Under the pieces are notes generated by a model, which saw only the letters and a program-made list of their open reading frames with translations, was not told the origin of the DNA and made no database searches. From a virus: DNA of 44,542 bases. This document shows positions 1 to 44,542 of the stretch, piece by piece. The translations under genes were made by a program, and so were the position numbers. Within the stretch, counting starts at the first letter, position 1. Each line of letters begins with the position of its first letter. The DNA lies in the IMG/VR virus record IMGVR_UViG_3300035670_000413, positions 1 to 44,542 of that record. One strand, given 5' to 3'.

Positions 1-2
1 CA

Positions 3-125
3 ACTTCCGGAGGTGGCACCGGGGTGTACTTACACGCCTCACCTGCACAGGTCAGCCCCTTCGCTATGCCCAGTATCCCGTCGGCCATTGGGTCGATTGT
101 GTTTGTGAGTGGGGTAGTCGCATGA
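3..125 (+). CDS. 3' end of an unidentified gene (cut by window edge)
   Basis: One frame stays open from the left edge and stops at TGA 123-125. Its last residues are Gly/Ser/Pro/Val-rich, running TSGGGTGVYLHASPAQ and ending in GSIVFVSGVVA. I do not recognise the family. A Gly/Ser-rich end just before the virion-protein cluster would suit a tail or virion protein, but this is inference from position. A second frame also stays open here and ends as an 11-codon mini-ORF (ATG at 123, TAA at 156-158) that overlaps this stop and leads into the next gene. Frame choice is therefore not certain. Confidence 0.45.
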   Translation, partial: TSGGGTGVYLHASPAQVSPFAMPSIPSAIGSIVFVSGVVA

Positions 126-159
126 TAAACTTTGACAAATTTTTCAGGATGAGGTAACG

Positions 160-1869
160 ATGAGCCTCCATACTCTAGCCAACCATTTGCAGAGCGCGGG
201 ACGCGGCGAGGACAAACAGCTTGTCCACATGACCCCGGGCGAAGTCGAAGGTCTGCAAGCTATCGCCATGGCGCATGGCGGCTCCCTTACGATTAACCCA
301 GAGACTGGCCTGCCTGAAGCAGGCTTTTTGTCTTCCATCCTGCCGATGATTGCTGGATTTGCACTGGGTCCTGCGGGGCTTGGCTTGACCGCTATGCAAG
401 CGGGGTTGGCTTCCACTGCGCTGGGCACCGTACTCACAGGGGATTTGAAAAAGGGTGTGATGGCCGGTCTGGGTGCTTATGGCGGCGCGGGGTTAGGTCA
501 AGGGTTGATGGCTCAGGGAACTACAGCGGTTCCAACTACGTCACCTGCTGTTAGCGCCAGCGTTCCAACACCGGTTCAAAGCACAGCCGGGGATATTTTT
601 GCTCAAGGCGGTAGGTTTGGTAATGTCGGTTCGGTGGACGTTTTGGCAAACCCGCTTCAAGGCGGTATGACTGGGTACCCAACAGGCGTTCCGTCGGTAT
701 CCCCGACAGCGCCGGGAATGACTTCGGCAACGTTTAGCCCCGCGCAAACCGCAGTACCCACAACAGCACCAACAGCGATAGACCCCAACGCTTACGTAAA
801 ACCTACTATTTATCCTGATGTTTCAAGTATGCCTCCGGGAGGTAGTTATGCGCAATTGGGCCCCGGACGATATACAGTGTCTGGCCCCGGAGGGTTTCCG
901 GTAGACGCGCCAACAGCAACCTCTTCAGCAAATGTGCCCATAGAAACTCGCGTTCCAACGCCTGTAGAAAGAGGCGTTGTCCGATCTGAAGTTTATCCCG
1001 GCGCTCCTAACCCCTCCATACCAGTACGGACATACACAGGGGCAGCTTCAGACCGCATGGCGCAGCTTGGTCAAGGCGCTAAGACTTCTTTCTCCAGCAC
1101 CGAAGGACTGAAGGGCTTGTACAACGCCATGCCAACCGGTTCGGTTATTGCTTCAGGCGCAACTTTAGCCAGTGCAATGCAACCTGAATACAAAGAGCCA
1201 GAAAAACAAAAGTCGTTAATCCGTCCGTACGAGTTTACGTACGGTGCCACAGGTGCAGATCGCGAGCCTTACTCAGGCAGCGCCGAGCGTTTGTACTTCA
1301 ACCCCCAGTTCACAGCACTCACCCCGTACGAAGCACCGGGCCCTGAGTATGCAGCCGAAGGTGGGTTGATGGGGTATCAGGCTGGCGGACAAATTGAGCG
1401 GATGGCAGCGCAAAATGCGATGGGGGCTAATACTGGCTACCCTATGGCGTCCCTGCAAACACCGATGTACTCTAACCCAGAGACGCAGCGTCCTGAGGCT
1501 ACCAATGTAATCGCACCCAGCGCCGATGCTGGGGTAGGTGCTTACTCAGGAGAACCTCGTTTTGCTGATGGTGGCATCTCACATCTGGGGGACTACTCTG
1601 ATGGTGGGCGTTTATTGAAAGGACCCGGTGATGGAGTAAGTGATAGCATTCCGGCAACGATAGCTAATAAACAACCCGCAAGGCTTGCCGACAATGAATT
1701 TGTAATACCAGCCCGTATCGTTTCCGAAATCGGGAATGGGTCAACAGACGCAGGAGCGCGTAAACTTTACCAAATGATGGATCGGGTGCAAAGACGGCGG
1801 GCAAAAACGGTCGGAAAAAATAAGGTGGCGGTCGATAGTAAAGCGCACAAAGAAGTTGATAGACTATGA
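160..1869 (+). CDS. Probable virion structural protein, Gly/Pro/Thr-rich
   Basis: This is a 569-residue protein, started at ATG 160 behind GAGGTAACG. Residues about 55-115 are a glycine/alanine/leucine-rich hydrophobic stretch (FLSSILPMIAGFALGPAGLG) that could insert in or cross a membrane. The centre is low-complexity Pro/Thr/Ala. The C-terminus contains GPGDGVSDSIPATI followed by RLADNEFVIPARIVSEIGNG, a block I associate with virion proteins of aquatic phages. Role inferred: minor virion or ejection protein. The motif AEGGLMGYQAGGQ resembles the glycine-rich patches in the 636-residue protein at 3929. The stop overlaps the next start (ATGA), so translation is probably coupled. Confidence 0.8.
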   Translation: MSLHTLANHLQSAGRGEDKQLVHMTPGEVEGLQAIAMAHGGSLTINPETGLPEAGFLSSILPMIAGFALGPAGLGLTAMQAGLASTALGTVLTGDLKKGVMAGLGAYGGAGLGQGLMAQGTTAVPTTSPAVSASVPTPVQSTAGDIFAQGGRFGNVGSVDVLANPLQGGMTGYPTGVPSVSPTAPGMTSATFSPAQTAVPTTAPTAIDPNAYVKPTIYPDVSSMPPGGSYAQLGPGRYTVSGPGGFPVDAPTATSSANVPIETRVPTPVERGVVRSEVYPGAPNPSIPVRTYTGAASDRMAQLGQGAKTSFSSTEGLKGLYNAMPTGSVIASGATLASAMQPEYKEPEKQKSLIRPYEFTYGATGADREPYSGSAERLYFNPQFTALTPYEAPGPEYAAEGGLMGYQAGGQIERMAAQNAMGANTGYPMASLQTPMYSNPETQRPEATNVIAPSADAGVGAYSGEPRFADGGISHLGDYSDGGRLLKGPGDGVSDSIPATIANKQPARLADNEFVIPARIVSEIGNGSTDAGARKLYQMMDRVQRRRAKTVGKNKVAVDSKAHKEVDRL

Positions 1870-2489
1870 AAAAAAGCCAAGCACGAACGCAGGCGATACT
1901 TGAGGGGCGGACCACATACATCCCGGAGTCTCCCTGCCGTCGTGGGCATTTGTTGCGCAGCACATTTGGTACATGTATTGAGTGTAGGCGTATGCGTGAG
2001 AAAGCGTTATACCACGCAGACCCAGTAACTACTAAAGAAAGAGTTGCATTTAAATACCGTAAAAACGCAGAAACGCTTAAAGCAAAACGTAGACTTGCGT
2101 ATGCGGCAAACCGAGAGACGGAAAAAGCCGTGGCTAAGGTCCGAAGTGCTGAATGGCGGAAGAATAATCCTGACCATGCGGGGGCTAAACAAGCTAAAAC
2201 CAAATGGAAACAAGATAATCCCGGTAAAGTTCGGGCGGATATGGTTAAACGCCGCGCCGCCAAGCTGCAACGAACACCTGCGTGGTTAAGCAAAGATGAC
2301 TGCTGGATGCTAGAGCAGGCGTACGAACTTGCAGCGTTACGCACAAAGCTGTTTGGTTTTAGTTGGCATGTAGATCATGTATTGCCATTGCAAGGCAAAA
2401 AGGTTTCTGGGCTACACGTACCAACCAACGTGCAGGTAATACCGGGAGTGGACAACGTGCGTAAAGCTAACCGGTTTGTACCCGCATGA
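1866..2489 (+). CDS. HNH endonuclease-like protein with N-terminal zinc knuckle
   Basis: This is a basic, Lys/Arg-rich protein of 207 residues. Near the N-terminus it has a Cys/His cluster (CRRGH then CIECRR) of the kind that binds zinc. The C-terminal part carries an HNH-type core, HVDHVLPLQGKKVSG, followed by a conserved Asn (VPTNVQVIP) and DNVRKANRF. The middle is highly charged and probably helical. Such free-standing HNH proteins are common in phages as homing-type endonucleases. It overlaps the upstream gene and the downstream acetyltransferase by four bases each (ATGA), so the pair looks like a cassette placed within the structural operon. Target and activity are unknown. Confidence 0.82.
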   Translation: MKKSQARTQAILEGRTTYIPESPCRRGHLLRSTFGTCIECRRMREKALYHADPVTTKERVAFKYRKNAETLKAKRRLAYAANRETEKAVAKVRSAEWRKNNPDHAGAKQAKTKWKQDNPGKVRADMVKRRAAKLQRTPAWLSKDDCWMLEQAYELAALRTKLFGFSWHVDHVLPLQGKKVSGLHVPTNVQVIPGVDNVRKANRFVPA

Positions 2490-2947
2490 GTTACACGTTT
2501 CATCTCGGCGGGTTTAAAGAAACCTATGCTGAACTTGAGCCGCTATACCGCCAGCACTACGCGGAGATGACGGAAAGACTTGAGGCAGACGGCATACCGT
2601 GCTCACCGTATGCGCCGAGATTGGAGCAGTACATAGCAGCAGGCGACAGAGGTGATTTACTGACGTTTATTTTGCGGCTGGAAGGTATGGCGGTTGGTTA
2701 CAGCAATGTATACCTTACCAACGACATGCACAACGGAGACTTGATTGCGCAGGAAGACACGATTTTTGTGCTGAAAGAACACCGAAACGGTGTCGGTAAG
2801 AAGTTGGTAAAAGTTATTTTGGAAGAGTTAAAAGAGCGCGGTGTGAAAAGAGTGTCAGTCGCTGCGCTAACTGATTTGAGGGTCGCCAAACTTTGGAAGC
2901 GTATGGGCTTTAAAGAAGCGGCAATTCAAATGATATATACATTCTGA
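2486..2947 (+). CDS. GNAT-family N-acetyltransferase
   Basis: The 153-residue protein fits one GNAT domain. It contains the acetyl-CoA pyrophosphate-binding signature in VLKEHRNGVGKKLVKVIL (R/Q-x-x-G-x-G/A type), preceded by the beta-strand QEDTIFVLK. It is followed by a C-terminal strand-helix-strand unit with ALTDLRVAKLWKRMGFKEA, typical of motif B. It should transfer an acetyl group from acetyl-CoA to an amine. The substrate cannot be read from the sequence; host proteins, an antibiotic or a virion protein are all possible. It lies between virion genes and overlaps the HNH gene by ATGA, which suggests a moron-like insertion rather than a morphogenesis gene. Confidence 0.88.
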   Translation: MSYTFHLGGFKETYAELEPLYRQHYAEMTERLEADGIPCSPYAPRLEQYIAAGDRGDLLTFILRLEGMAVGYSNVYLTNDMHNGDLIAQEDTIFVLKEHRNGVGKKLVKVILEELKERGVKRVSVAALTDLRVAKLWKRMGFKEAAIQMIYTF

Positions 2948-2954
2948 GGGCATT

Positions 2955-3926
2955 ATGTGCGCACCATCACAACCAGCACCAACTAGTCAAAACGTCACTC
3001 AAACGTCGATCCCCGAATACGCGCAGCCGTATGTCGAACGCATGCTGGGTAAGGCAGAGGCCACTACAAACCAACCCTACCAAGCTTATGGCGGCGAACG
3101 CATCGCTGGGTTTACCCCCATGCAACAACAAGCGCAACAGGGTATGGCGAATCTTCAGACCGCGCCCCAACTTGGTGGTGCTTCGCAGCTTGCAGGTATG
3201 GGGGGCTTAGGTGCTTTGGGCGCTGGTCAGAATTATGCGATGCAGGCAACCAACCCCTACGCTATGCAGGCGTACATGTCGCCGTATATACAGAATGCGC
3301 TTGATCCACAGATGCGGGAAGCTGCGCGGCAGTCCGCCATACAAGGCCAGCAAAATCAAGCAGCGGCGGTACAACGTGGCGCATTTGGCGGATCTCGTTC
3401 TGCGATTATTGAAGCAGAGCGCCAGCGTAATCTTGGACAGCAGCAAGCGGATATTTACGGCAAGGGTATGCAGACTGCGTTTGAGCAAGCACGTCAGGCG
3501 CAGCAGTTTGGTTCAACGCTTGGCTTACAGGGAATGCAGGCCGCAGGACAGATGGCAGGTACTCTGGGACAGTTGGGGCAGACTCAGTTTGGTCAGCAGA
3601 AAGATATTATCCAAGGCCAAGCCAGTATGGGTGCCCAGCAGCAGGCACTGGAGCAGCAGCGTCTACAACAGCAGTATCAGGACTTCCTGAACCAGAGAGC
3701 GTACCCGCAACAGCAGTTGGCGTACATGTCGGACATGCTGCGCGGCTTACCTCTTTCACAAAGCACTCAAGCGATGTACACCGCTCCGCCTTCTACCGTA
3801 TCTCAGCTTGGCGGTTTGGCACTTGCAGGCTACGGCATGTCTCGTAAAGCAGGCGGTCCGATTAAAGAATCCGATGCCCCTGCGGGACTCTCTGAGTTGC
3901 TGCTCTATGACATGGAGAACGCATAA
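2955..3926 (+). CDS. Probable virion/ejection protein, Gln/Ala/Gly-rich
   Basis: The start ATG 2955 follows GAGGGCATT. The 323-residue product starts MCAPSQPAP and is extremely rich in Gln, Ala and Gly. The central region (residues about 120-250) should form long helices (AIIEAERQRNLGQQQADIY, TAFEQARQAQQFG). Met-Cys near the start could suggest a lipobox-like end, but there is no hydrophobic signal before the Cys, so I do not call a lipoprotein. Composition and position between two other such proteins suggest an internal or ejected virion protein. Function is inferred only. It ends three bases before the next start. Confidence 0.78.
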   Translation: MCAPSQPAPTSQNVTQTSIPEYAQPYVERMLGKAEATTNQPYQAYGGERIAGFTPMQQQAQQGMANLQTAPQLGGASQLAGMGGLGALGAGQNYAMQATNPYAMQAYMSPYIQNALDPQMREAARQSAIQGQQNQAAAVQRGAFGGSRSAIIEAERQRNLGQQQADIYGKGMQTAFEQARQAQQFGSTLGLQGMQAAGQMAGTLGQLGQTQFGQQKDIIQGQASMGAQQQALEQQRLQQQYQDFLNQRAYPQQQLAYMSDMLRGLPLSQSTQAMYTAPPSTVSQLGGLALAGYGMSRKAGGPIKESDAPAGLSELLLYDMENA

Positions 3927-3928
3927 TC

Positions 3929-5839
3929 ATGTTGAACGTAATTGATATTACCTCCCGTCTGGCCAAGATGTCAGACCCCCAGTTGCGTCAGTACGCACAG
4001 ATACACAAGGACGACCCCTACACACTGGCGCTGGCTGCGGCTGAGAATAAACGTCGCGCACAACTTCGTGCTTCTGGGCAACAGCAAGCACCACAGCCCA
4101 CCGTGGCAGACCAAGTGATCTCGCAAATGGGAGCGCCTGCGCCTCAAATGCAGCAACCGCAGCAACCGCAGCAAATGCAACAACAGCAGCCTCAACTGCC
4201 AGAGCAGCAGGGTATCGGTATGCTGCCTGCGGAAAACGTCGCTGGTATGGCGGATGGTGGCATCGCCGGATATGACGATCAGTTCGTGGACTCATACGCA
4301 GACGCTTACGCGGGTGGCGGTATTGTGGCGTTTGCTGGTAATGACGGTAGTCTTGTACGTAAGCCCATGACTGCGGAAGAACAGGCGGAACTGGAAAGAT
4401 ACCGGAAAGAAAACTTTGATCGTTTGTATGGATTGAAAGACTGGGCGTCGGGAGTCAAGAAAGACGTAGTGGACTGGTTTACTGCGGACCGTTCAAACAT
4501 CCCGTTTGAAAGCAAGTCTCCCGCGATTAAGTACGGAACACCGAAGTATACGGGCATCATGGAGTATGAGCGCCCCGATGTCTCACTCGCCCGTGAAAGA
4601 CAAGAACGCGGTTTAGCACCGGCTCCCGCACCGGAACAATTCCAAGCCCCAGCTCCCGTGGAGAAGAAACCCGGCTGGGCAGTCGAAGGCAAAAAGAAAG
4701 GCGAGAAATCTTCTTACCCAGCGCCAATAGACGAGGGTAATGTTTATACGCCACGCACCAGTATGGCCCCAGATACTTTTGCGCCGTATAACAAAAACAC
4801 ACAGGCCGGTAGAAATGCGGCTGCAAAACAGGGGTCAAAAACAGCCCCACCACCACCGCCTTCTGAAACAATGAAAGAGCCAACTTCGGATTTCACGGCT
4901 TCCAAAGAAACTACGATGGAAGAGCAGTTGAAAGCGTTGGAAAAATTGTCGCCGGGCACCAAAGCTTACGATGATTTAAAACGCGATATTCAGACAGGGT
5001 TTACTCGCCTTCAAAAAGAAAGAGAAGCAAGCAAACCCAAGGGTAAGCCGTATGAGGGGCTTGAAGCACTGCTAAAGAAAGAAGAAGATAAAGCCAAGGG
5101 CAAAGAAGCCCGTAACTTCAACATGGCTTTGATTAACGCCGGTCTTGCTATCGCGGGGGGTAAGTCCCAGCATGCGCTTCAAAATATCGCAGAAGGTGCG
5201 CAGGTGGGTACCAAGCAGTATCAAGAAGGTCTGGAGAAACTGGAGGCGGCTGAAGTGGAGCGCCGTAAGCAGGCTGCGTTAATTGAAGAAGCCCGTCGTG
5301 CCGAAGCTCGTGGCGATTGGAAAGAAGCTAACGACTACAAACAAAAAGCGTTTGAGGCGGGTATTGGTGTGGACAAAGAACGCATCAGTGCAATCAAAGA
5401 CATATTCAATACTAATTCTAAAACTGCCGCCGATATTGTTAACACCGCAAGCACGAACGCGTCAAACGACCGCCGCGTTCAGTACCAACAGAAGAATGAG
5501 AACTTCAGAGCGCAGCTAAGAGAGGCTGGCGACAACTGGCGACTTGTTGCGAAGAATGCCAACGACATTAAAGTAGCGCAGGTATACTCCGCAGCACGGG
5601 CAGCGTATGGGGCAAGTGCCGGGGATAAGATTTGGGATAACGCACGGCAGCGCCACGATAGCTGGTTGAAGACGCCTGAAGGAAGAATGGCGGATACTGC
5701 AACGGCGGATGCTAAATTTCAGCAGTATCTCAATGATGCTACACAAGCATACGGCGGGGCATCTGGCGGGAATAAAAACCCGCAACAAAATCCGTACGCC
5801 GGTTGGGGTAATCTACAAGTAACACCGGGCACAAAATAG
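3929..5839 (+). CDS. Probable virion/ejection protein with Gln-rich segment and coiled coil
   Basis: The protein has 636 residues. Residues about 50-90 are a Gln/Pro low-complexity tract (QQPQQPQQMQQQQPQ). Around 105-140 there are glycine-rich motifs (MADGGIAGYDD, GGGIVAFAGNDGS) that recall the 569-residue protein at 160. Residues 215-325 are Pro/Lys-rich and probably unstructured. From about 330 onward long charged helices predominate (EEQLKALEKLSPG, LEKLEAAEVERRKQAALIEE). It probably belongs to the same virion sub-assembly as its neighbours, perhaps proteins ejected with the DNA. No enzyme motif was seen. Confidence 0.78.
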   Translation: MLNVIDITSRLAKMSDPQLRQYAQIHKDDPYTLALAAAENKRRAQLRASGQQQAPQPTVADQVISQMGAPAPQMQQPQQPQQMQQQQPQLPEQQGIGMLPAENVAGMADGGIAGYDDQFVDSYADAYAGGGIVAFAGNDGSLVRKPMTAEEQAELERYRKENFDRLYGLKDWASGVKKDVVDWFTADRSNIPFESKSPAIKYGTPKYTGIMEYERPDVSLARERQERGLAPAPAPEQFQAPAPVEKKPGWAVEGKKKGEKSSYPAPIDEGNVYTPRTSMAPDTFAPYNKNTQAGRNAAAKQGSKTAPPPPPSETMKEPTSDFTASKETTMEEQLKALEKLSPGTKAYDDLKRDIQTGFTRLQKEREASKPKGKPYEGLEALLKKEEDKAKGKEARNFNMALINAGLAIAGGKSQHALQNIAEGAQVGTKQYQEGLEKLEAAEVERRKQAALIEEARRAEARGDWKEANDYKQKAFEAGIGVDKERISAIKDIFNTNSKTAADIVNTASTNASNDRRVQYQQKNENFRAQLREAGDNWRLVAKNANDIKVAQVYSAARAAYGASAGDKIWDNARQRHDSWLKTPEGRMADTATADAKFQQYLNDATQAYGGASGGNKNPQQNPYAGWGNLQVTPGTK

Positions 5840-5847
5840 GATTAACT

Positions 5848-8800
5848 ATGCCAACGTACAGCATTCAAGGGCCAGACGGTAAAACCTACTCTATTGATGG
5901 CCCACCAAATGCCACGCGAGAGCAGATTATTGGTGCTATCCAAGCGCGTATGCAACAGCAGCAACAACCCGCTGCCCAGCCAGAGCGTATTCCCGGGATG
6001 CTTGAGAGTGGTATTGCTGGAGCCAAGAAGCTTGGTTCTTCCATACGCACGGCAGTTGAATCGCCATTTGGTGCAGAAGAAGCTGCGCAAGCAGGCTTGG
6101 CACGTGCCCGTGCGCTGGAAGAAAAGACGCCGTCTGCGTTAAGTCTTGAGAAGGTCAAAGAGAAGTACGCAAAAGAAGGTTTCTTCCCTGCTGCGGGAGA
6201 AGTGCTGCGTCAAGCCCCGAGTTTCATCACAGAACAACTGCCCCAGTTGGGAACGGCTTTTGCAGGCGGGCGGTTGGGTGCTTTGGCTGGTGCGCCTTTG
6301 GGTCCGGGCGGTGCGTTGGCTGGCGGTATTGCTGGCGCTATAACACCTCTGGCTTTGCAAGCCTATGGTGCTGGCGCTGAACGGCGGGCTGCTGAAGGAC
6401 TGCCGCAAGATCCGGGCAAGACCGCGCTGTCTGCAACAGGACAAGCCGGTCTGGAATACGCCTCGATGGTAATTCCGTTTGGCGGCAAGCTGATGAGCCG
6501 CATCTTGGGTATTGCAGAAAAAGAAGGTGCGCAGGCACTGGTGTCACCCGCAGCCCGTAAGCTGGCTGAAGAACGTCTGGCCACATCTATTGCTAAAGGT
6601 ACTGGTAAAGGTCTGCTGGCGGAGATACCCACTGAAGTTGGGCAGCAGATGTTGGAGCGTTGGCAAGCCAACTTGCCGTTGATGGACGACAACGCGCTGA
6701 AGGAATACAGCGAAGCAGCATACGGCGCTTCGCTCTTTGGCGGTCCATTGGGTGGCGTTGCGCGTACAGCCCAGCGTGGTGGTGCAAGAGAAGAAGTTGC
6801 CCGAGGCGAAGCACTGGAGGCCACAAAGAAAGCACAAGAACTGCGCGAAGCAGAAGCGATTGAGAAAGCCAAGCCTGAATACGCGCTGCGTATTGGCGAC
6901 CAGTTTGAGGCTCTGCAACAGCAAGAGAAAGACTTGCTTGCAGCACGGGGCAAGAAACCGGGAAAGGATTCGACGCAAGAGCAGCGCGATTTGTTTGCAC
7001 AGCAGACAGAAGAACTGCAAGGCGTTCGCAGCCAGCTTAAAGAACTTGCGCCTGAGTACAGAACAATTAAAGAAAGACTTGCCGGTCTGAGGGAAGAGCA
7101 GCGCGTTTCGGCGGAACCCGCACAGGCAGCACCCGAAACAGAAGCAGCACCGGCAGGTGTGCAGCCCAACGTCCAGCAAATGATGGATCAGTACCGCGCT
7201 GCTGAGACCGCGCTGACTCCGCTGGAAGCACAGATTCAAGAAGCCGCCGCCAAGGGCGATACGGCAACAATCAACACGCTGGTGCCGCAGTACCAGCAAC
7301 AACAAGCGCAACTGCAAGAACTTGGCGCACAGATTGAACAGTTGGGCGGCACGACCAAAGCCCCTGAAGTTTTTGAGTCTGACGTAGCGAAAGAACAAAA
7401 AGCCCTTGAGAAACAAATCAAGGCTGCGCAGAAGAAACTATCCGATGCTGCTGAGACTGGCGATTTTGCTGCGATGCCGAGCTTGGCCACCAAGCTGGAT
7501 GAGTTACGCGCACAACAGGCCGAGCAGCAAGCAGTTATTGAACAGCAACGCGAAGCCCTGCGTATTAACGCCGTGCCCGTAGGCGAAACACTCCCGATGT
7601 TTCCGGGAGAGGCAGCACCGCAAGCAACAGAAGTTGTTAAAGAAGCTGAAGCCCCTGCCGCAGAAAAGAAAAAACCGGCGGCAATAGCGCAGCGCGAGAA
7701 CGTATTAGCGCAGCGCAACCAAGAGCTTTCGGAAATTGCGAAAACAGACACAACTAACTTTGATAAGTATCAGCGCAACGAGTACAGGCGTCGTTTGTAT
7801 GAAAAAGGGCAAGAGATTGAGCAGTTGCAAAACGAAATAGCCAATCTGCAAGACCCAGACAGTAAAGCGCGGCGACTGGCCACACGGGATATTGAGGAGC
7901 AGTCCAGCATCCTCAACGCAGCTATCTGGAACAACGACACCAAGACGCTCGAGAACTTGCGTCGTGCAAGAGAAGCCGCAGACAAAGCCGCTGCTGATGC
8001 CAGCAAACCAAAGCTGTCTCCAAGGGAGCAGGTATACGAACTGCTTAAAGGAGACATAAAAGGCGTTCTTCGTCGTGAACGTACATACGATGTGTACGAA
8101 GCTACGGTGAACAAGGTTCGTAAAGAACTGTATGTGTACGACACGGTTGCAGAAAAAATTGCCGATTTGCGGCAGAAAATAACTAAGCCTATCGGTAACG
8201 CAAAGCGGTCGTTGCTTCAGATGGCCCATGACTCACGCGTTCGTATCTCCGAGCTTAAAGAAAAGCTGGCAAGCGGTAAGTATGAAGCACGTACGACAGC
8301 CGCCATAGCCAAAGAAGAAGCCGAGTACTCCAAGATCATGGACCGCATGGAAGCGGTGAAGCGTGAGATTCGTGCGGAGATGGATAAGCTGTACGAGACT
8401 ACAGGCAGCTTCGCGCCCGAGCGTCCAAACATACTAGCGGGTTTGAATCAGAAAGACCAACAGCAAGCCACTAAACTGATTAAAAAGTTTGGTGAAGACA
8501 GTAAAGAAGTTAAAAGCTTCCTTGCCAGCAAACGCACGGCACCTGAGACTGTCGCCAAGTTAAGCGCGAAAGCGCAGGAACGTCTTAAAGAACTGATCGA
8601 CGAACACGGCGATGGTAGCAAAGAAGTTCGTGCTTTTATTGCAAGCAAATTAACTTCTCGTGAAGCCAAAACTGCACAACGTATTAACGAAGGTGATGTG
8701 CGTAAAGAAGCGGAAGCTTCAGAAAACATGCGCAAGGCTGCGTTGGAACTTGGCTACGAAGAAGATGCGTATCAGGCACTGGCAAAGAAAGCACAAAAGA

Positions 8801-11800
8801 AGCTTGAGGATATTCGTAAAAAACACGGCGATAATTCTCCGCAACTTAGAGCTTTCATTAAAGAAGCCGAAACTAGTCTGAACGACGCGGCACTTTCGCT
8901 GGGCAAGAAGACGCCTGAATACAAAGCGTTGCTGCGTGAGCAAATGGATGTTATGCGCAAGGCTCTGGGCGCGGGTACACAAGAAGTTAAATCCCAGCGC
9001 ACGGGGCAAGTTACTCGCAAGCTGCCGAAACTCAGCACCATGACAACCGGTTCGGCTGAAAGCCAAGCTGCGTCTGCTGCGCGGCAAGAAGGTTTCCGCC
9101 GCAAGATGACTGGTGAGGAACGGAAGAAAACCGAAAAAGATTTTAGAGAAGGCGCTGACGACGCAGGGCTTGCGTTCCGCACAGCCAAAGCGCCAGCTAC
9201 GCCGGTTGACCCGGCAGAAGCAAAGAAGTTGATAGTAGAGACCCTCTCTACGCTACCCAAAGGCGTGAACTTGGTATATGAGCCGACGCTGGAAGGCATG
9301 AAGCCTGAGACGTTAAAGCGTTTAGTTTCTTTTGGGTACAAGGAAGGCGCCGCATTTAAAGGCGTAGTGCTGCCAGATGACGGCACCATCGTTGTGGTGG
9401 GCGACCAGCATACTAACGTCAAGGATTTGGAAGAGACGTTGTTCCATGAGATGGTAGGTCACTACGGCATCGACACCGTGATCGGCATGGACCGGTTGAA
9501 GAAGTACGCTAAAGCCACGGACCTTGAGAAGCTGGCCAAGAAACTGGGCGGCGATCCGCTGTGGACTCACGCTGTTGATGCTATGACTTTTGCAAATGAG
9601 CAAAAGGGCGACACAGAGTTAGCTGCTATGCGCGAGATCATCGCTTACACGGCACAGCAACGCATTACTGAGAACTTTAAGCAGAAGGCTGGACGCTGGT
9701 TGCAAGAACTTGTTGGTATGGTGCGCTCGGCCCTCCGCCAGATGGGCTTTAAGAACATGGCAGAGATGTCTACGTCTGATGTGTTCTATGCGATTAAGCA
9801 AGCCAACAAAGCTTTCAATGAGCGCACGGTCGGCCCGTACCGGGCGGCTGATGGCGTGATGGCGTTCCGTACCAAGAGTGAGCCAAGCCGCTACGGCAGT
9901 TCGTTTGTTGGTAGCCAAAAAGGTTTTGTAGACAAGCTGCGCGGCAACATGCTGGGTTTGTCTGGCCGTGTGCAGTTCGTTGACCAGTACGCGGCGCTTG
10001 ATGCGGCTATTAAAAAGGGTCTGGACGCTGGCGTTATCTCTGACTTGGAAGCCGAGCAGGCAGGTTACTACCTGCGCTTTGGCCAGCAGGCTAATGCTTT
10101 TGCTACACAGGCGCTGACCAACGGCCCGTTGTCTCTGGTTAAGCAGATGACTAAGCGTGGTATGGAGTTTGTCTACAAGAGCGCCCCCGGTGCCAATATG
10201 GTCAAGGTTGCTGAAGCGTTGGAGAAATCCGGCATCAAGAACAGCACCGAGTTGGAAAACATGTTTACCATCTACACGGCAGGTAAACGCGCCAAGCAAG
10301 TGGGCTGGAACAAACTAAACTTTAAAGACCCCGGTAAGGTCGAGCAGGAATACAACCAGTTGATGGCTGAACTTAATGGCAACGCCAAAGCTCGGGCTGC
10401 GTTTGAAGAAGCTGCCAAGATTTACAAAGAGTACAACAACGGCTTGGTTGATTTCGCTGCGCAGACAGGCTACCTGTCTAAACAGAAAGCAGCAGAGTTG
10501 AAGGCGACGGACTACGTACCGTTCTATCGTGTGCAGGGTGGCGAGTTGCAGTTAATGGTGGACAAAGAGCGTCCCATCCGTATTGCCAACATGAAAGACG
10601 AGCCGATGTTGCACGAGCTTGTTGGCGGTAACGAAGCTATCCTCCCGATCTTTACAAGCTCGGCGCAGAACGCGTTTGTTCTGACCCGCATGGGCTTGCG
10701 TAACCAGATGATGAAAGACAACGTGATGTTGCTTGGCCGTCTGGGTATCGCAAGCAAGCTTGGTAAAGGTAGGGGTCCAGATGGACCAAACACCGTTCGC
10801 TACAAGGTCAAAGGCGAAGACAACTTTGCCGTGATTGACTCCAGCATGTACGGCATCCCGGCAGATCTGATTGTTAAGGGTATGGAAGGTATTAAGACAA
10901 CTATCCCTTTCGCCATTAAAGCGATGGGGGTGCCTGCCAACATACTGAGAAAGTTTGTCACTCGCAACCCAGCCTACGCTGTGCGTCAGGCTATCCGTGA
11001 TCCGCTGACCGCTTGGTTTACTACCGGCGTAGACGGTGTACCAGTGCTTAACTCTTTTAAAGAGTTGAGCAAGATGGTGGCTGGACGCAGCAAAGAAGAG
11101 ATTGAGTTGATGCAGGCAGGCGCTATCTCCAGCAACGTCATGACAGGCGACGAGCAGGACATGGCCAAAGCCATGCGCGATATGAGTCTTGGCCGTTCTG
11201 GTTGGTCTAAGCTGATGATGAAGGCAGACGCGCTGGCAATGCAGGGTGATGCTGCAACCCGTGCCGTGATCTACAAGGACTCGCTGGCCAAGGGTATGTC
11301 CGAGATGCAGGCGTACATGCGCACACTGGAGTCGATGAACTTTAGCCGCCGTGGTTTGTCACCTTCGATTCAGATGATGTCCACGCTAGTACCATTCTTC
11401 AACGCTCAGATTCAAGGTCTGGATGTGTTGTACCGGGCGTTCAAAGGCCAGATGCCGTACAGCGAACAGTTGAAGATTCGCCAGAAGCTCTACACCCGTG
11501 GGTTGCTGTTGGCTGCGGGCACAATGGCTTACGCTGCGGCGATGGAAGATGATGAAGCGTACAAACGCGCCAAGCCTGAAGAGCGCCTTGGTAACTGGTT
11601 TGTGTACACGCCGTTCTCGGATGAACCGATGCGGGTTCCTATCCCGTTTGAATTGGGGTATCTGTTCAAGGCGTTGCCGGAAGCGGTGTTTAATACAGCA
11701 GCAGAAGACGAACGTGCAAGCGACATCACCAAAGGTATGGGTAAGCTGGTGGCTCTATCCAATCCGTTTGCTCTGCCAGCCGCGATCAAACCTGCAACGG

Positions 11801-12432
11801 AAGTCATCCTTGGTCGTTCGTTCTTTGGTGGTGACATCGAGTCCAAGCGTGAGCAAACAACAATGATGCCGGGTGAGCGTTCGCGGGACACAACCACTGA
11901 GATTGCCAAGATGTTGGGCAGTGTTACAGGCGATGCCGGGCTGACCCCGATCAAGATCGACTACCTGATCCGTGGCTATACAGGTGCTCTGGGTGTGGCG
12001 ATTGCGTCACTGGCTAATCCTATCCTGAACACGGAAGCCAGCGCGGTTGAGAAGCCGACCATGAAGACCAGCAAGATGCCGTTCATCGGCGGGTTGTTCC
12101 AGCCGGTTGAAGGTAGGGGAACGCTAGACGCTGCGTACGAGCGCATGTTGGAGATTCAGCAGGTACAAGGAACGTTTGATCGTCTGGTAGACAGCGGTAA
12201 GCGCGAAGAAGCGAGGGAGTTCTTGGATAAGTACCGGAATAAAATCGCACTGGCGTCGCTGTCTTCCGAGGTTCAAAGCGATTTGGGTGAGTTTTCTAAA
12301 CTGCGTCGTCAGATAATAGACTCAAACAAAACAACCGCTGAAAAAGATGTGATGCTAAAACGTATTGACGATATTCAATACAAAATTGCGCGTCAGTTCT
12401 TGACGATCACAGGTGAAACCAGACCCCAATAA
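5848..12432 (+). CDS. Giant polyvalent virion protein with zincin-like peptidase motif
   Basis: At 2194 residues this is the largest gene in the window. It starts at ATG 5848 behind AGGATTAACT. The N-terminus (MPTYSIQGPDGKTYSI, with NATREQIIGAI) is a short module often found at the front of phage proteins. Residues about 80-170 are Gly/Ala-rich and hydrophobic. Residues 310-1100 are mostly coiled-coil and contain three copies of a GxxSKEVRxFIASK-like repeat. A zincin-type motif HEMVGH starts at residue 1200, preceded by a strand (TIVVVGD). The C-terminal third has FVTRNPAYAVRQAIRDPLTA and other features of large polyvalent-protein domains (LPD38-like, from memory). Role inferred: internal virion protein ejected with DNA, with a peptidase active on a host or virion target. 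Confidence 0.85.
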   Translation: MPTYSIQGPDGKTYSIDGPPNATREQIIGAIQARMQQQQQPAAQPERIPGMLESGIAGAKKLGSSIRTAVESPFGAEEAAQAGLARARALEEKTPSALSLEKVKEKYAKEGFFPAAGEVLRQAPSFITEQLPQLGTAFAGGRLGALAGAPLGPGGALAGGIAGAITPLALQAYGAGAERRAAEGLPQDPGKTALSATGQAGLEYASMVIPFGGKLMSRILGIAEKEGAQALVSPAARKLAEERLATSIAKGTGKGLLAEIPTEVGQQMLERWQANLPLMDDNALKEYSEAAYGASLFGGPLGGVARTAQRGGAREEVARGEALEATKKAQELREAEAIEKAKPEYALRIGDQFEALQQQEKDLLAARGKKPGKDSTQEQRDLFAQQTEELQGVRSQLKELAPEYRTIKERLAGLREEQRVSAEPAQAAPETEAAPAGVQPNVQQMMDQYRAAETALTPLEAQIQEAAAKGDTATINTLVPQYQQQQAQLQELGAQIEQLGGTTKAPEVFESDVAKEQKALEKQIKAAQKKLSDAAETGDFAAMPSLATKLDELRAQQAEQQAVIEQQREALRINAVPVGETLPMFPGEAAPQATEVVKEAEAPAAEKKKPAAIAQRENVLAQRNQELSEIAKTDTTNFDKYQRNEYRRRLYEKGQEIEQLQNEIANLQDPDSKARRLATRDIEEQSSILNAAIWNNDTKTLENLRRAREAADKAAADASKPKLSPREQVYELLKGDIKGVLRRERTYDVYEATVNKVRKELYVYDTVAEKIADLRQKITKPIGNAKRSLLQMAHDSRVRISELKEKLASGKYEARTTAAIAKEEAEYSKIMDRMEAVKREIRAEMDKLYETTGSFAPERPNILAGLNQKDQQQATKLIKKFGEDSKEVKSFLASKRTAPETVAKLSAKAQERLKELIDEHGDGSKEVRAFIASKLTSREAKTAQRINEGDVRKEAEASENMRKAALELGYEEDAYQALAKKAQKKLEDIRKKHGDNSPQLRAFIKEAETSLNDAALSLGKKTPEYKALLREQMDVMRKALGAGTQEVKSQRTGQVTRKLPKLSTMTTGSAESQAASAARQEGFRRKMTGEERKKTEKDFREGADDAGLAFRTAKAPATPVDPAEAKKLIVETLSTLPKGVNLVYEPTLEGMKPETLKRLVSFGYKEGAAFKGVVLPDDGTIVVVGDQHTNVKDLEETLFHEMVGHYGIDTVIGMDRLKKYAKATDLEKLAKKLGGDPLWTHAVDAMTFANEQKGDTELAAMREIIAYTAQQRITENFKQKAGRWLQELVGMVRSALRQMGFKNMAEMSTSDVFYAIKQANKAFNERTVGPYRAADGVMAFRTKSEPSRYGSSFVGSQKGFVDKLRGNMLGLSGRVQFVDQYAALDAAIKKGLDAGVISDLEAEQAGYYLRFGQQANAFATQALTNGPLSLVKQMTKRGMEFVYKSAPGANMVKVAEALEKSGIKNSTELENMFTIYTAGKRAKQVGWNKLNFKDPGKVEQEYNQLMAELNGNAKARAAFEEAAKIYKEYNNGLVDFAAQTGYLSKQKAAELKATDYVPFYRVQGGELQLMVDKERPIRIANMKDEPMLHELVGGNEAILPIFTSSAQNAFVLTRMGLRNQMMKDNVMLLGRLGIASKLGKGRGPDGPNTVRYKVKGEDNFAVIDSSMYGIPADLIVKGMEGIKTTIPFAIKAMGVPANILRKFVTRNPAYAVRQAIRDPLTAWFTTGVDGVPVLNSFKELSKMVAGRSKEEIELMQAGAISSNVMTGDEQDMAKAMRDMSLGRSGWSKLMMKADALAMQGDAATRAVIYKDSLAKGMSEMQAYMRTLESMNFSRRGLSPSIQMMSTLVPFFNAQIQGLDVLYRAFKGQMPYSEQLKIRQKLYTRGLLLAAGTMAYAAAMEDDEAYKRAKPEERLGNWFVYTPFSDEPMRVPIPFELGYLFKALPEAVFNTAAEDERASDITKGMGKLVALSNPFALPAAIKPATEVILGRSFFGGDIESKREQTTMMPGERSRDTTTEIAKMLGSVTGDAGLTPIKIDYLIRGYTGALGVAIASLANPILNTEASAVEKPTMKTSKMPFIGGLFQPVEGRGTLDAAYERMLEIQQVQGTFDRLVDSGKREEAREFLDKYRNKIALASLSSEVQSDLGEFSKLRRQIIDSNKTTAEKDVMLKRIDDIQYKIARQFLTITGETRPQ

Positions 12433-12492
12433 GGCCGTTCTTCACCCCGATGCGGGCCTTGGCGTGGAAGATGCGATGCGCTAAAGCCTTGC

Positions 12493-12518
12493 GGAGGCCG
12501 TCTTGTGTGACGGCCTCC
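12493..12518. terminator. Hairpin between convergent operons
   Basis: GGAGGCCGTC and GACGGCCTCC form a perfect 10-bp stem around a 6-base loop (TTGTGT). It lies in the 122-base gap between the converging 2194-residue gene and the primase-helicase gene. No T-run follows on either strand, so it may act as a bidirectional block, a 3'-end protector or a factor-dependent terminator. A weaker stem (CAGGGG/CCCCTG, 12528-12547) follows next to the primase stop. Confidence 0.6.
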
Positions 12519-12554
12519 GTATCCAAACAGGGGACAAAGAACCCCTGACCTCGT

Positions 12555-15521
12555 TTAAGCTGCGACCAAGGGTACGTTACCTGTAAAGTCTTCTTCATCG
12601 GAACGTCGGCTTATCTTCATCACGGACACACGCATTGGTGGCCCTTTGGTTTTGGCGGTCATGTCTTTCTTAGGCATGTACGACACCATGAACTGCTCTT
12701 CTAAATACTTCTTAAAGTCGGCGTAACCGAAGCTCATGGTGGAGCAAAACGCTTTTAATAATCGCTCCTCGATGTAGTAGTCCGTGAACCCAACTGTAGC
12801 GCCATGCTCGATGCGCCCCATTATTTTGGTTCTGGTTGTAGATGCATCAATCGCTCCACCGTTGCCAAGCTCTGCCAACACGCCATCAACCGAATTAAAT
12901 TTCACGATGATAAAGTTGCCGTAGTACTCCTGAGTAAATGCGTTCAGGACATCTTCAGCAGAGCGTGTGCCGGTGTTGATGGCATTACGCATGTACCGCA
13001 CGGCATTGCCGAACGTATCCAGTACAGGTTGCATCGGGATGTTGATTGCACCACAGTGCTCATCGGAAAACAAAATACCTGCGGCTACCGCTGCGCCAAT
13101 AGCCGCCATCCAGAAACGCTCATCATTGGTAGCACGGTACTCACCGTACATACGGCGCACTACTTGCGGAACCAGCTCTTTAAGCTTGTCCAGATTCTGA
13201 ACCATATACTCGACGAGCATGTGCCCCGCGACCGCGTAATTATCCGCCAACGACTTAATGATCTCAATCTCATGTGGTTCCCATGTAAGTACATCGTTCA
13301 TTGCAAACTCAAGCACACGCCGCAGTTCGCCCTCCGCAGAGTGGGATTGAGCGCCTGTGAAGTAGTCCACCACGTACGTGTTGGAAGACATGATGGCCGT
13401 GTCCATCCACGTGGACAGGTTCATACGCTCCTTGTTGGAGCCAGACTCCATACGCTCCTTGCCCCGCCCGTTGGTCATGTCCAGTACGAACTCGGAGAAC
13501 CACCCAAAGTCTTTTCGGTTCTTCGCTGTGATCTCATCCGTTATCAGGGGGATGCTATGCAGCAGACCAAGGCGCTGTTGCATGGCCACAGGAGACGTAC
13601 CTTTACTGGTGCGGTAGTGCACCGGATGCCCCCAGACAGAAGCCGCAGCTTCCAGCGCCAACGATTTACCTGTGCCGGAGTTGGTTGAGCCGCAGTGGAA
13701 CGTCATACCGTAAATGCCTGTGAAGCGCATAAGTGGCCCACCTGCCCCGGCCAGCATGATACACACGTGCTGCCACATCTTCTTCTGGATGAACAGGTTG
13801 ATAACCGCCCGCCACTGCTCGATTGAGCCGGTGGGTTTGGTATTGGCAACGATGTTCTCCAGCCCCTCCATGGGCACTTCGATCTGACCAGTGGGCGTGT
13901 AGATTTTCCCGGCGAAGACGAACGTATCATCGGGTTGCCAGCCGTAGCTGGTGGGTACATTGACCGTGCGCTTCTCCACACTGACCTTCTCCACACAGGC
14001 ACGGACGTAGTCGTACAGGTTCTTGTCGTTACCTGCACCGAAGGACGCCAGAATGTTCTGGTTGGCAAGGTGCTTCATGGTCTCGTCTTTACTGACAACG
14101 CTCTTCTGGGGGATGGTGATGGTGCTTGGGTTGCCGTTTCTGATCGCCATCATGTGTACCGTGTGTTCGCCCCCAGAGTTCAGGATGTCCACAGGAAATA
14201 AGTCGTAGGGGATCAGCATGATCTGGCGCTTGATCTTGTTGCCGTTAGCGTCTTCGTCATCCTTCTCGATGAACACACCGCCCTGCTTGCCGTAAGCGTA
14301 GCCCTTGGGCGGCTCAGGACGCAGTACCTTGCGGGCGTACGCTTCGTTCTCCACCTGCACATCGATCTCTTTGGGCGCTACCTCAACGGCATACTCACGC
14401 CCCAGTGCCAACGGATTGGTGATCTTGCCCCAGTGTGTACAGGATGTACAAATGCCGGGGTTCTCGGAGTCGAACTTAGTGCAGGGATACGGACCTTTGA
14501 TCTCCCGCAGCTTGGTGTTCATCCGGTCTTCGTCGTACGGGTGAAGCTGAGACAGCCAGATAACGGCCTTGGGTGCTTCCTCGCACTTCTGTGCTATCGA
14601 CAGCAACCCGCGCCATAGCGGCTCCATGCCATCCTGCTCGGCGTTCTCCATGTAGTATGCAAGCTGACCGCAGCCCGTGCCCTGCTTGGTGCGATCAAAT
14701 ATCTTGCGAAACTTAGTCACTGAGTTCTCGAACAGCTTGACGCTGGTGCCCTTGGTTTCCGTATTGGCAGGCAGCGTTGGGCGTTGACCGGGAAGCTCGA
14801 CCACGTTGGCCGGGGGTGTGGGCTTGGACTCATAGGGTGTACCGGCCAGATGCTTGGTGACCAGCGCCTTGATGTCCTCAATATCAAAGAAGTCGCCCTC
14901 GTTCATGAAGCGCACGTTGGTTACCCCCCGCACCTTCTTGCCGCTCTTGACTCCGTTATTGATCGTGCCCGGCACCCGCAGGATACGTGAGGCATCGCCC
15001 GTCACAGTCGCGTCGATAGCCAGCTTCTTGGAGAAGCACAGGCGTTTAAATTGCTCTGCCACCGGCTTCCATTCCGACTTAGGCATCGCTTCTTTCAGCG
15101 GCCAGTATGCGTGTACACCACCGCCCGAATGGACGAACCAAGGCTGGCCAAGACCTGACAGCCCGACCTCATCGATGAACGCCATGATGGCTTCAAACCC
15201 TGCCTTGGGGGACGGATACCCCTTCTGTTTAATTACTCCAGTTGCATCAGGCAAATCTAATGGATGGTTACAGTCCACATCGATAGCGATGCACTTGACC
15301 ATCTCCACATTGGGGGCAGTACGGTCATCCGGGTTTTTAAATGTTCCCAGTGCGAAGTACGTGTCATATCCATTCAGCTTGCACGACTCGATAGTCGAAC
15401 TAAGCTCTTCCAGAGTCTCCTTGTATACGTGCTCTTTATACTTCGATGTCAGTTCCGCCACGCAGTAGTACCCGTTGCCCGGTGGTGGGAGAACCGCCGC
15501 CATAAAATCAAGCGGGTTCAT
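12555..15521 (-). CDS. Primase-helicase (AEP-like primase fused to DUF927-type ATPase)
   Basis: The protein has 988 residues; the start ATG 15521 follows AAAGGATACCT. Residues 1-240 look like an archaeo-eukaryotic-type primase: CIAIDVDCNHP supplies the acidic metal-binding pair, followed by FVHSGGGVHAYWPL and ASRILRVPGTIN. A Cys cluster (CTKFDSENPGICTSCTHWG, about residue 355) probably binds zinc. The C-terminal half carries a Walker A motif GSTNSGTGKS near residue 615 and further ATPase-like segments (LITDEITAKN as a possible Walker B region). It should prime and unwind DNA at the phage fork, working with the polymerase at 21354. It ends the leftward replication operon. Confidence 0.88.
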   Translation of the reverse strand: MNPLDFMAAVLPPPGNGYYCVAELTSKYKEHVYKETLEELSSTIESCKLNGYDTYFALGTFKNPDDRTAPNVEMVKCIAIDVDCNHPLDLPDATGVIKQKGYPSPKAGFEAIMAFIDEVGLSGLGQPWFVHSGGGVHAYWPLKEAMPKSEWKPVAEQFKRLCFSKKLAIDATVTGDASRILRVPGTINNGVKSGKKVRGVTNVRFMNEGDFFDIEDIKALVTKHLAGTPYESKPTPPANVVELPGQRPTLPANTETKGTSVKLFENSVTKFRKIFDRTKQGTGCGQLAYYMENAEQDGMEPLWRGLLSIAQKCEEAPKAVIWLSQLHPYDEDRMNTKLREIKGPYPCTKFDSENPGICTSCTHWGKITNPLALGREYAVEVAPKEIDVQVENEAYARKVLRPEPPKGYAYGKQGGVFIEKDDEDANGNKIKRQIMLIPYDLFPVDILNSGGEHTVHMMAIRNGNPSTITIPQKSVVSKDETMKHLANQNILASFGAGNDKNLYDYVRACVEKVSVEKRTVNVPTSYGWQPDDTFVFAGKIYTPTGQIEVPMEGLENIVANTKPTGSIEQWRAVINLFIQKKMWQHVCIMLAGAGGPLMRFTGIYGMTFHCGSTNSGTGKSLALEAAASVWGHPVHYRTSKGTSPVAMQQRLGLLHSIPLITDEITAKNRKDFGWFSEFVLDMTNGRGKERMESGSNKERMNLSTWMDTAIMSSNTYVVDYFTGAQSHSAEGELRRVLEFAMNDVLTWEPHEIEIIKSLADNYAVAGHMLVEYMVQNLDKLKELVPQVVRRMYGEYRATNDERFWMAAIGAAVAAGILFSDEHCGAINIPMQPVLDTFGNAVRYMRNAINTGTRSAEDVLNAFTQEYYGNFIIVKFNSVDGVLAELGNGGAIDASTTRTKIMGRIEHGATVGFTDYYIEERLLKAFCSTMSFGYADFKKYLEEQFMVSYMPKKDMTAKTKGPPMRVSVMKISRRSDEEDFTGNVPLVAA

Positions 15522-15538
15522 AGGTATCCTTTATTGTT

Positions 15539-15739
15539 TTAGTCGAACAGCGGAAGCTGGTTTGGGTCTGATGTTTTGTAGTCGGTTGCGCGTATCTGTG
15601 CCGCTTCAACGAACGTAGCCAAGCGGCGGATGAGTTCTTTCTGAAAGTCGATGGGCATCCCAACGTCTGGCTCAAACATCAAGAGCGATGCGCTCAGTAG
15701 TTCTTTATCGGTCAGGGCTTGAGGTTGTACTCTTTGCAT
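15539..15739 (-). CDS. Small hypothetical protein upstream of primase-helicase
   Basis: This is a 66-residue acidic protein starting MQRVQPQALTDKELL and ending QLPLFD. I chose ATG 15739 because GGAGAAGAAT stands just before it; an ATG four codons upstream (15751) lies within that ribosome-binding region. It overlaps the end of the HTH gene by 28 bases. The LPLFD tail resembles clamp-binding peptides (QLxLF), so an interaction with the host sliding clamp is possible but unproven. Otherwise I do not recognise it. Confidence 0.75.
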   Translation of the reverse strand: MQRVQPQALTDKELLSASLLMFEPDVGMPIDFQKELIRRLATFVEAAQIRATDYKTSDPNQLPLFD

Positions 15740-15993
15740 ATTCTTCTCCATGCTTCGTCAGCGGTTTTAGATGCTTGCATAATCTTTAGCATTAGCTCGA
15801 CACGATCTTGGTAACCGACGAACACTTCGGTCTTACCCATCATCCAGTTATAAACAGTCTGTCGTGTCACACCAAGCACGTATGCAATCTTGGTCACAGG
15901 AAATTCTAAATAGATAGCCCAGCGCCCAAGCTGGTTGCCCGGTGTCTTAGGCGCTGCTGCAACGGCATCTATGATTTTTTGAGAGTAGGCCAT
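15712..15993 (-). CDS. Small helix-turn-helix DNA-binding protein
   Basis: The protein has 93 residues. Residues about 30-52 (FPVTKIAYVLGVTRQTVYNW) fit a helix-turn-helix: helix VTKIAYVLGV, turn, recognition helix RQTVYNWM. This is the Cro/CI or MerR-like arrangement with no effector domain. It probably binds phage DNA as a regulator and is a candidate ligand for the palindromes at 18229 and 35785; this link is inference. The gene starts just after the structured non-coding region at 16.0-16.3 kb, which would form its 5' leader if transcribed leftward. Confidence 0.85.
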   Translation of the reverse strand: MAYSQKIIDAVAAAPKTPGNQLGRWAIYLEFPVTKIAYVLGVTRQTVYNWMMGKTEVFVGYQDRVELMLKIMQASKTADEAWRRICKEYNLKP

Positions 15994-16012
15994 GTGGTTT
16001 ATGTGTGGTTAA

Positions 16013-16318
16013 AAGTGCGGGGTCACAGGGCACTTGGAGTACAGCGAAAGGATCGCCCTGCCCCCGCTGCCGGTGTTATATGCGCCACCTCCGGCTGGGC
16101 TATTTAATAAGTTTGAAGACTGCGTTTCCCCGTCTTCCTACCGTAGTAATCCGGATTCCTACGGCTTTCCGGTTCTGGGTTAGTCCGCTTTACGTTTTCA
16201 CGTCCGGCAGTCTTCAAACTTATTTGGTGGGGTACTCGCGGCACTGCAAAGCTGCCGTTAAGCCTATAACTATCGCGGTGGGACTTCAACCCACAGCAAC
16301 CGCTTCCCCCGTAACTGT
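16013..16318 (-). ncRNA. Candidate structured RNA region, no gene
   Basis: The gap between the HNH/AP2 gene and the HTH gene has no credible ORF but many stems. Read leftward these are: an ATAAC/GTTAT outer stem enclosing GCGG/CCGC and GTGGG-TTGAAGT-CCCAC; CGGCA/TGCCG around GCTTTGCAG; and a perfect 17-bp stem (16106-16122 with 16208-16224). The 17-bp stem encloses ACGT-GAAA-ACGT, a GNRA-type tetraloop, and CCGTAG/CTACGG. Then comes a CCGG stem and GCGGGGGCAGGGC pairing near GCCCTG..CCCCGC. GAAA in the loop on the minus strand favours leftward RNA. I could not match it to a tRNA, a group I or II intron or a known RNA by eye. Confidence 0.4.
16106..16224. repeat. Perfect 17-bp inverted repeat
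   Basis: AATAAGTTTGAAGACTG at 16106-16122 is repeated as its exact reverse complement at 16208-16224, with 85 bases between. The interior holds smaller stems (CCGTAG/CTACGG, ACGT/ACGT). The arms could be RNA stem strands or the ends of a small mobile unit. Confidence 0.95.
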
Positions 16319-16809
16319 TATGGCATGGCGTGGTAAAGCGCCTTTACGCTTAGATACGCTTCGTGTGCTTCTTGCGGCGTATCAAAAACACCGATACGGT
16401 ACTGGTTACCGTCAACGCCGATCTGCGCTACGTACCTACCGTCGCATTCAGATACGCCAAGAAGCCCCGTCCTGTTGTTTTTCATGGCTTTGGTTCGGTT
16501 CTGGCCGTTGACCGCTACAGACACATCCCGCAGATTGACGATTCTGTTATCGCTTGGACAGCCGTTGATGTGGTCTATCTCGTTTTCCGGCCAGACCTTA
16601 TAAGTCATGAGCCACGCAAGACGGTGTGCCTTGAATTCGTAACCGAGCAGTCGGACACGCACATACCCCTTAGCATCGAGGCGACCAACCACATCGCCAG
16701 CTTTACGCTTATGCCCATTAACTTTATGCCGTAGCAGTCCGGTTTCAGGATCATACGTAAGCAACGCTGAAACTTCTTCGTACGACGCTTTGGTGTTGTA
16801 GCTTTTCAT
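16318..16809 (-). CDS. HNH homing-type endonuclease with AP2 DNA-binding domain
   Basis: The 163-residue protein starts at ATG 16809 behind GGAGAGGACACGCAC. Residues about 62-100 carry the HNH core: AHRLAWLMTYK, then ENEIDHINGCPSDNRIVNL with the catalytic-type D79-H80 and N92. Residues about 114-157 form an AP2-like DNA-binding domain (GVSECDGRYVAQIGVDG then YRIGVFDTPQEAHEAY). This architecture is typical of phage homing endonucleases. It sits between two complete genes, so it is free-standing rather than visibly intron-encoded. The adjacent structured region at 16013-16318 begins at its stop codon, and its first stem pairs bases around that stop. Confidence 0.9.
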   Translation of the reverse strand: MKSYNTKASYEEVSALLTYDPETGLLRHKVNGHKRKAGDVVGRLDAKGYVRVRLLGYEFKAHRLAWLMTYKVWPENEIDHINGCPSDNRIVNLRDVSVAVNGQNRTKAMKNNRTGLLGVSECDGRYVAQIGVDGNQYRIGVFDTPQEAHEAYLSVKALYHAMP

Positions 16810-16826
16810 GTGCGTGTCCTCTCCAA

Positions 16827-17798
16827 TCAGCCTTCGTCGTCCCAGTCAGCCACGATGTCGGCCAGCTTGGACTTCTTCTCAGGCACAGCAGATGGCTTCG
16901 CAGCTTCCTTGCGAACTTCTGGCTCGGAGTCATCCTCGGCTACTTCCACTTTCGGTTTCTTGGCCTTTGGCTTTGGTGCCGGGGCAGCTTCTTCCTCGCT
17001 GGCGGCTTCGTCTTCGGACTGAACAACGGGTGGTTTTCCAAGTAGAGCGGCAGGTTGGCTTTTGATGCCGTCTGTCTGCGCCACAGTCATGATGACTGCA
17101 CGTTGTGCGTCAGTGCTTTCAGCTTGCGTCTTGACCACGGCGTACTCGTCATTGGTCAACCAACGAACCGGAGCAAAGAACAGCTTGGGCGACTCCGCTT
17201 TGGTATCAAACTTCATGCGGGTAACGATCTGCTCTGGGTTGATCGGTGGGTTGGACAAGGCTAGATGACGTGCAAATGCCTGAAGCGGGCGCTTGTCGCC
17301 GTCTTCCTTACCGAACACCGATGTCGCTGGCAGCGTCAACTGCATAACGTCACCACCGGGGTTGTTCTCCAACACCACAGCCAGACGCTGCTGATAACGG
17401 CAAGCACGGCTATTACCCTGACCCGAACCGGCTTGGTTCTGTGGGCACGACAGGCATGTCTGCGCTTGTTTGTTTCTTGCACCGGCATCAGGCTTTTCGC
17501 CATCGTTAGACCAGCAGTCAGGCGCAGCAGCAGCGGCATCCTTGTCGTATGCACCAGCGTAAAAAATACGGCTGACCTTGGGTGCGGCTTTGACGATAAT
17601 CACATCAAGGTGACGGTCGTCGATAGCAGCAATTTCTTTACCGCCTGACACCAGACGGAACACGCCGCCCTTGATTGAGATGCGCTTGCTGCTACCACCA
17701 GTACCACCACCCGTTAAAGCCAGTGCAGTTTCAGACAGTTCGTTGTTACGTGCGAAATCAGGTACTTGGGATGCGTTGAATAGCGTTAGATCGGACAT
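16827..17798 (-). CDS. Probable single-stranded DNA-binding protein with acidic tail
   Basis: The product has 323 residues. I start it at ATG 17798 (MSDLTLFN); a GTG at 17810 in the same frame overlaps the upstream stop. Four cysteines in the centre (CWSNDG, CLSCPQN, SRACRY) could bind zinc. The C-terminus is low-complexity, with Lys/Pro and acidic segments, and ends LADIVADWDDEG. An acidic, aromatic-containing tail is characteristic of phage ssDNA-binding proteins. Position in the replication block supports that, but the OB fold itself cannot be recognised by eye, so function is moderately sure only. Confidence 0.75.
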   Translation of the reverse strand: MSDLTLFNASQVPDFARNNELSETALALTGGGTGGSSKRISIKGGVFRLVSGGKEIAAIDDRHLDVIIVKAAPKVSRIFYAGAYDKDAAAAAPDCWSNDGEKPDAGARNKQAQTCLSCPQNQAGSGQGNSRACRYQQRLAVVLENNPGGDVMQLTLPATSVFGKEDGDKRPLQAFARHLALSNPPINPEQIVTRMKFDTKAESPKLFFAPVRWLTNDEYAVVKTQAESTDAQRAVIMTVAQTDGIKSQPAALLGKPPVVQSEDEAASEEEAAPAPKPKAKKPKVEVAEDDSEPEVRKEAAKPSAVPEKKSKLADIVADWDDEG

Positions 17799-17806
17799 AT
17801 AGATTC

Positions 17807-18211
17807 TCACTTAGTAGGTTTAGTCACACGGATTTCGAAGTCCGTGTATGCGTTTAATCCGGGTGGTACAAGTGCCGGATTTTCTTCAAGGAACCGCGCC
17901 ATGTTGGTTTGCGCAATTCGTTTTTCCAACAGGTCTACGACATCGTGCTCGATGATGAACTTCTTGAACGAGTCCCAGTCCTGAGTGTTGTAACGGGTTT
18001 TGTGCATCAACGACACGGTACCGAAGTCTGTGTTGACCGACTTGACGCCAAGCGCCTTCATCTGGTCTTTCATTGCGAAACGGAGTTCGTCTTGCTGTGC
18101 TTTGAGTTGTTCTAACTTGGTGTCGTACTCTTGCGTCAGCGTGTCGATCTCCGCTTTGATCTTGCGATAAATTTTCGCAAGCTTATCCAACGGAATGATC
18201 TCGTCACTCAT
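17807..18211 (-). CDS. Hypothetical replication-block protein with N-terminal coiled coil
   Basis: The 134-residue protein starts at ATG 18211 behind AGGAGAAGCAA. Residues about 10-50 form a charged heptad-like helix (IYRKIKAEIDTLTQEYDTKL). The rest (GVKSVNTDFGTVSLMHKTRY, DWDSFKKFIIEHD) looks globular. It lies immediately upstream of the probable ssDNA-binding gene, and its stop overlaps the alternative GTG of that gene. Similar proteins are frequent next to phage ssDNA-binding genes, in my recollection, without known role. I assign no function. Confidence 0.8.
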   Translation of the reverse strand: MSDEIIPLDKLAKIYRKIKAEIDTLTQEYDTKLEQLKAQQDELRFAMKDQMKALGVKSVNTDFGTVSLMHKTRYNTQDWDSFKKFIIEHDVVDLLEKRIAQTNMARFLEENPALVPPGLNAYTDFEIRVTKPTK

Positions 18212-18228
18212 TTGCTTCTCCTATTATT

Positions 18229-18273
18229 TTGTCAAGCGTTTGACAGATTACTGCGGTTTGGTTTTGATTGCAA
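18229..18273 (-). promoter_or_regulatory. Leftward promoter candidate with palindromic operator
   Basis: In the 69-base gap before the coiled-coil gene the minus strand has TTGCAA (18268-18273), a 17-base spacer and TAATCT (18245-18250). Both boxes are imperfect. Directly downstream is the palindrome TTGTCAAGCGTTTGACAG (18229-18246, plus-strand reading), with TGTCAA/TTGACA arms. A related palindrome lies at 35785. An operator overlapping a start site would fit repression. Confidence 0.4.
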
Positions 18274-18280
18274 CCCCCTT

Positions 18281-19843
18281 TCACGTTTTTATTTCAGCGT
18301 TGAACATCTCCGTTAGCAGAGTGTTATCTGTGACCTTGCCCTCCAGCGCCTTGAACATACGCTTCTCAATCGGGCTACCCTGAATGTGGATAACGGTGAC
18401 TTTGTCTGAGTCCTGACCTTTGCGGTCAGCCCGTGCGATGCACTGGATATATTGTTCAACAGACATCAACGGACCGAAGAACACCACCGTATCCGCAGCG
18501 GTCAGAGTGATACCGTGTGCAGTTGCTTGAGGCTGCATGACAAGCACTCGCGGATCTTTCTCGTGCTGGAATCGTCGAATAATATCGGCACGTTTACTGG
18601 GCGGTACGTCGCCGTGGATGACCTCGGCAGTGATGTTTCTCTTGAGCAAGTACGTGTGTATGGTGCTGATGGTGCTGCGGAACAAGGCGAAGATGATGAC
18701 CTTGCGCGAAGTCTCTTCTAGTATTTCCTCCAGCACTGAGAGGCGTGGGGCTGCGTCGAACTCGATGACTTCTTTGTCGTCTGTGTATGCTGCACCGCAT
18801 GATATTTGCAAGAGTTTGGATACCCCGGCAGCGGCATTCACAGCAGTGATGGTCTCCCCTGCGGCTTGCACCATCATGCGTTCTTTCAGCAGGTTGTAGT
18901 ACTTGGCTTGTTGCGGTGTCAGTGGTACCTCTCGCGTCATGGTGAGTACTGGCGGCAAGTCAAGGCACTGCTCTTTGGTGTAGCGTATGGCAGGTTGCAG
19001 GGCTTCGTGAACATCCTCCGCTGCGCTGGCCTTGGGCACCCACTTGAACTGCGTGACTTTGTTCATGACCTTATCGCGCCAGCCAGTGAAGAACTTAGGC
19101 ACACCGTCAGGATTGACCAGACGCGCCAAGCCGTACGCATCCGCAGGTGACTGCGATGCTGGAGTACCTGTCATCATCCACAGATGGGTGTTGGGTCCGA
19201 CGATAGACTTCAACGCCTTCCAACGCTTGGTGGTCATGGTCTTGTATGCGTTGGCCTCGTCAACAATAATCAGGTCAAAGCGCCCGTCATTGATGATCTC
19301 ATCTGCAATCAGATTCAAACCATCGTAGTTGGCGATCACGAACTCGTAGTCTTGCTGAACCATCTCGATACGCCGACTAGCTTGAGCATGGTGCGCGATG
19401 ATGGCAGAGCGATGAATGATGCTGTTGTTCAAGTCACCTAACCATGCGGACTGCATGATGGAAAGCGGGCACAGAATGAGACAGCGCCGCACATCCCCAC
19501 GTTGCATTAGGTAATCCGCAGCCCATAGTGCCGAAAGAGTCTTTCCAGTGCCCGGCTCTGAAAACACAAACGCTTTCTTATGCATAGTGAGAAACGCTGC
19601 CGTTTCAATCTGGTGCGCCATCGGCTTGTATTTACCCGGCCAGTTGTACCGCCTAGTGATTGGCGAAGGAACATCTTTGACCCCAAGGTTTTTGAGGACA
19701 CGCGCTTCATCAAGCCCCCAATAAACTGCAATCTCCGCTGTACCATCGTCACTCCTGTTAAGTATTTTGTGCTTCGGGATTACCCGATACTTGTCTGGGT
19801 TGCGAGTGCGAAAGAGCAACGCTTTGTTGTCAACGATCTGCAT
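18281..19843 (-). CDS. SNF2-like superfamily 2 helicase
   Basis: The 520-residue protein carries the SF2/SNF2 motif series in order. Motif I is EPGTGKT (96-102, catalytic Lys101) and motif Ia LILCPLSIM. Motif II is DEAN (195-198, where many relatives have DEAH) and motif III MTGTPASQ (about 225-231). Motif V is in QATAHGITLTAAD and motif VI in QCIARADRKGQ, matching the SNF2 form QxxGRxxRxGQ except for Ala in place of Gly. It is an ATP-dependent DNA translocase or helicase, probably acting in phage replication or recombination. The start ATG 19843 follows AGGAGAAGTAA. Confidence 0.93.
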   Translation of the reverse strand: MQIVDNKALLFRTRNPDKYRVIPKHKILNRSDDGTAEIAVYWGLDEARVLKNLGVKDVPSPITRRYNWPGKYKPMAHQIETAAFLTMHKKAFVFSEPGTGKTLSALWAADYLMQRGDVRRCLILCPLSIMQSAWLGDLNNSIIHRSAIIAHHAQASRRIEMVQQDYEFVIANYDGLNLIADEIINDGRFDLIIVDEANAYKTMTTKRWKALKSIVGPNTHLWMMTGTPASQSPADAYGLARLVNPDGVPKFFTGWRDKVMNKVTQFKWVPKASAAEDVHEALQPAIRYTKEQCLDLPPVLTMTREVPLTPQQAKYYNLLKERMMVQAAGETITAVNAAAGVSKLLQISCGAAYTDDKEVIEFDAAPRLSVLEEILEETSRKVIIFALFRSTISTIHTYLLKRNITAEVIHGDVPPSKRADIIRRFQHEKDPRVLVMQPQATAHGITLTAADTVVFFGPLMSVEQYIQCIARADRKGQDSDKVTVIHIQGSPIEKRMFKALEGKVTDNTLLTEMFNAEIKT

Positions 19844-19852
19844 TTACTTCTC

Positions 19853-20086
19853 CTATTTATTGTCACTTCTATTTGCTGACTTGCTGCGAACTCTAAGGTT
19901 GCTCTTGGTTGTGGTACCACCGCTGCGCAGTGGCTTCTTGTGATCTACGTCTTTGCCGTCACCTTTAGTAACAGCGCCGGTCTTCTCCATCATGCGCCGT
20001 GCCTTGACGCGCTCGGCACGGTTTTTAATTTGCTCTGGTTGAGCGTGGTAGTTGTTGTACTCGGATTTGTAATTGCGTGTTGCCAT
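19853..20086 (-). CDS. Minimal HNH-like protein
   Basis: The 77-residue basic protein starts at ATG 20086 behind AAGGAGTTAATT. The C-terminal half reads DVDHKKPLRSGGTTTKSNLR, matching the core of HNH proteins (D-H, then a glycine turn, then N-L). The usual second His is not apparent, so nuclease activity is uncertain. It lies between the RecB-like nuclease and the SNF2-like helicase and may work with them or be a mobile remnant. Confidence 0.78.
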   Translation of the reverse strand: MATRNYKSEYNNYHAQPEQIKNRAERVKARRMMEKTGAVTKGDGKDVDHKKPLRSGGTTTKSNLRVRSKSANRSDNK

Positions 20087-20088
20087 AA

Positions 20089-20757
20089 TTAACTCCTTGG
20101 ATGGTTGGCACAAGTGGTGACGGGGCACCACGGACATAGCGGCGATGGTCTTGGATTCCATACGCCTGTTGCATGCGCTTGTTCGATGCGGGCAATGCGC
20201 TCTCTGTAATCCCACCACGCTGGTTCTGCTTCGTCCACGGTCATACTCAGCTTGACCATGTCATTTTTTACTACAAACAACAGCGCAGCATTCACTTTGC
20301 GAATGTGCGGGAAGTGCGCAAACACCATCATGGCCATGAGCTTTAACTGCTCTCGGTCTGGGTATTTGTTATTGCCGGTCTTATAGTCCACAACCCAAGC
20401 GGTCAGGTTATCGTCGTCGATAATCAGCAGGTCTGCAATACCCCTGACCCATACATCAGACGACTTCCACCCGCAGGGCTTCAAATCAATGGTCAGCGCC
20501 ATCTGGTGTTCGCACAGTTTCCTACCCGGCTTGGCCACCAGTGCATCGAGCGTATCCTTGACGAAAGCAAACTGCTCTGGGATGGGGGTACCGTCCCGCA
20601 CGTAGTCCTCTGCCGCCTTGTGAAGTTCAGTGCCGTACTTGGTGGCTTCTGTCTCTTGGAACTGGTAGTTCTTCAAGACACGAACTTCTTGATAACGCTT
20701 GGCACAGCCCTCGTAATCCTTCAAGGCGCTGTGCGACCAGACGACTTTAGTAGCCAT
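20089..20757 (-). CDS. PD-(D/E)XK nuclease, RecB/Cas4-like
   Basis: The product has 222 residues. I start at ATG 20757 (MATKVVWSHS) because GGGGGACGTA lies just before it; an ATG seven codons upstream has no better site. Residues about 85-135 hold the catalytic core: GIADLLIIDDDNLTAWVVDYKTG, with an acidic residue, a spacer and D-x-K, followed by QLKLMAMMVFAHFPH (the QhhxY-like helix of RecB nucleases). The N-terminal SHSALKDYEGCAKRY and C-terminal CPWCPVTTC contain cysteines, recalling the Fe-S cluster of Cas4/AddB-type nucleases. Likely role: exonuclease in replication or recombination. Confidence 0.88.
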   Translation of the reverse strand: MATKVVWSHSALKDYEGCAKRYQEVRVLKNYQFQETEATKYGTELHKAAEDYVRDGTPIPEQFAFVKDTLDALVAKPGRKLCEHQMALTIDLKPCGWKSSDVWVRGIADLLIIDDDNLTAWVVDYKTGNNKYPDREQLKLMAMMVFAHFPHIRKVNAALLFVVKNDMVKLSMTVDEAEPAWWDYRERIARIEQAHATGVWNPRPSPLCPWCPVTTCANHPRS

Positions 20758-21013
20758 TACGTCCCCCGTAATACACATGCCCTTCTTTGGCGAACTGCTC
20801 GTTCGTTGTCACCGCGTGGTACGCATCGTCCAATGCGCTTCGGGCTTCGTCGTACACCCGCGATGTCTTCCACAGTTTTTTGTATGCGGCGGAGGACACG
20901 CCCAGCTTATTGCCCGTTATTACCTGCGCTTTTTGTAGCGTCAAGTTTATGTCGGACAAGAGTTTCGCTAGTTCAACATGCTCTTCGTGTGTCATTATTT
21001 TCTTGCGGCTCAT
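20747..21013 (-). CDS. Small hypothetical protein
   Basis: The 88-residue mostly helical protein starts MSRKKIMTHEEHVELAKL. Its start overlaps the stop of the upstream metalloprotein gene (ATGA) and its end overlaps the RecB-like nuclease start by 11 bases, a tight, coupled operon arrangement. An internal helix-turn-helix-like segment (KAQVITGNKLGVSSAAYKKL) might bind DNA, but the match is weak. No family recognised. Confidence 0.78.
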   Translation of the reverse strand: MSRKKIMTHEEHVELAKLLSDINLTLQKAQVITGNKLGVSSAAYKKLWKTSRVYDEARSALDDAYHAVTTNEQFAKEGHVYYGGRNGY

Positions 21014-21339
21014 TCAAACCTCGCAGAGTCAATGGCTTCTGATAACCGGTGGGCAAACTCGGTAACAAACTTCTCGTTGCGGTTAAGTCGATGCTCATCC
21101 ATGTCGTACAGGATGGCGTGTACCAACTCATGCCAGAACGAATCGTTCATTTCTTTTCTTGAGTAGCGTCGTCCAGTAACACCACTCTTCTTGCCAACCT
21201 CAATACGGTTGCGGTCGTAGTACACCCGCGCCATATCCCCGTTCTGAAGCATCGTCTCCAGTATGTCGATGGTGTACATCTTCTTACCGACTCTGATTTT
21301 GCGTGGCAACTCTAACTTCTTCTTTCTGGTTTTATCCAA
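21010..21339 (-). CDS. HExxH metalloprotein (SprT/IrrE-like), TTG start
   Basis: The 109-residue protein has a zinc-protease motif HELVH (70-74) in DSFWHELVHAILYDM, followed by NEKFVTEFAHRLSEAI with a possible third ligand (Glu or His). The pattern recalls the small metallopeptidase-like domains of SprT, ImmA/IrrE and WLM type. The first codon is TTG at 21339 behind the strong leader AAAGGAGAAGCAC; no ATG is available before the conserved part. It lies just upstream of the DNA polymerase stop-to-start junction. It may cleave a repressor or DNA-bound proteins; that is inference from family. Confidence 0.82.
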   Translation of the reverse strand: MDKTRKKKLELPRKIRVGKKMYTIDILETMLQNGDMARVYYDRNRIEVGKKSGVTGRRYSRKEMNDSFWHELVHAILYDMDEHRLNRNEKFVTEFAHRLSEAIDSARFE

Positions 21340-21353
21340 GTGCTTCTCCTTTA

Positions 21354-23342
21354 TTAACCTTTTGCAAGGCCGTAACGTCTGTGATACCCAACATCAGAAT
21401 TTAATGGGATACCCGGCATATACCGTGGCTCCATAGTCATCTGCTCCCAAACCCACTTCTTAGCGGTCTCGGCTTCCTCTTCTGGCGCAAGCGACCACAA
21501 TTCGTCGTGCACTGTTCCAACCACAGGGTACCTTTTCGATACCCGCAGCATTCCGTCAGTCATGACAATACGCGCAACACCCTGTGTTACGTTGTTTGTG
21601 ATCTTCCCTGCGTACAGCTTGGTAGCGTCTGGCCCGTATACATACTGGCTCCTACCCTTCTCGTCTTTTTCGCGTCGTAAGTCTGGATAAAGTAGCTTCA
21701 TCCCGTTGGGCAATTCGATCTCGCCCTTGCGGAATACCAGACATTTATACCGGAACTCTTTGCCGCCGTAAAGCGCCGTCTCCAGTAACCCAGCGCACAT
21801 TTCCCAAAAGGAAACAACTGGATGGGCTGTCTCCCGGTAGATGTCGATGATCTTCTTGGACGCTGCTGCATGTATCAAGAGTTCCTTGGTGGTGCAGGTG
21901 TGGGGGATTTCCTCCAGCTTCTTGACGTTCTCATCCCACGACAGGAACTTCTCGATGTACTCCTTGGTCACCCCCAGCTTCTTGGCGAACGCTGTGTCGT
22001 ACCGCACAGGCGGTGCACCCAGAAAGCCGGTCAGCAACTGTGTTGCAAACGATGCCCACCCAAGCCCATACCCTGCACCCAAAAGCGCCGACTTGGCTGA
22101 CTGCCGCAGGTCGGGGTGGCTCTTCTTGGTCATGCCGGGGATGTTGAACATCTGGGAACCGAACTGAGCGTATGCGTCCTCGCCTGATCGGAAGATATTC
22201 AGCAGGTCATCGTAGTCTGACAACCAGCCCAGCACACGCGGCTCGATCTGCGACAAGTCACCGGCTACCACCACGTAACCTTCTGGTGCCATGATCGCTT
22301 CACGCAACAGCGAACGCTTCTCTTCGGACGCCCGCTTTAAGTTCTGCATATTGATCGCACTGCCCCGCGATGCAGTCCACCGCCCAGTACCCGCACCGTA
22401 ATAAGCCAAGGGCACAGGCAATGGGCCACGGCTGGAGATGTCTAAGAATCTTTGCGCTCGTGTGCGCTCAGTTGTAGATTTAACTCGCAGTCGTGCTTCG
22501 CATACGAGTCGGACATCTTCTTTCTCTCCGTTGAGTAGTGCTTGGAAGAGAGCGTCATTCTTAGCAAGTGCAAGCGTCTGCTTACCCGTCGTTTTACTTT
22601 TCTTATATGGAACGTCACATCCCAGTGAAACCAATACATCCGCGAATTTAGGGTTACTCGCCAGCGTTGCATCGTCCACGTTAAGTCGCGCCAAAAGTTC
22701 TTCACGTGTTGTCCTTTCTTCTTCAATAGCTTGGAATAAAAGCTCCTGATCTAAGATCAGTCGCGGCTTGGTGTACATCTTCAACGTCATGTCGATCAGC
22801 CGTAACTCAGACGCAGGATAGCCATCGACTAAACGCTTAAAGATTTCTTCGCACAGGTACACATCATGGCGGCAGTAGTCCGCCAACTCCTGCTCAACAT
22901 GAAACGGTAGCTCGTCAAGGTAGTTCTCTGACGAAGCCAGCCCCTGACCCTTGGCCTCAAGACCGAAGTCCTCTGCCATTTTCTTCAAGCTGTTGCCAGC
23001 CTCGACACCACGCACGGCACGGCCCATGGACAGCGTGTCAAAGATAAAGGCCGGGTGGTGGCCGTACACCCACGCCAGTATGGACACATCGAACAGCGCG
23101 TTTTGCGCTACGACTGCGGTCTTGCTCCAGTCAAAATCTTTCGCCCAGTCTGCGATGTCTTTGCCACGTATCCATGTGGCAGGTAGCGGGTCACCGTAGT
23201 CCTTCCAACACAAGCCCCATGCTTTGAAGCGTGGGTCACGCAAGTACTCCTCATTCGTCTGGCACGAGAAGCCGAGCTTCACAGCCCGCCCCCATGCAGT
23301 TTCTACGTCTAAAACTATTACTCTCTCATACGGCTTTGCCAT
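21354..23342 (-). CDS. polA: DNA polymerase I (family A) with 3'-5' exonuclease domain
   Basis: The 662-residue protein has an N-terminal 3'-5' exonuclease with VLDVET (D12, E14), AQNALFD and YCRHDVYL motifs. The C-terminal polymerase shows motif A (DLSQIEPR, around residue 362), motif B (RQSAKSALLGAGYG, with the Arg, Lys and Tyr of the O-helix) and motif C (VHDEL, around 612). There is no 5'-3' exonuclease domain, as usual for phage replicases. The start ATG 23342 follows GAAAGGTAACC and overlaps the end of the HNH-like gene by 17 bases. It is the replicative polymerase of the phage. Confidence 0.96.
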   Translation of the reverse strand: MAKPYERVIVLDVETAWGRAVKLGFSCQTNEEYLRDPRFKAWGLCWKDYGDPLPATWIRGKDIADWAKDFDWSKTAVVAQNALFDVSILAWVYGHHPAFIFDTLSMGRAVRGVEAGNSLKKMAEDFGLEAKGQGLASSENYLDELPFHVEQELADYCRHDVYLCEEIFKRLVDGYPASELRLIDMTLKMYTKPRLILDQELLFQAIEEERTTREELLARLNVDDATLASNPKFADVLVSLGCDVPYKKSKTTGKQTLALAKNDALFQALLNGEKEDVRLVCEARLRVKSTTERTRAQRFLDISSRGPLPVPLAYYGAGTGRWTASRGSAINMQNLKRASEEKRSLLREAIMAPEGYVVVAGDLSQIEPRVLGWLSDYDDLLNIFRSGEDAYAQFGSQMFNIPGMTKKSHPDLRQSAKSALLGAGYGLGWASFATQLLTGFLGAPPVRYDTAFAKKLGVTKEYIEKFLSWDENVKKLEEIPHTCTTKELLIHAAASKKIIDIYRETAHPVVSFWEMCAGLLETALYGGKEFRYKCLVFRKGEIELPNGMKLLYPDLRREKDEKGRSQYVYGPDATKLYAGKITNNVTQGVARIVMTDGMLRVSKRYPVVGTVHDELWSLAPEEEAETAKKWVWEQMTMEPRYMPGIPLNSDVGYHRRYGLAKG

Positions 23343-23826
23343 GGTTACCTTTCAAAAAATTTCTTATTAGTTGCTCTCGTTCCGCAGAAAGCTCAAACCA
23401 ACGCATATTCCCGCGATCCTTTGCGCGAACTTGATTAATCATATGCGCTGCGGTGGACCTTTTAACACCAAGCATTTCTGCTAACAGCCAGCTTTTTGTT
23501 TTTGCGTATGCTCTGTTACGGGCTTGCGTTTCTCTTGTTGCCCACCGGCAGTTGGACGGGGAGTAGTTTTTGTCTGCGTTGATACGGTCGAGCGTGTGCT
23601 CTGGCGTCGGCTTGCGCCCCATGTCTTGAAGAAAAGCAGAAAAAGAATCGCGCCATTTTTTACATACGCTTATCCCGCGCCCTCCGTAGTATGCATAGTC
23701 TCGGGCTTTCGGATTATGGCAACGGTTTTTCATCATTTGCCACGACCGATACTCTGGAGTGGCTACCCGTACCCCGTTTATGAGTTTTACTTCGCCTGCG
23801 GGCTTTCTCATTTGATTCCCCATCAT
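23326..23826 (-). CDS. HNH-like free-standing endonuclease next to DNA polymerase
   Basis: The product has 166 residues if started at ATG 23826, or 161 from ATG 23811 (MRKPAGEV), which has GGGGAATCAA before it. It contains YRSWQMMKNRCHNPKA, YYGGRGISVC and HTLDRINADKNYSPSNCRWAT, the signature of a widespread phage family of HNH-type homing-like proteins, followed by a helix-turn-helix-like tail (LLAEMLGVKRSTAAHMINQ). It overlaps the polymerase start by 17 bases. Such genes often invade next to replication genes. A promoter candidate lies just upstream. Confidence 0.85.
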   Translation of the reverse strand: MMGNQMRKPAGEVKLINGVRVATPEYRSWQMMKNRCHNPKARDYAYYGGRGISVCKKWRDSFSAFLQDMGRKPTPEHTLDRINADKNYSPSNCRWATRETQARNRAYAKTKSWLLAEMLGVKRSTAAHMINQVRAKDRGNMRWFELSAEREQLIRNFLKGNHGKAV

Positions 23827-23839
23827 AGTAGGAAATCAT

Positions 23840-23870
23840 AGTATAGCACAATAATTCGTTCGTATGGTTT
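23840..23870 (-). promoter_or_regulatory. Leftward promoter candidate with extended -10
   Basis: In the 50-base gap upstream of the HNH-like and polymerase genes the minus strand reads TGCTATACT: TATACT at 23840-23845 with TG one base upstream (extended -10). No convincing -35 is found at 16-18 bases, which extended -10 promoters tolerate. It would drive HNH, DNA polymerase and the genes to their left. Confidence 0.35.
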
Positions 23871-23876
23871 ACTCAC

Positions 23877-24062
23877 TTAACTCCCCACTCGTTGATCTTC
23901 TGGTAACGTCAGTTGGTAATCATCCCATGCTTCTTCCAAAAGCATAGCTGCTTTCATCAGCATGTGTACCAACGCTTCGTGGCGGTCTTCGTCCAGTCCT
24001 TCTGCGTAGCCACGTAGCCTGTACGCTGTTGTGTAGTACTGTAATTTCCGTGCGCTTATCAT
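23877..24062 (-). CDS. Small hypothetical helical protein
   Basis: The 61-residue protein starts MISARKLQYYTTAYRL. I chose ATG 24062 because AAAGGGGAGACAA precedes it; the frame could also start at GTG 24107, overlapping the upstream stop. It is helical, with an acidic second half (EALVHMLMKAAMLLEEAWDDY). No family recognised. It is the last gene before the promoter candidate at 23.84 kb. Confidence 0.75.
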   Translation of the reverse strand: MISARKLQYYTTAYRLRGYAEGLDEDRHEALVHMLMKAAMLLEEAWDDYQLTLPEDQRVGS

Positions 24063-24103
24063 TTGTCTCCCCTTTGATTTCTGGTATTGGTTATGATCTC
24101 CGC

Positions 24104-24826
24104 TCACGTGTTCTTCTCCTTCAGTTTGGCTTCAATGGCTTGAGCAAGAGCAAAATGTTCAGTGCTTTGCGTAGTTAATTCTGCATCAAGAATGTCTAGC
24201 CTTTCTGCTTCCGTCAGCCCCTGCCATTCGCGCTGTGGTGGGGCGGTGTAGAGTGGTTGACCATTTAGAAGCAACGGCGCATCCATCAACATCACCGGCT
24301 CCGGTTCACTCACAACACACTGCGGACACTTGCCGCCGATGCACTGGCTTCCGGTTTTGCAGGGCGGTTCAGGCTGTGGTGAGACGGTTATTCCGTGCGA
24401 TGCCATAGTCTTTGCATAGTCAATCAGCCGCATAACGACTTCGCGCTGGTGGCTTGTCACTGTCTCACCCTCAATAAGACCTCGCGCCAAGAATGCGCCG
24501 TCCTTAAAAATTATTGAAAGCATCGTCTTCCACCCACAAGGGAATGGACACGCCACCGGCTCCGGTTCAGGCTGCGCTTCGTAGTTCGCCCTCACAAGCA
24601 CTACGCTTGCGGCATGATCTGGCAGGAATTCAATGCGCCATAAATCGCCTTTAATCACCACATCACGGTACTCCGGTTCAGGTTCGTTAAGTCGGGCGCG
24701 GAGGATTTCGATTTCGTCTGAAGGGTCAAAAACAATGTCGCCCTGTGTTGCGGTATCCCAGCCGTCTAATTGTTCCAACGCATCCAGCACCTGCTGCGCT
24801 TCCTCGCGGGTTAGTGTGATGGTCAT
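24104..24826 (-). CDS. Hypothetical protein with Pro-Glu linkers and Cys clusters
   Basis: The 240-residue product starts MTITLTREEAQQVLDALEQL behind AGGAGAACAAC. It is built of short modules joined by Pro/Glu linkers (EPEPEY, QPEPEPVACPFPCG, SQCIGGKCPQCVV), with five to seven cysteines that may bind zinc. A C-terminal segment (PLYTAPPQREWQGLT) is a phrase I recognise from many hypothetical phage proteins. It overlaps the next gene upstream by four bases. Function unknown. Confidence 0.82.
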   Translation of the reverse strand: MTITLTREEAQQVLDALEQLDGWDTATQGDIVFDPSDEIEILRARLNEPEPEYRDVVIKGDLWRIEFLPDHAASVVLVRANYEAQPEPEPVACPFPCGWKTMLSIIFKDGAFLARGLIEGETVTSHQREVVMRLIDYAKTMASHGITVSPQPEPPCKTGSQCIGGKCPQCVVSEPEPVMLMDAPLLLNGQPLYTAPPQREWQGLTEAERLDILDAELTTQSTEHFALAQAIEAKLKEKNT

Positions 24827-25080
24827 TGTTGTTCTCCTGTAGCTTTGGCTATGGCAGCGCGGGCTTTTTTAAGTAACGGTAGGGCTTTTCCAGAAAATCC
24901 GATAATTGATTTGCTATCTTTCGCGGCGTCATCAAATGCCTTCAACGCCTCCACCAACTCAGCATTCACTTCATGCAAGCGGCGTAGTTCGGGGGCGTAT
25001 GTTGGCTCCATCCTCATAATCCTAGATAGTCGTTCATCATGTTCAGCCAGCCGCAGGGCTTCGGGTTGTTTGTCAGTCAT
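24823..25080 (-). CDS. Hypothetical phage protein (AELRRLHEVNAELVEAL type)
   Basis: The 85-residue protein has the helical phrase ELRRLHEVNAELVEALKAF and a C-terminal KKARAAIAKATGEQQ. This combination is frequent in phages of Betaproteobacteria, from memory, and is a weak hint at the host. It starts at ATG 25080 behind AAGGAGAAGCAA and overlaps the following gene by ATGA. It probably forms a helical hairpin or coiled coil. Role unknown. Confidence 0.82.
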   Translation of the reverse strand: MTDKQPEALRLAEHDERLSRIMRMEPTYAPELRRLHEVNAELVEALKAFDDAAKDSKSIIGFSGKALPLLKKARAAIAKATGEQQ

Positions 25081-25095
25081 TTGCTTCTCCTTGTT

Positions 25096-25368
25096 TTAAT
25101 TAAACTGCTCTTTGGGTGGTGCGTCCATGGTGTTGATGAACATAAAGTAATCTTCGACAGACTTGATTAAGTTGTGCGCCTCCATATCGTTTGCGTTGAG
25201 TGATACAACTTCATTTACTGGGCTGCCGGGCAGCGAGATAATCACCACCCCTTGTGCTGCATCTTTACCGTAACATCTTGAGAGCACCTCAATCAAATCC
25301 CTAAAGTGTTCTCTGTCCTCCTCACTCATCTCTTCTAATCTCTTGGCAAAAGCTCTTGGATCAGACAT
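25096..25368 (-). CDS. Small hypothetical protein
   Basis: The 90-residue acidic protein starts MSDPRAFAKRLEEMSEED. It has a helical N-terminus, then strands (GVVIISLPGSPVNEVVSL) and a helix (LIKSVEDYFMFINTM). It overlaps the end of the VRR-NUC gene by 34 bases. No recognised family. Confidence 0.75.
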   Translation of the reverse strand: MSDPRAFAKRLEEMSEEDREHFRDLIEVLSRCYGKDAAQGVVIISLPGSPVNEVVSLNANDMEAHNLIKSVEDYFMFINTMDAPPKEQFN

Positions 25369-25643
25369 GTCAGTAACTCCCTGAGTTCGTTAGTGTTGTC
25401 CTCACGGGCAACGAAGGTGAAGCCTCCGGCTTCTTTGATTCTTTCAATCTCCCGCTCCTGCAAAGCTGTCAGCGACCCTCTTCCTGCCTTACACTCGATG
25501 GCAATGAACAAACCCATGAAGCACCCAATGACATCTGGAATACCAGCGCGTCCGTAGCCATTGGCTGGGGGGAAGAAGTAGTAAATGCGAAGCTCATCAA
25601 GCAGCTTCCGCACCTTCGCTTTGACTTTGCCTTCGGGGGTCAT
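25335..25643 (-). CDS. VRR-NUC domain nuclease
   Basis: The 102-residue protein consists of one VRR-NUC fold, a branch of the PD-(D/E)XK nucleases. Visible motifs are an N-terminal basic helix (KVKAKVRKLLDEL), PPANGYGRAGIPDVIG with catalytic D37, and FIAIECKAGRGSLTALQ with E50-x-K52. A helix with Q62 (LQEREIERIKEAGG) follows. Phage VRR-NUC proteins are usually Holliday-junction or flap nucleases. It should process branched DNA made by the replication genes. Its ATG overlaps the upstream stop (TAATG). Confidence 0.92.
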   Translation of the reverse strand: MTPEGKVKAKVRKLLDELRIYYFFPPANGYGRAGIPDVIGCFMGLFIAIECKAGRGSLTALQEREIERIKEAGGFTFVAREDNTNELRELLTCLIQELLPRD

Positions 25644-25788
25644 TAAACGCCGCTCTCGCGTAGGGACTCGAGCTCTTCTTCTCCAAGCAGCTCAGGCATA
25701 TCCATCGGGATGTCCGGTTTACTTTCTTCTTGATGCCCCCTGCTTTGTCCCGTGTCATTTGACACCCCGTGCAAAACTTTGTTTGCAT
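25597..25788 (-). CDS. Overlapping small zinc-finger protein
   Basis: A 63-residue frame starts at ATG 25788 directly behind AAGGAGAGGTA, the strongest ribosome-binding site nearby. It carries two CxxC knuckles, KFCTGCQMTR and WICLSCLEKK, separated by a basic linker. It overlaps the C-terminal 146 bases of the zinc-ribbon gene at 25643 and the first 47 bases of VRR-NUC, in different frames. The spaced CxxC pairs and the site argue for a real gene; full overlap on one side argues for caution. Function unknown. Confidence 0.6.
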   Translation of the reverse strand: MQTKFCTGCQMTRDKAGGIKKKVNRTSRWICLSCLEKKSSSPYARAAFNDPRRQSQSEGAEAA

Positions 25789-25960
25789 TACCTCTCCTTA
25801 TCTCTTGTATTTCTTCAAGTTCTTCTTCAGACATGTACTGCTCCAGCGTGTAGAACCGCTCATCACAGTTCGTACATCGTCGCTTTCGCACTACCATGTC
25901 CTCGATACGCCGCGTGTCATACGTGGCGATCTTGGTGCTGGCACAGCTTGGACATTTCAT
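25643..25960 (-). CDS. NrdR-like zinc-ribbon protein without ATP-cone
   Basis: The 105-residue protein begins MKCPSCASTKIATYDTRR, then VRKRRCTNCDERFYTLEQY. CPSC and CTNC form a zinc ribbon, and the spacing and surrounding residues closely resemble the N-terminal DNA-binding ribbon of NrdR. The ATP-cone that normally follows in NrdR (about 90 residues) is absent, replaced by an acidic, probably disordered tail (MDMPELLGEEELESL). It could be a phage transcription regulator or an antagonist of host NrdR. An Ogr/Delta-type late activator is the alternative. Confidence 0.85.
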   Translation of the reverse strand: MKCPSCASTKIATYDTRRIEDMVVRKRRCTNCDERFYTLEQYMSEEELEEIQEIRRGNANKVLHGVSNDTGQSRGHQEESKPDIPMDMPELLGEEELESLRESGV

Positions 25961-26196
25961 GTGTGGTTCCTTTCTATCTGCGGCACATCAAACGCTTTGC
26001 CGAATGTAATCTCTATGGCATCCAGCATTGTGTAAGCCCCAAGAATGTAGTCCTCTGTCTTGCCATGACAGTGCGCCCTGAACAGCTTGCCGTCATAATC
26101 CATCAGGTACATGGACTCCATCTTCTCCACTGGTTTGTTGCATACCGCGCAGGTAGGCAGAGCAAACGTCAAGTCGTACAAAGCAATCTCATTCAC
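25957..26196 (-). CDS. Small hypothetical protein with CxxC and Cys/His pair, GTG start
   Basis: The 79-residue protein starts at GTG 26196 behind GAGGGGGCGAT and overlaps the stop of the upstream gene (GTGA). An ATG at 26220 is possible but lies within that gene and has no better site. It contains CAVCNKPVEKM and FRAHCHGKTED, so CxxC plus Cys-x-His could make a treble-clef-like zinc site. Function unknown. Confidence 0.75.
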   Translation of the reverse strand: MNEIALYDLTFALPTCAVCNKPVEKMESMYLMDYDGKLFRAHCHGKTEDYILGAYTMLDAIEITFGKAFDVPQIERNHT

Positions 26197-26423
26197 ATCG
26201 CCCCCTCGACGTAGTTCCACTGCAAGCCCATCATCGCGCCCATCATCTCCAGCCGTGTCGTATGCTTGGTAGATGCAGAGAACCCATGCAGCGCGTGATC
26301 GTCTGTAATACCTACCGCCACAAACGCTTTGATACTGCCGTTGGCTATGGCTTCACGAAGATCGTCAATAACCTGCAACGCTCCTTCAGTGTCTACCTGT
26401 TTTGGAAATTCAACAATTTTCAT
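26193..26423 (-). CDS. Small hypothetical protein
   Basis: The 76-residue protein reads MKIVEFPKQVDTEGALQVID and IKAFVAVGITDDHALHGFSA, probably a small alpha/beta fold. It overlaps both neighbours by three or four bases, so it is a coupled member of the leftward operon. Similar short proteins occur in other phage early regions, but I know no function. Confidence 0.8.
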   Translation of the reverse strand: MKIVEFPKQVDTEGALQVIDDLREAIANGSIKAFVAVGITDDHALHGFSASTKHTTRLEMMGAMMGLQWNYVEGAM

Positions 26424-26704
26424 ACTTGCCCCCTTGCGCGGATAGCGTCAACAAATTTCCGCATAGCGTCGTTGTTTGTAAAAAGTGTGCAGTTGTATGC
26501 GGCTGTTTTTGCAATTACCTCCCGCACTGCTGTCTCGATTAAAGAAGCAAAGCGTTTCAGCCTCTGCTCATCGGCAATGCGCCAGCAGGCACGACTGTGA
26601 TCGTCGTGCGAAGCTTCTGCAATACCGTAGGCTTCCAGTTCGCCCCCCTCAAAACGGACAAGCCCCGCCTCTTCTGCCATGCGGATAACTTCATCACTGT
26701 TCAT
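26420..26704 (-). CDS. Small hypothetical helical protein
   Basis: The 94-residue protein starts MNSDEVIRMAEEAGLVRFEG and contains LKRFASLIETAVREVIAKTA, a helix common in hypothetical phage proteins. Its start overlaps the stop of the micro-protein gene at 26701-26805 (ATGA) and its stop overlaps the next start. No function assigned. Confidence 0.8.
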   Translation of the reverse strand: MNSDEVIRMAEEAGLVRFEGGELEAYGIAEASHDDHSRACWRIADEQRLKRFASLIETAVREVIAKTAAYNCTLFTNNDAMRKFVDAIRARGQV

Positions 26705-26805
26705 TTTTTAACCTCTTTCCATATCGCATAAATACATAGACCAACCCCAAACCATGCAAGGATCACCATAGGGATACCCAGCAAAGCCAATATAATGTCG
26801 TTCAT
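26701..26805 (-). CDS. 34-residue membrane micro-protein
   Basis: A 34-codon gene fits exactly between its neighbours, overlapping each by three or four bases (ATGA at both ends). The product, MNDIILALLGIPMVILAWFG onward, is almost wholly one hydrophobic segment followed by a basic tail (WKEVKK), which predicts one membrane helix with the C-terminus inside by the positive-inside rule. The exact fit in the overlap chain is strong support despite the small size. Function unknown. Confidence 0.7.
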   Translation of the reverse strand: MNDIILALLGIPMVILAWFGVGLCIYAIWKEVKK

Positions 26806-27008
26806 AACTTATGCCCCCTATGTTCTTTTGCCCGCTGCTCTCGCATCTGGCGGCACTTCTCTCTGTCTTCGGGAGTCAGGTCTGGGCTGATCTCTGACAC
26901 ACCACATGGCAGCGGTGGGTTTGTAGTCACCGCCTTGTACCCGAACACAACAGTGAACAGTGCGATAGCTATGTAGAACGCGACGGCTACGGCTTCAGGC
27001 GGCTTCAT
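26802..27008 (-). CDS. Small membrane protein
   Basis: The 68-residue protein has an N-terminal hydrophobic segment (residues about 7-27, VAVAFYIAIALFTVVFGYKA), then an extramembrane part with two Cys (LPCGVS, REKCRQ) and a charged, basic C-terminus. No lipobox or holin family is recognised. It overlaps the neighbours by ATGA. Spanin or holin roles are not supported. Confidence 0.8.
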   Translation of the reverse strand: MKPPEAVAVAFYIAIALFTVVFGYKAVTTNPPLPCGVSEISPDLTPEDREKCRQMREQRAKEHRGHKL

Positions 27009-27202
27009 TTGACCTCCCTTGCTTTCATCAGGGCGTCTGCTATGTTGTAGGACAGTATTGCTACGGCCAAAAGACCGTCTTCGTGATCTGGGTCGTCCGG
27101 GTCTGAAGCCAAAATACCCTGCATCGCCGCCGCTGCAAAATAATCCCGCAAGTCCATGCCTTGGTGGGCAAAATTGTCTGCAAATGTTGGAAACGCTTTC
27201 AT
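27005..27202 (-). CDS. Small hypothetical phage protein (GMDLRDYFAAAAMQ type)
   Basis: The 65-residue protein contains GMDLRDYFAAAAMQGILA, a phrase that recurs in short hypothetical proteins of many phages and prophages, and an acidic linker (DPDDPDHEDG) before AILSYNIADALMKARE. It is helical and soluble. It overlaps the flanking genes by four bases. No function is known to me. Confidence 0.83.
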   Translation of the reverse strand: MKAFPTFADNFAHQGMDLRDYFAAAAMQGILASDPDDPDHEDGLLAVAILSYNIADALMKAREVK

Positions 27203-27402
27203 TCTGTCTTCCCCCTTATTAAGTCCATCATCTCCAAGTACGCAGCCTTGCTGTGCTCGTGCGTTCTAGCTGTCACCATCTCATGCGCTACCTTGAACAG
27301 TGCGGAGTACTTGCGTAGTGCTTGTGCTGCTTGGTTGTCCATCTCACTACGCGCATTGTCCTCAAGGTAATCGGCGAGTTCTTTCAGTGTGGGTCTTACC
27401 AC
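27199..27402 (-). CDS. Small hypothetical protein, GTG start
   Basis: The 67-residue protein starts at GTG 27402, behind GGGAGGGCACT, and reads VVRPTLKELADYLEDNARSE. Longer starts upstream lie inside the 54-residue gene at 27396. The helical sequence includes NQAAQALRKYSALFKVAHEM. It overlaps the upstream gene by seven bases. No family recognised. Confidence 0.72.
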   Translation of the reverse strand: MVRPTLKELADYLEDNARSEMDNQAAQALRKYSALFKVAHEMVTARTHEHSKAAYLEMMDLIRGKTE

Positions 27403-27560
27403 AGTGCCCTCCCATGGGTATCTTCGGTTGGTTTGATTTCTTTTTCTTTGGGCTTGGTCACAAGCTTCCACCCCGGCTGAACAAACTTCTCTGCCTCATG
27501 CCGGTCGTGGAACTTGCGAAACAAAACCCCCTCGTCATCATAGACCCAGAAGCGCATCAT
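27396..27560 (-). CDS. 54-residue hypothetical protein
   Basis: This gene starts at ATG 27558-27560, overlapping the TGA of the upstream gene, and stops at 27396. The product starts MMRFWVYDDEGVLFRKFHDR, continues with EAEKFVQPGWKLVTK and ends with charged residues. The pattern (short strands, then a helix after the HDRHEAEKF segment) suggests a compact alpha/beta fold. ATGA coupling and the exact fit support it. Function unknown. Confidence 0.72.
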   Translation of the reverse strand: MMRFWVYDDEGVLFRKFHDRHEAEKFVQPGWKLVTKPKEKEIKPTEDTHGRALW

Positions 27561-28186
27561 GCCTCTCCCACCATGGTCTTGATGCGTTTGTACAGCGCCA
27601 TGACTTGGGCAAAAGAAAGAGTTGATAGTAGTTGCTCGGGGTCAAAGGCAACAGCGGTGGGGGTGACAGGGGCAAGCGGTGTTGTGGTCTTACTTACTTC
27701 AGCTTGCGCACCCAGCGCGGCAATGCCTGCCTGCTCCACTTTTTCTGTTTTCTTCTTTATCGCTGGCACAGCTATCTTCTTCTGCTTGTTCTTGACACGC
27801 TTGGTTGCTTTGATCGGCGTGTACTCAGCTTGCAGTGCGGTGTAGCGCCCGTTGTCGTCCCGTGTGATTATTCCGCAGTTCGTCATCTGTGTGAGCAATG
27901 ACCCGATAGACCCGGAATTAAACCCACGGTTAGTCATCATGCGTACTAGGTCTTTGTGTAGCAAGCGGGGGTTGTCGCGTACTGCGTTGAACGTCTCACG
28001 GCTGACGTTGTTGGTGGGCTTGAACGCATGGGGTAGCGATGATCTTGCATCGTCGCGGGTATCTTCCTTGGCCCATTGGTCTGCTATTTTCTTAACGTCT
28101 TCTGGTGTATGTGTACGTGTTTGCATTTGATTCTCCTTGTTTATTTTTTCTAGTGCTGTTTGTAGTGCAGTGGCTAAGGCAGTCAT
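27557..28186 (-). CDS. Hypothetical protein, possible winged-helix domain
   Basis: The protein has 209 residues from ATG 28186 (behind GAGGTAACACC), or 189 from ATG 28126, which has AAGGAGAATCAA; either may be used. Residues about 60-120 (NAVRDNPRLLHKDLVRMMTN, SIGSLLTQMTNCGIITRDDNGRY) look like a winged helix: helices, then a beta wing. A basic Lys/Arg linker and a hydrophobic C-terminal helix follow. A DNA-binding role is plausible but not demonstrated. Confidence 0.78.
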   Translation of the reverse strand: MTALATALQTALEKINKENQMQTRTHTPEDVKKIADQWAKEDTRDDARSSLPHAFKPTNNVSRETFNAVRDNPRLLHKDLVRMMTNRGFNSGSIGSLLTQMTNCGIITRDDNGRYTALQAEYTPIKATKRVKNKQKKIAVPAIKKKTEKVEQAGIAALGAQAEVSKTTTPLAPVTPTAVAFDPEQLLSTLSFAQVMALYKRIKTMVGEA

Positions 28187-28190
28187 GGTG

Positions 28191-28448
28191 TTACCTCAGT
28201 ATTAAAGAAAGTCCGAAAACATAAAGACCCACACCTATCGCCGCTAGGATTAGCGTTTGCCATTTCGTTTTAGCGGTAGCAGATGGTGTCCACTTACCTC
28301 CGAGTAAAGCATCTTGCAGAGCGATTGCATCTTCGTCCTGCGTTGGGAGTGGTGGCTCGTAGTACAGGCCGATCTTGAGCTTGCCTGTGTCGTATGGCGT
28401 GGGGCGTTTTTTATTTACTGATGGAGTGTCAAAGGTATCGTCGTGCAT
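28191..28448 (-). CDS. Tail-anchored small membrane protein
   Basis: The 85-residue protein starts at ATG 28448 behind GGAGGGACT. The N-terminal 60 residues are hydrophilic (KLKIGLYYEPPLPTQDEDA). The C-terminal 20 (LILAAIGVGLYVFGLSLILR) form one membrane helix, so it is a tail-anchored or single-pass protein facing the cytoplasm. No family recognised. Its stop lies within the ribosome-binding region of the next gene. Confidence 0.8.
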   Translation of the reverse strand: MHDDTFDTPSVNKKRPTPYDTGKLKIGLYYEPPLPTQDEDAIALQDALLGGKWTPSATAKTKWQTLILAAIGVGLYVFGLSLILR

Positions 28449-28528
28449 AGTCCCTCCGAATTAAGGTTAAGGAAAGTTAAAGGTAATTTACTACGGGTAG
28501 GGTGTCAAGGGGTTAGTAAGTACTCCGC

Positions 28529-28627
28529 CTACACAACACCCATGAACACAAAAAATAAAAGCACAACCAACCCTACGAGACAGAACATCGTCACGGGTAG
28601 GTCTTTGTCCCAGTCGTTGTCATCCAT
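28529..28627 (-). CDS. 32-residue membrane micro-protein
   Basis: The frame starts at ATG 28625-28627, one base after the stop of the gene upstream, with GGGGGTG about six bases before it. It reads MDDNDWDKDLPVTMFCLVGL and then a long hydrophobic run (VVLLFFVFMGVV). An acidic head and one membrane helix are predicted. The neighbouring 34-residue gene has the same design. Function unknown. Confidence 0.62.
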   Translation of the reverse strand: MDDNDWDKDLPVTMFCLVGLVVLLFFVFMGVV

Positions 28628-28628
28628 A

Positions 28629-28733
28629 TCACACCCCCACAAAAAGAAAGAACAACGCGCTGAGTATCGTACCCATCAGCGCACCCAGTACAGCCGCACC
28701 TATTGCCAGCCATTCACGCTCATCGAGTTTCAT
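28629..28733 (-). CDS. 34-residue membrane micro-protein
   Basis: The start ATG 28731-28733 follows ATAGGAGAAGCAA, the leader used by many genes in this operon. The product MKLDEREWLAIGAAVLGALM continues as a hydrophobic helix ending FFLFVGV. It has one predicted membrane segment after a charged head. It is too short for a family match by eye. The canonical leader makes translation likely. Confidence 0.72.
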   Translation of the reverse strand: MKLDEREWLAIGAAVLGALMGTILSALFFLFVGV

Positions 28734-28742
28734 TTGCTTCTC

Positions 28743-28970
28743 CTATTCAAACTCTTTGCCAACGGTGTACCCCAGTTCACGGATACCTGCAATGACTTCG
28801 CGTGGCAATTCATACACACCATCGTAGTCAATCAGGTTCTTGCCCTCGAACCACAGGCCACCACCCCACTCATCGCCGTAGTCCTCGTGTTCGAAGTACC
28901 CGAAGTTTTCCCAAGGGTTGATGACTGTTTCAAACTTACCTTGCTGCACTCTCAGTTGTTTGTTTTCCAT
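28743..28970 (-). CDS. Small acidic hypothetical protein
   Basis: The 75-residue protein starts at ATG 28970 behind AAAGGAGAAGCAAG and is rich in aromatic and acidic residues (WENFGYFEHEDYGDEWGGG, LWFEGKNLIDYDG). A short C-terminal helix contains EVIAGIRELGYTV. Its start overlaps the end of the 254-residue gene by 35 bases. No family recognised; an anti-restriction-like acidic mimic is a thought with no real support. Confidence 0.77.
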   Translation of the reverse strand: MENKQLRVQQGKFETVINPWENFGYFEHEDYGDEWGGGLWFEGKNLIDYDGVYELPREVIAGIRELGYTVGKEFE

Positions 28971-29700
28971 CTTGCTTCTCCTTTAGTTTGTAATCGTGGA
29001 ACACAACACCCAGTGACGCATCCCCACGTTGATGCGCACGTCTCCAGAACCGCTTATCCCCACGCTTGACCCAGTGACCACGTACATCATGCAGTCGTGG
29101 GCTTGCGTGTGTACCACCTTGTGCCTCTGCCTTGGGCTTCGGCGGTTCGATCAGCACCGTGTGCCAATCAAACATAGGCTTCTTACCATGCCGTATACGC
29201 TTGGCGTTGTTGCTCTTGGGCGTAGCGGTGTACATCTGATACTGCGCATCGGGGTTGTGTATCGTTTCCAAGAACAACGCCACCACAAAAGCGCCTATCT
29301 TGGAGGCGATTCTTGCACGAGCATCATGCTCGTGTCCGGGGTTTACAAAAGATATTTCCAGCCCATCAAAAGAATCAAAAACTTTCGGACGTAACCAGAA
29401 CTTGGGGGCGTAGTCTTTAAGGCCGTTCACATCCTTCCGTACAATTGCCGACTCTATGAGCAGCGCCCCCTCGTACTCACTACCGACAGTGCCTTTAGTT
29501 ACGAGTGTCGCAAAAGGAACCCCCTCCATGTCTTCCCCAGCCACACCGATGCGCTCAAACGGCAACGGCTGCAATACCAGATTTGCCATTTCCTCATGAG
29601 TAAACTCTCGCTCATCTGGCATAGTCCCCACATCAAACCATGTGTAATCAGCAGCGCGATCTGGGTAAAGCTGCACCGCTATCTGTACGTTCGGTGTCAT
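28936..29700 (-). CDS. Hypothetical phage protein with C-terminal RGHWVKR/RGDASLG motif
   Basis: The 254-residue product starts at ATG 29700 behind AAGGAGAAATGAA. Its C-terminal segment, HDVRGHWVKRGDKRFWRRAH then RGDASLGVVFHDY, is one that I recall in many hypothetical phage proteins. The N-terminal part is mixed alpha/beta (ADYTWFDVGTMPDER). Basic and aromatic residues near the end suggest nucleic-acid contact. Function unknown. Confidence 0.83.
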   Translation of the reverse strand: MTPNVQIAVQLYPDRAADYTWFDVGTMPDEREFTHEEMANLVLQPLPFERIGVAGEDMEGVPFATLVTKGTVGSEYEGALLIESAIVRKDVNGLKDYAPKFWLRPKVFDSFDGLEISFVNPGHEHDARARIASKIGAFVVALFLETIHNPDAQYQMYTATPKSNNAKRIRHGKKPMFDWHTVLIEPPKPKAEAQGGTHASPRLHDVRGHWVKRGDKRFWRRAHQRGDASLGVVFHDYKLKEKQDGKQTTESAAR

Positions 29701-29711
29701 TTCATTTCTCC

Positions 29712-29972
29712 TTAGTGTTTGTGTTGGTTTTGCTTCAGGCCCAGTTCATCCCCACGTGCGTAGATGTCATCGATGTCGTGCATCAAGCGTTGCTTGAGTG
29801 TTTCTTTATCCATGCCCAGTTGATACGCACACTCTGCTAACGCCGCTGATGTACCGCCCAGTGCTGTGCCCATACCAACTTCGTCCGGTAGTGCATTGAC
29901 TGCTTCACCGATCAACGTCTTAACGTCTGTGAGCATTTTAAAAAACAGGTTGCTGATTTCATCGTGATCCAT
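29712..29972 (-). CDS. Small hypothetical helical protein
   Basis: The 86-residue protein, MDHDEISNLFFKMLTDVKTL onward, is helical, with a Gly/Ala/Leu-rich centre (MGTALGGTSAALAECAYQLG) and an acidic C-terminal third. It starts at ATG 29972 behind AAGGAGAAGCAA. It is the first gene after the terminator at 29991. No function assigned. Confidence 0.8.
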   Translation of the reverse strand: MDHDEISNLFFKMLTDVKTLIGEAVNALPDEVGMGTALGGTSAALAECAYQLGMDKETLKQRLMHDIDDIYARGDELGLKQNQHKH

Positions 29973-29990
29973 TTGCTTCTCCTTAGTTTT

Positions 29991-30013
29991 AAAAAAGGGG
30001 TCAACGTGACCCC
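29991..30013 (-). terminator. Intrinsic terminator, GGGGTCA/TGACCCC stem
   Basis: Read leftward, GGGGTCACGTTGACCCC is followed by TTTTTT. The 7-bp stem with a 3-base loop and a T-run make a standard intrinsic terminator behind the peptidase gene. It is one of six copies of this stem type in the window. Confidence 0.85.
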
Positions 30014-30022
30014 ATTACACAC

Positions 30023-31123
30023 TTACGCGAAGTGCATCTCATCGAACAGCGAGTCGAGTATCAAGTCCACATCCTCGCCATGCTCCAGACACTCAAGCGC
30101 CCAGTCAAGTGACGAAGGCTTGAGACCCTTGAAGTTCATATGCCGCTGCGCCAAGGCCGTATCGTCAGGCCACACAGTCTCAGCGATCAGGTTAGCCAGC
30201 CCATCGTAGTGCCCATGCTGCGCGTCGAGCACGGCATCGATGGCATCCTCACGCTGGTAATCTGGTTCGTCATTGGCAGGGTCATAGGCGTACTGGCTCG
30301 TGGTCTTGTAGCTCTGCCACCAGTTGCCTGTCTCATACACAGGCTCGACCACCGATGGGTCACGCTCAACCGGCAGACCATCCCAGTCAACGGAAAGAAC
30401 CGCGACAGAAAGTTGTTGATAGTAGCCGAGGTCAAGAGACTCCTCTTGCGTATGCTCACGCGCATAGCCCACCGATATGTTGGTGCACTCAGGGATAAGC
30501 TCAGTGAACTCCGCCGTGTCGGTGTACACACCCGTGTCATCGTTTAACATCATAAGTGCGTCATGCCCATCCATCAATGCGTCAGCCAAGGCAGAGCCGA
30601 ACGTATCAGAACAGCAGCGACCCCAACCCTGATGCGTAATCACGCTGTCAATACCACGCCGGTCAAACGCTACCGCACGGTCGAACTCACGCAACAAGTC
30701 AGGCATCTTCTCTGCCAGATACCTTGCACCTACACCACCGCGCTCCTCACCTTGCGTGAAGATATAGTAGCCACGCACACCACCCCAGATCAGATGCATC
30801 AACAGCGCAACACCTGCGCCATCGTCTGCGCCCAGTACGTCACCCTTAGCCCGCCAGTGCGTCTTGGTCTTGGCGATTTTGTTCTTACCCTCGGCACGGT
30901 GCACGGTGTCCACGTGTGCTACGAACAGCGTCTTGTGTGAATCTTTGCTTCGGTTGTCCACGTGCAGGTTGCCTGCGCCATCGTAAAAAGAACCCTGCTG
31001 TAAATCAAACGGCAAATTATCTTTCAACCATGCAGTGAACTTGACGTTAGTTGCTGACCCGTGTGGGCGTTTGATTGAGAGGGCAGTGTTCAGTATCTTG
31101 CCCAGTACAGTTGTGGTCTTCAT
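30023..31123 (-). CDS. M20/M28-type zinc peptidase (aminopeptidase-like)
   Basis: The 366-residue protein has the co-catalytic metal motifs of the M20/M28 peptidase clan. LFVAHVDTVHR has H70-x-D72, and VLGADDGAGVALL the bridging Asp100. FTQGEERGG has the catalytic/metal Glu126-Glu127, and VAFDRRGID has Asp154. A later His (SVGYAREHTQEE) completes a five-ligand site. It should remove amino-acid residues from peptides or act on small amides. Such an enzyme is not a standard replication function; it may feed the host amino-acid pool or process a phage or host peptide. It starts at ATG 31123, behind GAGGAGAACTAATC. Confidence 0.85.
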   Translation of the reverse strand: MKTTTVLGKILNTALSIKRPHGSATNVKFTAWLKDNLPFDLQQGSFYDGAGNLHVDNRSKDSHKTLFVAHVDTVHRAEGKNKIAKTKTHWRAKGDVLGADDGAGVALLMHLIWGGVRGYYIFTQGEERGGVGARYLAEKMPDLLREFDRAVAFDRRGIDSVITHQGWGRCCSDTFGSALADALMDGHDALMMLNDDTGVYTDTAEFTELIPECTNISVGYAREHTQEESLDLGYYQQLSVAVLSVDWDGLPVERDPSVVEPVYETGNWWQSYKTTSQYAYDPANDEPDYQREDAIDAVLDAQHGHYDGLANLIAETVWPDDTALAQRHMNFKGLKPSSLDWALECLEHGEDVDLILDSLFDEMHFA

Positions 31124-31125
31124 GA

Positions 31126-32586
31126 TTAGTTCTCCTCTTTGATTGTGATGTATGCGTGTGCATGGTCAGGGTGTACAGCCAAGCCGCAGTCAGTCTCGAA
31201 CGCTGTGACCTCGTCGCACAGGTACCACTTCTTGTCATGGTCACACTGCCAAGCATCAGAATCAAGCGCCCAGTCACCGTTCTCTAACTCAACGCAGTCA
31301 TCAACGTGCTCGTCTGTACAAGAGCTAGTGCAGTGCACCCAGCAGTCATCGTCATTGCTGACCCAGATGTCACGCTGCTCAAGGTAAACCGCATCGTCCC
31401 GATGTGCATAGTCACCGTCATCCAACTGCACGATGCCGTGTCGCTCAAGGTAGTCAGGGTCATACCACTCGCCGTTAACCTCAATCGCATCACCGTAGTA
31501 GATGTAGTACTCGTCACCACCACGGCCATGTGCCAGCACGTAGTCACCGATGCAGCACTCACCTACCTGTCTGTCACCGTGATACCCGATACTGCGTAAG
31601 TCATCCTCGTGCACACGCTCACCGCAGTCTTCACAAGAGCAACTGGATGCACCATCGGCATGCCCATCAGTGCGGTCAAACGCGTAGTCACCATCGTTGG
31701 TAATCAACAGATGGTCGCCCTCATCAGCGACATGTTTGCAATCGCCGTCAAGGTACGGCGCCCAGAAGTCATCGTTGTATCTGTCTGTCGTGATGCGCTT
31801 TAACTTGAGACCAGCCCAGCTATGCGTCTTGGTGAACCCTTGGTCACGCAGCCACACCTCGATGGCCTCGTCGCTGTGCGAGTACTGCTCACTGCTGTCG
31901 CGTCTGGTGTAAGAGCGCACAAAGGTTTTGCTCTCGACGTTGACCAAGCACCGCGCAGTAATCATCTCGTTCGTGCCAAGGCGCACTGCTGCCCGCCATC
32001 CGTAGTCAGGATGGTATGCCTCATAGGGGTGGGTGTCGGTGTCAAAGTCAAAGTTACCCCAGCGCATACATGAGTGCGGCCCCTCTTGAACAGAGCGCAC
32101 GATGCCAGACACGGTGTCCCACAGCTTGAACTCGTAGGGCTTGTGTCGCATGGCTATGTCACGGATGCAGTGGTCAGGCAAGGCAGGGAAGTGGCGCGAG
32201 AGATACTTACCCACAGATGTAACCGTCTGCCTGTTGGCTTTGCCATGCTCGTCTGACCTTGTGTATGCGATACGGCTGGGGTCAGAGTCGGAACCATGCG
32301 GCCACTCAAGCACAAGCAGATGCCAGTCAAGCGGGGGTGCCTGATATACAGCCTCACGAATGGCGGGGTGCATGGGTGCGCTACGCTTCTCGCGGTGGAA
32401 CCATGCACGGTAACTGTCTGGGTTGGGGTCGGGGTAGCGTTCTTTGTAGCTGTCGGGCAGGGAGTCCCAACTGTTACGGGTCAGGTGGTCGCCCACCATA
32501 CCGCGCTCGTTGAGCACATCGGCCAGCGCCTCCATCCATTCCCAGCGGGCGAACCCGTCGTAACCATCGGGGATGATCTTGTTCAT
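31126..32586 (-). CDS. Large hypothetical protein with Cys/Asp/His-rich repeat region
   Basis: The 486-residue product starts at ATG 32586 behind CGAAAGGATTCACC. The first half is mixed alpha/beta with many Trp and Tyr. From about residue 300 there is a Cys- and Asp-rich segment: SSCSCEDCGERVHEDDL, GECCIGDYVLAH, VHCTSSCTDEHVDDCVEL, WQCDHDKKWYLCDEV. These are several short units of the form acidic/DGDYA-x-C/W-xx-C, probably successive zinc or calcium sites. Two units resemble each other (LDDGDYAHRDDAVYLEQ and LENGDWALDSDAWQCDH). I know of comparable Cys-rich proteins only as hypotheticals. Function unknown. Confidence 0.83.
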   Translation of the reverse strand: MNKIIPDGYDGFARWEWMEALADVLNERGMVGDHLTRNSWDSLPDSYKERYPDPNPDSYRAWFHREKRSAPMHPAIREAVYQAPPLDWHLLVLEWPHGSDSDPSRIAYTRSDEHGKANRQTVTSVGKYLSRHFPALPDHCIRDIAMRHKPYEFKLWDTVSGIVRSVQEGPHSCMRWGNFDFDTDTHPYEAYHPDYGWRAAVRLGTNEMITARCLVNVESKTFVRSYTRRDSSEQYSHSDEAIEVWLRDQGFTKTHSWAGLKLKRITTDRYNDDFWAPYLDGDCKHVADEGDHLLITNDGDYAFDRTDGHADGASSCSCEDCGERVHEDDLRSIGYHGDRQVGECCIGDYVLAHGRGGDEYYIYYGDAIEVNGEWYDPDYLERHGIVQLDDGDYAHRDDAVYLEQRDIWVSNDDDCWVHCTSSCTDEHVDDCVELENGDWALDSDAWQCDHDKKWYLCDEVTAFETDCGLAVHPDHAHAYITIKEEN

Positions 32587-32633
32587 GGTGAATCCTTTCG
32601 GGTTGTGTTGCGTTAAGTGGATGGCCTGAATAT

Positions 32634-32650
32634 CGGGTCAGGCCGACCCG
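32634..32650. repeat. CGGGTC-type palindrome in leader, with competing stem
   Basis: CGGGTCAGGCCGACCCG can fold on itself. The upstream GGCCTGA (plus-strand reading, about 32623) can pair instead with TCAGGCC inside it. The copy at 33096 has the same two options. No T-run follows the hairpin in the leftward direction, so it is not a plain terminator. It precedes the 486-residue gene by about 50 bases. Confidence 0.75.
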
Positions 32651-32655
32651 TTTCT

Positions 32656-32826
32656 TTATTCGGTGGTGATGTACCTCTCAAACAAATCCATGAACGCAGT
32701 CAGGATGCGCTCTCTGTTGTTTGAGTCAGCGTACATGTACGCCTCGGCCAAGCGGGAGGCAAAGCCACCACCGGTGCGCTTCATCTCATGGGCTGCGTCA
32801 AGCAGTTGGTCAGGGGTGTATCTCAT
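32656..32826 (-). CDS. 56-residue hypothetical protein
   Basis: The frame starts at ATG 32826 behind AAAGGAGAACACC and ends at 32656. The product, MRYTPDQLLDAAHEMKRTGG then FASRLAEAYMYADSNNRER, is helical and ends ERYITTE. It overlaps the end of the upstream 77-residue gene by 17 bases. The strong leader supports it. No family recognised. Confidence 0.72.
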   Translation of the reverse strand: MRYTPDQLLDAAHEMKRTGGGFASRLAEAYMYADSNNRERILTAFMDLFERYITTE

Positions 32827-33043
32827 GGTGTTCTCCTTTCACTGTTTCGATGGCTACGCCGATGACTTCCCAGTTGATACCGATGTTGGCGTCATGTGTA
32901 CGGGCGATCAAACCCATGACCTCGATGGCTTGCCGTTCGGTCAACTCGATGTCCAACTCCTCTGCCCTGCTGAAGATGTCTTCGAGGTACCAGTCCGAGC
33001 GCAGCACTGGCTCCCCGTTCTCTGTGCGTACAACTTGTGTCAT
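32810..33043 (-). CDS. Small hypothetical protein
   Basis: The 77-residue protein starts at ATG 33043 behind AAAGGAGAATCAA. The sequence, MTQVVRTENGEPVLRSDWYL and LTERQAIEVMGLIARTHD, suggests a mixed alpha/beta fold. It ends inside the next gene. It lies directly after the palindrome/alternative-hairpin leader at 33096. No function assigned. Confidence 0.78.
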   Translation of the reverse strand: MTQVVRTENGEPVLRSDWYLEDIFSRAEELDIELTERQAIEVMGLIARTHDANIGINWEVIGVAIETVKGEHHEIHP

Positions 33044-33095
33044 TTGATTCTCCTTTCGGTTGGTTGCCGCCTTCGGCAGGCGTTGCCTGATTTAT

Positions 33096-33112
33096 CGGGT
33101 CAGGCTGACCCG
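33096..33112. repeat. CGGGTC-type palindrome at gene end, with competing stem
   Basis: CGGGTCAGGCTGACCCG lies across the stop codon of the 278-residue gene. GCCTGA, shortly before it on the plus strand, can pair with TCAGGC inside it, as in the 32634 copy. Flanking bases (TATC before, GTTT after) are shared between the two copies. Confidence 0.75.
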
Positions 33113-33936
33113 TTTACTGCTGTTGCTGCTTCACTACATGTAGATTTTACTACATCTAGTTTATTCTCCAGTTCTTTCTTTGCTGCCTTGATGGCCGCTT
33201 CGTTGTGCGCTCCGAACAGGCCATGCCATGTGTGGGGCACGGCTTCGTTGGGTTTCATTTCCCGCATGCGGGTCAGTGCTTGCTGCATCTGCCTGACTTT
33301 CAATCTGAACACGGGGTTCGTCGGCGCAATGTCTAACTCTTGCTGCGCGTAGCCCAGTTCCTTTTCCGTGCGCTGTATCAGGCGGGTCAGTGCTGGGTTG
33401 TTGCGTTGTGGCCGCTGCGTCCGCTGAAAAGGTAGCTTGCGTTTCGCCTTCGGCACATGGGGTATGGCGTCGAACAGCTCGGCTACGCGCAGCTTCACCC
33501 GCATCGGAACCCAGTCAGTCCAGTGGCTGCCGTTGTTCGGTATCTTTCGCTTACCCTTGGCGTTGAGCCAGCGGGTGTACGCACTGGGCGTGGGTTTGGG
33601 TACTTCAGGGTTGCTCTGCGCTGCTTCGATCTCGTCGCGTACCTTGTCCAGCACCAGCAGGTATTGCTGAAATGCGTGTAGTCTTTCGGGCTGGTGCTGC
33701 GTTGTTTCGTACTTCATGCCTTGCCTGACGTTGTTGTGCTCGTAGTTCAAATCACGCAGCAGCACCGCCCATAACTTTTTCCGGTGTGTCGCTGCGATCT
33801 TCTCAGCCCGGCGCTGACTCTTGACCTGCCGTATTTCTTCGCGCAACTGGTTGCGAAGCTGGTGCTGTTCGGGGAATTGCTTGAGCAATGCGCTGTCGAT
33901 CTTGCGTTGTGGTGCGGTGTACATCCATTTGTGCAT
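33100..33936 (-). CDS. Hypothetical basic helical protein
   Basis: The 278-residue product is rich in Lys, Arg and Gln and mainly helical. The N-terminal HQLRNQLREEIRQVKSQRRA and the C-terminal RTEKELGYAQQELDI plus KVRQMQQALTRMREM segments are coiled-coil-like. A central Pro/basic stretch follows (TPSAYTRWLNAKGKRK). Nucleic-acid or protein binding is plausible. It starts at ATG 33936, next to a cluster of GTATCCAA repeats that may control it. No family recognised. Confidence 0.8.
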   Translation of the reverse strand: MHKWMYTAPQRKIDSALLKQFPEQHQLRNQLREEIRQVKSQRRAEKIAATHRKKLWAVLLRDLNYEHNNVRQGMKYETTQHQPERLHAFQQYLLVLDKVRDEIEAAQSNPEVPKPTPSAYTRWLNAKGKRKIPNNGSHWTDWVPMRVKLRVAELFDAIPHVPKAKRKLPFQRTQRPQRNNPALTRLIQRTEKELGYAQQELDIAPTNPVFRLKVRQMQQALTRMREMKPNEAVPHTWHGLFGAHNEAAIKAAKKELENKLDVVKSTCSEAATAVNGSA

Positions 33937-34314
33937 GATTACTACCTTTTTTAACAGTGGTATCCAAGGCGGTATCCAAGATTAACACAGTCGGACAATT
34001 TTTTGGATACTTAAAAGCCAGTGTTGGCGCGGTGTTTGGGGCGAAAACAGGGTAAGTGGCACGTTTATATGTCTGTTTTGGTAAACGCTAAAGCCAAAAG
34101 ACCAAAGGCAGTCAAAGTTTTTTGCTGCGGGCCGTGCTCATATAAAAACAAACCTGTATGTATATGTATTTATTTAAATAGATATATAAATGTGCCTGTT
34201 TTTTGGGAGCGCATTGATACGCCTGCGTTTTGGCTGTCTTTTTTCTTGTCCACTTGTAGTAATCACGGACACCTTGAAAAAGGGGTCAGACCGACCCCTT
34301 TTTTGGTAGTAATC
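33937..34314. promoter_or_regulatory. Intergenic region with GTATCCAA repeats and AT-rich tract
   Basis: The 378-base gap has no credible gene. GGTATCCAAG occurs twice, 12 bases apart (33959-33968, 33971-33980), and TTGGATAC, its inverse, follows at 34003-34010. The set sits just upstream of the leftward 278-residue gene. Farther right, 34139-34190 is strongly AT-rich with a perfect TATTTAAATA palindrome (34171-34180). An operator cluster and a possible replication origin are reasonable readings; no clear promoter boxes were found. Confidence 0.5.
34277..34304. terminator. Bidirectional intrinsic terminator, GGGGTC stem
   Basis: GGGGTCAGACCGACCCC (34282-34298) is preceded by AAAAA and followed by TTTTTT, so a U-tract follows the hairpin on both strands. 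It closes the leftward 72-residue gene at 34315. Confidence 0.85.
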
Positions 34315-34533
34315 TTAGTAGTTGGCATCGCCCACCCACTTCGCACCGATGACTGAGGGATACCACGCGTTCGTCCACTTGCTTTCGTCCATGCTCTGAC
34401 AGATGACTCTGCCCGTGCTGCCGCTGTGTCGTGGTTCTTGCCAGCCAGTGACGATGACGGCCTCGCCCCTGAAGGTGTGCGCTACATCGCCGGTCTTGAC
34501 GGGCTTGCCTGTGGTTTCGTATATGAGGTACAT
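34315..34533 (-). CDS. Small hypothetical protein, SH3-like
   Basis: The 72-residue protein starts at ATG 34533 behind CGAAAGGAACCATC. It is strand-rich (MYLIYETTGKPVKTGDVAHT, FRGEAVIVTGWQEP, GRVICQSMD), suggesting a small beta-barrel. It is followed by a terminator. Similar short proteins are frequent in phages. Function unknown. Confidence 0.8.
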   Translation of the reverse strand: MYLIYETTGKPVKTGDVAHTFRGEAVIVTGWQEPRHSGSTGRVICQSMDESKWTNAWYPSVIGAKWVGDANY

Positions 34534-34551
34534 GATGGTTCCTTTCGTGGG

Positions 34552-34632
34552 TTAGTAGAACAAAGCCAGCAGAGCGCCAGCGACAGTGATGGTCAGGATA
34601 AATGCGGTGCTGATGTGGATTCTGCGGTTCAT
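34552..34632 (-). CDS. 26-residue membrane micro-protein
   Basis: A 26-codon frame starts at ATG 34632 behind CCCACGAAAGGCATCAATC. The product MNRRIHISTAFILTITVAG continues ALLALFY, giving a basic head (RRIH) and one hydrophobic segment. The leader equals that of neighbouring genes, and the frame ends at the leader of the next gene. This supports a real gene despite its size. Function unknown. Confidence 0.62.
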   Translation of the reverse strand: MNRRIHISTAFILTITVAGALLALFY

Positions 34633-34651
34633 GATTGATGCCTTTCGTGGG

Positions 34652-34798
34652 TTAGATGAGTGAGTGAGCTTTGAGAAACGCTAGGTCTTCGGGCGATGCA
34701 AGGCACACGGCCATCATGTGCTTGTTCAGGTATTGCTGGAGTTTCGCCCGGTTCGTGGGGCTGGGTACTTTGCGGTATGCGTTGAGAAGTTTTTGCAT
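34652..34798 (-). CDS. 48-residue hypothetical protein
   Basis: The frame starts at ATG 34798 behind AAAGGAATCAATC. It reads MQKLLNAYRKVPSPTNRAKL then QQYLNKHMMAVCLASPEDLA, helical and basic. Its TAA lies in the repeated linker (TAACCCACGAAAGG) that also begins the next leader. No family recognised. Confidence 0.68.
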   Translation of the reverse strand: MQKLLNAYRKVPSPTNRAKLQQYLNKHMMAVCLASPEDLAFLKAHSLI

Positions 34799-34810
34799 GA
34801 TTGATTCCTT

Positions 34811-34993
34811 TCAGCAGTAGGTGTCGAGGATGAACAGCAGGTTTTCGGCGAGTTCATCGCCGGTGAAGTCAATGCACCATCCATCCCACGTGTCCGTGCC
34901 GGACTGCATCCGATCGAGTACGCGGAACGCGGTCTCGACATACTCGCGGGTGAACGATGCTTGCATTGCCATATCGTCAAAGAAGGTTTTCAT
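34811..34993 (-). CDS. 60-residue hypothetical protein
   Basis: The start ATG 34993 (MKTFFDDMAMQASFTREYVE) follows CGAAAGGCATCAATC; a longer start upstream lacks this site. The protein is acidic and mostly helical, with one Trp-Asp-Gly-Trp element (DTWDGWCIDFTGDELAE). The stop overlaps the next leader. No function assigned. Confidence 0.75.
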   Translation of the reverse strand: MKTFFDDMAMQASFTREYVETAFRVLDRMQSGTDTWDGWCIDFTGDELAENLLFILDTYC

Positions 34994-35064
34994 GATTGAT
35001 GCCTTTCGGTTGTGGTTAGACAGGAAACGGAACACCGGCCAGCCCTGCCGCCCGTGCCCCGTGG

Positions 35065-35088
35065 AAAAAAACGGGTCAGGTTGACCCG
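35065..35088 (-). terminator. Intrinsic terminator, CGGGTCA/TGACCCG stem
   Basis: Read leftward, CGGGTCAACCTGACCCG is followed by a run of seven T. It lies six bases beyond the stop of the 125-residue gene. The stem shares the sequence of the other GGGTCA palindromes in this block. Confidence 0.88.
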
Positions 35089-35093
35089 AAAAA

Positions 35094-35471
35094 TCATGCC
35101 AGTGCCTTGATGACGGCCTTCTGCTGCTTCGCGTCCAGCTTGTTGAACGCCTTGATGATCGCGTCCACTGGATCAGCCTTGCCGCTCGATGCGCTACGCG
35201 TCTCGCCCTTCAGGGCGTTCATCACATCGCGCACTCGGGTCTTGAGAAACTCGTACCGCTCGTGGCTCGTGTCCAGCATCACCTTGCCCGTGCTCGATTC
35301 GCTCCACCCTTTGCCCGCAGTGAGCGCCTCGCATACTGCCTTGATGACGTACGGTCTCTGCGCTTCGGGTGTATCAAGGCCAAGCGAGTGCATCGCTATG
35401 AGCAGGTCATCTTGCTGGGTCAGATACTTGGCGACGAGGGTGTTGACTTGCTTCTGAGTAGTGTTCGACAT
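35094..35471 (-). CDS. Hypothetical protein, first gene of the leftward block
   Basis: The 125-residue product starts at ATG 35471 behind CGAAAGGAATACATC. It is helical: VNTLVAKYLTQQDDLLIAMH, RYEFLKTRVRDVMNALKGE, and a C-terminal VDAIIKAFNKLDAKQQKAVI. The last part resembles short helical hairpins. As the first gene of the leftward block it is probably an immediate-early product, and it is followed by its own terminator. No family recognised. Confidence 0.8.
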   Translation of the reverse strand: MSNTTQKQVNTLVAKYLTQQDDLLIAMHSLGLDTPEAQRPYVIKAVCEALTAGKGWSESSTGKVMLDTSHERYEFLKTRVRDVMNALKGETRSASSGKADPVDAIIKAFNKLDAKQQKAVIKALA

Positions 35472-35762
35472 GATGTATTCCTTTCGGTTGGGTTGTCTGT
35501 CAGTGGCGAAGTGCCATTGACGAGACCCATTATCCGAAGTGCACCGTTTGATCGACGGATACAGGGTCAGTTTGACCCGAAATTGGCCCTATCTCGACCC
35601 CACCGTACCCCCATGACCCCCTTTTGGCAGCTTGGGGGCGCTCCGCATATAACACTGTTCCGTAACCATCCCGACCATTTCTGTTTTCATCTTAATAACT
35701 ACACCCAACTCGGAACCCCCCTTCCGACATCCGCCGAGCAAAGCCGTACCCCCCACCCTATT

Positions 35763-35791
35763 ATTAAAAAATTGGCAATATACTTGTCAAA
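35763..35791 (-). promoter_or_regulatory. Leftward early promoter candidate
   Basis: The minus strand has a perfect TTGACA (35786-35791). At 17 bases downstream comes TTAATA (35763-35768), or at 19 bases the better match AATAAT. The surrounding DNA is AT-rich. It points at the 125-residue gene and the leftward block. The TTGACA is inside the palindrome at 35785-35802, so a repressor there would block it. Confidence 0.5.
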
Positions 35792-35802
35792 TGTTGGACA
35801 AA
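35785..35802. promoter_or_regulatory. TTGTCAA-N6-GACA palindrome (operator candidate)
   Basis: TTGTCAAATGTTGGACAA (35785-35802) matches TTGTCAAGCGTTTGACAG at 18229 at 13 of 18 positions and has inverted TTGTC/GACAA arms. A third, looser copy, TTGTCAAACAGTAGACAA, lies at 36509-36526, inside TerS and just before the TerL start. Confidence 0.45.
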
Positions 35803-35810
35803 ACAGGCGA

Positions 35811-35838
35811 AAAAAAGCCCCCGACGGGGGTCGGGGGC
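35811..35838 (-). terminator. Intrinsic terminator oriented leftward
   Basis: A stem of CCCCGAC/GTCGGGG with loop GGGG (35819-35836) is followed on the minus strand by seven T (35811-35817). It is upstream of the leftward promoter candidate, so it would stop antisense RNA from entering the early block. On the plus strand it precedes the packaging genes and could be a 5' hairpin. Confidence 0.75.
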
Positions 35839-35948
35839 AAAAGATGCTCACAACGAGCAAAGGAGAAGCAAACGCGAAGAGTTGCCACTTGCGCACTTGC
35901 AAAGCACAATATACACTCCGGGCAACGAGGTACGCAAGGGACCTGCGC

Positions 35949-36548
35949 ATGCTGGATCATCTAATTGAATTTACCCCCGATGTGGACGACGACTCCGCAG
36001 ACTTTGTCGCGCTTGCAAAAAAAGACCCGGCAGACATCGTGGACGCCCAAGTTCAAACGGCAGACTGGCTAAAAAGTCTGGGAGCCGCCAGCGATGAGGT
36101 GGCCGACGAGTTGGAAACCAAAGCAGCCCGCACCGCCTTCACCAATATCGTCACCGCCCAGCCCGACACCCACACGGCACTGGCCGAAATCAAAACCCCT
36201 GCTGCGGTGCAACATCTTGTTGGAATGCTAACGGCATACGATTGGGAGTTCATCAATCAGGCCAAGGAGCTACGCGGGTACACAGTGGCCAAAATACTGG
36301 AAGAAACCAACCACCCCACCGCCAGCGTCAGGCTTAAAGCTCTTGCCCTCTTGGGCAAGGTCACCGAAATCGGCCTGTTCACCGAGAAGATCGAAATTAA
36401 GAAGACCGAACTGTCCGACGCTGAACTGGAAGCCCGCATCAAGGAAAAGCTCAACCGATTCGCCAAGATCGTGGATGTGACGGACGTTACAGAAGTCGAA
36501 GAAATAACTTGTCAAACAGTAGACAATGAAACCGACACTGAGTCCTGA
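35949..36548 (+). CDS. Terminase small subunit (TerS), probable
   Basis: The 199-residue protein from ATG 35949 (MLDHLIEFTPDVDDDSADFV) lies directly upstream of TerL and overlaps it by 23 bases. The C-terminal half (QAKELRGYTVAKILEETNHP, VRLKALALLGKVTEIGLFTE) is the pattern I know from small terminase subunits of aquatic phages, with an acidic tail. It should bind DNA at packaging sites and load TerL. An in-frame ATG at 35844 would add 35 residues; its first part is poor in typical codons, so I prefer 35949. Spacing to the AAGGGACC site is acceptable. Confidence 0.75.
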   Translation: MLDHLIEFTPDVDDDSADFVALAKKDPADIVDAQVQTADWLKSLGAASDEVADELETKAARTAFTNIVTAQPDTHTALAEIKTPAAVQHLVGMLTAYDWEFINQAKELRGYTVAKILEETNHPTASVRLKALALLGKVTEIGLFTEKIEIKKTELSDAELEARIKEKLNRFAKIVDVTDVTEVEEITCQTVDNETDTES

Positions 36549-38055
36549 AGAGATAAAGGCGCTTCAACACGCCCTACCTGCGATGTCTGCGCAGGAGAAG
36601 GCGGAGCTACTTCAGGATTTGGAAGAGCGGGCGCACCGCGCCAGCAGAGTCGTCGGCAGAGAGTCCATGCTGGGGTTTGCCACCCACGTGTATCCGGGAT
36701 TTAAGATCGGCCCCCACCACAGAAAACTCTCACGCATCTTCGAAGACGTGATTGCCGGTAAGAAAAAGCGAGTGATTATCAATATCGCACCGCGTCACGG
36801 TAAGTCGGAGTTCTCCAGCTACCTGTTCCCAGCTTACTTTTTAGGCAAGTACCCCGACAAGAAGATCATCATGGGCACCCACACGGCGGGTCTGTCCGAG
36901 GACTTCGGACGACGGGTGCGAAATTTGATTGAGTCAGAAGAGTACCAAGAGCTTTACCCAGACACGCGGATTGCAGATGACCAGAAAGCAGCAGGCAAGT
37001 GGAGTACCGGAGCGGGCGGACAGTATTATGCCGCGGGTGTCGGTGGCGCTTTGGCTGGTCGCGGTGCTGACTTATTTGTTATTGATGACCCTCACTCTGA
37101 GCAGGATGTAAAGACGAACAGCCGACTGGCGTTCGATACGGCGTGGAGTTGGTTCCAAACAGGCCCGTTGCAGCGTCTGATGCCGGGCGGTGCGATCATT
37201 GTGATTATGACTCGCTGGTCGTTGCTTGACCTGACCGGTCGGCTTATTGACTACCAGACCCGCAACCCAGATGCCGAGCCGTGGGAGATCGTTGAACTGC
37301 CGGCCATATTAAATGGCGACACCGAAAACGAGAAAAGCCTGTGGCCAGAGCAGTGGCCGCTGGAGTCCTTAAAAAAAGTCAAGGCGTCACTCGACCCGCG
37401 GTACTGGAACGCCCAGTACATGCAGAACCCCACCTCCGAAAACTCGGCCATCATCTCGCGCCGGGACTGGCGCATCTGGGAAAAGGACGACCCGCCGGTG
37501 TGTGAGTACGTCATCCAGTCATGGGATACGGCGTTTGAGACAAAGAACAACTCGGACTATTCAGCCTGCACGACGTGGGGGATTTTCTACAATGAAGAAG
37601 AGAATGACAGCCCGCAGTTAATACTGCTGGACGCATTTAAAGACCGCATGGCATTTCCAGAATTAAAACAGGTGGCGTTAAAGCACTACAGGGAGTGGGA
37701 GCCAGATGCGTTCATTGTGGAGAAAAAGGCAGCAGGAGCCCCGCTTATTCAAGAACTCAGAGCAATGGGCATACCTGTGCAGGAATTCTCCCCCAGCCGA
37801 GGAAACGACAAGAACGTCCGACTCAACGCGGTCGCGGATCTGTTTACTTCTGGTAAGGTCTGGGCACCAGACACCCGGTGGGCAAGAGAAGTGATTGAGG
37901 AAGTTGCGGCCTTCCCGGTTGGAGAACACGATGACTTCGTGGATACTACGTCCCAAGCATTGCTGCGCTTTCGGCAAGGGGGGTTCATTACCCTTGAGAC
38001 TGATGAAAAAGACGAATACATATACACCCGCGCCAGAAAAGCGGCGTACTACTAA
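36526..38055 (+). CDS. Terminase large subunit (TerL)
   Basis: The 509-residue motor protein has the ATPase motifs NIAPRHGKSE (about residues 86-95, Walker A-like) and DLFVIDDPHSEQD (about 183-193, Walker B with catalytic acidic residues). It has a coupling motif-like IVIMTRWSLLDL. The C-terminal RNase H-fold nuclease is marked by SWDTAFETKNNSD (metal Asp334), IVEKKAAGAPL and HDDFVDTTSQAL. It packages DNA into the prohead. No good ribosome-binding site precedes ATG 36526, which is inside TerS, so translation is probably coupled. Confidence 0.95.
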   Translation: MKPTLSPEEIKALQHALPAMSAQEKAELLQDLEERAHRASRVVGRESMLGFATHVYPGFKIGPHHRKLSRIFEDVIAGKKKRVIINIAPRHGKSEFSSYLFPAYFLGKYPDKKIIMGTHTAGLSEDFGRRVRNLIESEEYQELYPDTRIADDQKAAGKWSTGAGGQYYAAGVGGALAGRGADLFVIDDPHSEQDVKTNSRLAFDTAWSWFQTGPLQRLMPGGAIIVIMTRWSLLDLTGRLIDYQTRNPDAEPWEIVELPAILNGDTENEKSLWPEQWPLESLKKVKASLDPRYWNAQYMQNPTSENSAIISRRDWRIWEKDDPPVCEYVIQSWDTAFETKNNSDYSACTTWGIFYNEEENDSPQLILLDAFKDRMAFPELKQVALKHYREWEPDAFIVEKKAAGAPLIQELRAMGIPVQEFSPSRGNDKNVRLNAVADLFTSGKVWAPDTRWAREVIEEVAAFPVGEHDDFVDTTSQALLRFRQGGFITLETDEKDEYIYTRARKAAYY

Positions 38056-38064
38056 GGACACATC

Positions 38065-40515
38065 ATGCCAGTAGATAAATCACTAAACCAAGCCCCTGCC
38101 GGATTGGGCGCGTTGGAGAACGAAGACGCAGAGCCTGCACTGGAGATCGAGATTGTTGATCCAGAAGCGGTGCACATTGAAGGTCCGGGTTTTGAGTTGG
38201 ACGTACTTAAAGCAGAAGTCGAAGACGATTTCGATGCCAACCTTGCAGAAGAACTGGACGACGGGGCTCTTTCATCGCTGGCCAGTGAGTTGCTCGAAGA
38301 TATTGAGAACGACAAAGCCTCCCGCAAGGAATGGGAGAAGATGTACGTTGAGGGCATCAAGCTCTTGGGTCTTCAGATCGAAGAAAGAACAGAACCTTGG
38401 TCAGGCGCATGCGGTGTGTTCCACCCAATGCTCTCCGAAGCGGTTGTGCGCTTTCAGTCTGAGACGATTTCAGAAACATTCCCGGCACGTGGGCCTGTGC
38501 GTACCAAGATCATCGGTAAAGAAACGCCAGAAGTTAAAGAAGCATCCCTGCGTGTGGAAGAGGATATGAACTTCGAGTTGACCGAAGTGATGTCTGAGTA
38601 CCGCCCAGAGCACGAGCGCATGTTGTGGAGTCTGCCTGCTACGGGTTCAGCGTTTAAGAAGGTGTACTACGACCCGAGTCTTGGTCGTCAGGTATCGATG
38701 TTTGTGCCCGCAGAAGACGGCATCCTGCCGTACGGTGCGACGGATATGGACACAACGCATCGCTTTACACACGTGATGCGTAAAACCAAGAACGAGATCA
38801 TTAAGTTGCAGCAGGCGGGGTTCTACCGCGATGTTGACTTGGGCGATCCAGATCGCAAAGTAGAAGATATTCAGAAAGCCAAGGACAAAGAGACGGGCTT
38901 CTCTGATCTGAACGACGACAGATACACACTGTATGAGTGCCACGCAGACCTGTACATCGAGGATGACAAACACGCAGATGTTGATGAAGACAAGGAACAC
39001 ACAGAGATCGCACTGCCGTACGTCGTCACACTGATTAAAGGTACGAACGAAGTTCTGGCCATTCGTAGAAACTGGAAATACGAAGACCCGCTGCGTTTGA
39101 AGCGCCAGCACTTTGTGCATTACCAGTACATCCCCGGCTTCGGTGCGTATGGCTTCGGTCTGTTCCATTTGATCGGCGGCTTCGCCAAGAACGCGACTTC
39201 GCTGATGCGTCAGTTGGTTGATGCAGGCACCCTGTCGAACTTGCCGGGCGGTTTGAAGTCCAGAGGGTTGAGAATTAAGGGTGATGACACACCGATTGCT
39301 CCGGGTGAGTGGCGTGATGTGGACGTAGCATCAGGCAACATCCGCGACAGTATTCTGCCTCTGCCATACAAGGAACCGTCTACGGTTCTCTACAACCTTT
39401 TGGGCACCATCGTTGATGAAGGCCGTCGTTTCGCAGCCACTGCGGATATGAAGGTCTCGGATATGTCGGCCCAAGCACCGGTGGGTACAACACTGGCCAT
39501 CCTTGAGCGCCAGCTTAAAGTCATGACGGCAGTACAAGCGCGTGTGCACTACACATTAAAGCGCGAGTTCAAGCTGTTAAAAGAAATCATCCGTGACTAC
39601 ACTGACCCAGATTACGAGTACACGCCTGAGTACGGCACAAAGAAAGCCAAGCGTAGTGACTACGACAAGGTAGACCTGATCCCTGTCAGTGATCCGAATG
39701 CAGCAACGATGTCGCAGCGTGTTGTGCAGTACCAGTCTGTGATTCAGATGGCGCAGATGGCACCGGACATTTACGACTTGCCGTACCTGCACCGTCAGAT
39801 GCTTGAAGTGTTGGGTATTAAGAACGCAGAAAAGCTCGTGCCGTTGCCCGACGATCAGAAGCCACGTGATCCGGTCACTGAAAACATGGCGGTGTTGAAG
39901 AGTGAGCCGGTCAAAGCGTTCTTCTACCAAGACCATCAGGCGCACATTCAAGTACACATGTCTGCGGTACAAGACCCTGTTATTCAGCAGATCGTTGGTC
40001 AGAACCCAAGAGCCGCGCAGATTCAAGCAGCCATGATGGCGCACATTTCAGAACACGTGGCGTTTGCTTATCGTCAGAAGATTGAGCAGCAGATGGGTGT
40101 TTCCCTGCCGCCAGAAGATGAGAAGTTGCCTCCAGAAGTTGAGATGGCTCTGTCGTCGATGATGGCGCAAGCAGCACAACAAGTGTTGCAACAGAACCAA
40201 GCGCAGCAGGCACAGCAGCAAGCGCAACAACAAGCACAAGACCCTGTTATCCAGATGCAGCAGAAAGAACTGGAGATCAAGGAACGTGAAGTTGGCATTA
40301 AGGAGCAGAAGGTGCAGACCGATGCCGCGGCAAAAGCTGATGAGCTTGAGCTCAAGAAGCAAGAGATGGAAGCTAAGTTCCAGCTTGAGGGCTTGAAGGT
40401 CGGTGCTGACATTCAGTACAAGAAAGAGACATCCACTGCGAAGCAGGAAGCAGAAGGTATTCGTATTGGTGTGGACATTGCCAAATCCAAAGCACAGGAG
40501 AGAAAAACTAAATGA
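38065..40515 (+). CDS. Portal protein
   Basis: The 816-residue protein follows TerL by nine bases. Its N-terminal region is acidic. The core (residues about 90-600) reads WSGACGVFHPMLSEAVVRFQ, PATGSAFKKVYYDPSLG and FGAYGFGLFHLIGGFAKNAT, typical of portal proteins found next to TerL in aquatic podovirus-like genomes. The C-terminal 130 residues are a Gln/Ala-rich tract (QQNQAQQAQQQAQQQ) and then coiled coil. It makes the dodecameric ring for DNA entry. Its TGA overlaps the next ATG. Confidence 0.87.
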   Translation: MPVDKSLNQAPAGLGALENEDAEPALEIEIVDPEAVHIEGPGFELDVLKAEVEDDFDANLAEELDDGALSSLASELLEDIENDKASRKEWEKMYVEGIKLLGLQIEERTEPWSGACGVFHPMLSEAVVRFQSETISETFPARGPVRTKIIGKETPEVKEASLRVEEDMNFELTEVMSEYRPEHERMLWSLPATGSAFKKVYYDPSLGRQVSMFVPAEDGILPYGATDMDTTHRFTHVMRKTKNEIIKLQQAGFYRDVDLGDPDRKVEDIQKAKDKETGFSDLNDDRYTLYECHADLYIEDDKHADVDEDKEHTEIALPYVVTLIKGTNEVLAIRRNWKYEDPLRLKRQHFVHYQYIPGFGAYGFGLFHLIGGFAKNATSLMRQLVDAGTLSNLPGGLKSRGLRIKGDDTPIAPGEWRDVDVASGNIRDSILPLPYKEPSTVLYNLLGTIVDEGRRFAATADMKVSDMSAQAPVGTTLAILERQLKVMTAVQARVHYTLKREFKLLKEIIRDYTDPDYEYTPEYGTKKAKRSDYDKVDLIPVSDPNAATMSQRVVQYQSVIQMAQMAPDIYDLPYLHRQMLEVLGIKNAEKLVPLPDDQKPRDPVTENMAVLKSEPVKAFFYQDHQAHIQVHMSAVQDPVIQQIVGQNPRAAQIQAAMMAHISEHVAFAYRQKIEQQMGVSLPPEDEKLPPEVEMALSSMMAQAAQQVLQQNQAQQAQQQAQQQAQDPVIQMQQKELEIKEREVGIKEQKVQTDAAAKADELELKKQEMEAKFQLEGLKVGADIQYKKETSTAKQEAEGIRIGVDIAKSKAQERKTK

Positions 40516-40793
40516 CGGACAACTTCGCAAGCGTACTGCGCGACAAGATACGCAAAGACATGAACGACTACACGGACGACATGGCCAATGGCGTCTGCAC
40601 AGATTTCGCCTCTTATCAAAAACTCTGCGGGGTAATTCAGGGTCTTGCCCTCGCGGAGCGCCACTTACTTGACCTTGTAGATGCAGCAAACAAAGAGGAC
40701 GAAGACGATGAGCGATCTACTGTTACCTCCGGGAATTCAAATGCCGGAGCCAATTCAACAAGTCGAAGAGCCAACAGAGGAAATCCCTATTGA
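40512..40793 (+). CDS. Small hypothetical protein between portal and GroES-like gene
   Basis: The 93-residue protein starts at ATG 40512, overlapping the portal stop (ATGA). Residues 1-70 are helical and acidic (NFASVLRDKIRKDMNDYTDD, ALAERHLLDLVDAANKEDED). The last 25 (Ser/Asn/Gly/Arg-rich) overlap the GroES-like gene in another frame by 86 bases and look like forced coding. A role in head assembly is inferred from position only. Confidence 0.75.
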   Translation: MTDNFASVLRDKIRKDMNDYTDDMANGVCTDFASYQKLCGVIQGLALAERHLLDLVDAANKEDEDDERSTVTSGNSNAGANSTSRRANRGNPY

Positions 40794-41136
40794 AGAGCGC
40801 GGGCGCATGTTACCCAAGCCAACAGGATGGAAGATTCTCTGTGGTGTTCCAGACGTTTCAGACAAGTTTGAAAACTCCAGTCTTATCAAAGCCGAGTCGA
40901 TCATGCGTCAGGAAGAGCACTCGACAACGATTTTGTTTGTTCTGGATGTCGGGCCTGATGCGTATAAAGACACAGACAAGTTCCCTAACGGTCCTTGGTG
41001 CAAACCGGGCGACTTTGTGTTGGTACGTACTTACTCCGGTACTCGATTCAAGATTTACGGGAAAGAGTTCCGCCTGCTGAATGACGACCAGATTGATGCG
41101 GTCGTGGATGACCCACGCGGTATTACCCGCGCTTAA
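40708..41136 (+). CDS. GroES-like co-chaperonin homologue
   Basis: The 142-residue protein, from ATG 40708 (MSDLLLPPGIQMPEPIQQVE) behind GAGGACGAAGAC, has the Cpn10 pattern. It reads RMLPKPTGWKILCGVPDVSD (first strands), a loop rich in polar residues (SSLIKAESIMRQEEHST) in the mobile-loop position, then ILFVLDVGPDAY (VxAVGPG-like), KPGDFVLVRTYSGTRFKI (VKxGDxVLF-like) and LLNDDQIDAVVDDP. Phage GroES homologues work with host GroEL to fold capsid proteins. It lies just before the scaffold and capsid genes, which fits. Confidence 0.75.
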   Translation: MSDLLLPPGIQMPEPIQQVEEPTEEIPIEERGRMLPKPTGWKILCGVPDVSDKFENSSLIKAESIMRQEEHSTTILFVLDVGPDAYKDTDKFPNGPWCKPGDFVLVRTYSGTRFKIYGKEFRLLNDDQIDAVVDDPRGITRA

Positions 41137-41148
41137 CAGGAGCTACAC

Positions 41149-42138
41149 ATGGCACTAGATAAATTTAAGTTTCCGGATGAGGAGGGTGGCGAGAACAAAG
41201 TCACCATCGAGGATTCGGACGATTCCGTAGTCATTCAGGCCGATGGCGAGAGTGATGTCGAAATTGAAATAGTCGATGATACCCCCGAGAAAGACCGTGG
41301 CCGTAAGCCATTGGACAAGGAGGTGGCAGACCCGACTGACGACGAAATCGAAAACTATTCGGAGAAAGTTCAGACTCGTATCAAAGAGTTAACTCATGCC
41401 CGTCATGACGAGCGCCGGATGAAAGAAGCCCTCTTGCGAGAAAAGCAAGAGATGGACAAGCTCATGACGTACCTGTCTGAAGAGAACAAAAAGCTCAAGC
41501 AGACGGTCAATCACGGGCAAGAAGTCTATATCTCTACGGCCACTGATGCAGCAGAAGCACAACTGCAAGCCGCTCGTCGCCAGCTTAAAGATGCCCAAGA
41601 GTCGTACGACACCGATGCCATTATTGAGGCCCAAGAAGCCTTGATGGAGGCAAAGGTTAGACTTTCTCAGGTAAAAAACTTTAGGCCGACCCCTTTACAA
41701 GAAGAGGAACCTGCGGTACAAAGAGAACCATCTCAACCCCAGCAGGTTACACCGGACGAGAAGACGCTGCGCTGGCAGGCAAAAAACCAGTGGTACGGTC
41801 AACCGGGGTTCGAAGAATACACCAGCTACGCACTAGGGCTGCATCACAAACTAGTCAACTCGGGGATCGACCCCCGTACTGATGAATACTTCGCCCAAAT
41901 TGACGGGCGCATGCAATCTACGTTCCCCGAATTATTTGGCGGGAATGCTGAGAAAAAGCCGGAACCTACACAGGTTCAATCCGAGGCTCCAAAAAAACCT
42001 GCGTCCGTGGTTGCTCCAGCGTCTCGTTCGTCTGGAACAAAGAAAATCCAGCTATCGTCAAGGCAGCTTGCTTTGGCTAAAAAGTATGGACTAACCCCGC
42101 AGCAGTACGCTGCTGAAGTAGCTAAATTGGAGATTTAA
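41149..42138 (+). CDS. Probable scaffolding protein
   Basis: The 329-residue protein begins with a highly acidic segment (residues 1-75, DDSVVIQADGESDVEIEIVD), then a long coiled coil (about 80-185, RRMKEALLREKQEMDKLMTY). A Pro/Gln-rich linker and basic C-terminus (SSRQLALAKKYGLTPQQYA) follow. This architecture and its place before the capsid gene are typical of scaffolding proteins that guide prohead assembly and leave it. A C-terminal helix-turn-helix-like capsid-binding end is common in them. Starts at ATG 41149. Confidence 0.72.
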   Translation: MALDKFKFPDEEGGENKVTIEDSDDSVVIQADGESDVEIEIVDDTPEKDRGRKPLDKEVADPTDDEIENYSEKVQTRIKELTHARHDERRMKEALLREKQEMDKLMTYLSEENKKLKQTVNHGQEVYISTATDAAEAQLQAARRQLKDAQESYDTDAIIEAQEALMEAKVRLSQVKNFRPTPLQEEEPAVQREPSQPQQVTPDEKTLRWQAKNQWYGQPGFEEYTSYALGLHHKLVNSGIDPRTDEYFAQIDGRMQSTFPELFGGNAEKKPEPTQVQSEAPKKPASVVAPASRSSGTKKIQLSSRQLALAKKYGLTPQQYAAEVAKLEI

Positions 42139-42139
42139 G

Positions 42140-42574
42140 ATGGCTGATACTCGCACTCCTCGTGATCTAGTTTCACGCGACAAAACCGCACGTGCTGTTT
42201 ATGTTCCACCTTCAGCACTGCCTGATCCGACTCCCGAACCGGGTTGGTCCTATCGTTGGGTTGCGACCCACGTCAATGGCCAAGTAGCCCCGACGTTCTC
42301 CATGCGTATGCGTGAAGGCTGGGTGCCGGTCAGAGCGGAAGATCATCCGGAGCTTATGCTTCCGGCAAACGAAAAAGGGGAAGTGGCCCACGGTGGCCTG
42401 CTGTTGTGCAAGATGCCAACTGAGATGGTGCAAGCTAGAAACGCGCACTACCAGACGCAATCTGAGAACAACATCGAAGCCGTGGACAATACTTTCATGC
42501 GCCAAAGCGATGCTCGTATGCCTTTGTTCAACGAACGTAAGTCATCGACATCTTTTGGTAAAGGTAACAAGTAG
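42140..42574 (+). CDS. Hypothetical head-associated protein
   Basis: The 144-residue protein starts at ATG 42140 behind GGAGATTTAAG. It has mixed composition with several strands (YRWVATHVNGQVAPTFSM, WVPVRAEDHPELMLP, HGGLLLCKMPTEMVQA), followed by a basic, Ser-rich tail. Position between scaffold and capsid-type genes suggests a head or capsid accessory role, but no family is recognised. Confidence 0.8.
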   Translation: MADTRTPRDLVSRDKTARAVYVPPSALPDPTPEPGWSYRWVATHVNGQVAPTFSMRMREGWVPVRAEDHPELMLPANEKGEVAHGGLLLCKMPTEMVQARNAHYQTQSENNIEAVDNTFMRQSDARMPLFNERKSSTSFGKGNK

Positions 42575-42598
42575 TTCTTTTATTAATTAGGAGCAAAC

Positions 42599-43279
42599 AT
42601 GGCTTATCCTACTGTAAGCGCCCCTTACGGCCTAAAGCCGATCAATTTGATCGGTGGTCAGGTCTTTGCGGGCCAAACTCGTGAACTGCCGATTGCCAGC
42701 AATACTGCTGGTGTCATTAACAACGGCGATATTGTTCGTTTGGCTTCCGGCTTTATCGTAAAAGAGACAGGCACTACTACTGTTTCTGCTACGGGCGTCA
42801 CTGGTGTTTTCGTTGGTTGCACTTACACGAATCCGTCCACTGGCCAAAAGCTGTTTGCTAACTCGTATCCGGGCAGCGTTGTTGCTTCGGACATTCTGGC
42901 ATATGTTGTTGATGATCCTGATGCACTGTTTCAAGTCGCGGTAACCGGCGGTTCAACTTCGACCACCATCACCCCGATTGACAACACCATTCTGGGCAAC
43001 AATCTGGCGATTTCGCAGCCTGCATCGAACAGCACCATCTCGGGTAACTCTAACATCGGTGCGTACGATTCCGGCGCTAACACCACAAATTCGCTGCCCT
43101 TCCGTGTAGTTGGTCTGGTTCCAGAGAGCATCGACTCCAGCGGCAACTACAGCGAAGTAATCGTTAAGTGGAATGCTCCGTATCCGACCATCACTATCGA
43201 CTTTACGGGTGAAACCGCGTCCGTCGCACTGGCTGGTGGGCATTCGTATCTCAACCCAACCGGCACTGCCAACGTATAA
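42599..43279 (+). CDS. Probable capsid decoration/head-fibre-type protein
   Basis: The 226-residue protein starts at ATG 42599 behind GGAGCAAAC. The N-terminus MAYPTVSAPYGLKPINLIGG is a signature I associate with head proteins encoded next to the capsid gene in aquatic phages. The rest is Thr/Ser/Gly/Asn-rich and strand-forming (TTTVSATGVTGVFVGCTY, SIDSSGNYSEVIVKW), consistent with a beta-rich decoration protein on the capsid surface. The abundant Asn and Thr resemble tail or head-fibre proteins too. Confidence 0.75.
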   Translation: MAYPTVSAPYGLKPINLIGGQVFAGQTRELPIASNTAGVINNGDIVRLASGFIVKETGTTTVSATGVTGVFVGCTYTNPSTGQKLFANSYPGSVVASDILAYVVDDPDALFQVAVTGGSTSTTITPIDNTILGNNLAISQPASNSTISGNSNIGAYDSGANTTNSLPFRVVGLVPESIDSSGNYSEVIVKWNAPYPTITIDFTGETASVALAGGHSYLNPTGTANV

Positions 43280-43291
43280 GGGAGCTGAATA

Positions 43292-44203
43292 ATGGCTATT
43301 TCACGCGCACAACTACTTAAAGAGCTGCTCCCGGGCCTGAACGCCCTGTTTGGTCTGGAGTACGCACGTTACGGCGAAGAGCACAAAGAGATCTACGAAA
43401 CTGAGACCTCCGAGCGTTCGTTCGAAGAAGAAACCAAGCTGTCTGGCTTCACCGCCGCTCCCGTCAAAAACGAGGGCAGCGCGATTGCTTATGACAACGC
43501 GCAGGAAGCTTGGACTGCTCGATACAACCACGAGACCATTGCCCAAGGTTTTTCGATCACTGAAGAAGCGATTGAAGATAACCTGTATGACAGCCTGTCG
43601 GCTCGTTATACCAAAGCTCTGGCTCGTTCGATGGCCTACACCAAGCAGGTGAAAGCGGCTGCGGTTCTGAACAACGGCTTCACTGGCGGTCAGTACGCTG
43701 GCGGTGACGGTGTTGCTCTGTTCTCCAACGCACACCCCCTCGTTTCTGGCGGCACTAACTCGAACATCCCTTCGACTGCTGCTGACCTGAACGAAACTTC
43801 ATTGGAAAACGCTGTGATTCAAATCGCTGCGTGGACTGACGAACGTGGTCTGCTGATCGCTGCCCGTCCTCGTAAGTTGATCGTGCCGCCAAGTCTGCAA
43901 TTTATTGCAACTCGTCTGCTCGAAACCAACCTGCGTGTCGGTACCAACGATAACGACATCAACGCAATCAAGAACAACGGTTCGATCCCAGAGGGCTACA
44001 CCATTAACCACTGGCTGACCGACACTAATGCTTGGTTCCTGACCACTGATGTACCAAACGGCATGAAGCATTTCATTCGTGCTCCGCTGGATACAAAAAT
44101 GGATGGTGACTTCGATACAGGGAACGTCCGTTACAAGGCTCGTGAGCGTTACAGCTTTGGCTTCTCCGACCCGCTCGGTATGTACGGTTCGGCTGGCGCC
44201 TAA
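43292..44203 (+). CDS. Major capsid protein, probable
   Basis: The 303-residue protein starts at ATG 43292 behind AAGGGAGCTGAATA. Features match an HK97-fold capsid protein: an N-terminal helical arm (AQLLKELLPGLNALFGLEYA), a helix-loop segment (SITEEAIEDNLYDSLSARYT), a glycine-rich loop (GFTGGQYAGGDGVALFSNAH) and a P-domain-like end (IAARPRKLIVPPSLQFIATR). It is followed directly by a strong terminator and has the low-skew composition of a highly expressed gene. The phage-Mu-type head subunit resemblance is from memory. Confidence 0.85.
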   Translation: MAISRAQLLKELLPGLNALFGLEYARYGEEHKEIYETETSERSFEEETKLSGFTAAPVKNEGSAIAYDNAQEAWTARYNHETIAQGFSITEEAIEDNLYDSLSARYTKALARSMAYTKQVKAAAVLNNGFTGGQYAGGDGVALFSNAHPLVSGGTNSNIPSTAADLNETSLENAVIQIAAWTDERGLLIAARPRKLIVPPSLQFIATRLLETNLRVGTNDNDINAIKNNGSIPEGYTINHWLTDTNAWFLTTDVPNGMKHFIRAPLDTKMDGDFDTGNVRYKARERYSFGFSDPLGMYGSAGA

Positions 44204-44210
44204 AGAAAAA

Positions 44211-44236
44211 GGGGGACTTTACGGTCCCCCTTTTTT
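44211..44236 (+). terminator. Intrinsic terminator after capsid gene
   Basis: GGGGGAC and GTCCCCC make a 7-bp stem around TTTACG, followed by TTTTTT. It stands seven bases beyond the capsid stop and would end or reduce transcription from the packaging and head genes. Confidence 0.9.
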
Positions 44237-44344
44237 AGTATATAAAGTACAGAATTTCCGGGACTATCCGGCGCTTACGAACAGGCTCCCGGCCTGACGA
44301 CATGCAGATCGTTCGCGCTTAACTCGCATGTGAGGACAACTCAA

Positions 44345-44542
44345 ATGGCACTCTCTACTACCCAAAGCATCTGGCGTTCGGGCGGCGGCGACAACACTCG
44401 CACCGCTTATTGTGGCTCCGGCGTTATGGCTGCTCAGTTCTACATTGCTGATGCTTCCCCAGCTACTGCTGGCACAAACGTCAAGGTTTCTTCTGCTGCA
44501 AACGCAGCGAATCTTATTCTCCCGGCTGGTGCTGTTATCGTT
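44345..44542 (+). CDS. 5' end of a gene downstream of the capsid gene (cut by window edge)
   Basis: A frame starts at ATG 44345 behind GAGGACAACTCAA and stays open to the right edge (66 codons). It reads MALSTTQSIWRSGGGDNTRT and is Ala/Thr/Ser/Gly-rich with small residues (SPATAGTNVKVSSAANAANL). The type is consistent with a small structural virion protein. It starts 108 bases after the terminator, so it may have its own promoter or be read through. No stop is in view. Confidence 0.72.
   Translation, partial: MALSTTQSIWRSGGGDNTRTAYCGSGVMAAQFYIADASPATAGTNVKVSSAANAANLILPAGAVIV

Follow-up and report, generated by a model that had tools for sequence, protein, structure and literature searches.

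Comparison with viral contigs resolves the non-coding region at positions 16013-16318 of the window (the whole 44,542-nucleotide stretch of viral DNA analysed here) into a B-C-A row of three abutting, independent and covarying elements, each predicted to be a structured RNA, between two genes of a phage replication operon. The RNA strand is the minus strand, on which element B occupies 16312-16226, element C 16224-16106 and element A 16103-16013, with 1-2 nt between neighbours. The three elements recur in varied contexts in hundreds of mostly freshwater phage contigs. All evidence for the structures of A, B and C is comparative, and metagenome contigs may be mosaics, as is discussed below for contig L006.

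The region holds no convincing gene between the stop codon of an HNH endonuclease gene (16318-16320, minus strand) and the next start codon at 15993 (minus strand). This start codon opens a gene of 93 aa (15712-15993, minus strand; MAYSQKIIDAV...), one of many different genes found after element A. The leftward operon around the array also holds a DNA polymerase, an exonuclease, an SNF2-type helicase and a DUF927 protein. Folded as a single sequence, 16013-16318 reaches a z of about -2 against shuffles on either strand, modestly better than chance, and the question was therefore settled by comparison across contigs.

This comparison bears out most of the initial annotation, which had described about 300 strongly structured bases without a gene and had placed their boundaries exactly. 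The stems it listed are real. In element C, CCGTAG/CTACGG forms the apical hairpin (16141-16164), and the GAAA tetraloop stem is found on the minus strand as ACGU-GAAA-ACGU. GTGGG-TTGAAGT-CCCAC is a hairpin within the variable domain of B, and the 'strong end hairpin' corresponds to hairpin 2 of A. The long inverted repeat (16106-16123 / 16207-16224) is perfect as described, but measures 18 bp instead of 17. A novel structured RNA had also been suggested; we find support for this, with three RNAs in tandem in place of a single one. No Rfam family matches the stretch at threshold, and its stems are kept in relatives with compensatory changes.

Element A (16013-16103, minus strand; covariance model R1, 98.2 bits, E 1.6e-22) is predicted to form two hairpins. 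Hairpin 1 (16069-16095, minus strand), defined by a core string in viral contigs, combines a stem of 5-6 bp with a loop that hardly varies, RGUGGCG-(spacer)-UAAC. The stem exists in the versions GCCGG/CCGGC, GCCGA/UCGGC and GCUAG/CUAGC, and three contigs (L057, L068 and L114) carry in the loop spacer an extra stretch able to form a hairpin. Hairpin 2 (16017-16067, minus strand; 56 distinct members) consists of a 13-bp helix with an invariant GA bulge on the 3' side and a loop that usually contains UCCUUU. In an ungapped anchored alignment of the 56 distinct members, 380 of 392 cells in the inner seven pairs of this helix are paired, compared to 275 ± 6.5 with shuffled partners. The covariation score of A (A1) is 0.472 against 0.172 ± 0.019 for shuffled alignments, and slid controls stay at or below 0.161.

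A pattern scan found the core string of A, GCCCAGCCGGAGGTGGCG...AAC[AGC]CCGG, in at least 119 viral contigs, and a further scan found the core string of hairpin 1 in 30 viral contigs. A variant with another stem was found by pattern in 66 contigs, and all 60 of the new ones (60/60) carry A according to the covariance model. The matches include Cronobacter phage JK004 and Pseudomonas phages of the F116/LKA5 group, together with Pseudomonas genomes, one betaproteobacterial MAG and one Ensifer contig. In F116/LKA5, A sits between genes 028 and 027. Both A and B are absent from the helicase- or terminase-related named phages Rollin, Xp15, RHph_TM3_14A, Effie, DSL-LC04 and HTVC027P. The consensus of the hairpin 1 loop, AGUGGCG...GUAAC (window 16074-16090), resembles a conserved stretch of 16S rRNA, AGUGGCGGACGGGUGAGUAAC, possibly by chance. 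In four contigs (L007, L019, L020 and L041), a different long hairpin element, AACAAGCCTGAGAGCTAGG...CCTAGTTCTCAGACTTATT, lies directly upstream of A, in the place held by C in the window.

Element B (16226-16312, minus strand; covariance model R2, 44.2 bits, E 8.2e-8) is composed of a constant frame, (A)CGGGGGAAAGCGG-TTGC ... GCGAGTACCCCACC, that encloses an exchangeable domain predicted to be structured. The frame pattern CGGGGGAAAGCGGATGC...GCAGCGAGTACCCC(A)CC was found in at least 120 viral stretches. Its first helix covaries, being fully paired in 136 of 137 distinct copies through 11 sequence versions; GGGG/CCCC accounts for 123 of the 137, and the others include UGGG/CCCA, GGAC/GUCC, UUGG/CCAA, AGCC/GGCU, GAGG/CCUC and GCCU/AGGC. 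The nucleotides GAA and AGUA beside this helix read like a bulged-G (loop E) motif. Most copies of B start 5-8 nt past the stop codon of the preceding gene. The B model had no match in 399 genomes of one bacterial order, in a search run without a positive control.

Just upstream of B in six contigs (L391, L394, L398, L402, L404 and L405), about 150 nt upstream of C, lies a second B-like element, GGAGAGAAAGC...GTGAGTATCTCC, with a GAAAGC/GAGUA internal motif as in B, but without GGATGC. Arrays may therefore hold more than one B-type unit.

The interior of B is far more diverse than its frame. In the window, the variable domain spans approximately 16244-16295 (minus strand) and holds the GTGGG-TTGAAGT-CCCAC hairpin. 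Elsewhere we count 118 distinct domains, most of them unrelated to one another and having only the closing helix in common; this helix covaries, with 549 of 690 pairs against 438 ± 9. Unrelated flanks can enclose identical domains (L018, L059, L302 and L333). Conversely, unrelated domains occur in near-identical flanks in the pairs L070/L117 (flank identity 97.7 and 95.8%) and L302/L326 (95.7 and 98.1%), on which the claim of domain swapping rests. A third pair, L006/L018, has different domains within flanks that are 100% identical. Coding pieces of 108, 118 and 119 nt that are present in L018 and L031 are missing from L006; two of these are not multiples of three and their loss breaks the reading frame, so that L006 is probably an assembly mosaic and the pair was down-weighted as evidence for a swap.

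Some interiors of B are tRNA-like. The domain common to L287 and L331 reaches 25.9 bits in L331 over the full tRNA model, against a threshold of 29, and the domains of L342 and L306 appear by eye to be tRNA bodies without acceptor stems, although the tRNA model did not match L342. ARAGORN, run on loci with tRNA-like domains, reported no tRNA in L331, L287 or L342, and one ordinary tRNA-Gly in L060. In L287, L331, L342 and L306, the B frame appears to take the place of the acceptor stem.

It is conceivable that the frame alone matters and that the domain, inserted at a permissive site, has no function. The smallest interiors agree with such neutrality, since minimal B elements have just a GAAA tetraloop stem, CCGAAAGG, as their domain (L036, L261, L274, L297 and the Manatee Spring phage L383). 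Against it, B domains have on average better folds than shuffled sequences (mean z -0.78), some are tRNA-like as described, and some are kept as modules in different contexts or show compensatory changes (L293/L352). We regard neutrality of the domain as distinctly unlikely. A more speculative reading of the swaps, which we consider unlikely but somewhat less so, is that B would be an exchangeable, diversifying RNA cassette, with a constant frame present at most once per genome and an interior replaced wholesale between near-identical phages, acting for example as a mimic or decoy against host defence or against nucleases that cleave tRNA. If this cassette reading is true, B would represent a new kind of phage locus, whose swapped modules are unrelated, structured and in some cases tRNA-like without acceptor stems.

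Element C (16106-16224, minus strand) was found in 17 viral contigs, in which a pattern scan located the common conserved core GGACUAACCCAGAACCGG. Around this core, C is predicted to form an 18-bp terminal helix (16224-16207 / 16123-16106), the ACGU-GAAA-ACGU hairpin and an apical hairpin, CCGUAG/CUACGG (16164-16141). The terminal helix, which is the long inverted repeat for which the initial annotation had proposed looking for compensatory changes, indeed exists in versions that differ clearly in sequence, among them GUUUGAAGACUGC/GCAGUCUUCAAAC and GACCAUUGCU/AGCAGUGGUC. Among 14 aligned sequences, 12 of the 33 predicted pairs have changes on both sides, and the covariation score is 0.254 against 0.108 ± 0.011 for shuffled alignments, with slid controls at or below 0.081.

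The elements combine in several orders: B-A with a fixed short link, B-C-A as in the window, B-C (L392, and by reading also L393, L397 and L399), A-C and B-A-C. Exactly one A is present in each of 30/30 phage records, and B is present in 21 of 32, never more than once. The callable flanking genes are mostly co-oriented with A (54:5 upstream and 36:10 downstream) and with B (73:10 upstream and 74:19 downstream), which argues for a function as RNA and not as a DNA site. No independent promoter or terminator was recognised on the minus strand around the array, and an intrinsic terminator was accordingly rejected as its identity.

A site acting at the DNA level, such as a single-strand replication or packaging signal folding as a hairpin, would explain the limit of one copy per genome and the frequent location of the elements within the replication module. 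The orientation bias with transcription and the retention of G-U pairs in the helices disfavour such a site, and the position between neighbouring genes varies; we consider it improbable.

The HNH endonuclease gene (16318-16809, minus strand; Pfam HNH_3, E 5.8e-11; phrog_99, E 4.2e-58) is a neighbour outside the RNA array. The AP2-like C-terminus ascribed to its protein was not detected by Pfam at E 0.001. The initial annotation had further suggested that the RNA and the endonuclease may form one unit. Such a unit might be a HEARO/OMEGA-like RNA with its nuclease, or an intron with its homing endonuclease. The gene does directly adjoin the array in the window, and B or a B-like sequence also lies behind some of its relatives. 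Most copies of A, B and C, however, occur without an HNH gene, L244 has the HNH gene without any RNA element, and we found neither an Rfam intron or HEARO match nor an interrupted gene. On these grounds the joint unit was rejected, and we assign it very little probability.

The closest HNH relatives (L243-L246 and L253) share one genomic site, after a gene ending in DWDDE or similar and before a gene starting with MAYS or similar. What stands behind them differs: B in L243, a B-like sequence in L246 and L253, a very different stretch in L245, and no RNA element in L244. Many relatives of the window are without the HNH gene, and there B or A directly follows the upstream gene. Because HNH relatives at the same site differ in the RNA behind them and many relatives do without the gene, the HNH gene is an independent insertion separate from the RNA array. 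The contact of B with the HNH stop codon is likewise generic, since B begins at its usual short distance after whatever gene precedes it.

What might these RNAs do? Phages of Pseudomonas, of Cronobacter and from lakes all keep the loop of A, and it also turns up in Ensifer and betaproteobacterial assemblies; such a spread points to a target that the hosts share. We tentatively favour, at somewhat less than even confidence, a stable phage-encoded non-coding RNA that would derive from the replication-operon transcript and act on a host factor through the constant loop of A. The array would be transcribed together with the operon and then persist as a stable non-coding RNA. The hairpin 1 loop, RGUGGCG-N-UAAC, would bind a putative host component common to many proteobacteria, for example RNA polymerase, the ribosome or an RNA-binding protein. 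B would serve as a folded frame in which an exchangeable domain is tolerated or displayed, and C as a further docking or protecting module. Given at most one copy per genome and varying neighbours, these RNAs seem to us more likely to act in trans than to control a single given gene. That no promoter or terminator of its own was recognised around the array counts against this proposal.

The main rival to this proposal is a cis-acting intercistronic leader that would control downstream translation or the elongation or stability of the transcript, as an antiterminator like HK022 put, a riboswitch-like element or a translational element. The positions of the elements suit such a role: A ends shortly, and at a near-constant distance, before the next start codon, B starts close behind the preceding stop codon, and in Pseudomonas phage LKA5 an annotated promoter precedes A. 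The two-hairpin layout of A also resembles put RNA (PMC9378689). Against a leader, the genes after A have no function in common, being unrelated genes for HTH, winged-helix-like, lipoprotein, gp33-like, CsrA and other proteins; copies do not exceed one per genome; and in the window the operon continues for only about 3.5 kb downstream, which makes antitermination there less likely. We rate a leader in cis as only somewhat less probable than the stable RNA.

Among the genes after A, a CsrA-like gene lies 103 nt (L168) or 365 nt (L163) downstream, both in Pseudomonas assemblies; the L168 protein matches Pfam CsrA with E 3.9e-28.

Taken together, A, B and C would represent three structured RNA families that Rfam does not contain, abundant in environmental phages and conserved to single loops, and they suggest a phage RNA machinery that has so far been overlooked. 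The tandem arrays and the frame-and-domain layout of B predict that frame and loop have a host target in common and that the domain swaps have a cause.

We compared the array with known RNA families and systems. At the gathering threshold, Rfam gave no match in the window or in 12 loci bearing B or C. We found no earlier description of A, B or C in Rfam 15 or in the literature searched, which did not include the original IMES-2 and Proteo-phage-1 reports. HEARO and OMEGA RNAs, group I introns and IS200/605 ends also place structured RNA or palindromic DNA beside an HNH or other nuclease gene. The HEARO model matched nothing in the window at its gathering score and nothing in the region at E values up to 5, and the obligate nuclease association of HEARO/OMEGA RNAs is not seen for A, B and C. 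A group I or II intron was rejected, as no intron covariance model matched and no gene is interrupted; an IS200/605 end was rejected, as no IsrB or TnpA was seen beside the array.

The phage-encoded HK022 put antiterminator RNA forms two stem-loops in roughly 70-100 nt (PMC9378689), and in this A is alike. No sequence similarity of A to putL or putR was found, and put occurs as two copies near early promoters, whereas A occurs once per genome in varied places.

For B and C, no known family was found; for A, two families show partial likeness. The 3' hairpin loop of IMES-2 (RF02035), GGUAGCGCAUACAAC, is close to the A loop of the window, GGUGGCGCAUAUAAC; the match reaches 12 bits over the 3' hairpin alone, against a gathering threshold of 54.7, and in IMES-2 the similar hairpin sits at the 3' end of a 141-nt RNA. 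Proteo-phage-1 (RF03044), by its name a phage-associated RNA of proteobacteria, has nothing like B or C, its annotated Rfam structure differs from that of A, and it lacks a hairpin 2 with the GA bulge. Its scores of 15.9 bits in the window, 16.2 in L126 and 17.6 in L122 are well below the gathering threshold of 42, yet the weak match recurs in these three divergent members of A. The Proteo-phage-1 consensus, AGCCGG...AAC-A-CCGGCAGC, has the stem and flanks of A hairpin 1, and the cmscan alignment of L122 shows the block AGCCGG...AACACCGGCAGC in common with A, which may thus be a distant relative of Proteo-phage-1.
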